Shown piece by piece: positions 1 to 36,233 of a stretch of 36,233 nt of DNA. The DNA lies in assembly GCA_016210855.1 (NCBI GenBank), contig JACQTJ010000121.1, positions 1-36,233 of the forward strand. Direction: 5' to 3'. The notes under the pieces are model-generated. The model was not told the origin of the DNA, did not search any database, and saw only the letters and a program-made list of their open reading frames with translations. A program made the position numbers and the translations under genes. Positions within the stretch are counted from its first letter, which is position 1. Each line of letters starts with the position of its first letter. This stretch comes from Acidobacteriota bacterium. GTDB lineage: Bacteria > Acidobacteriota > Terriglobia > Acidiferrales > 2-02-FULL-67-57.

Positions 1-1985
1 CGGCGGGCGGGCCGGGCGGCCTCCGGGGCCTGGCTGGGAACCAGGGCAATCAGCGTACCCAGCACCATGACGAAGCCGCCGATCCAGACCCAGTTGACGA
101 GGGGGTTGATATAGACCTGAATCACCGCTCGTCCCGACTGCTCGGCCATGCCGGCGAAGACCAGGTAGACGTCTTCGTTCAGGCGGGGGCGGATGGCGAC
201 CTCGGTGGTGGGCTGCTGGCTGGCCTTGTAGAGCCGGCGCTCGGGGTAGAGGGTGGTCAAGAAGCGGTTGCCGTCATAGACCTGGATGCGGGCCCGGGTG
301 GCGATGTAGTTGTCGTTTTCGGTCTCTTCGAGCCCCTCGACGAGAAAGCGGTAGTTGCGGACGGTGACTTGGTCGCCGGCGGCGACTTCGGCCTGCTCGT
401 GGGCGTTGAAGGCGTTGCCGACGAAGCCGATGAAGAGCAGGGCCACGCCGAAGTGGATGACGTAGCCGCCGTAGCGGCGGGTGTTGCGCCGGGTGAGATG
501 GACGACGGCCGGGACCCAGCCCGCGGCGGTCTTCTGCCGGATGACGCGGGCGCCGCGATAGAACTCCATGACAATGGTGGCGATGACGAAGAAGGAGAGG
601 AAGATGGCCATCAGAGCGAACAGGTTGCGGGCACCGAGGGCAAAGCTCACCGCCGCCACGGCGGCCCCGAAGAGGAGGGGGCGGCTGAAGTTGCGGTGCA
701 AGCTTTCGAGCGAGGTTCGCCGCCAGGCAAAGAGCGGCCCCACCCCGGTCAGAAATAGCAGGAAGAGCCCGATGGGGATCTGGACTTTGTTGAAGTAGGG
801 GGCGCCGACGCTGATCTTCACCCCGCGCACGGCTTCCGAGATGAGCGGAAAAAGCGTTCCCCAGAGCACGGCAAAGCAGGCGGCCAGCAGGATGAGGTTG
901 TTGAAGAGGAAACTCGACTCGCGGGAGAGGAGCGAGTCGAGCTGGTTTTCGCTCTTCAGGAAGTCGAGCCGCCGCAGCAGCAGCGCCCCACTGAAGGCCA
1001 GCCCGGCGGCGATGAAGACGGCGAAGTAGGGCCCGATGGCGGACTGCGCAAAGGCGTGCACGGAGCTCAAGACGCCGCTGCGGGTGAGGAAGGTGCCGAA
1101 GAGGCAGAGGAAGAAGGTGGAGAAGATCAGCACCATGTTCCAGACCTTCATCATGCCGCGCTTCTCCTGCATCATCACCGAGTGCAGGAAGGCGGTGGCG
1201 GTGAGCCAGGGGAGGAGGGAGGCGTTTTCGACCGGGTCCCAGCCCCAGTAGCCGCCCCAGCCGAGCACAGCGTAGGCCCAGCGGGCGCCGAGCAGGACGC
1301 CGATGGTGAGGAAGCCCCAGGTGACCATGGTCCAGCGGCGGGTGATGTGAATCCATTTTTCTCCCTTGGCGCGGGTGGCGAGGGCGGAGAGGGCGAAGGC
1401 GAAGGGCACGGTGAAGCCGACGAAGCCGAGGTAAAGCATAGGTGGGTGAATCACCATCGCCGGGTGCTGGAGGAGCGGGTTCAGGCCGCCGCCGTCGGGC
1501 GGGGAGAAGATTTCGAGCCCGGTGGCGGCCTCGACGGCCAGCACACGGAAGGGGTTGGCGCCGAAGTTGTTCAGGAGCAGGAAGAAGAGCTGCACCATCA
1601 TCAGGGTGGCGAGGGCGTAAGGCATCAGGTGGCGGTGGCTGCGGCGGTTGAGGAGCACGACGGCGATGGTGTAGAGGGAAAGAATGCCGCTCCACCACAG
1701 GAGCGACCCCTCCTGGCCCGACCACAGGGCAGCGAATTTAAAGTAGAGAGGCAGGGCGCGGTTGCTGTGGGAGGCGATGTAAGCGACGCGGAAATCATCC
1801 TGGAGCAGGAGCACCACCAAGCAGAAGGTGGCTACCAGCACCAGCCCGCCGACGGCCACGGCGGCCCGCTCGGCGCTCTGCTGCAACAGGGGCTTGCGCT
1901 TCCAGCGGCCGATGAGGGCGGCGGCAATGGCATAAGCGGAAAAGGGCAGGGCGAGCAGGAGGGCAAAGCTTCCCAGGGAATCCAT
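1..1985 (-). CDS. ccmF: Cytochrome c haem lyase subunit CcmF (partial at 3' end)
   Basis: This membrane protein delivers haem from holo-CcmE to apocytochrome c outside the cytoplasmic membrane (System I cytochrome c maturation). About 661 codons are visible and the frame runs off the left edge without a stop, so the C-terminus is missing. The translation is a long series of hydrophobic segments. It contains the haem-handling WWD signature (WGGYWGWDPVEN, Asp near residue 250) flanked by the usual CcmF context. The ATG start lies 4 bp after the ccmE stop, so the two genes are translationally close and share the promoter upstream of ccmE. NrfE/CcsA-like relatives share the WWD motif, but the length and the partner ccmE point to CcmF. 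In the variant System I suggested by the CcmE sequence, CcmF would work without CcmH; ccmH cannot be judged from this window. Confidence 0.93.
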   Translation of the reverse strand, partial: MDSLGSFALLLALPFSAYAIAAALIGRWKRKPLLQQSAERAAVAVGGLVLVATFCLVVLLLQDDFRVAYIASHSNRALPLYFKFAALWSGQEGSLLWWSGILSLYTIAVVLLNRRSHRHLMPYALATLMMVQLFFLLLNNFGANPFRVLAVEAATGLEIFSPPDGGGLNPLLQHPAMVIHPPMLYLGFVGFTVPFAFALSALATRAKGEKWIHITRRWTMVTWGFLTIGVLLGARWAYAVLGWGGYWGWDPVENASLLPWLTATAFLHSVMMQEKRGMMKVWNMVLIFSTFFLCLFGTFLTRSGVLSSVHAFAQSAIGPYFAVFIAAGLAFSGALLLRRLDFLKSENQLDSLLSRESSFLFNNLILLAACFAVLWGTLFPLISEAVRGVKISVGAPYFNKVQIPIGLFLLFLTGVGPLFAWRRTSLESLHRNFSRPLLFGAAVAAVSFALGARNLFALMAIFLSFFVIATIVMEFYRGARVIRQKTAAGWVPAVVHLTRRNTRRYGGYVIHFGVALLFIGFVGNAFNAHEQAEVAAGDQVTVRNYRFLVEGLEETENDNYIATRARIQVYDGNRFLTTLYPERRLYKASQQPTTEVAIRPRLNEDVYLVFAGMAEQSGRAVIQVYINPLVNWVWIGGFVMVLGTLIALVPSQAPEAARPAR

Positions 1986-1989
1986 CTAT

Positions 1990-2418
1990 CTAGGAGCCGG
2001 ACCGGAGCGACTCACGGGTTGTTCCCGGCGGCAGGGCCTCGTACTTGGAGGCGCACTTGGCCTGGACTTTCTCGGCAACGAAATAGTTCTCGGCCGAGTA
2101 CTTCCCGGTGACGATGGCCTGGGCGTTGTCGACCAGGGTGTCGGGCACGGGTTCGGTGCCGACGTAGACCACTTCCAGGCGGTCGTCGCCCTGGTGGAGC
2201 TGGAAGCGCACCTGGCGGCCCTCGCGGCGGATCGAGTCCGGGACCACGTCGCCCGCCACCCGCAGGCGCAGCCGGTAGGCGTGGTCGCCCTGGGCACGCA
2301 GCTCGGGGATGGTCACGTAATAGGTTTTGCTTTCCTGGACGCCGCTGATTCCGAGCCAGACCAGCACGCCCAGGATGATGGCCGCTCCGGCACCGAACTT
2401 CAGGGTCCTGCCGCTCAT
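1990..2418 (-). CDS. ccmE: Cytochrome c-type biogenesis haem chaperone CcmE, CXXXY variant
   Basis: The protein is a periplasmic haem chaperone of 142 residues, the usual CcmE length. An N-terminal membrane anchor (about residues 9-26) is followed by the OB-fold beta-barrel, with the typical stretches VAGDVVPDSI and VYVGTEPVPDTL. In classical CcmE a histidine in an HXXXY motif binds haem covalently. Here the aligned motif is CASKY, with Cys122 and Tyr126, which is the CXXXY form described for the variant System I of archaea and some bacteria such as Desulfovibrio. The Cys codon lies at 2053-2055 and reads clearly as TGC. The gene starts the ccmE-ccmF pair and has a near-consensus promoter about 55-85 bp upstream. 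Confidence in the family is high. The variant chemistry is inferred from the motif. Confidence 0.93.
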   Translation of the reverse strand: MSGRTLKFGAGAAIILGVLVWLGISGVQESKTYYVTIPELRAQGDHAYRLRLRVAGDVVPDSIRREGRQVRFQLHQGDDRLEVVYVGTEPVPDTLVDNAQAIVTGKYSAENYFVAEKVQAKCASKYEALPPGTTRESLRSGS

Positions 2419-2474
2419 GAGGTCAAAACTCCGGGCTGGAGTGTGTGCAATCCGGATTCCAACCCTCGTTATCC

Positions 2475-2503
2475 ACTATAGCCCCGGGCTACCACGGTGT
2501 CAA
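2475..2503 (-). promoter_or_regulatory. Sigma70 promoter for ccmE-ccmF
   Basis: Read on the minus strand, a perfect -35 TTGACA (2503-2498) is followed by a 17-bp spacer and a -10 TATAGT (2480-2475, five of six consensus bases). The predicted transcript starts near 2468 and gives a leader of about 50 nt before the ccmE ATG at 2418. This is the closest match to consensus in the window. It separates ccmEF from the upstream gene on the same strand. Confidence 0.85.
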
Positions 2504-2570
2504 TCGAGACCGCCCGGGCATTCGATTGGGAATCAGGCTGGTTTCTCAAGGAGTTCCAGACCGGGGCAGC

Positions 2571-2602
2571 TCCCGAGGGGCATCGCCGGTTCCCGAGGGG
2601 AA
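2571..2602. repeat. Tandem 10-bp direct repeat TCCCGAGGGG with 20-bp period
   Basis: TCCCGAGGGG occurs at 2571-2580 and again at 2591-2600. The second copy extends to the inverted repeat TTCCC-GAG-GGGAA (2590-2602). Both copies lie in the 245-bp non-coding stretch between the dehydrogenase-like gene and the ccmE promoter. No T-tract follows on either strand, so it is not an obvious intrinsic terminator. It could be a protein-binding site upstream of the promoter or chance in GC-rich DNA. Confidence 0.4.
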
Positions 2603-2663
2603 GAGCGAGGGCCATGGCTGGTGGGGGTTTCCACACTGAGGGAGCGTGTTTCCTCCCGGTGGG

Positions 2664-3824
2664 TCAGAACTCGTCTTCGTCTTCGGGTCTCTCGAGGCGC
2701 TTCACCCGGCCGGTCAGCTCGAAGCCCTTTTTTTTGACGTCGGCGAGGATGGCCCGGCGAGCCTCCGCGGGAAGGGCCTCGGGTGGATGCACTCCCCGGG
2801 AATCGCGGGGCAGGTGCTTGATGAAGAGGGCCGCGGTATGCGCGGTGGCGTAGGCGATGGGTGTAGCGTAGCTGCCCTGGCGGCGGATTTGGTAGAGGCT
2901 GGGAAAGGCGCAAGCCCAGCGCCGCTCGAGCGGCTCGCCAGCCTTCCGGCCGCGCACCACCACGGCCAGGGCGAAGCGACCGTTGCGCAGAATCCCGCGG
3001 CGGATCAGGCGCGCCACCTGCCGTGGGGTGGGGGTCTGGGGAAAGCGCTTTGAGACCAAGCCGGCGGAGGGGCGCAACTTGCCCTGGCGGTACCAGCGGT
3101 GGAGGCGGTCGATTTCGTTCCCGCCGATCTTCACGTCCATATCGCGCATGGGGATGAAGTGGGGCAGCGTCCCCACTTCGTCTTGCGCCGCCAGCATCAC
3201 GCGCACCTGGCCGATGGGCGGCGGGAAGCGAAACCATTCGGGCTCCCCAAAGCGGCGGGCCAGGCGGAAGCGTCGCTGGCGATAAACGCGGGGGCGGGAG
3301 GTGGCCTCGTCGAAGGCGGTCTCGGCCGACCAGGTAGAGACCGGGTCGCGGCTTTCCGTGCTCTCGAAGAGGCGGATGCGGACATCTTCGACCGTGTCGA
3401 GCTGCTCGGCGCTGCGGGCCACGAGCAGGTTGGTCAAGCCCGGGGCCACCCCGGTGTTGATGAGCGCCACCCGGCGTTTGGCCAAGAACTTCCTGTGGAA
3501 GCGGAGCTGCTCGGCCTTGAAGGGGTAGCGGCCTAGGTGAGTAGCCATATCGAGATAGTGCGCTCGCAGCCGCAGGGCCGCCCGCAGCACGGTGTGGTTG
3601 AAGGCGGCCGGGGCGGCGTTCACGAGCAGGTGGCAGCTCCGCCCGGCCTGGACAATCCCCCAGAGGTTCCGGGCATTCACCCGTTGGCAGGAGAGCTTGG
3701 GTCCGAGGAAGCGCCGGGCCCGCTCCGGGTCGCGGTCGCCGCACCAAACGGTGTGTCCTTGGCGGGCAAGCAGCTGGGCCAGGAGTCCCCCGGCGGCGCC
3801 GGCTCCCAGCACGAAAATCCGCAT
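2664..3824 (-). CDS. Saccharopine dehydrogenase family NAD(P)-binding protein
   Basis: The protein has 386 residues. It opens with a Rossmann nucleotide-binding fold (MRIFVLGAGAAGG, a GXGXXG-type glycine-rich turn at residues 7-13, then an acidic residue in GDRDPERA). It continues with the segment LLVNAAPAAFNHTVLRAAL that is typical of saccharopine-dehydrogenase-like reductases. A later GVAPGLTNLL stretch (about residue 125) matches the same family. The C-terminus is short and highly charged (EDEDEF). Members act on lysine/saccharopine, homospermidine or lipids, and the sequence alone does not choose among them. No lysine-pathway gene is adjacent; the aldehyde dehydrogenase at 20848 is too far away to imply a pathway. 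No Shine-Dalgarno precedes the ATG, and the predicted transcription start lies only about 3 nt upstream of it. Confidence 0.8.
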   Translation of the reverse strand: MRIFVLGAGAAGGLLAQLLARQGHTVWCGDRDPERARRFLGPKLSCQRVNARNLWGIVQAGRSCHLLVNAAPAAFNHTVLRAALRLRAHYLDMATHLGRYPFKAEQLRFHRKFLAKRRVALINTGVAPGLTNLLVARSAEQLDTVEDVRIRLFESTESRDPVSTWSAETAFDEATSRPRVYRQRRFRLARRFGEPEWFRFPPPIGQVRVMLAAQDEVGTLPHFIPMRDMDVKIGGNEIDRLHRWYRQGKLRPSAGLVSKRFPQTPTPRQVARLIRRGILRNGRFALAVVVRGRKAGEPLERRWACAFPSLYQIRRQGSYATPIAYATAHTAALFIKHLPRDSRGVHPPEALPAEARRAILADVKKKGFELTGRVKRLERPEDEDEF

Positions 3825-3833
3825 GGCGGGGAG

Positions 3834-3862
3834 ACTCTAGTCGGTCTGCAGGAAAAGGACAA
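3834..3862 (-). promoter_or_regulatory. Probable promoter for the saccharopine-dehydrogenase-like gene
   Basis: On the minus strand, TTGTCC (3862-3857, four of six) and TAGAGT (3839-3834, four of six) are separated by exactly 17 bp. The predicted start near 3827 is almost at the ATG (3824), so the mRNA would be leaderless. This fits the absence of a ribosome-binding site. The site shares the divergent spacer with the sat promoter. Confidence 0.45.
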
Positions 3863-3901
3863 GTCTGCCCCGGGAAGTTCGCCTTTGTTCCGCCGATTGC
3901 T

Positions 3902-3928
3902 TTGAAAACGGAGGAATTGTGCTAAAGT
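3902..3928 (+). promoter_or_regulatory. Probable promoter for the sat-cysC operon
   Basis: TTGAAA (3902-3907, five of six) precedes an extended -10, TGC plus TAAAGT (3923-3928, four of six). The spacer is 15 bp, shorter than ideal, but the TGn extension can compensate. The predicted start near 3935 gives a leader of about 75 nt before the sat ATG at 4011. The promoter diverges from that of the minus-strand dehydrogenase-like gene within a 186-bp intergenic region. Confidence 0.45.
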
Positions 3929-4010
3929 GCAGGGTTCTTTGAGCGGGAGGGCCTGCGGCCGGGCACTGGGCGCCGGGTCGGGACTCGGAATCGAGAAACG
4001 AAGTCGCGGA

Positions 4011-5186
4011 ATGGGAACGTTCACGACCATCGCCCCTCATGGGGGTAGCCTGGTTAACCGCCAGGTGCGGGAGGAGGACCGGGAGGCTCGCCGGGAGCAG
4101 GCCGCCCGCCTGAAGCGCCTCGAGCTGGGGCTCCGGGAGGTGTCTGATCTGATGCTCCTGGGCGTGGGGGGGTTCTCTCCTCTGGAAGGCTTCCTAACCT
4201 CGGCCGACTACCATTCGGTGGTCCGCGAGGGCCGACTGGCTAGCGGCCTGCCTTGGACAATCCCCATTATCCTGCCCGTCTCCGCCGATGTGGCGGCAGC
4301 GGTTAGGCTCGGTGACGAGATTGGATTATGGACGTTAGGCAACCACCTGCTCGGGACGCTTGAGGTCCGCGACAAGTTCCGCTACGACAAAGAGGAGCAG
4401 GCCCGGAAGGTCTTTGGCACCACTGACCGCCACCACCCGGCTGTGGACTACCTTCACAACTGCGGCGAGGTGCTTGTGGGCGGGCCGATTTCCCTCCTCG
4501 ACCTCCCGCCCGTTGACCCCTGTTACGAGAGCTTTCTTCTGCACCCGCGCGAGACCCGCTACCTCTTCCAGCAGAAAGGCTGGCGCACCGTGGTGGGCTT
4601 CCAGACTCGCAACCCCGTCCACCGCGCCCACGAGTACATCCAAAAGTGCGCCCTGGAGACCGTGGATGGGCTGCTCCTCCACCCTCTGGTTGGGGAAACC
4701 AAGAGCGACGACATCCCCGGGCCGGTGCGGATGGAGTGCTACCGGGCCCTCATGGACCACTACTACCCGCGCGACCGCGTGGTGCTTTCCGTGTTTCCGG
4801 CCGCGATGCGCTACGCGGGCCCCCGAGAGGCTATCTTCCACGCCGTGGTGCGCAAGAACTACGGCTGCACCCACTTCATCGTTGGCCGCGACCACGCCGG
4901 GGTGGGCAACTTCTACGGCCCCTACGACGCCCAGCGCATCTTCGAGCGCTACACCCCGGACGAGCTCGCCATCACCCCCATGTTCTTCGACTTCACCTTC
5001 TACTGCCGCCGCTGCGCCCACATCGTCTCGGAGAAAACCTGCCGGCACGACGAGGACGACCGCATCTTCTTCAGCGGCACCCGGGTGCGCGAGTTGCTGG
5101 CCCGCGGCCAGAGCCTGCCCGAAGAGTTCACCCGGCCGGAGATTGCCCGGATTCTCGCCGCCGCCTCCCGCCGGCACGAGTTGTAG
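4011..5186 (+). CDS. sat: Sulfate adenylyltransferase (ATP sulfurylase, Sat type)
   Basis: The enzyme converts ATP and sulfate to adenosine 5'-phosphosulfate (APS) and pyrophosphate. The 391-residue product is the single-chain Sat type, not the CysD/CysN heterodimer. The ATP-binding motif QTRNPVHRAHE is at residues 198-208 and GRDHAGVG at 292-299. Cys332, Cys335 and Cys344 with His346/347 resemble the zinc site of bacterial and archaeal Sat. The open frame extends upstream to a GTG at 3927, but I chose the ATG at 4011 because the family typically begins with a short stretch before PHGGxLVNR. The gene leads a run with a phosphodiesterase, cysC and a PHP phosphoesterase, which points to APS being phosphorylated to PAPS. 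No APS or sulfite reductase genes are present in the window. Confidence 0.95.
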   Translation: MGTFTTIAPHGGSLVNRQVREEDREARREQAARLKRLELGLREVSDLMLLGVGGFSPLEGFLTSADYHSVVREGRLASGLPWTIPIILPVSADVAAAVRLGDEIGLWTLGNHLLGTLEVRDKFRYDKEEQARKVFGTTDRHHPAVDYLHNCGEVLVGGPISLLDLPPVDPCYESFLLHPRETRYLFQQKGWRTVVGFQTRNPVHRAHEYIQKCALETVDGLLLHPLVGETKSDDIPGPVRMECYRALMDHYYPRDRVVLSVFPAAMRYAGPREAIFHAVVRKNYGCTHFIVGRDHAGVGNFYGPYDAQRIFERYTPDELAITPMFFDFTFYCRRCAHIVSEKTCRHDEDDRIFFSGTRVRELLARGQSLPEEFTRPEIARILAAASRRHEL

Positions 5187-5194
5187 AGAAGAAA

Positions 5195-6583
5195 ATGAGT
5201 CGGCCAGCCAAGGTCGCCGTCATCGGCCTGGATTGCGTGCCGCCGGAGCTGGTCTTCGACCGCTGGCGCGACCAGCTGCCCTGCCTGCGCCGCTTGCAGG
5301 AAGAAGGCTGGTGGGGCCGCTTGAAGAGCGTCGTGCCTCCCATCACCGTCCCCGCCTGGTCCTGCATGATGAGCAGTCGCGACCCGGGCGAGCTCGGCAT
5401 CTACGGCTTCCGCAACCGCAAGGACTACAGTTACGACGGCCTGGTCTTTGCCAATTCCACCGCGGTGAAGGAAGACCGCCTCTGGGACATCTTGAGCCGC
5501 GCCGGCAAGCAGGTGGTCCTGCTGGCGGTGCCAGGCACCTACCCGCCCCGGCCGCTGAACGGGGCCATGGTGGGCTGCTTCCTCACCCCTGGCCCCGACT
5601 CCGACTACACCTATCCGCCGGCGCTGAAGGCGGAGCTGACCACTCGCTTCGGGCCCTACCGGCTCGACGTCGAAAACTTCCGCTCCGAGGACAAGCAGCG
5701 CATTCTCGACGACATCTACCGGATGACCGAGCAGCACTTCGCCATGGCCCGCCACCTCGTCACCAGCCGCCTCTGGGACTTCTTTATGATGGTCGAGATG
5801 GGCACCGACCGCATCCACCACGCTTTCTGGAAATACTTCGACCCCGCCCACCGCAAGTACGAAAGGGGCAATCCTTTCGAGAACGCCGTCTTCGACTACT
5901 ACCGCTTCGTGGACGCCCAGGTGGCGGAGCTGCTGCCCCTGCTCGGGGAGGACACCACCGTCTTCGTGGTCTCCGACCACGGCGCTCAGAAGATGGAGGG
6001 CGGGGTCTGCATCAACGAGTGGCTGCAACAGGAAGGCTACTTCACCCTCGCCGAGCCGGTGAGCGGCCTCACCCCTCTCGCCAAAGCCAAGATTGATTGG
6101 TCGAAGACTCGCGCCTGGGGCGAGGGCGGCTACTACTCCCGCATCTTCCTCAACGTGCGGGGCCGCGAGCCCCAGGGGGTGATTCCCCCGGCGGAAGTCG
6201 AATCCACCCGCGACCAGTTGAAGCGCAAGCTCGAAGCCATGCCCGACGAGAAGGGCCGACCGATGGGCACCGTGGTCTACAAGCCCGAGGAGGTTTACCG
6301 CGCCGTGCGCGGCGTGCCCCCCGACCTGGTCGTCTATTTCGGCAATCTGCGCTGGCGCTCGGTCGGCAGCCTGGGCCTGGGCACCGTCCACACCTTCGAG
6401 AATGACACCGGCCCCGACGACGCCAACCACAGCGAGTATGGTATTTTTATCCTGCGGGAACCGGGCCGGCAGGGCCGGCGGCTCGACGACTTGAGCCTGT
6501 TCGACGTGGCTCCGACTATCTTGACCCGCTTCGGCCTCACCCCGGCCGCGGGGATGCAGGGCAAAGTGATCTCGGCGAACTGA
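5195..6583 (+). CDS. Alkaline phosphatase superfamily protein (type I phosphodiesterase/nucleotide pyrophosphatase-like)
   Basis: The 462-residue protein has the metal-site landmarks of the alkaline phosphatase superfamily. These are an N-terminal Asp in VAVIGLDC, a probable Thr nucleophile in PPITVPAWSCM (around residue 47), TDRIHHAFW in the middle, VVSDHGAQ and a late His in NHSEYGIF. This pattern is shared by type I phosphodiesterases/nucleotide pyrophosphatases and phosphoglycerate-mutase-like enzymes. No signal peptide is evident, so it is probably cytoplasmic. The true start is the ATG at 5195, eight bases after the sat stop. The same frame is open well upstream inside sat, but that is a GC-rich shadow. 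Its place between sat and cysC suggests a substrate linked to APS, PAPS or a sulfated product. That is inference; the substrate cannot be read from sequence. Confidence 0.85.
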   Translation: MSRPAKVAVIGLDCVPPELVFDRWRDQLPCLRRLQEEGWWGRLKSVVPPITVPAWSCMMSSRDPGELGIYGFRNRKDYSYDGLVFANSTAVKEDRLWDILSRAGKQVVLLAVPGTYPPRPLNGAMVGCFLTPGPDSDYTYPPALKAELTTRFGPYRLDVENFRSEDKQRILDDIYRMTEQHFAMARHLVTSRLWDFFMMVEMGTDRIHHAFWKYFDPAHRKYERGNPFENAVFDYYRFVDAQVAELLPLLGEDTTVFVVSDHGAQKMEGGVCINEWLQQEGYFTLAEPVSGLTPLAKAKIDWSKTRAWGEGGYYSRIFLNVRGREPQGVIPPAEVESTRDQLKRKLEAMPDEKGRPMGTVVYKPEEVYRAVRGVPPDLVVYFGNLRWRSVGSLGLGTVHTFENDTGPDDANHSEYGIFILREPGRQGRRLDDLSLFDVAPTILTRFGLTPAAGMQGKVISAN

Positions 6584-6592
6584 AAGGCCCGT

Positions 6593-7225
6593 ATGGCAGA
6601 CGCGAAACGGCAGGCGGACAGCCCCGGCGTTACCTTGTGGTTTACAGGTCTGCCCTGTTCGGGCAAGAGCACCATCTCGCAGCTTGTCTACCAGCACCTG
6701 CGCCAGGCCGGCCGCAAGGTGGAGCTGCTCGACGGCGACCAGGTCCGCCAGCACCTCACCAAGGGCCTCGGCTTCAGCAAAGAGGGCCGCGACGAAAACA
6801 TTCGCCGCATCGGCTACGTCTGCCACCTCCTGACCCGCAACGGCGTGGTCGCCATCGCCGCCGCCATCTCCCCCTACCGGGCGGTGCGCGACGAGGTGCG
6901 CCGCCTGATCGGCTCGTTTGTCGAAATCTACCTCGACTGCCCGGTTGAGGTCTGCATGCAGCGCGACGTCAAGGGGATGTACAAGAAGGCCCTGGCGGGT
7001 GAGCTCCAGGGCTTCACCGGCGTCTCTGACCCCTACGAGCCCCCGCTTCACCCTGAGCTCACTCTCCACACCGACAAGGAGCCGGCGGAGGCGTGCGCCG
7101 CCCGGTTGTTGCGCCGGCTGGCCGAAATGGGCTATCTGCCCAGCGTCCGGGTTCCCCCTGAGCCCTACACCCCCGAGGAGGAAGCCGCCATCCGCCGGCG
7201 GCTTGAGCAACTGGGGTATCTCTAG
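6593..7225 (+). CDS. cysC: Adenylyl-sulfate (APS) kinase
   Basis: The enzyme phosphorylates APS at the 3' position to give PAPS, the sulfuryl donor for sulfotransferases and for PAPS reduction. The 210-residue protein shows the Walker A motif GLPCSGKST (residues 19-27), the DGDQVR segment (47-52), the FSKEGRDENIRR signature (61-72) and the conserved ISPYRA motif with Ser93. The last 25 or so residues after MGYLP extend beyond the minimal kinase. The gene begins 9 bp after the phosphodiesterase stop and ends 9 bp before the PHP gene, consistent with one transcript from the sat promoter. Confidence 0.95.
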   Translation: MADAKRQADSPGVTLWFTGLPCSGKSTISQLVYQHLRQAGRKVELLDGDQVRQHLTKGLGFSKEGRDENIRRIGYVCHLLTRNGVVAIAAAISPYRAVRDEVRRLIGSFVEIYLDCPVEVCMQRDVKGMYKKALAGELQGFTGVSDPYEPPLHPELTLHTDKEPAEACAARLLRRLAEMGYLPSVRVPPEPYTPEEEAAIRRRLEQLGYL

Positions 7226-7234
7226 CCGCCGAGC

Positions 7235-8098
7235 ATGATTGATCTCCACACCCACTCCACCGCCTCCGACGGCACCCTGACCCCGGAAGCCCTGGTTGAT
7301 TTGGCGGCTGACCAGGGTCTGGCCGCCATCGCCCTCACCGACCACGACACCGTCGAGGGCGTTCCGGCGGCTCTCGCCCGCGGCGCCCTCTGCGGCCTCC
7401 ACGTCATCCCCGGCGTGGAGCTCAGCGTGCACTGGGACGGCAGCGGGCAGATGCACATCCTGGGGTATTACCTCCGCACCGACGACACCCGGCTGTGCGA
7501 GCGCTTGGGCTGGCTGCGCGACCGCCGCCGGGAGCGTGCCCAGCGCATAGTGGAGAAATTGCGGGGCTTGGGCATCCAGATCTCCTTCGCCCGCGTGGAA
7601 GGCCTGGCCGGGGGCGAATCCATCGGCCGGCCGCACGTGGCCCGGGCTTTGTTGGAGGCTGGCGCGGTCGGCAGCCTCGGGGAGGCGTTCGGTCGCTTCC
7701 TCAGCCCCGGGCGGCCCGGCTACGAAAGCAAAGAAGAGTTGGGCGTGGAGGAGGGCATTGGCTTGGTCAAAGCCTCTGGCGGGGCGGCCGTGCTGGCCCA
7801 CCCGGCCACGCTCAAGCTCAACCCCGCGGCTCTCGCCGGCTGCCTCAAGGAGCTGAAGGCCTTTGGCCTCGATGGTCTGGAGGCAGTCTGGAGCGGCCAC
7901 AGCGCCCAACAAATGGCCCAATTCCAGGCCCTGGCCTGCAACCTGGACCTGCTCGCCACCGGCGGCTCGGACTTCCACGGCGACAACAAGCCCGAAATCA
8001 AGCTCGGCACCGGCCGCCGGAACAACGTCCAAGTGCCCGACACCTTGCTGGACGTCCTCCGCCAGCACTGCCACAAGGGCGCCGCGGCGGGTGCCTGA
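7235..8098 (+). CDS. PHP-domain phosphoesterase, TrpH/YciV (RNase AM, pAp phosphatase) type
   Basis: The 287-residue protein is a PHP-family metal-dependent phosphoesterase. Visible ligands are HTH (His5, His7), Asp12, TDHD (His37), the Glu in PGVEL (Glu62), His74 in QMHILGY, HPA in the middle and GSDFHG near the C-terminus. This arrangement matches the TrpH/YciV group. Members of that group hydrolyse 3',5'-nucleoside bisphosphates such as pAp and in E. coli trim short 5' RNA ends. pAp is the by-product each time PAPS donates its sulfuryl group, so location directly after cysC fits a role in clearing pAp. The alternative is an RNA-processing or general phosphoesterase role. Nine bases separate it from cysC and six from proS. 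Confidence 0.85.
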   Translation: MIDLHTHSTASDGTLTPEALVDLAADQGLAAIALTDHDTVEGVPAALARGALCGLHVIPGVELSVHWDGSGQMHILGYYLRTDDTRLCERLGWLRDRRRERAQRIVEKLRGLGIQISFARVEGLAGGESIGRPHVARALLEAGAVGSLGEAFGRFLSPGRPGYESKEELGVEEGIGLVKASGGAAVLAHPATLKLNPAALAGCLKELKAFGLDGLEAVWSGHSAQQMAQFQALACNLDLLATGGSDFHGDNKPEIKLGTGRRNNVQVPDTLLDVLRQHCHKGAAAGA

Positions 8099-8104
8099 GA
8101 GCCC

Positions 8105-9829
8105 ATGCGCTGGAGCCAAGTCTTCATCCCCACCCTGCGCGAGGACCCGGCCGATGCCGAGGTGGCGAGCCACAAGCTGCTCCTGCGCGCCGGCTACATC
8201 CGCCAGCTCTCGGCCGGTGTCTACTCCTACCTGTACCTGGGACAGCGCACGGCGCTGAAGATCATGCAAATCATCCGGGAGGAGATGGATCGCATCGGCG
8301 GCCAGGAGTTCTACCTGCCAGCGCTGCACCCGGCCGAGCTCTGGCAGGAGACCGGCCGCTGGGACCAGATGGCCGCCACCATGTTTCAATTGAAAGACCA
8401 CAGCGGCCGCGACTTCTGCCTGGGCATGACCCACGAGGAGGTGATGGCGGACATCGCCCGGCACGAGCTGCGCAGCTACCGGCAGCTGCCGCAGATTTGG
8501 TATCAGATTCAGGTCAAGTTCCGCGACGAAGCCCGGCCCAAGTCCGGCCTGATGCGGCTCCGGCACTTCATCATGAAGGACTCCTACACCTTCGACCTCG
8601 ACGACGCCGGCCTGGACGCGAGCTACAAGAAGCACTACGACGCCTACTGCCGCATCTTCACCCGCTGCGGCCTGCATTACGAAATCGTCGAAGCCCACTC
8701 CGGAGCCATGGGGGGTTCGCAGTCGCACGAGTTCATGGTGGTCTCGCCCGCCGGCGAGGACCGCATTGCCATCTGCGTCAAGGAATGCGGCTACGCCGCC
8801 AACCTGGAGAAGGCCCGCGCCGGCCTGAAGCCGGTCAGCGACCCTCCCGGCGACCCCAAGCCGGAAGTCTTTCCCACCCCCAACGTGCGCACCATCGAAG
8901 AGCTAGTGGGTTTTGCCGGCGTCAAGCCTGAGTTCCTGATGAAGGCGCTCGTCTACGTCATCCCCGCCGCCGATAAGGGCAAGCAGAAAGACCAAATCGT
9001 GCTGGCCCTGGTGCGTGGCGACCATCAGCTCAACGAAGCCAAGCTCGGCGACGCCTTGGGTGGCGCCCCCTTCCGGCCCGCCCACCCCGACGAAATCCGC
9101 GCCCACTTCGGGGCCGCCCCCGGCTTCATCGGCCCCCTCGGCCAGAAGGGCGTCCGCATCCTGCTCGACGATGCCCTGCGGGGTCGGCGCAACCTCACCA
9201 CGGGCGCCAACCAGAATGACCACCACGTCCGCCATGTCACCCCCGAGCGTGACTTCACCGGCGAATACCACGACCTGCGCCTGGTGGCTGATAGCGACCC
9301 CTGCTCCCGCTGCGCGCGGCCGCTGCGGGTGGCTTCGGCCATCGAGGTGGGCCACATCTTCAAGCTTGGGCGCCGCTACGCCGAGTCCATGGGCGCCCGG
9401 GTGCTCGACCGCGACGGCCGCCAAGTGACCTTGGTAATGGGCTCTTATGGCATCGGGGTGGAGCGCATCCTCACCGCTGCGGTCGAGCAGCACCACGACC
9501 CCGAAGGCATGAAGCTCCCCCGCAGCATCGCCCCCTTCGACGTGGTGCTGACCCCGGTCAACCTGAACGAAGAGCCCATCCGCCAAGCCGCCGAGCAGCT
9601 CTACGCCGGCCTGCGCGAAGCCCGGGTTGAGGTTCTCTACGACGACCGGGACGAGCGGGCCGGGGTCAAGTTCAAGGACGCCGACCTGATCGGCGTCCCG
9701 GTCCGGCTCACGGTGGGGAAGAAAGCCGCCGAAGGCAAGGTCGAAATCAGCGAGCGCTCGACAGGGCAGCGGGCAGATGCTAGAATCAGTGAGGCGGTAG
9801 GATTGGTGAGGAGCCGCTACTGCGGCTGA
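8105..9829 (+). CDS. proS: Prolyl-tRNA synthetase, bacterial type with editing insertion
   Basis: This class II aminoacyl-tRNA synthetase charges tRNA-Pro in the cytoplasm. The 574-residue length is that of the bacterial type. The N-terminal catalytic core contains the MTHEE segment (108-112) and motif 2, which spans FRDEARPKSGLMR (about 139-151). An insertion of roughly residues 225-400 corresponds to the YbaK-like INS domain that edits Ala-tRNA-Pro. Motif 3 appears as GSYGIGVERIL near 446-456. The anticodon-binding domain follows (LYDDRDERAGVKFKDAD). The gene starts six bases after the PHP gene and is probably co-transcribed with the sulfur-activation operon. A promoter for the next unit lies inside its 3' end. 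Confidence 0.96.
   Translation: MRWSQVFIPTLREDPADAEVASHKLLLRAGYIRQLSAGVYSYLYLGQRTALKIMQIIREEMDRIGGQEFYLPALHPAELWQETGRWDQMAATMFQLKDHSGRDFCLGMTHEEVMADIARHELRSYRQLPQIWYQIQVKFRDEARPKSGLMRLRHFIMKDSYTFDLDDAGLDASYKKHYDAYCRIFTRCGLHYEIVEAHSGAMGGSQSHEFMVVSPAGEDRIAICVKECGYAANLEKARAGLKPVSDPPGDPKPEVFPTPNVRTIEELVGFAGVKPEFLMKALVYVIPAADKGKQKDQIVLALVRGDHQLNEAKLGDALGGAPFRPAHPDEIRAHFGAAPGFIGPLGQKGVRILLDDALRGRRNLTTGANQNDHHVRHVTPERDFTGEYHDLRLVADSDPCSRCARPLRVASAIEVGHIFKLGRRYAESMGARVLDRDGRQVTLVMGSYGIGVERILTAAVEQHHDPEGMKLPRSIAPFDVVLTPVNLNEEPIRQAAEQLYAGLREARVEVLYDDRDERAGVKFKDADLIGVPVRLTVGKKAAEGKVEISERSTGQRADARISEAVGLVRSRYCG
9758..9786 (+). promoter_or_regulatory. Promoter inside the 3' end of proS
   Basis: TCGACA (9758-9763, five of six) is followed by a 17-bp spacer and TAGAAT (9781-9786, five of six). 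A TGC directly before the -10 makes it an extended -10. The predicted start is near 9793, about 69 nt before the next gene. It would let the DUF4845-like protein and the penicillin-binding protein be expressed separately from proS. Confidence 0.65.
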
Positions 9830-9861
9830 GGGCCCCAGTTCACTGGACGGAGGTGGAGGCC

Positions 9862-10221
9862 ATGAAGGCACGAGGGGGAGGGAAGCTCCAACTGCTGATT
9901 GGGCTGGCCATCACGGCGGCTCTGATTCTCGGGGCTGTCCGCATCATTCCTGTTTACGTCAAGAGCTACGAGCTCCGGGATGCCATCCGCAGCCAGGCCA
10001 AGTTTGCCGGCGTGGAGCGCAAGTCGGCGGATACCATCAAGGAGGAGCTCTACACCAAAGCCCGGGAGTTGAACCTCCCCGTGCGGCGCGAGGCGATTCA
10101 GGTGACCCCTCGATCCTTAGGGGTGCAAATCACCGTTCGCTACACCGTCCAGGTGGACCTGATCGTCTACAAGCCCAACCTCAACTTCAACTACAGCTCC
10201 GACACCTCCACCGCCTACTAA
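9862..10221 (+). CDS. Small membrane-anchored DUF4845-like protein
   Basis: The product has 119 residues with a positively charged N-terminus and one transmembrane segment (about 8-29: LLIGLAITAALILGAVRIIPVY). A soluble domain of about 85 residues follows, probably exported, of mixed helix/strand character, ending in NFNYSSDTSTAY. The layout resembles DUF4845 proteins, whose function is not known to me. I chose the ATG at 9862 over the in-frame GTG at 9853 because GGAGG (9849-9853) sits 8 nt before the ATG and overlaps the GTG. It lies 9 bp before the penicillin-binding protein gene and so may belong to envelope physiology. Confidence 0.75.
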   Translation: MKARGGGKLQLLIGLAITAALILGAVRIIPVYVKSYELRDAIRSQAKFAGVERKSADTIKEELYTKARELNLPVRREAIQVTPRSLGVQITVRYTVQVDLIVYKPNLNFNYSSDTSTAY

Positions 10222-10230
10222 GCGAGGCCT

Positions 10231-12840
10231 GTGCCCGTCCGACTTCGGATTGCCCGTACCTTCTGGACTCGCCCCTTCGGTCGTGCCCTCCTGCTGGTTC
10301 TGTTGGGCCTCTTCCTTCTGAGTGCCGCCGCTTTCGGCTACGTCTGGGTCCACTTCTCCCGCATCATTGACGCCCGCCTGAGTGGGGAGATTTTTGAGAA
10401 CGCCTCCCAAATCTACGCAGCCCCCGAACTGCTCAGCCTGGGCGACGACGCCAGCCGCGAAGAGTTGGCCGCCCAGCTGCGCCGCTTCGGCTACAGCAGT
10501 CCGGACGAGGAGCCCTCGGCCTACGGCCGTTTCCGGCTGCTCGGGAACGGTATTGAGATCCAGCCGGGACCGGCTTCCCTGGTGGGCTCCAGTCAGGCGG
10601 CCCGAGTCGACCTGGCCAAGGGACGCGTCAACCGCATCCTCTCCCTGCGGGATCATGCTCCCCGCCCCTCCTGCCGGCTCGACCCCGCCCACATCACCAA
10701 CCTCTTCGACAGCCGCCGCACCAAGCGCCGCCTGGTCCGCTACGAAGACATCCCGCCGCACTTGATTCAGGCCGTACTGGCCGCCGAGGACCGGCGCTTC
10801 TACCGCCACCCGGGAATCTCCGTGGTGGATGGCTTGCGGGCCCTGTGGGTGGACATCCGCAAGGGCGCTCCCGTCCAGGGAGCGAGCACCCTGACCATGC
10901 AGCTCGCCCGCAGCTTCTTTCTCACTCCCAGCCGCACCTGGAAGCGCAAGGCGGCCGAAGCTGTCATCGCCCTCCAGCTCGAGCGCCGCTTCAACAAGGA
11001 GAAGATCTTCGAGCTCTATGCCAACGAGATCTACCTCGGCCAGCGCGGCAGCTTCAGCATCCACGGGTTCGGGGAGGCCGCCCGGGCGTACTTCGACAAG
11101 GACATCAGCGAGCTGAGCCTGCCAGAGTCCGCCTTCCTGGCCGGGATGATCCGGGGCCCCAGCCGCTACAATCCCTACCGGCACCCGGAGCGCGCCCTGG
11201 AGCGCCGCAACTACATCCTCGAGGCGATGGTCGAGACCGGCGCCTTGACCCCCGAGCAGGCCGAGGAAGCCGAGAACCAGCCGCTGGTCCCCGCTCCCGC
11301 CAATGTGGAAGCCAGCGCCGCGCCCTATTTCGTCGACCTGGTCCGGGATACCCTGCTGGAGCGGTATTCGGAAGAGGAATTGGTCTCGCAGAGCTACCGC
11401 ATCTACACCACGCTGGATCTCGGCCTGCAGCAGGCGGCCGCCGAGGCCATCCGCGAAGCCCTGCCGGAAGTGGACGCCAAGCTCCAGGAACGCACCCGGC
11501 ACAGTAGGACCCCTCCTCCTCCCGTGCAGATAACCCTGATTGCCCTCGACCCGCGCACCGGCCACGTGAAGGCGCTCGTCGGCGGTCGCGATTACACCCG
11601 CAGTCAGCTGAATCGCGCCGTCGCTCACCGCCAGCCCGGCTCCGCTTTCAAGCCGTTTGTCTTCGCGGCCGCCTTCACCTCTGCCCTGGAAAACCCCGAA
11701 CAGGCCATCACCCCGGTTACCACGGTCGTGGATGAGCCCACCGTCTTTGAGTTCGAGGGGCAGCAGTATGAGCCGTCGAACTTTGGGGAGAAGTTCTTTG
11801 GCATCGTGACCGTGCGCGACGCCCTCATTCACTCCTTGAACGTCGCCACCGTCAAGGTGGCGGAGATGGCCGGCTACGACCGCGTGGCGCAGGTGGCGGT
11901 GGCGGCTGGCTTGAACCCGCGCTTGCGACCCACCCCGGCGATCTCGCTGGGCGCCTACGACTCTACCCCGCTCGAAGTGGCCGGCGCCTACACCGTGTTT
12001 GCCAACAACGGCTACCGCGTCACCCCGGTCACCATCGCTCAGGTGCTCGACTCGGACGGGAAAGTGCTCGAGCGCAACTTCAGCCAGCCCCGGCTCGTGC
12101 TCGACCCACGGGTCGCTTATCTGGTGGTGGACCTGTTGATGGATGCCATCAACCGCGGCACGGGTGCCGGGGTGCGCTCTCGGGGCTTCACCGCCCCCGC
12201 CGCCGGCAAGACTGGAACCTCCCGCGACGGTTGGTTCGCAGGCTTCACCTCCAACTTGCTCTGCGTCGTCTGGGTCGGCTACGACGATTACCGCGACCTG
12301 GGCCTGCCCGGCTCTGCGGCCGCCCTGCCCATCTGGACCGCGTTTATGAAGCGGGCCGTGGCCCTGCCCGCCTACAGCGACCTCCAGTCTTTTACGCCTC
12401 CGGAAGGAATGGTCTCTGTTCCCCTGGATCCGGAGACTCTCCAGATCGCCACCCCGGAGTGCCCCGAGGTGCGGACGGAGTTGTTTATTGTGGGGACGGA
12501 GCCACGCGAGTTCTGTCCCAAGCACCGTCCCAGCGTGGCGCAACGGGTTACCCGGGCTCTCTCCCGCGCCATCGGCGTGTTCAAGCCCGGACGCGAGGAG
12601 AAGGAGCAGCCGAAGACAGCGCCCCCCGGGACGGCCCCGGCGCCTCCCCCGCAGATTCCGGAACTAAGAGAAGAGCCGCCGGCTGCCCCGGACCCGCAGG
12701 TTGAGAGCCCGGAAAAGAAGCCCCGCAGCTTCTTGGGCCGGGTGGCCGGGCTTTTCCGGGGCGGCAACCACAAGAAGAAGCCAAAGGATTCCGCTCCTCT
12801 CCCCGAGAAAAAGACCGACCCCAGAACGTCCAAGGAGTGA
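10231..12840 (+). CDS. Class A penicillin-binding protein (PBP1-type glycosyltransferase/transpeptidase)
   Basis: This bifunctional enzyme polymerises and cross-links peptidoglycan at the outer face of the cytoplasmic membrane. A short cytoplasmic tail and one transmembrane helix (about 19-40) come first. A UB2H-like region follows (about 55-120, SQIYAAPELLSLGDD), as in PBP1B. The glycosyltransferase domain has catalytic Glu186 in AAEDRRFYRHPG and the segment QGASTLTMQLAR. The transpeptidase domain has SAFK (Ser471, Lys474), SLN (535-537) and KTG (660-662). The final 110 or so residues are a Pro/Glu/Lys-rich, probably disordered tail. The start is GTG, with GAGG only 3 nt upstream, so translation may depend partly on the preceding gene. 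At 869 residues it is longer than most family members because of the tail. Confidence 0.93.
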   Translation: MPVRLRIARTFWTRPFGRALLLVLLGLFLLSAAAFGYVWVHFSRIIDARLSGEIFENASQIYAAPELLSLGDDASREELAAQLRRFGYSSPDEEPSAYGRFRLLGNGIEIQPGPASLVGSSQAARVDLAKGRVNRILSLRDHAPRPSCRLDPAHITNLFDSRRTKRRLVRYEDIPPHLIQAVLAAEDRRFYRHPGISVVDGLRALWVDIRKGAPVQGASTLTMQLARSFFLTPSRTWKRKAAEAVIALQLERRFNKEKIFELYANEIYLGQRGSFSIHGFGEAARAYFDKDISELSLPESAFLAGMIRGPSRYNPYRHPERALERRNYILEAMVETGALTPEQAEEAENQPLVPAPANVEASAAPYFVDLVRDTLLERYSEEELVSQSYRIYTTLDLGLQQAAAEAIREALPEVDAKLQERTRHSRTPPPPVQITLIALDPRTGHVKALVGGRDYTRSQLNRAVAHRQPGSAFKPFVFAAAFTSALENPEQAITPVTTVVDEPTVFEFEGQQYEPSNFGEKFFGIVTVRDALIHSLNVATVKVAEMAGYDRVAQVAVAAGLNPRLRPTPAISLGAYDSTPLEVAGAYTVFANNGYRVTPVTIAQVLDSDGKVLERNFSQPRLVLDPRVAYLVVDLLMDAINRGTGAGVRSRGFTAPAAGKTGTSRDGWFAGFTSNLLCVVWVGYDDYRDLGLPGSAAALPIWTAFMKRAVALPAYSDLQSFTPPEGMVSVPLDPETLQIATPECPEVRTELFIVGTEPREFCPKHRPSVAQRVTRALSRAIGVFKPGREEKEQPKTAPPGTAPAPPPQIPELREEPPAAPDPQVESPEKKPRSFLGRVAGLFRGGNHKKKPKDSAPLPEKKTDPRTSKE

Positions 12841-12843
12841 CCC

Positions 12844-13605
12844 ATGACGGCGGTCCGTCTGCTCCTGGCGGTTCTCGTGACGGCGCTGGCCGTGGCGGGG
12901 CAGGAGGCGCCGTTGGTGACTGTTCTGCCGCGCCAGGAGCAGGTGCGGCAGCTCGATCTGCGCGCCGACCTGCGCATGGTTCAGAAGCGCTACCTGGAGG
13001 CGATTGACCTCTACCAGGAGGCCCTCCGCCTCCACCCGAACGACCCGGCGCTCCTGAACAAGACCGGAATCGCTTACCACCAGCTCCTGCGCCTGAAGGA
13101 GGCCAGGAAGTTCTACGAGCTCGCCACCAAGGCCGACAAGGATTACGCCCATGCCTGGAACAACCTGGGCACGGTTTTCTACGGGGCAGAAGACTACAAG
13201 AAGGCCATCCGCTACTACCGGCGCGCCCTGCAGGCGAGCCCCGCTCAGGCGGCCATCCACTCCAACCTGGGCACGGCCCTCTTTGCCCGCAAGCAGTTTG
13301 ATCAGGCCTTCGAAGCGTATCGTGTCGCCATGCTGCTCGACCCCGAGGTCTTCGAGCGCCGCGGTCGCTTCGGCGTATTGATGCAGGATCAGACCGTCAA
13401 GGACCGGGCTCGCTTCAACTATTTGCTTGCCAAGGGGTTCGCCTCTCTCGGCTACGTGGACAAGTGCATCCTCTACCTCCGTCGGGCGCTGGAAGACGGC
13501 TACCCGGTCCGGGAAGCTCAGGATGACCCCGCCTTTGCGGCGGTCCGCGACGACCAGCGTTTCCGGGAGTTGTTCGTCGCACCTCCATCCACCCTCAAGC
13601 ACTAG
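12844..13605 (+). CDS. Exported TPR-repeat protein
   Basis: The protein has 253 residues with an N-terminal signal-peptide-like segment (about 1-20, ending AVAGQ). At least three to four tetratricopeptide repeats follow, with characteristic spacing: YLEAIDLYQEALRLHPNDPALL, AHAWNNLGTVFYGAEDYKKAIRYYRRAL and AIHSNLGTALFARKQFDQAFEAYR-like units. The C-terminus contains a further TPR-like segment (GYVDKCILYLRRALEDG). TPRs serve as protein-protein scaffolds, and no enzymatic motif is visible. It starts 3 bp after the penicillin-binding protein stop, so it may help organise that enzyme or other envelope proteins. That link is inferred from adjacency only. Confidence 0.82.
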   Translation: MTAVRLLLAVLVTALAVAGQEAPLVTVLPRQEQVRQLDLRADLRMVQKRYLEAIDLYQEALRLHPNDPALLNKTGIAYHQLLRLKEARKFYELATKADKDYAHAWNNLGTVFYGAEDYKKAIRYYRRALQASPAQAAIHSNLGTALFARKQFDQAFEAYRVAMLLDPEVFERRGRFGVLMQDQTVKDRARFNYLLAKGFASLGYVDKCILYLRRALEDGYPVREAQDDPAFAAVRDDQRFRELFVAPPSTLKH

Positions 13606-13638
13606 CCCCGCGGCCGTGCCGGCTCGTCAGGGCGCTTC

Positions 13639-13647
13639 TGCTATAAT
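13639..13647 (+). promoter_or_regulatory. Extended -10 promoter (TGCTATAAT) directly before the TPR lipoprotein gene
   Basis: The perfect -10 TATAAT (13642-13647) is preceded by TG plus one base (13639-13641). No good -35 is visible at 16-18 bp, which is common for extended -10 promoters. Transcription would begin near 13654, within about 3 nt of the ATG at 13657, giving a leaderless or nearly leaderless mRNA. The GTG at 13648 would lie upstream of the transcript. Confidence 0.65.
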
Positions 13648-13656
13648 GTGTCTGCT

Positions 13657-15282
13657 ATGGGCCCTTGCGGGTCACTCCTTCTTCGGGTCAGCGGTGTCCT
13701 GTTGGTTTTCTTGGGAGGTTGTGTTCCCGCCGGCGCCGATGTTTTCCTGGTCGCTCCGTTTGAAAGTTCGACGCCGCGATCGGGGGCGGAGTGGGTGGGC
13801 GAAAGCTTTTCGGAAGCGCTCAGCGCCCGCCTGGTCGGCTCCGGCCACTTGCCCCTGACCCGGGAAGAGCGGCTGGGAGGGCTGGAGCGCTTGGGTTTGC
13901 CCGCCAGTGGGGCGTGGACCCGGGCCAGTTGGCTGCGCCTGGGGGAGGAGCTCGAGGCCGACCGGGTGGTGCTCGGTTGGTTCGGGGTGGAGGACGACCA
14001 GCTCACGGCCCGGGCTCAACTGCTGGATGTCCGCCGCCTCACCCTGTCGCCCCTGCTCGAGGAGAAAGGCCCCTTCGCTCAGCTGCTCGAAGTCCAGACC
14101 CGCCTGGCCTGGAAAATCCTCCGCTACCTCGATCCCAGCTTTCCCTTCAGCCAGCAGGCCTTCCGGCAACGGTTCCCGCCATCGCCGCTGAGCGCCTTCG
14201 AAAGCTACGTGCGCGGCCTGCTGGCCACAAGCCGGGAGCAGCAGTTGCGCTATTTCCTGCAAGCCGCCCGCTCCGACCCCGGCTACAGCCCGCCCGCCTT
14301 CTGGCTGGCCCGGCTCTATTTCGACGACCAGGACTACGCCGCCGCCGCCCCCTGGTTTGCCCGGATTCCGTCCGACGACCCCCTGGCCCTCAACGCCCAG
14401 TTTTACCTTTCCCTCTGCTACTTTTTCTCCGGTGACGTTGCCCGCGCCACGGAGGCCTTGGAGCCCCTGGGCGACCGCCTACCTGTCAAGGGGGTCTGGA
14501 ACAACCTGGGTGTATTCGCTTCCCGGCGGGACTTACACCCGGCCGCACTCGGCTATTTTAACCGCGCCCTCGAGGCTGACTTCGCCGACCCTGATGTCTA
14601 CTTCAACCTCGGGCTCCACCACCTGCGGCGGGGAGAATGGCAGGATGCGGTTCGGGCGCTGGCGGAGTGCGTGGCGTTGAATTCGAACGATACCGAAGCC
14701 CATTTCCTGCGCGCCCATGCCTTCGAGAAGATGGGGCGGCAGCAGGAAGCCGAGCGCGCCCGCCAGCAGGCCGTGGGCGATAACCCGGCCCTGGCCCTCA
14801 GCCTGGAGCGGCGTCAACTCGACTTCGACCGCCTCCAGCCGCAATTGACCCCCCGCCTGGCTCGACAATTGCCCCACGGCTCTTCCACGGCTTCCACTCG
14901 CGCCCAACACGTGGCCGTTCACGTCGCGCGTGGCGAACACTTGCTCGCCAGCGGGCGGATCGAGGAAGCCCGGCAGGAATTCACCGAAGCCATCCTGCTC
15001 GATCCCGACTCCGAGCGCGCCCACTTCCTCTTGGCTGAAATCTACCAGCGCCTGGGGCGGCTGCCGGAGGCCGTCTCGGAGCTCAAAGCCGCCCTTTGGA
15101 GCCAGGAGACTGTTTCTGCGCGCTTGCGTTTGGCAGAGCTCTATTTGGTCCAGAACCGCCCCGCCCAGGCCCGCGAGCAGGTGCGCGCCGCTCTGGCGCT
15201 CGACCCCGCCAATGCGGCGGCTCGCGCCCTTGAAGCCCAGCTGGCGGCCGGCCCCGGAACCCCGGAGGAGAAGCCGCAATGA
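13657..15282 (+). CDS. Probable lipoprotein with TolB-like N-terminal domain and TPR repeats
   Basis: From the ATG at 13657 the protein has 541 residues. It begins with a signal peptide ending in a lipobox-like LGGC (Cys22), so it is probably a lipoprotein. Residues about 27-150 resemble the TolB-like/FlgO-like N-terminal domain found before TPRs in many Acidobacteria and related phyla. Markers are VAPFESSTPRSGAEWVGESF, an ELEADRVVLGWF strand and an LLDVRRLTL strand. The rest carries several TPR units, for example VWNNLGVFASRRDLHPAALGY and VYFNLGLHHLRRGEWQDAVRAL, with more at the C-terminus. I preferred the ATG to the in-frame GTG at 13648 because the predicted transcript starts between them. 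The stop overlaps the NfeD start by 4 bp. Function is probably scaffolding in the envelope. Confidence 0.8.
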   Translation: MGPCGSLLLRVSGVLLVFLGGCVPAGADVFLVAPFESSTPRSGAEWVGESFSEALSARLVGSGHLPLTREERLGGLERLGLPASGAWTRASWLRLGEELEADRVVLGWFGVEDDQLTARAQLLDVRRLTLSPLLEEKGPFAQLLEVQTRLAWKILRYLDPSFPFSQQAFRQRFPPSPLSAFESYVRGLLATSREQQLRYFLQAARSDPGYSPPAFWLARLYFDDQDYAAAAPWFARIPSDDPLALNAQFYLSLCYFFSGDVARATEALEPLGDRLPVKGVWNNLGVFASRRDLHPAALGYFNRALEADFADPDVYFNLGLHHLRRGEWQDAVRALAECVALNSNDTEAHFLRAHAFEKMGRQQEAERARQQAVGDNPALALSLERRQLDFDRLQPQLTPRLARQLPHGSSTASTRAQHVAVHVARGEHLLASGRIEEARQEFTEAILLDPDSERAHFLLAEIYQRLGRLPEAVSELKAALWSQETVSARLRLAELYLVQNRPAQAREQVRAALALDPANAAARALEAQLAAGPGTPEEKPQ

Positions 15283-16610
15283 GAAAACCCTTGCAAGGGC
15301 TTCTCTTCCTGCTGGCCCTGCTGCTGGCCCCGCCGAGCGCACAGGCGGGCACGGTGGTGGAGTTGCGCTTGAACGAAATCGTCCACAGCGTTTCGGCCGC
15401 CTACCTCATCGAGGGCATTGAGCACGCCGAAAAAACCAACGCCGACGCGGTTCTGATCTGGCTCAACACCCCCGGGGGCTTGGAAACCTCGATGCGGGAA
15501 ATGGTGGATCGCATCACCGCTTCTCGCGTTCCGGTGATTGTCTATGTGGCTCCTACCGGCAGCCGGGCGGCCTCGGCCGGCTTCTTCATCCTGCTCGCCG
15601 CCGATGTGGCGGTGATGGCCCCTGGCACCACCACGGGCGCCGCTTCGCCCATCGCTTTCGGCGGAGGCCAGGTGGACGAGACCCTGAAGAAGAAGATCAC
15701 CAACGACGCAGCCGCCTACCTGCGCAGCTTCGCCACCAAGCGCGGACGCCACCCGGACGTGGCCGAGCTGGCCGTCACCGAAGCCAAGTCCTTCACCGAC
15801 CAAGAAGCCTTGAAGGAAGGCCTGATCGACGCCGTCTGCAACTCCCGGGAGGAAATCTTCGCGCAGTTCCACGGGCGAGACATCAAGCGCTTTGATGGGC
15901 GCACCGAAGCCCTGAAGCTCGCCGAGGCCCGGGTTGAGCCCTGGGAGATGACCTCGCGGCAGCGTTTGCTCACCCGCATCATCGACCCGAACATTGCCTT
16001 CCTGCTGTTTGTCTTCGGCATCCTGGGACTGTACATTGAGCTCAACCACCCCGGCGTCATCCTGCCCGGCGTGGCCGGAGGCATCTGCCTGATCCTGGCC
16101 CTGTTTGCTTTCCATCTCTTGCCCGTGAACTACGCCGGCGTCCTGCTCATCGCCCTGGCCATGGGGCTGTTTATCCTGGAAGCGAAGTTCGTGAGCCACG
16201 GAATCCTGGCTGCCGGCGGCGTGGCTGCGATGGTGCTCGGCGCCCTCATGCTGGTGGAAGCTCCCATCCCGGAGATGCGTATGAAGTTCAGCATTGTCCT
16301 TCCGGTTGTGCTGGCCTTTGCCGCCATCACCGTCTTCCTGCTGCGGCTGGTCATCAAGGCCGCCCAGCAGAGAGTAACCACCGGACCCGAGGAGATGATC
16401 GGAGAGACCGGCACGGCCTTCACCGATCTGGCCCCGAGCGGGCAGGTCTTCGTGCACGGGGAGTACTGGCAGGCGGTGGCCCCGGCCCGGGTTCCGGTTG
16501 GCAACCAGGTCCGGGTGACCGGGATCAACGGACTGACTCTGCAGGTCGAGCCTGTGGCATCGGCGGGCCCCGGCGCTCCCGAGCCCACAGCGAAAGGAGC
16601 AAGGCCATGA
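15279..16610 (+). CDS. NfeD-family membrane-bound serine protease (ClpP-like)
   Basis: The product has 443 residues. A signal peptide (about 1-23, ending SAQAG) leads into a ClpP/SppA-like serine protease domain. Family motifs include LNTPGGLETSM and GSRAASAGFFI with the probable nucleophile Ser99; the general-base Lys lies in the KKK at 137-139, matching the Ser-Lys dyad of the Pyrococcus PH1510 protease. About five transmembrane helices follow (roughly 225-345), then an OB-fold NfeD C-terminal domain (about 370-430, GETGTAFTDLAPSGQVFVHG). This long form is known to pair with stomatin-like slipins and to cleave their C-terminal region. Here the slipin gene overlaps its stop by 4 bp. It probably acts in membrane protein quality control. 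Confidence 0.92.
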   Translation: MRKPLQGLLFLLALLLAPPSAQAGTVVELRLNEIVHSVSAAYLIEGIEHAEKTNADAVLIWLNTPGGLETSMREMVDRITASRVPVIVYVAPTGSRAASAGFFILLAADVAVMAPGTTTGAASPIAFGGGQVDETLKKKITNDAAAYLRSFATKRGRHPDVAELAVTEAKSFTDQEALKEGLIDAVCNSREEIFAQFHGRDIKRFDGRTEALKLAEARVEPWEMTSRQRLLTRIIDPNIAFLLFVFGILGLYIELNHPGVILPGVAGGICLILALFAFHLLPVNYAGVLLIALAMGLFILEAKFVSHGILAAGGVAAMVLGALMLVEAPIPEMRMKFSIVLPVVLAFAAITVFLLRLVIKAAQQRVTTGPEEMIGETGTAFTDLAPSGQVFVHGEYWQAVAPARVPVGNQVRVTGINGLTLQVEPVASAGPGAPEPTAKGARP

Positions 16611-17356
16611 GCGGTGTGACGGTGTTCGTCGCGATCGTTGTTTTCTACCTTCTGAGCTGCATCAAGATCATTTACGAGTACGAGCGGGGCGTCGTGTTCC
16701 GTCTCGGGCGCCTCCTGCCCGTGCGTGGGGCGGGGATTCGGCTCATCTTTTGGCCCATCGAGCGGCTGGTGCGGATTGACCTGCGCCTGATCACCCTGGA
16801 CATCCCTCCTCAGGACACCATCACCCGGGACAACGTCTCGGTGAAGGTGAATGCCGTTTGCTATCTGCGGGTGATTGACGCCAACCGCGTCGTCAACCAG
16901 GTCAAGGACGCCAACTACGTCTACGCCACCAGCCAGTTGGCCCAGACCACCTTGCGGTCGGTCATCGGCCAGGTGGAGCTCGACGAGCTCCTGGCCGAGC
17001 GCGAGAAGGTGAATGCCCGCCTGCAAACCATTCTCGACCAACATACCGAACCCTGGGGGGTGAAAGTCACCCTGGTGGAGGTTAAGCAGGTAGATCTTCC
17101 GGAGGAGATGCGCCGCGCCATCGCCAAGCAAGCCGAAGCCGAGCGCGAGCGCCGCGCCAAGATCATCCACGCCGAAGGCGAGGCCCAGGCCTCGACGCGC
17201 CTGGCCGAAGCGGCCAGCATGCTGGCCACTCAGCCCCTATCTATTCAACTGCGCTATCTGCAGACCCTGACCGAGATCGGCATCGAGCGCAACACCACCA
17301 TTGTCTTCCCCGTCCCGGTGGATTTCATCAGCGCCTGGCTGAAGCTGGGGAAGTAA
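16607..17356 (+). CDS. Slipin (stomatin/SPFH-domain membrane protein)
   Basis: The 249-residue protein has an N-terminal membrane segment (about 4-20), then the SPFH/band 7 domain (about 21-190). Typical signatures are YERGVVFRLGR, DIPPQDTITRDNVSVKVNAV, and RSVIGQVELDELLAERE. A Glu/Ala/Arg-rich helix (AIAKQAEAERERRAKIIHAEGEA, in pieces) and a short hydrophobic C-terminus follow. Slipins oligomerise and organise membrane microdomains. The gene overlaps nfeD in ATGA fashion, the conserved NfeD-slipin arrangement, so its C-terminus is a likely substrate of that protease. Confidence 0.94.
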   Translation: MSGVTVFVAIVVFYLLSCIKIIYEYERGVVFRLGRLLPVRGAGIRLIFWPIERLVRIDLRLITLDIPPQDTITRDNVSVKVNAVCYLRVIDANRVVNQVKDANYVYATSQLAQTTLRSVIGQVELDELLAEREKVNARLQTILDQHTEPWGVKVTLVEVKQVDLPEEMRRAIAKQAEAERERRAKIIHAEGEAQASTRLAEAASMLATQPLSIQLRYLQTLTEIGIERNTTIVFPVPVDFISAWLKLGK

Positions 17357-17378
17357 GGCAGGGAGCGCCCCGAAGGGA

Positions 17379-17975
17379 ATGAGCGAGCAGAAGAAAGGCG
17401 GCCACTACGAGATGGTGCTCGAGGACCGGCACCTGCTCGGCGTCTTCTTCGCTGTGGTCCTGCTTTGCGCCATTTTCTTTACGCTGGGCTTTGTCCTGGG
17501 CCGTAACCAGACGGCCTCCCAACAGGCGGCCGTGCCTCCCGCCAGGAAGACTGTGCCGGACACCCAGCCGCCTGCCCCGGTGGTGGATGATCTGAGTTTC
17601 TACAAGCGTGTGGAAGGGAAGTCGCCGGCCGAGACTCTTCCGGCGAGGTCTTCGCCGCCGCCCAAGCCGCAAGAGTCGAAGCCGACGGAGACTCCCCCTT
17701 CCCAGCAGGTCGCCCCACCGGCGGCGGCGCTGACCACGGCGTCGCCGCCCGCGACAGCGTCCATCTATCTTCAGGTAGCCGCGGTGACCCAGGAATCGGA
17801 CGCCAAGCGCCTGGCCGGCGAGCTTCGCAAGCTCGGCTTTCCCTCCTTCGTCGTTCCGCCTCGCGACGATCGCCTCTACCGCGTTCAAGTTGGGCCGTTT
17901 GAAAGCGCTGAGCTGGCGGACGCCGCCAAGGGTCGCCTGGAGGCTCAAGGCTTTCGCAACATCCTCAAGCGCTAA
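17379..17975 (+). CDS. SPOR-domain membrane protein
   Basis: The protein has 198 residues. A short cytoplasmic N-terminus is followed by one transmembrane helix (about 24-44, LLGVFFAVVLLCAIFFTLGF). Next comes a Pro/Ser-rich linker of roughly 80 residues. The C-terminal SPOR domain (about 126-197) reads IYLQVAAVTQESDAKRLAGEL, then YRVQVGPFESAELADAA. SPOR domains bind denuded glycan strands of peptidoglycan, often at the division septum. The context of lipoprotein, penicillin-binding protein and Lnt genes supports an envelope or division role. The TAA stop overlaps the ATG of lnt (TAATG). Confidence 0.88.
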   Translation: MSEQKKGGHYEMVLEDRHLLGVFFAVVLLCAIFFTLGFVLGRNQTASQQAAVPPARKTVPDTQPPAPVVDDLSFYKRVEGKSPAETLPARSSPPPKPQESKPTETPPSQQVAPPAAALTTASPPATASIYLQVAAVTQESDAKRLAGELRKLGFPSFVVPPRDDRLYRVQVGPFESAELADAAKGRLEAQGFRNILKR

Positions 17976-19561
17976 TGCCGGCTCTCCCGTCGCCGCTGCG
18001 GCATCCGGCCGCCTGCGCCCTGCTCTCGGGCCTGCTTCTGATCTTGAGCTTTCCCCGGGCCCACCTGTCTGTGCTGGCCTGGGTGGCCCTGGCGCCGTTG
18101 CTGCTCGTGTTGTTGCCCCGGCGCTCGCGGCTCCGGCTTTTCTCCTATGGCTGGCTGACGGGCGTGGTGTTTTTTGCCGGAACCTGCTACTGGGTGTACG
18201 ACGTCATGCGCATCCACGGCCACCTCTCCGTGCTGGCGGCCGGCGGAGTGCTCGCGCTGTTCGTGCTGTTTTTGGCGCTCTACCTGGGGGCGTTCGCGCT
18301 CGTCGTCGGCGAGCTGGCCCGCCGCTGGCAACTCGGGACTCTCGCGCTCTCGCCGTTCGTCTGGGTGGGGCTCGAGTGGCTCCGGACCTATTTCCCCTTT
18401 GGCGGCTTCCCGTGGAATCTGCTCGGCTACGCGCTGGCGCCACACGTCGGCTGGATCCAGCCGGCTGCTTATACAGGAATCTTTGGGGTCTCCTTTCTCG
18501 TGGTGAGCGTGAACGCTCTCGCGGCGGGCTGCTGGCAGGTGCCCTCGCGGCGGCGGCCGGCGCTGCTGGCCGTGGTCGCATTCATCCTTGCGGGTGCGGC
18601 GCTCTTGGGCCGGCAGTTGCCCCTGGCACCCACCACGACCCAAGTACTGCTCGTGCAGACCAACCTCCGGCAGCCAGAGGAGTACGACGCCGAGTGGGTC
18701 GCGCACCACCCCGACGAGCTTGCGGAGCTCGAAGAGCTCACGCGCCAAGCCGCCCGCCAGCACCCGACCGACCGGCCTGGTCTCATTGTGTGGCCGGAAG
18801 TTCCCGTTTCGCTCTATTTCCACCACGACCCTCTCATCCGCGCTCGCCTGCTCGAGCTGGCTCAGGCCACCCGCAGCTACCTGCTGGTGGGCGTGGTGGA
18901 CCTGCGGCGGAACCCCGACGGGGTTCTGCATCCTACGAACAGTGCCGTGCTGCTGTCGCCCGCCGGGGAGTTCATCGGCCAGTATGATAAGATTCATCTT
19001 GTGCCCTTCGGCGAGTACGTGCCGCTCAGGGGCTGGCTGGGTTTCCTTGAGCCGCTGACTGAAGAGGCCAGCGACTTCCTTCCCGGCCGCGAGCAGACGA
19101 TGGTCGGCAGCGAGCCGGGGCGGCTGGGCACGCTGATTTGTTATGAGGCCATTTTCCCCGCCCTGGGGCGGGGCTTCGTTGAGCAGGGCGCCGACGTTCT
19201 CATAAACATTTCGAACGACGGTTGGTTCGGGCGCTCCGCTGCGGCGGCGCAGCACTTGAACATGGCTCGGGTGCGAGCCGTCGAGACGCGGCGGTTTCTG
19301 CTGCGGGGCACCAATACGGGTATCACGGCCGTGGTGGACCCCTACGGGCGCGTAGTGGCTGAGGCGACACCGCACACGCGCACTGTGCTGGCCGCCAGCT
19401 ACGCCCCCCGGCGTGGGGTCACGCTGTACGCGCGTCACGGTGATTGGTTCGCGGCCCTGTGCGCGCTGGTGACGGTAGCGGCCCTGGCCCGCAAGTTCTG
19501 GGTGGTGGCGGTCGAGGAGAACGGTGATGGAGACAATCGAGGAACTGGAACGACAGTTTGA
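17975..19561 (+). CDS. lnt: Apolipoprotein N-acyltransferase
   Basis: This integral membrane enzyme adds the third acyl chain to the N-terminal cysteine of lipoproteins. The 528 residues begin with six to seven hydrophobic helices (about 10-215). A nitrilase-fold domain follows, with the catalytic triad visible as Glu275 in VWPEVP, Lys339 in YDKIHLVPFGEYVP and Cys389 in LICYEAIFP. SNDGWFG follows, as is usual in Lnt. A final membrane helix lies near 490-510. Its presence implies a diderm envelope with triacylated lipoproteins, consistent with the lipoprotein gene at 13657. Translation is coupled to the SPOR gene by a 1-nt overlap, and its 3' end overlaps the start of prfB by 35 bp. Confidence 0.93.
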   Translation: MPALPSPLRHPAACALLSGLLLILSFPRAHLSVLAWVALAPLLLVLLPRRSRLRLFSYGWLTGVVFFAGTCYWVYDVMRIHGHLSVLAAGGVLALFVLFLALYLGAFALVVGELARRWQLGTLALSPFVWVGLEWLRTYFPFGGFPWNLLGYALAPHVGWIQPAAYTGIFGVSFLVVSVNALAAGCWQVPSRRRPALLAVVAFILAGAALLGRQLPLAPTTTQVLLVQTNLRQPEEYDAEWVAHHPDELAELEELTRQAARQHPTDRPGLIVWPEVPVSLYFHHDPLIRARLLELAQATRSYLLVGVVDLRRNPDGVLHPTNSAVLLSPAGEFIGQYDKIHLVPFGEYVPLRGWLGFLEPLTEEASDFLPGREQTMVGSEPGRLGTLICYEAIFPALGRGFVEQGADVLINISNDGWFGRSAAAAQHLNMARVRAVETRRFLLRGTNTGITAVVDPYGRVVAEATPHTRTVLAASYAPRRGVTLYARHGDWFAALCALVTVAALARKFWVVAVEENGDGDNRGTGTTV

Positions 19562-20733
19562 CCAGCTCCGGGCTCGTACTGAGGAACTGCGGAGCTACCT
19601 TTGACCCGCCCCGCCAGCAGGCCCAGCTCGTCGAACTAGACCAGAAACTCCACCAGCCGGAGCTCTGGAACGATCCCGAGACCGCGCAGAGACTGCTGCA
19701 GCAGCGCAAACACCTAGAACGGCAGATCGCGCAGGTGGAGCAAGTCGCGCGTGATATCGATGATGCCGCAGGTGCATTTCAGGTATTCCGCGAGATTGAG
19801 AAAACCGAAGAGTACAAAGCCTCTGCAGGCGACCCGACGGCAGAGGCAGTGGTTGCAGAATGGCTTGCCGAAATCCCGCAAAAGCTGCGCAAGCTCAATG
19901 AAGACATCGGCAAGCTGGAAGTTGAAACCTTGCTCAGCGGTTCGCACGACCACCGCAACGCCATCGTCACCATCCACTCTGGCGCCGGCGGCACTGAGTC
20001 GCAGGACTGGGTGGAAATGTTGCTGCGCATGTACCTGCGTTGGGCGGAGCGCAAAGGTTTCGCTACTTCGATCACCGACATCACCCCGGGCGAGGAGGCC
20101 GGCATCAAGTCGGTCACCGTTACCCTCCAGGGCGAGAACGCCTTCGGGCTGCTGATGTCTGAGATCGGCGTTCATCGCCTGGTGCGCATCTCTCCCTTCG
20201 ACGCTGCCGCCCGCCGCCACACCTCCTTCGCTTCCGTCTTCGTCACCCCGGAGGTGGATGACCGCATCGAGATTGAGATGCGGCCGGAAGATCTGCGCAT
20301 CGACACCTACCGCTCGAGCGGCCACGGGGGCCAGCATGTCAACGTCACCGACTCGGCCGTGCGCGTCACACACCTCCCCACCGGCATCGTCGCCCAGTGC
20401 CAGAACGAGCGCTCCCAGCACAGGAACAAAGACGTGGCCATGAAAATCCTCCGTTCCCGGCTCTACCAGCACGAGCTGGAAAAGCGCATGGCGGCCGCCC
20501 GGAAGCTTGAGGAGACCAAGTCCGACATCAGCTTCGGCAGCCAGATCCGCTCCTACGTGCTCCACCCCTACCGTCTGGTCAAAGACCATCGCACCAAGCT
20601 CGAAAAAGGCGACGTGGACGCCGTGCTCGACGGCGAGATCGATCCTTTCATCCGCGCCTACCTCATCGCCCGGCGTGGCGGCCAGGTTCCGCCTCCGTAC
20701 CCGATGGAGGACTCTCCGGACAGCAGGAGGTAG
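19527..20733 (+). CDS. prfB: Peptide chain release factor 2 (programmed +1 frameshift)
   Basis: RF2 terminates translation at UGA and UAA. The gene has two reading frames. The ATG at 19527 opens 25 codons that end at an in-frame TGA (19602-19604). A +1 shift on CTT-TGA-C lets reading continue from GAC at 19603 to the TAG at 20731-20733, about 401 residues in all. Before the slip site, GGAG (19591-19594) acts as the internal Shine-Dalgarno, as in E. coli prfB. SPF (222-224) is the RF2 stop-recognition tripeptide and GGQ (267-269) the hydrolysis motif. The frameshift autoregulates RF2 level: low RF2 slows termination at UGA and favours the shift. GAGGAG (19514-19519) serves the true ATG. A single-frame annotation starting downstream would lose the N-terminus. 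Confidence 0.95.
19591..19605 (+). promoter_or_regulatory. prfB programmed +1 frameshift site
   Basis: GGAG, four spacer bases, then CTT TGA C, matches the RF2 recoding element: an internal anti-SD-pairing motif just upstream of a slippery CUU codon and a UGA followed by C, a weak termination context. The zero frame ends here at codon 26, and the +1 frame continues for 376 codons. Confidence 0.93.
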
Positions 20734-20750
20734 GCGCGGCCGGGGACTAA

Positions 20751-20779
20751 TTGACCTCCTCGCGCCCATCTGCTAGATT
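20751..20779 (+). promoter_or_regulatory. Sigma70 promoter for the aldehyde dehydrogenase gene
   Basis: TTGACC (20751-20756, five of six) is followed by a 17-bp spacer and TAGATT (20774-20779, four of six) with an extended TGC directly before it. The predicted start near 20786 leaves a leader of about 62 nt. No terminator hairpin for prfB is visible in the 17 bp upstream. Confidence 0.75.
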
Positions 20780-20847
20780 TGCTTTTTGCGCCGCTGGTGC
20801 GCGCACCGCGCCCGGTTCTGCACTGAGCCCCCAGGGAAGGAGTGGCC

Positions 20848-22344
20848 ATGCCAGCTCCCAAGCTCTACAGGAACTTCATCAACGGCGAGTGGGTCGAGGC
20901 CCGCTGCGGCAAGACCTTCGAGAACATCAACCCCGCGGACCGGAATGACGTCATCGGGCTGTTTCCCGCCTCGGACAAATGCGACCTCGACGAAGCCGTG
21001 GCCGCCGCCCAGGCGGCCTACAACGGTTGGCGCCTGACCCCGCCGCCCAAGCGCGGGGAGATTCTCTTCCGCGCCGCCCAGATGCTTGCGGAACGCAAGG
21101 AAGAATTGGCCCGGGACATGACCCGGGAAATGGGCAAAATCCTCAAGGAGACCCGCGGCGACGTCCAGGAAGCCATTGACATGGGCTTCTACATGGCCGG
21201 GGAGGGACGGCGCCTGTTCGGGGCCACGACCACCTCGGAGCTGCCGAACAAATTCGCCATGTGCGTGCGGCAGCCGCTCGGGGTGTGCGGGATGATCACG
21301 CCCTGGAATTTCCCCATGGCGATTCCTTCCTGGAAAATTTTCCCGGCGCTCATCTGCGGCAATACGGTGGTCTTCAAACCGGCCTCGGACACGCCACTTT
21401 CGGCCTGGAACTTCACCAAGATCCTGAACGAGGCCGGTCTGCCTCGGGGAGTGCTGAATCTGGTGACGGGCTCGGGCGGCGCCGTGGGCATGCCTCTGAT
21501 GAAACACCCCGAGGTCAAGGTAATCTCTTTCACGGGCTCGACCGAGATTGGCCGAGAAGTCTCTCTGGCCTGCGCCCCGGACTTTCGTCACTGTCACCTG
21601 GAGATGGGGGGCAAGAACATCGTCCTGGTGATGGACGACGCCAATCTGGACCTGGCCGTGGATGGGGCACTGTGGGGCGGCTTCGGCACCACCGGGCAGC
21701 GCTGCACCGCCGCCAGCCGCGTCGGCGTGGATAAGAAGGTCTATCGGCAGTTCGTCGAGAAATTCGTCGAGCGCGCCCAGAACCTGAAAGTGGGCAACGG
21801 GCTCGACCCCACCGTGGAGATGGGTCCCTGCATCAACGCCCGGCAGCGCGAGAGCGTCCACCGCTACGTCGAAATCGGCAAGAACGAGGGTGCCAAGCTG
21901 CTCTGCGGCGGCACCCCACTCACCGGCGGTGGCTACGACAAAGGCGCTTTCTACGCCCCCACCGTCTTCGGCGACTGCGACCCCAAGATGCGCGTCGCCC
22001 AGGAGGAAATCTTCGGCCCCGTGGTTTCTGTCATCCCCTTCGACACCCTGGAGCAGGGAATCGAGATCGCCAACGGCGTCATTTACGGGCTTTCCGCCTC
22101 CATTTACACGGAGGACGTCAACCGGGTCTTCACCGCCCTGCGCGACCTCTACACCGGCATCGTCTACATCAACGCCCCCACCATCGGCGCCGAGATCCAT
22201 CTGCCTTTCGGCGGCACCAAGCAAACTGGCAACGGACACCGCGAAGCTGGCATCGCCGGGATTGACGTCTTCTCAGAGTGGAAATCCATTTACGTGGACT
22301 TCAGTGGCACCCTGCAGCGAGCCCAGATTGACACCCACTCCTAG
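20848..22344 (+). CDS. NAD(P)+-dependent aldehyde dehydrogenase
   Basis: The enzyme oxidises an aldehyde to its carboxylic acid in the cytoplasm. The 498-residue length is typical. Motifs include [20 protein letters not shown] and the coenzyme-loop FTGSTEIGR. The general base is Glu252 in LEMGGKN and the catalytic thiol Cys286 in [19 protein letters not shown] and [17 protein letters not shown] lie near the C-terminus. The substrate cannot be set from sequence; succinate-, 2-oxoglutarate- or aminoadipate-semialdehyde-type enzymes are possible. I chose the ATG at 20848 over the GTG at 20842 because AAGGAG (20837-20842) lies 5 nt before the ATG and overlaps the GTG. It is followed 30 bp later by glycogen synthase and has its own promoter. 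Confidence 0.93.
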
Positions 22345-22374
22345 CGCGCGGCCACAGGTCTTCAGGAGTTCGCG

Positions 22375-23826
22375 GTGAGAATCCTTTTTGTCGCCCCCGA
22401 GTGCCTGCCCTTTTCAAAGACCGGAGGTCTGGCCGACGTGGTGGGGGCGCTGCCCCGAGTTCTTGCGGCCCGCGGCCACGAGGCCACGGTGTTTCTGCCG
22501 CGCTACCGCAGGACGCAGCCGGGGACGGTGGTTCTGCCGCGGTTGGTGATTCCCCTCGGCCCGCAGCTTCATCCGGTCGCCATCCAGCAGGGGCCCACCC
22601 TGGGCGGGGTGCGGGTGCTCCTGGTGGACTACCCGCTCTATTTCGACCGCGACGGCCTCTACGTGGACGGAGGAACTGACTATCCCGACAACGCCGAGCG
22701 TTTCACGCTGCTCTGCCGGGCGGCGCTCGAGTTCGTGAAGCAGGAGGCCGTGCCCGACCTGATTCACTGCCACGACTGGCAATCGGCGCTGGTGCCGGTG
22801 CTGCTGAAGACACTCTATGCGGACGAGCCCCGGCTGGGGCGCGTGCCCACTGTGTTCACCGTCCACAATCTGGGCTACCAGGGCTTCTTTCTGCCGGATG
22901 TGCTCGACCGCATCGGTTTGCCCGGGCGCCTGTTCAGCGTCGACGCCCTGGAGTTTTACGGCCGGGTAAACTTCCTCAAGGGCGGGCTGGTCTTCGCCGA
23001 CTTCGTCACCACGGTCAGCAAGGGCTACGCCGAAGAGATCCAGACGCCCGAGTACGGGCACGGGCTCGATGGAGTCATCCGCGCCCGGCGCGCCACCGTC
23101 ACCGGCATTGTCAACGGAGTGGACTACACCGAGTGGAATCCCGAGGCCGACAAATTCTTGGCCGCCAACTACTCGGTCGAGAAACTCGACGCCAAGCTGG
23201 TGTGCAAGAAAGATCTCCTCCAGCAGTTCAAGCTGCCCGCCGACGACTTGACGACCCCGGTGATCGGCATGGTGTCCCGCTTTGCCACTCAGAAGGGCTT
23301 CGACCTGATTGCCGAAGTGGCCGGCACCTTGATGGAGGACGAGCTCAAGATCGTCGCCCTCGGGACCGGCGAGCCCCACTACGAAGAGCTGTTCCGACAG
23401 CTGGCCCAGCGCTTCCCGCAGAAGATGGCGGTGCGGGTGGCCTACGACAACACCCTCGCCCACAAGATTGAGGGCGGTAGCGACATCTTCCTGATGCCCT
23501 CGCGCTACGAGCCCTGCGGTCTGAATCAGATCTACAGCCTGAGGTACGGCACCGTCCCCGTGGTGCGGGCCACGGGCGGGCTGGACGACACCATCGAGCC
23601 GTTCGACCCCTCGACCGGCCAGGGGACGGGGTTCAAGTTCACCCCCTACTCGGGGACAGCCCTGCTGGACTGCCTCCGCCAGGCCTTGGACCTCTACCAC
23701 GGCCACCCCCGAGCTTGGCAGAGGCTGATGCGCAATGGAATGCACAAGGATTTTTCCTGGAACCATTCGGCCGCTGAGTACGAGCAGCTCTACGAGCGGG
23801 TGGTCAAATCGGCCCAGAGGAAGTAG
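22375..23826 (+). CDS. glgA: Glycogen/starch synthase (GT5)
   Basis: The enzyme extends alpha-1,4-glucan from ADP-glucose (or UDP-glucose in some relatives). The 483-residue protein has the GT5 N-terminal signature FSKTGGLADVVGALP (Lys15 binds the nucleotide sugar). HCHDWQSALVP lies near 131-141 and TVHNLGYQG follows. The C-terminal half has the GT-B acceptor/donor motif EPCGLNQIYSLRYG (from about 379). The start is GTG, supported by AGGAG 6 nt upstream (22364-22368). No other glycogen genes (glgB, glgC, glgP) are nearby, so storage metabolism is split across the genome. Confidence 0.95.
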   Translation: MRILFVAPECLPFSKTGGLADVVGALPRVLAARGHEATVFLPRYRRTQPGTVVLPRLVIPLGPQLHPVAIQQGPTLGGVRVLLVDYPLYFDRDGLYVDGGTDYPDNAERFTLLCRAALEFVKQEAVPDLIHCHDWQSALVPVLLKTLYADEPRLGRVPTVFTVHNLGYQGFFLPDVLDRIGLPGRLFSVDALEFYGRVNFLKGGLVFADFVTTVSKGYAEEIQTPEYGHGLDGVIRARRATVTGIVNGVDYTEWNPEADKFLAANYSVEKLDAKLVCKKDLLQQFKLPADDLTTPVIGMVSRFATQKGFDLIAEVAGTLMEDELKIVALGTGEPHYEELFRQLAQRFPQKMAVRVAYDNTLAHKIEGGSDIFLMPSRYEPCGLNQIYSLRYGTVPVVRATGGLDDTIEPFDPSTGQGTGFKFTPYSGTALLDCLRQALDLYHGHPRAWQRLMRNGMHKDFSWNHSAAEYEQLYERVVKSAQRK

Positions 23827-23829
23827 AAT
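23801..23829 (+). promoter_or_regulatory. Possible promoter for trxA overlapping the glgA stop
   Basis: TGGTCA (23801-23806, four of six) and TAGAAT (23824-23829, five of six) are 17 bp apart. The -10 overlaps the glgA stop codon. The transcript would start near 23836 and include the terminator-like hairpin at 23866-23893, so either attenuation occurs or one of the two calls is wrong. Confidence 0.4.
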
Positions 23830-23865
23830 CTGTGCCGCGCCCGGCGGAGTCCGGGGCGGCCAGTC

Positions 23866-23893
23866 GCCATCTAATTCTGAGATGGCAGTTTTT
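23866..23893 (+). terminator. Weak intrinsic-terminator-like hairpin between glgA and trxA
   Basis: GCCATCT (23866-23872) pairs perfectly with AGATGGC (23880-23886) across a 7-nt loop. AG and five T residues (23889-23893) follow. This is the shape of an intrinsic terminator for glgA, although the 7-bp stem is only moderately stable. A promoter-like box upstream of it (23801-23829) would place the hairpin in the trxA leader, where it could act as an attenuator instead. Confidence 0.55.
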
Positions 23894-23894
23894 C

Positions 23895-23909
23895 CGGAGG
23901 ATTACTCCG
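23895..23909 (+). promoter_or_regulatory. Hairpin enclosing the trxA ribosome-binding site
   Basis: CGGAG (23895-23899) pairs with CTCCG (23905-23909) across GATTA. It covers most of the GGAGG Shine-Dalgarno (23896-23900) and ends one base before the ATG at 23911. The stem is only 5 bp but GC-rich. It could limit ribosome access or be accidental. Confidence 0.4.
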
Positions 23910-23910
23910 A

Positions 23911-24240
23911 ATGGCAGAGAACATCCTGAACGTAACCGATGGCAGCTTCGAGAACGACGTGCTCAAGTCCGACCTGCCGGTGCTGGTGGACTTCTGGGCG
24001 GAGTGGTGCGGCCCCTGCCGGATGCTGGCCCCCACCGTCGAAGACCTCGCCCGCGATTACAACGGGAAGCTGCGGGTGGCCAAGCTGAATGTGGACGAGA
24101 ACATCGCCACCCCAGAGCGCTACGGCATCCGCGGTATCCCCACCCTGCTGCTCTTCAAGGGTGGCCAGGTGAAGGACCAAATCGTCGGCAACTATCCCCG
24201 CGACCACATCGAGAAAGTCCTGCAGAAACACCTCAGCTAA
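23911..24240 (+). CDS. trxA: Thioredoxin
   Basis: This cytoplasmic dithiol-disulfide oxidoreductase reduces target proteins and is itself reduced by thioredoxin reductase. The 109-residue length is standard. The active site is WCGPC (Cys33 and Cys36), preceded by VLVDFWAEW. Asp27, the buried acidic residue, is kept, and the cis-Pro motif appears as RGIPTLLLF near residues 74-82. There is no signal peptide, so it is the cytoplasmic type and not a cytochrome-c-maturation thioredoxin. The Shine-Dalgarno GGAGG lies 10 nt upstream of the ATG inside a short hairpin. Confidence 0.96.
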   Translation: MAENILNVTDGSFENDVLKSDLPVLVDFWAEWCGPCRMLAPTVEDLARDYNGKLRVAKLNVDENIATPERYGIRGIPTLLLFKGGQVKDQIVGNYPRDHIEKVLQKHLS

Positions 24241-24268
24241 GGTCTCCCGTCCGGGCTGCACGCCTGGC

Positions 24269-24297
24269 TTGCGCTGACCCTTGGCCACGCCTATCAT
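24269..24297 (+). promoter_or_regulatory. Probable promoter for purA
   Basis: TTGCGC (24269-24274, three of six) and TATCAT (24292-24297, five of six) are 17 bp apart. The start would be near 24304, giving a leader of about 100 nt before the purA GTG. The -10 is embedded in the palindrome CCTAT-C-ATAGG (24290-24300), and a longer inverted repeat overlaps the predicted start. Confidence 0.45.
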
Positions 24298-24298
24298 A

Positions 24299-24349
24299 GG
24301 CAGGTTGTGATCCTGAACCTGCCCTGCTAGTGGCCGGTCTGGCCCGGCC
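24299..24349 (+). repeat. Inverted repeats in the purA leader
   Basis: GGCAGGTT (24299-24306) is a perfect inverse match of AACCTGCC (24316-24323) around a 9-nt loop. A second pair, GGCCGG (24332-24337) and CCGGCC (24344-24349), follows after 8 bp. Neither is followed by a T-tract. The first overlaps the predicted transcription start and could be an operator or an mRNA hairpin. No known riboswitch consensus was recognised. Confidence 0.55.
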
Positions 24350-24404
24350 GTCACTTCCGTTCCGGGTCTGTTTCCGGGACGTGGCGCGAGCGAGGGATGG
24401 GGGC

Positions 24405-25712
24405 GTGAGCACCGTCGTTGTCGTGGGAGCGCAGTGGGGCGACGAAGGCAAAGGCAAGGTTGTCGACTACCTCGCCGCCGGCTTCGATATCATCGCCCGC
24501 TATCAGGGCGGCCACAACGCCGGCCACACCGTCGTCCTCGACGAGCGCAAGTTCATCCTCCAGCTCATTCCGAGCGGTATCCTCCGCCCCGGGAAGTGGG
24601 CCGTGATCGGCTCCGGGGTGGTCCTTGACCCAGCGGCGCTGCTCGACGAGATGGCCGCTCTGGAGAAGAGCGGCGTCGAGGTAGCGGGCCGGCTCTTCAT
24701 CAGCAACCGCGCCCATCTCATCTTCCCCTACCACCGCGAGCTCGAACGGGCCGCCGAAGCCGCCCTGGGAGCTTCGAAAATCGGCACCACCGCCCGCGGC
24801 ATCGGGCCTACCTATGAAGACAAGATGGGCCGTCGCGGCCTCCGCACCTGCGACTTGATGGAGGCGGATCGGTTCGAGAAGAAACTCAGCGCCCTGCTTG
24901 AGCACAAGACCGCCCTGGCCCGCGCCCTCTATGGGAAGGCGGGGCTCGATACTCCTCGTCTGGTCGAGCAGTACAAGCACTACGCCGAGCGTCTCCGCCC
25001 CTTCATCACCGATGTGGCCGCCTTGCTGGCCGAGGCACGGCGGGCAGGGAAGTCCACCCTGTGCGAGGGGGCGCAGGGGACGATGCTCGACGTCGACCAC
25101 GGCACCTACCCCTTCGTTACCTCTTCGAACGCGACTGCCGGCGGGGCCTGCACGGGTCTGGGAATTCCGCCGGCGGCTGTCTCGGCTGTGCTCGGGGTTA
25201 CCAAGGCCTATGCCACTCGCGTGGGCAGCGGGCCGTTCGCCACCGAAATCACCGGCCCGCAGGCCGACCTGTTGCGGGAGCGCGGGAGCGAATACGGCGC
25301 CGTCACCGGCCGGCCCCGCCGCTGCGGCTGGCTCGACCTGATGGTGCTGCGCTACAGCGCCATGCTCAACGGCATCAGCTCGCTCGTCGTCACCAAGCTC
25401 GATGTCCTCGACCAGCTCGCGGAGATTCCTGTCTGCACCGGCTACCGCTACAAGGGCACCCCGCTCAAGGAAATGCCGCCGGAGGCCGAAGTGCTCGAGG
25501 GGGTCGAGCCCGACTACGTTACCCGGCCCGGCTGGAAGGCCTCGACCCGCGGCTTCGCGGACTACGAGCAGCTCCCGGCGCGGGCCCGGGACTACCTGAA
25601 GTTTGTGGCCGACCAGGTGGGGGTGGAAATCGGCTTGATCTCAACCGGTCCGCAACGCCAGGAAACCATCCTACTGCCCAACTCCCAGCTCACTCCCCTG
25701 CTCGTGTCTTAG
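24405..25712 (+). CDS. purA: Adenylosuccinate synthetase
   Basis: The enzyme condenses IMP and aspartate using GTP, the first committed step to AMP. From the GTG at 24405 the protein has 435 residues, the family's usual size. It begins VVVGAQWGDEGKGK with the catalytic Asp13, and His41 lies in GHNAGHT; both positions match the E. coli enzyme. Further signatures are IGTTARGIGPTYEDK, GAQGTMLDVDHGTYPFVTSSN and GRPRRCGWLDL. The frame is open to 24330, but the added residues would precede the conserved first strand, so the internal GTG is preferred; GAGG (24392-24395) is a modest ribosome-binding site. It precedes moeA by 18 bp. Confidence 0.95.
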   Translation: MSTVVVVGAQWGDEGKGKVVDYLAAGFDIIARYQGGHNAGHTVVLDERKFILQLIPSGILRPGKWAVIGSGVVLDPAALLDEMAALEKSGVEVAGRLFISNRAHLIFPYHRELERAAEAALGASKIGTTARGIGPTYEDKMGRRGLRTCDLMEADRFEKKLSALLEHKTALARALYGKAGLDTPRLVEQYKHYAERLRPFITDVAALLAEARRAGKSTLCEGAQGTMLDVDHGTYPFVTSSNATAGGACTGLGIPPAAVSAVLGVTKAYATRVGSGPFATEITGPQADLLRERGSEYGAVTGRPRRCGWLDLMVLRYSAMLNGISSLVVTKLDVLDQLAEIPVCTGYRYKGTPLKEMPPEAEVLEGVEPDYVTRPGWKASTRGFADYEQLPARARDYLKFVADQVGVEIGLISTGPQRQETILLPNSQLTPLLVS

Positions 25713-25730
25713 CCCCAAGAAGGATGGCGG

Positions 25731-26939
25731 ATGCTGCACTACCTTGAAGCCCGCGAAAAAGTAGTCAGCGCGGTCAGCGCCCGTGGCGTCCGACCGACGA
25801 CCGAAGCCGTGCCGCTGGAGTCGAGCCTGGACCGGGTGCTGGCCGAAGAAGTAGTCGCGGACCGCGACTACCCGCCGTTCGACCGCTCCACTCGCGACGG
25901 CTTCGCCGTGCGGGCAGCCGATTTGGTCCAAGTGCCTGTCACGCTGAAGTGCCTGGGGGAGGTCAAGGCGGGAGAAGCCTACCCCGGCACGGTTGGGGCC
26001 GGCGACTGCCTGCAAATCATGACCGGAGCGCCCGTGCCAGCCGGAGCCGATGCGGTGGCGATGATCGAGCACACGGAGCCCAAGGCCGGTCAAGTGGTGG
26101 TGAAGCGTCGGGTCGAAACTGGGGCTAATGTTGTTCCCCGCGGCAGCGAGGCCCGCCAGGGGATCCCGCTCCTCGCCGCCGGAACTCGAATCGGGTACGC
26201 AGAGGTTTCTTTGCTCGGTCAAGTGGGGAAGGCCCGTGTCCAGGTTTACCGCCGCCCGCGGGTGGCGGTGCTGTCGACCGGCGACGAGGTGGTTCCCGTC
26301 GAGGCCCGTCCCGGCCCCAGCCAGATTCGGAACAGCAATAGCTATTCGATTGCAGCCCAGGTGGCGCTCCGCGGAGGCGAGCCTGTGCTGCTCGGCAACG
26401 CCCGCGACGACCTGGCCGACCTGAAGCGCCTGGTGCGCCGCGGGCTGGAAGAAGACCTGTTGGTGCTGAGCGGCGGAGTCTCGATGGGGAAATACGACCT
26501 GGTGGAGGTGGTTCTGCGCCAGCTGGGCGCGGAGTTCTTTTTCGACGCGGTGGCCATTCGTCCAGGCCGTCCGGCTGTATTCGGCTCTTGCCAGAGCAAG
26601 TTTGTCTTCGGTCTGCCGGGCAATCCCGTCTCCACCATGGTCACCTTCACGTTGTTTGTGGCCCCGGCGATTGCATTGCTGGGCGGAGCTGCCCCGCCGC
26701 CGCTGCAGTTCTTCAAAGCCCGCCTGGCCGAGCCGGTGAAGCAGACGGCACAGCTCACCCTCTTCCTTCCCGCCTGTCTGGAGGGGGAGAATGCCGATGT
26801 GGCCGTGCGGGCACTGCCGTGGCAAGGTTCGGGGGATGTGGTGGCGCTGGCCCGGAGTAATTGCTTTCTCGTGGTCCCGCCCAACGTCACGGAGCTCGCC
26901 GCCGGCTCCTGGGTGGACGTCCTGCCGCGGCAGCTCTGA
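25731..26939 (+). CDS. moeA: Molybdopterin molybdenumtransferase MoeA
   Basis: MoeA inserts molybdate into adenylylated molybdopterin to form the molybdenum cofactor. The 402-residue protein shows DYPPFDRSTRDGFAVRAADL (about 42-61) and the MTGAPVPAGADAV segment (about 98-110). VLSTGDEVV lies near 178-186 and SGGVSMGKYDLV near 246-257, followed by GLPGNPVSTMVTF. The Shine-Dalgarno AAGGA precedes the ATG by about 6 nt. It heads a molybdenum-cofactor group with moaC (9 bp downstream) and a MogA/MoaB-type gene. The steps encoded by moaA, moaD, moaE and moeB are absent from the window. Confidence 0.95.
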   Translation: MLHYLEAREKVVSAVSARGVRPTTEAVPLESSLDRVLAEEVVADRDYPPFDRSTRDGFAVRAADLVQVPVTLKCLGEVKAGEAYPGTVGAGDCLQIMTGAPVPAGADAVAMIEHTEPKAGQVVVKRRVETGANVVPRGSEARQGIPLLAAGTRIGYAEVSLLGQVGKARVQVYRRPRVAVLSTGDEVVPVEARPGPSQIRNSNSYSIAAQVALRGGEPVLLGNARDDLADLKRLVRRGLEEDLLVLSGGVSMGKYDLVEVVLRQLGAEFFFDAVAIRPGRPAVFGSCQSKFVFGLPGNPVSTMVTFTLFVAPAIALLGGAAPPPLQFFKARLAEPVKQTAQLTLFLPACLEGENADVAVRALPWQGSGDVVALARSNCFLVVPPNVTELAAGSWVDVLPRQL

Positions 26940-26948
26940 GGTGGGCGG

Positions 26949-27422
26949 ATGAAGAAGAAGCTGAGCCATTACAACCCGACCGGGCAGGCGGTGATGGTGG
27001 ACGTCAGCGCCAAGGGAGCCACCCTGCGCCAGGCGCGGGCGCACGCCTTCGTGAGGATGAAGCCAGCGGTGGTCAGGCAAATCCGGCGCCTGAAGCTGCC
27101 CAAGGGCGACCCCCTGGAGGTGGCCCGCGTCGCCGGCATCGCCGCCGCCAAGCGCACCGCCGAGCTGATCCCTCTCTGTCATCCGCTCCCCCTCACCCAT
27201 ATTGATGTGGTAGCGGAGTTGTGCCACAATGGCGTGCGGTTGACTTCGCGCGTGCGCTCCACTGCTCCGACGGGCGTCGAAATGGAGGCCTTGACGGCGG
27301 TGACCGTGGGCGCACTAACCGTGTACGACATGTGTAAGGCCCTCGACCGCGGGATCGAGTTGCAGGACATCTACCTGCTGGAGAAGATGGGGGGCAAGAG
27401 CGGCCCGTATCGCCGCCGGTGA
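26949..27422 (+). CDS. moaC: Cyclic pyranopterin monophosphate synthase MoaC
   Basis: Working after MoaA, MoaC converts the GTP-derived 3',8-cyclo intermediate to cyclic pyranopterin monophosphate, the first pterin of molybdenum-cofactor synthesis. The 157-residue length is normal. Signatures are [32 protein letters not shown] (about 75-86), [11 protein letters not shown] (107-117) and the catalytic-region [10 protein letters not shown] (about 123-132). The gene is preceded by a GAGGTGGGCGG stretch that can serve as its ribosome-binding site, with the ATG at 26949. Confidence 0.95.
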
Positions 27423-27447
27423 GCGGGCCCCGGCTCGGGCACTGACG

Positions 27448-28194
27448 ATGGCAGGAAAGTCAGCGGTCAAGATCCTAGTGGTGGAGGACAACCCCGCTGT
27501 TCTCGAGCTGCTCCGCAAGGGGTTGGAAACCTGCGGCGAAATCGTCGCCGCCACCGACGGGGCCGATGCCCTGCTCAAGGCCATCGAAGAGCGGCCCGAC
27601 CTGATCGTGTCCGACTACCAGGTGCCGGGCCTGAACGGCCGGCAATTCTACGAAAAGCTGCGCGCCCGCGACGAGACCAAGAAGACCCCCTTCATTTTTC
27701 TCGCCAGCAAGGGGGACATCGAGGAGAAGCTGCGGCAGTTCCTCACCGACGGCGTCGAAGACTACATCGCCAAGCCCTTCTTCGTCCGCGACGTGGTGGC
27801 TCGCACCAAGAAGGTGGCCGACCGCCTGCACCTGGAGAAGCTCCAGACCAAGGCCCGCCGCCCGGGTGTCATCGAGGGGCGGCTCGAGGAGATGAACGTC
27901 ATCGACCTGTTCCAGTCGCTCGAGATGGGGCAGAAGTCCTGCTCGCTGACGCTGACCCACGGCAAGGACAAGTGCCAGATCTTCCTTGAGAACGGCCAGG
28001 TCTACGACGCCGTGCTCGGCACCATCGCGGGCGACGATGCGGTCTACAAAGTCATAGAGTGGAACGACGGCACCTTCGAGATTGACTTCAGCGGCAAGTC
28101 CTCCCAGCGTCGCACCACCCGCTCCACCCAGGGCTTGCTGATGGAGGCCCTGCGCCTGCTCGATGAAGCCCGCCGCGACCGGGGAGAGGCTTGA
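27448..28194 (+). CDS. Response regulator with REC and DUF4388 domains
   Basis: The 248-residue protein has an N-terminal receiver domain (about 7-125). The acidic pair Glu13/Asp14, phospho-acceptor Asp56 in VSDYQVPG, Ser in FLASKG and Lys in IAKPF are all intact. A DUF4388 (PatA-like) output domain follows (about 143-240), starting at GRLEEMNVIDLFQSLEMGQKS. That output type occurs often in Acidobacteria, Myxobacteria and Deltaproteobacteria and has been linked to gliding or polarity pathways. No DNA-binding domain and no partner histidine kinase are visible nearby. Its place between moaC and mogA/moaB is unusual, and the final TGA overlaps the next ATG (TGATG), implying translational coupling. 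Confidence 0.88.
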   Translation: MAGKSAVKILVVEDNPAVLELLRKGLETCGEIVAATDGADALLKAIEERPDLIVSDYQVPGLNGRQFYEKLRARDETKKTPFIFLASKGDIEEKLRQFLTDGVEDYIAKPFFVRDVVARTKKVADRLHLEKLQTKARRPGVIEGRLEEMNVIDLFQSLEMGQKSCSLTLTHGKDKCQIFLENGQVYDAVLGTIAGDDAVYKVIEWNDGTFEIDFSGKSSQRRTTRSTQGLLMEALRLLDEARRDRGEA

Positions 28195-28835
28195 TGCCGA
28201 CTCCTTACCGCGCAGCCATTGTGACCGTAAGCGACTCCGTGGCCCAGTCGACCCGGGACGATCTCTCCGGGCCTGCGGTGCGCCGGCTGCTGGAGGGCGC
28301 GGGCTGGACGGTAAAGTCGGCCGAAGTCCTCCCCGATGACTTCAGCTTGATTCGAGAGCGCCTGGGTGCCTTGGCCTCAGACGTTGAAGTAGACGTGGTC
28401 TTCACGACTGGCGGCACCGGCATCGGGCCCCGCGACCGCACCCCGGAGGCCACCACTTCGGTGATGGAGCGCTCGTTGCCCGGGATCGCCGAGTTGATGC
28501 GGCGGGAAGGGTTGAAAAGGACCCCGCTGGCCGCGCTCTCCCGGGCTGTTGTTGGGGTCAAAGGGAAGGTGTTGCTGGTTAACTTGCCCGGCAGCCCGGA
28601 CGGGGCTACCGAGTCGCTCCAGGCCATTCTGGAAGTCCTGCCCCACGCCGTGGACGTGGTGCGCGGCGAGGCTGTGCACGGGAAGCCATCCCCCGAGCCC
28701 CCGCGGGCCGCTTCGACGCAGGCGAAACCTGTCGAACCGCTCGAGGTTGCTGGCGAGGACATTTCGGGGCCTGAATCCGGGTCACCCGCGGAACCGCCTG
28801 AGGAGGAGGCTCTTGGCAAGAGGGAAGGGCTTTGA
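28194..28835 (+). CDS. Molybdopterin adenylyltransferase MogA/MoaB-type protein
   Basis: This enzyme adenylylates molybdopterin before MoeA inserts molybdate. The first 160 residues form the MoCF domain: AIVTVSDSVAQ, the nucleotide-binding TTGGTGIGPRD (71-81) and NLPGSPDGA near 135-143. Members called MogA and MoaB are close, and I cannot separate them by eye. The C-terminal 50 residues are a Pro/Glu/Ser-rich extension not needed for the fold. The ATG at 28194 overlaps the preceding TGA by one base; a TTG one codon earlier is also open but less likely. GGGGAG lies about 8 nt upstream. Confidence 0.88.
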   Translation: MPTPYRAAIVTVSDSVAQSTRDDLSGPAVRRLLEGAGWTVKSAEVLPDDFSLIRERLGALASDVEVDVVFTTGGTGIGPRDRTPEATTSVMERSLPGIAELMRREGLKRTPLAALSRAVVGVKGKVLLVNLPGSPDGATESLQAILEVLPHAVDVVRGEAVHGKPSPEPPRAASTQAKPVEPLEVAGEDISGPESGSPAEPPEEEALGKREGL

Positions 28836-28841
28836 TAGGTT
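28813..28841 (+). promoter_or_regulatory. Possible promoter for the nuo operon
   Basis: TTGGCA (28813-28818, five of six) is followed by 17 bp and TAGGTT (28836-28841, three of six) with TGA directly before it as a TGn extension. The predicted start near 28848 leaves only about 10 nt before the nuoA ATG. No Shine-Dalgarno is visible before nuoA, which fits a very short leader. Confidence 0.45.
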
Positions 28842-28858
28842 GAAAAGTCCATAGGCCC

Positions 28859-29218
28859 ATGCCGGAGAACTACGTCCCCATCCTGATCTTCGCGGGGTTG
28901 GCGTTCCTCATTCCCGTTGCTACTCTCTGGGTCGCCAAGCTGGTTCGGCCCGACCCGCGCGACGTCGGCTACCGGCTGAAGCCCTACGAATGCGGGATCC
29001 CGCCGGAAGGGGACGCCCGCGGCCGCTTCGGAGTCCGGTTCTACGTCATCGCCATCCTCTTTGTGGTTTTCGACGTGGAGACCATCTTCCTGTTTCCCTG
29101 GGCGGTCGAGTACGACGTGCTCGGCCTGTTTGGCCTGATCGAGATGCTGGTGTTTCTGGCCATCCTCATCATCGGCTACATCTGGCTGTATATGAAGGGC
29201 GCGTTGGACTGGGTCTAG
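28859..29218 (+). CDS. nuoA: NADH-quinone oxidoreductase subunit A
   Basis: NuoA is a small membrane subunit of complex I at the junction with the quinone-binding module. The 119-residue protein has three hydrophobic helices (about 6-27, 60-82 and 88-112). Between the first two lies the conserved loop KPYECGIPPEGDARGRFGVRFYVIA, here in a standard form with Cys45 and the Glu pair. FDVETIFLFPW is intact. It opens the operon but is followed by nuoC; the usual nuoB is missing, with only 42 bp between nuoA and nuoC. Confidence 0.95.
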   Translation: MPENYVPILIFAGLAFLIPVATLWVAKLVRPDPRDVGYRLKPYECGIPPEGDARGRFGVRFYVIAILFVVFDVETIFLFPWAVEYDVLGLFGLIEMLVFLAILIIGYIWLYMKGALDWV

Positions 29219-29260
29219 CCCTCCGGCCGGACCCGCGCCCGGGTTCGCGAAAGCCCGACT

Positions 29261-29860
29261 ATGACGGACGAGCAGAAAAAAGAGGAACAAAAGCCTGCCT
29301 CCCCGGAGGCTGCGAAGCCTGCGGCCGTCGCAGCCAAGCCTCCCGCCAAGCCTGCCGGGCCGGCCCCGGAGCCGCTGGACAACGAACAGGTGCGCCGATT
29401 GCGGGCCCGCTTTGCCGCGACCATCGGCGAGGCCACCCTGGACCGCAAGCAAGCCATCGTGGTAGTGGCCCGCGAGCGCCTGCGCGACATCTGCCAGTAC
29501 TTGCGGGACGAGGAGAAGTTTGACTTTCTCACCGACCTAACCGCGGTGGACTGGTACGACCGCAGCCCCCGCTTCCACGTGGTGCTGAATCTCTACTCGT
29601 TCGCGCGCAACGAGCGCCTGCGCCTGAAGGTTCCGGTGGCCGACTCCTGCCCCTCGGTCAGCGGCCTCTGGAGCACGGCCAACTGGCTGGAGCGGGAATG
29701 CTTTGACATGTTCGGCATCGTCTTCGAGGGGCACCCGAGCCTGAAGCGCATCCTGCTGCCCGACGAGTGGAAGGGCCACCCCCTGCGGAAGGACTACGAC
29801 ATCCTGAAGCAGGACACAGACTGGGTGCGGGAAAATCTGGGGATCGAGAGCGGACAGTAG
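29261..29860 (+). CDS. nuoC: NADH-quinone oxidoreductase subunit C
   Basis: NuoC is a peripheral-arm subunit without cofactors that helps place NuoD. The 199-residue protein starts with an Ala/Pro/Lys-rich extension of about 40 residues. The 30-kDa subunit domain follows: [13 protein letters not shown], the [17 protein letters not shown] segment, [22 protein letters not shown] and the C-terminal HPLRKDYDI. nuoC and nuoD are separate genes here, not fused as in E. coli. It lies 2 bp upstream of nuoD. Confidence 0.95.
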
Positions 29861-29862
29861 CG

Positions 29863-30990
29863 ATGGCCCAGCCGCAGGACATCAGCACCACCGTACTGGG
29901 CGCCGACGAGATCATCCTCAACATGGGGCCGCAGCACCCCGCCACTCACGGGGTGCTACGGGTCAAGCTGAAGCTCGACGGGGAGAAGGTCATCGGGTCG
30001 GAGTGCATCATCGGCTACCTCCACCGGGGCGTGGAAAAGATCGGCGAGAACCGCTCCTACCCGCAGTTCGCCCCCTACGTGGACCGCACCGATTACGTGG
30101 CCGCGGTCTCGAACGGTCTGGGCTACTGCGAGGCCGTCGAGAGGCTACTCGGCGTGGAAGCCCCGCCGCGGGCCCGCTGGGTGCGCACCATCCTCACCGA
30201 GTTGCAGCGGATCGCCAGCCACCTGCTCTGGCTGGGCACGCACGCTCTCGACATCGGCGCCATCACCCCGGTGTTCTACACCTTTCGCGAGCGCGAAGAG
30301 ATCCTGAAGATTTTCGAAAAGTACTGCGGTGCCCGCCTTACCACCCATGCCTTCCGCATCGGCGGGCTGCAGTACGAAACCTATGACGGCTTCGAAGAGG
30401 ACGTGAAGAAGTTCTGCCGCGACTTCGAAGAAAAGGTCGACGAGTACGGGGAGCTGCTCACCGAAAACCGCATTTGGGTGGAGCGCACCCGCAACGTCGG
30501 CATCCTCACCGCGCAGGACGCCATTGACCTGGGCGTGACCGGCCCGGTGCTGCGCGGCTCCGGCGTCCGCTGGGACATTCGCAAGGCTTTCCCCTACGCC
30601 GCCTACGCCCAGTTCGAGTTCGACATCCCCATCGGGGAGCGGGGCGATACCTACGACCGATACCTGGTGCGGATGGAAGAGATGCGGCAGGCGCGCCGCA
30701 TCATCCTCCAGGCTGTGGACTCCATTCCCGAGGGGCCTATCCTGGCCCGGGTGGGCAAGGTCATCAAGCCGCCCCCGGGCGAGGTCTATCACTCCATTGA
30801 AGCCCCCAAGGGTGAGCTCGGCTACTACATCGTCAGCGACGGCACCATCCAGCCCTACCGGCTGCGAATTCGCCCGCCGTCGTTCATCAACCTGGAGGCG
30901 TTCGACAAGATGGTCCGCGGCCACCTGGTGGCTGACGTGGTGGCCATCATCGGGACGCTGGATATCGTTTTGGGGGAAGTCGATCGCTGA
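29863..30990 (+). CDS. nuoD: NADH-quinone oxidoreductase subunit D
   Basis: NuoD is the 49-kDa peripheral subunit that forms the quinone pocket with NuoB. The 375-residue product carries [12 protein letters not shown] near the N-terminus with the quinone-head histidine. [33 protein letters not shown] and the C-terminal [13 protein letters not shown] follow. The ATG at 29863, two bases after nuoC, is chosen; the same frame is open earlier but there it would run through nuoC. The protein appears complete, which makes the absence of its direct partner nuoB in this operon notable. Confidence 0.95.
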
Positions 30991-31023
30991 ACCGCGCTGC
31001 TTGAGGGAGGCCACGACGCGCCG

Positions 31024-32331
31024 ATGACGCTGCTGCTGGAAACCCTAAAGCCCTACCTGCTCCCCCTGATTCGCGTTCTCGTTGTCTTCCTCGGGATTTC
31101 TTTGATCGTCGCCTACCTGGTCTATGCCGAGCGCAAGATCTTGGCCCACTTGCAGGTCCGCCTGGGCCCAATGCGCGTCGGCCCGCACGGGTTGCTGCAG
31201 CCCATCGCCGATGGACTGAAGCTGCTGCTCAAGGAAGACATCATGCCTGCGGGCGCCGATAAGGGGGTCTTCCTGCTGGCGCCCGTCATCAGTGTCATCG
31301 CCGCCTTCACCGCTTTTTCCCTGATCCCGTTCGCACCGAACTTCTACATCACCGACGTCAACGTCGGCCTCCTGTTCCTGATCGGCATCTCTTCGCTGGG
31401 CATCCTGGGCATCATCCTAGGAGGTTGGGCCTCGAACAGCCACTACCCGCTGCTCGGAGCGCTGCGCTCGACCGCGCAGCTCGTGAGCTACGAAGTCGCC
31501 CTGGGCTTCGCGCTGGTCAGCGCGCTGCTACTTGCCGGGACGCTCAGCATGGTCGCCATTGTCGAGGCCCAGCAGCGGCAGGGGGTGTGGTTCGTCTTCT
31601 TGCAGCCGGTGGCTTTCTTCATCCTCTTCGTGGCGGCCATCGCCGAAACCAACCGCAACCCCTTCGACCTCCCGGAAGCCGAATCGGAACTGGTGGCGGG
31701 CTTCCACACCGAATACAGCGGCTTCCGCTTTTCGCTCTATTTCCTCGCCGAGTATGCGGCGATGATCCTGGTCAGTTCGATCGCGGTTACGCTGTTCCTG
31801 GGGGGCTGGCTGCGGCCCTTCGCCAGGGTGCGGGCCCTGGATTTCCTGGACTTCACCCCCGTGGCAGTGCTCGTGTTGGCTGCGGCCTGGTGTTTCCGCG
31901 AGTGCTTCCGTTACCCGGCCACGCGGGAGTGGCGGTGGCAGCGATTGTTGCTGCTGGGGCTGGGGGTAGGCGCCCTGGGGATTTCGGCCGGGCTGCTCCT
32001 GCCGGCGCGATTCCTGCCGGGGGGCGGGGAAGGACTGCCGGCCTTCCCGGCGCTGACCGCCATTCAGGGCGTGTTCTGGTTCATGAGCAAAGTGTTCCTG
32101 TTTCTGTTCGGGTTCATCTGGTTCCGAGGCACGTTCCCGCGCTACCGCTTCGACCAGTTGATGAGCCTGGGTTGGCACTTCATGATTCCGGTGGCCATCG
32201 CCAACGTCATTTTCTGCAGCCTGGCCATCGTCCTCAGCCGGCAGATGGGCTGGGGTTTGCCGGCTACTTTGTGGCTGGGCACGGCGGCCACCCTGCTGGT
32301 GGCGGCCCTGCTGAGGCGAGAGAAAGCCTGA
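31024..32331 (+). CDS. nuoH: NADH-quinone oxidoreductase subunit H, long form
   Basis: NuoH is the membrane subunit connecting the quinone chamber to the proton channels. Family motifs are YAERKILAHLQVRLGPMRVG, the QPIADGLKLLLKED loop, AETNRNPFDLPEAESELVAGFHTEY and WFRGTFPRYRFDQLM. The protein has 435 residues against about 325 in E. coli. Most of the excess lies at residues 266-346, after LGGWLRP and before QGVFWFMSK, and includes at least one hydrophobic segment (LLLLGLGVGALGISAGLLLP) plus a charged stretch. The core motifs are intact, so it should still fold as NuoH. No Fe-S subunit gene (nuoI) follows it; nuoJ starts 7 bp later. Confidence 0.95.
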   Translation: MTLLLETLKPYLLPLIRVLVVFLGISLIVAYLVYAERKILAHLQVRLGPMRVGPHGLLQPIADGLKLLLKEDIMPAGADKGVFLLAPVISVIAAFTAFSLIPFAPNFYITDVNVGLLFLIGISSLGILGIILGGWASNSHYPLLGALRSTAQLVSYEVALGFALVSALLLAGTLSMVAIVEAQQRQGVWFVFLQPVAFFILFVAAIAETNRNPFDLPEAESELVAGFHTEYSGFRFSLYFLAEYAAMILVSSIAVTLFLGGWLRPFARVRALDFLDFTPVAVLVLAAAWCFRECFRYPATREWRWQRLLLLGLGVGALGISAGLLLPARFLPGGGEGLPAFPALTAIQGVFWFMSKVFLFLFGFIWFRGTFPRYRFDQLMSLGWHFMIPVAIANVIFCSLAIVLSRQMGWGLPATLWLGTAATLLVAALLRREKA

Positions 32332-32338
32332 GACAGCG

Positions 32339-32848
32339 ATGATGTTCGCCCAAGGAAGCTTCTACGTGCTGGCAGCGGTGGCCGTGGTGTCGGCCCTGCT
32401 GGTGATCACCCGGCGTAATCCCGTCCACAGCGCCATCTATTTGATCGTTACCCTGCTGTCGGTGGCCCTGTTGTATCTGCAGCTACAGGCTGAGTTCATT
32501 GCCGCGGTGCAGATCATCCTCTATATCGGCGGCATCATGGTGCTGTTCCTGTTCGTGATCATGTTGGTCAAGCTGGACGTTGCCCTCCGGCAGCCGCCGT
32601 TCAACCAGCAGTGGTGGGTGGCGGGCGCCGCTGCCCTGGTCCTGGCGGTGGAACTGGTCGGCGTCATTTATCTCGGGCGGGGGACCGCCGCCCTGCCCCA
32701 GGCGCCCCCGGGATCTCTTCAGCCCAACACCGAGTTGATCGGGCGAACTCTCTATCAGAACTACATGCTGCCATTCGAGATTGCCTCCCTGCTCCTGCTG
32801 GTGGCGATGGTGGGCGCGGTGTTGATGGCCCGGCGGAAAGCGAGCTGA
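32339..32848 (+). CDS. nuoJ: NADH-quinone oxidoreductase subunit J
   Basis: NuoJ is a membrane subunit with five predicted helices. The 169-residue protein has the family start SALLVITRRNPVHSAIYLIVTLL (in parts), LQAEFIAAVQIILYIGGIMVLFLFVIMLV and a C-terminal helix EIASLLLLVAMVGAVLMARR. Two consecutive ATGs (32339 and 32342) can start it, and the first is used. The stop is followed 3 bp later by nuoK, in the normal J-K-L-M order. Confidence 0.94.
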   Translation: MMFAQGSFYVLAAVAVVSALLVITRRNPVHSAIYLIVTLLSVALLYLQLQAEFIAAVQIILYIGGIMVLFLFVIMLVKLDVALRQPPFNQQWWVAGAAALVLAVELVGVIYLGRGTAALPQAPPGSLQPNTELIGRTLYQNYMLPFEIASLLLLVAMVGAVLMARRKAS

Positions 32849-32851
32849 GCG

Positions 32852-33154
32852 ATGGTTCCGACCTGGCACTATCTGGTGCTGAGCGCCGCGCTGCTCACCA
32901 TCGGCATCATCGGCGTGCTCACCCGCCGCAACGTAATCATCATCCTGATGTCGCTTGAGCTGATCCTGAACGCGGTGAACATCAATCTGGTGGCTTTTTC
33001 CCGCCAGCTGGCCGACGTCTCTGGCCAGATTTTTGCCATTTTTATCATCACCGTGGCAGCGGCCGAAGCCGCGGTGGGGCTCGGGATCCTGATCGCCTTT
33101 TTCCGTAACCGGGACACGGTCAATGCCGACGAGATCGATCTGTTGAAGTGGTGA
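32852..33154 (+). CDS. nuoK: NADH-quinone oxidoreductase subunit K
   Basis: NuoK is a small three-helix antiporter-like subunit of complex I, homologous to MrpC. The 100 residues match the family length. [30 protein letters not shown] carries the conserved membrane Glu, and [21 protein letters not shown] carries the second one. It lies between nuoJ and nuoL with gaps of 3 and 4 bp. Confidence 0.95.
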
Positions 33155-33158
33155 GCTG

Positions 33159-35240
<2,082 letters not shown>

Positions 35241-35252
35241 CGAGGTGACGCC

Positions 35253-36233
35253 GTGGATTTTTCTCCGGAAAACATCCTGAACTGGATCCTGCTGACGCCC
35301 CTGGTGGGCGCGCTGGTGCTGTTATTTGTGCCCGGCGACAACAAAGGCCTGATCCGTTGGCTCGCCAACCTCTTCGCCTTTGCTGGCTTCCTGGTCTCTC
35401 TGCCGCTGGTTTTCTGGTACGACAAGGGCGTGGCGGACTTCCAGTTCTCGGTCGCCAAGATGTGGATTCCCTCGATCGGAGCGCACTACCGCCTCGGGAT
35501 TGATGGCATCAGCTACCTACTGGTCATGCTGACGACCGTCCTCGGATTTATTGCCGTGCTCTCTTCCTGGGCCCTCATTCAGGAACGCGTCAAGGAGTAC
35601 TACGTCACCTTTCTGATCCTGCAGACCGGGATGCTGGGCGTCTTCATGGCCCTGGACTTTTTCCTGTTCTATGTTTTCTGGGAAGTAATGCTGGTGCCGA
35701 TGTACTTCATCATTGGCATCTGGGGCCACGAGCGCAAACTCTACGCCGCCATCAAGTTTTTCCTCTACACGCTGCTCGGCTCGGTGCTGATGCTGCTCGG
35801 CATCCTGGGGCTCTACTACTTCCACAGCGGTTTGCACGCGGCCGGTGCCACCTGCCCGGCCCTCGGCGTCGCCGGCCACACCGCCGCCGAGGTGTACACC
35901 TTCAGCGTGCCGGTTTATCTCGAGCTGGGCCGCGTCCTCCCCTTCGTTTGGCAGGCCTGGATCTTTTGGGCCTTCTTTGTCAGCTTCGCCATCAAGGTGC
36001 CCATGGTGCCCTTTCACACCTGGCTGCCCGACGCCCACGTCGAAGCCCCCACGGCGGGCTCGGTCATTCTGGCCGGGGTGTTGCTGAAGATGGGCACCTA
36101 TGGTTTCATGCGCTTCTCGCTGCCCATTTTCCCGGAAGCCTCCCGGGAGTACGCCTCCCTGATCGCTGTGGTCTCGATCATCGCCATCATCTACGGGGAT
36201 CTGGTCTGCAGGATGAAGAAGGACATGAAGTAG
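35253..36233 (+). CDS. nuoM: NADH-quinone oxidoreductase subunit M, ending early at an in-frame stop
   Basis: NuoM is the second antiporter-like proton-pumping subunit. The visible 326 residues start at a GTG (GAGGTG about 8 nt upstream). They contain YRLGIDGISYLLVMLTT, FYVFWEVMLVPMYFIIGIWG with the key membrane Glu, and KVPMVPFHTWLPDAHVEAPTAGSVILAGVLLKMGTYG. Normal NuoM is about 500 residues and continues after KDMK with a segment like KLIAYSSVSH. Here the TAG at 36231-36233, the last three bases of the window, falls exactly there. The protein would lose its C-terminal third. It may be a real truncation, an assembly-edge artefact or the end of the available sequence. The core up to this point is fully conserved. 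Confidence 0.88.
   Translation: MDFSPENILNWILLTPLVGALVLLFVPGDNKGLIRWLANLFAFAGFLVSLPLVFWYDKGVADFQFSVAKMWIPSIGAHYRLGIDGISYLLVMLTTVLGFIAVLSSWALIQERVKEYYVTFLILQTGMLGVFMALDFFLFYVFWEVMLVPMYFIIGIWGHERKLYAAIKFFLYTLLGSVLMLLGILGLYYFHSGLHAAGATCPALGVAGHTAAEVYTFSVPVYLELGRVLPFVWQAWIFWAFFVSFAIKVPMVPFHTWLPDAHVEAPTAGSVILAGVLLKMGTYGFMRFSLPIFPEASREYASLIAVVSIIAIIYGDLVCRMKKDMK

Follow-up and report, generated by a model that had tools for sequence, protein, structure and literature searches.

The window is the whole stretch of DNA analysed here, 36,233 nucleotides, and it makes up all of contig C109. Two ccm genes adjoin each other at its left end:

1 to 2, no strand: contig edge; in syntenic relatives ccmH, Z, X, ccmA, ccmB and ccmC lie here
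3 to 1985, reverse strand: ccmF (haem lyase), with matches to PF16327 and PF01578; 661 codons present
1990 to 2418, reverse strand: ccmE, encoding a periplasmic haem chaperone of the cysteine type (System I*), anchored in the membrane at its N-terminus; 142 amino acids
2041 to 2055, reverse strand: CASKY haem-binding motif with Cys122 and Tyr126, from codon reading; conserved across the class and in other phyla

The CcmE encoded in the window is an ordinary member of the known cysteine-type variant. The reading frame starts with ATG, and its product matches the Pfam family PF03100 (CcmE) with 76.5 bits over residues 32-128 (cut-off 24.6). Near the C-terminus the translation reads VAEKVQAKCASKYEALPPG, and the motif stands in the context QAKCASKYE. 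Cys122 is encoded by TGC (2053-2055) and Tyr126 by TAC (2041-2043). The preliminary description held that CXXXY replaces HXXXY, that the Cys codon is unambiguous, that the gene adjoins ccmF and that the CcmE is of the variant type. The codons bear out the first two points, the Pfam matches of the neighbouring gene bear out the third, and alignment of the motif with diverse CcmE proteins places it in the cysteine type. A KCASKY or KCPSKY block is found in all CcmE proteins examined at the levels of genus, family, order and class, the sole exception being an HXXXY gene on a short contig of one genome (G061). Because the block recurs throughout the relatives, the reading frame is neither a chance occurrence nor a sequencing slip.

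The source genome (1.88 Mb in 130 contigs, an 87%-complete MAG) has a single ccmE copy by profile search. The same search found no second CcmE with HXXXY, which the preliminary description had named as counter-evidence. Genomes of the same genus and the same family have one ccmE match apiece. In the CcmE tree the protein joins its own genus (SH-aLRT 90) and family (97), the placement that vertical descent predicts, and records from Bryobacteraceae and other Terriglobia group with genomes of the same class. The exceptional contig of G061 (C746, 11 kb; loci L006 and L039) encodes a histidine-type CcmE together with an LRCxxC CcmH in a genome that also holds a second CcmE, and it may represent contamination or transfer. 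A tandem pair of CcmE genes, with KCPSKY and KCPHRY, was observed at L277:9-950.

The cysteine type is the standard form of CcmE in the class and is found over a dozen or more bacterial phyla. A motif scan of GTDB contigs gave at least 590 stretches, and at least 567 of these were confirmed as CcmE. The best 80 of the at least 567 include Acidobacteriota, Dadabacteria, Eisenbacteria, Chloroflexota, Zixibacteria, Bacillota, Gemmatimonadota, KSB1, Nitrospirae, Deferribacteraceae, Latescibacterota, Planctomycetota, Calditrichota, Desulfovibrio and others. In an unrooted tree of 204 CcmE sequences, the 14 histidine sequences form one side of a single branch (SH-aLRT 97; 94 when the motif region is left out), showing that the histidine-type CcmE of textbooks is one clade in the sampled tree. 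Two haloarchaeal plasmid CcmE proteins (L387:5977-6351 and L417:8512-8883) have neither CXXXY nor HXXXY and end in ...LSVRAHEG...; they run counter to the claim that CXXXY is universal in archaeal CcmE.

The gene order of close relatives indicates what is missing from the left end of the window. The C-terminal tail of ccmF is lost at the contig end; the full-length protein has 690 amino acids in a genome of the same genus (G271). The operon of that genome (L069) is ccmE-ccmF-ccmH-Z-X-ccmA-ccmB-ccmC, and the order is identical in a genome of the same family (G174, L070). The relevant genes of the two relatives are:

L069:7301-7753: ccmE of the congener
L069:9810-10397: ccmH of the congener, PF03918 with 60.4 bits
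L069:10399-10869, forward strand: gene Z, encoding a short CcmI-like membrane protein that has a hairpin and ends in a zinc ribbon
L069:10866-11927, forward strand: gene X, secreted and membrane-anchored with a weak CarboxypepD_reg match, between Z and ccmA
L070:7852-8961, reverse strand: gene X of the family member, between Z and ccmA

The upstream flank of ccmE in L069 is that of the window, with an ATP sulfurylase and then a type I phosphodiesterase. In the window itself, ATP sulfurylase, a type I phosphodiesterase-like protein and APS kinase adjoin each other at 3927-7225, and a saccharopine-dehydrogenase-like gene lies between this group and ccmE. On the strength of this shared E F H Z X A B C arrangement, we expect to find ccmH and ccmABC immediately to the left of base 1, the former starting within about 100 bases. 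The real operon of the source organism is thus most likely ccmE-ccmF-ccmH-Z-X-ccmA-ccmB-ccmC, with the content beyond base 1 predicted from the relatives.

A CcmE with CXXXY does not imply that CcmH is missing. The preliminary description took the variant to lack CcmH, and this is contradicted by the congener and the family member, in which ccmH directly follows ccmF, by the class as a whole and by the literature. CcmE occurs in 288 of 299 genomes of the class, and PF03918 is also present in 281 of these 288, a count that includes CCW-type paralogues not always located in the operon. The seven ccmE-positive genomes without a PF03918 match include the source genome, and in some other acidobacterial families a cysteine CcmE is found with no CcmH detected. 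Whole-genome searches of 50 named genomes with a cysteine CcmE detected CcmH in 32 and not in the other 18, which include the Desulfovibrio and Phycisphaeraceae genomes searched. The absence of CcmH was a criterion in the original 2006 description of System I*, but it was dropped in the 2011 review by Stevens et al., which states that it is not characteristic of the system and that about one third of bacteria with a cysteine CcmE contain CcmH (PMC3601427).

The source genome was also searched for other Ccm proteins, as proposed in the preliminary description. No PF03918 match over the cut-off was found by profile search of the 87%-complete MAG, in which the contig ends inside ccmF. CcmB was likewise not found in this MAG, while a sample of 61 genomes from the class has it in 58. 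A second PF01578 match, on contig C73, was rejected as CcmC; it is HemX-like, because it is located among hemA, hemC and hemD. A true CcmC was therefore not found in the source genome either. In the congener and the family member ccmA, ccmB and ccmC are all present downstream. The downstream part of the operon is probably absent because the contig stops inside ccmF and the MAG is 87% complete. The best explanation, which we consider very probable, is that the CcmE of the window is the normal protein of a cysteine-type (System I*) operon in an acidobacterium and that the apparent lack of ccmH and ccmABC is due to the contig end.

Two other explanations were weighed against this one. The lineage could have lost ccmH and be left with a genuine CcmH-less System I* like that of Desulfovibrio, so that CcmF alone attaches haem. 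Loss in this one species is conceivable, the source genome has no PF03918 match over the cut-off, and 18 of the 50 named genomes with cysteine CcmE lack it. However, in both relatives ccmF is directly followed by ccmH, nearly the whole class has CcmH, and the contig stops within ccmF; a Desulfovibrio-type loss was therefore rejected here as contradicted by the relatives, and we regard it as very unlikely. Even less credible is that a histidine-type ccmE and a classical ccmH lie in regions of the genome missing from the assembly and that the ccmE of the window is an accessory copy. The incompleteness of the MAG leaves room for this, and G061 provides a precedent, with two CcmE proteins of which one is HXXXY beside an LRCxxC CcmH on a single short contig. 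On the other side, the genomes of the same genus and family have one ccmE each, the remaining CcmE proteins read from the class are all cysteine-type, and the G061 contig may be contamination.

As a normal System I* CcmE, the protein would function as its studied homologues do. CcmABC would export haem from the cytoplasm and place it on Cys122, Tyr126 would ligate the haem iron, and CcmF, with CcmH, would hand the haem to the CXXCH motifs of apocytochromes c. In Methanosarcina acetivorans the homologous cysteine of CXXXY is needed for haem on CcmE and for cytochrome c, and CcmE of the C120A mutant shows no haem stain (PMC9084895). The System I* of Desulfovibrio, without CcmH and CcmG, functions in E. 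coli (PMC3601427). It is also conceivable, although we think it improbable, that Cys122 would bind haem only non-covalently and that CcmE would be a loose haem carrier. The CcmE of D. vulgaris has been reported by NMR to hold ferric haem non-covalently via the conserved cysteine, but covalent attachment has been reported for D. desulfuricans (PMC3884852), and the result with the C120A mutant also argues against a loose carrier.

The search for multihaem cytochromes, another suggestion of the preliminary description, found candidate clients in the source genome. They comprise single-haem proteins and multihaem open reading frames. A run of reading frames with 4, 5 and 4 CXXCH motifs lies at about 9700-12500 of contig C127 (L409-L415), and a reading frame with 8 CXXCH motifs is found on contig C62 (L416). 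These multihaem proteins are possible clients of the Ccm machinery.

The system is closest to System I* (Allen 2006, Goddard 2010; reviewed by Stevens 2011, PMC3601427), with which it shares a CXXXY CcmE of the PF03100 fold adjoining ccmF and, in the relatives of the window, ccmABC. It differs from the CcmH-less System I* of archaea and Desulfovibrio in that the relatives have ccmH, and its CASKY differs from the majority motif CPSKY. The streamlined CcmABCEF system of Methanosarcina acetivorans also uses the cysteine of CXXXY as the haem site, but it lacks CcmDHI (PMC9084895), while CcmH is nearly universal in the class of the window. With classical System I (E. coli CcmABCDEFGH) it shares the CcmE OB domain, CcmF and, in the relatives, a PF03918 CcmH. 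In contrast to the classical system, the histidine of CcmE is replaced by cysteine in the window and HXXXY is not encountered. The CcmH motif of the relatives is a Cys-rich LICQCGC...C...C instead of LRCxxC, and their gene order is E F H Z X A B C rather than A B C (D) E F (G) H.

The CcmH proteins found with cysteine-type CcmE never carry the classical motif. Among 181 distinct CcmH proteins read, LRCxxC is present in 19 of 19 from genomes with histidine CcmE and in none of 162 from genomes with cysteine CcmE. The latter comprise 102 Cys-rich proteins (for example CxCGCN...CNHxxC), 29 with PCC(W), 25 with CxxC and 6 others; the CxxC proteins lack the arginine, and 15 of them have a third cysteine. 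Read in relatives of the window, the CcmH motif is not LRCxxC; in the congener it is LICQCGCNYGLSHCPHLQC. Cys-rich or CCW motifs also replace LRCxxC in the CcmH of L041-L067, L159, L276 and other loci of cysteine-type genomes. The extra cysteines suggest that these proteins may differ in redox or metal-binding behaviour. Several acidobacterial families have a CcmF with a Cys-rich CcmH as its C-terminal fusion partner, in frames of about 820-950 amino acids (L197, L198, L210, L213, L215, L217-L220, L222, L225 and L226), which ties this CcmH to the haem lyase.

A strict coupling of cysteine CcmE to Cys-rich CcmH was considered and rejected. Dadabacteria and some Chloroflexota combine a cysteine CcmE with a near-classical CcmH without the arginine (LMCPVCQGQSVAESN and similar), and since the Dadabacteria motif paired with cysteine CcmE is LMCPVCQ, the two features are not strictly tied. 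The pattern that survives is that LRCxxC is never seen alongside cysteine CcmE. A statistical claim of coupling was also rejected. The LRCxxC proteins form a single split in the CcmH tree (support 91), as the histidine sequences do in the CcmE tree, so that there is one event rather than many; the match between types is co-inheritance, and coupling is unproven.

Gene X is associated with cysteine-type clusters in many phyla. Among non-redundant clusters holding E, F, A and B, X is found in 53 of 86 of the cysteine type, from nine phyla, and in none of 14 of the histidine type. The X-bearing clusters belong to Acidobacteriota, Bacillota, Eisenbacteria, Latescibacterota, Chloroflexota, Gemmatimonadota, Planctomycetota, Dadabacteria and related records. 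X most often stands in the arrangement E F H Z X A B C, which also occurs on a Metabacillus plasmid; in Desulfosporosinus X is located before E, and on haloarchaeal plasmids it adjoins ccmF and ccmB. X matches occur in four records of a plasmid collection. X lies within a ccm cluster in the three examined, and in the fourth (Cytobacillus) ccmE is a few kilobases away.

Most X proteins have weak Pfam CarboxypepD_reg matches, and there is no NCBIfam name for X. The AlphaFold2 model (pLDDT 88) shows an ectodomain folded as a beta-sandwich, with a transmembrane helix at the C-terminus. No close solved relative was found in the PDB, where the best matches are generic beta-sandwiches (TM about 0.3), and assigning a function from the fold was rejected because these matches are weak although the model is good. 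A literature search, covering sources outside subscription, found no paper linking the X domain to Ccm. Gene Z is present in 68 of the 86 cysteine-type clusters, and its short hairpin is comparable to the N-terminal region of CcmI. The tail of X beyond the helix resembles this hairpin in many phyla. Our best guess, an unproven one, is that X takes on in System I* the role that the periplasmic part of CcmI has in other systems. We see an even chance that cysteine-type Ccm, rather than being System I with a single residue exchanged and CcmH lost, is a separately evolving machine, with a non-LRCxxC CcmH that is often Cys-rich and sometimes fused to CcmF, with Z, and with X, which may handle apocytochrome or haem in place of CcmI.

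Overall, these results remove a false clue, in that CXXXY in CcmE is no sign that CcmH is absent. Both the cysteine variant and the correction of the CcmH rule were already in print (PMC3601427). What may be less ordinary is that CcmH is never LRCxxC in genomes with cysteine CcmE and that gene X occurs in cysteine-type clusters. The unusual CcmH and the unstudied gene X are the parts worth following. If X is a real part of the operon, the cytochrome c machine of much of the bacterial world has an unstudied component.
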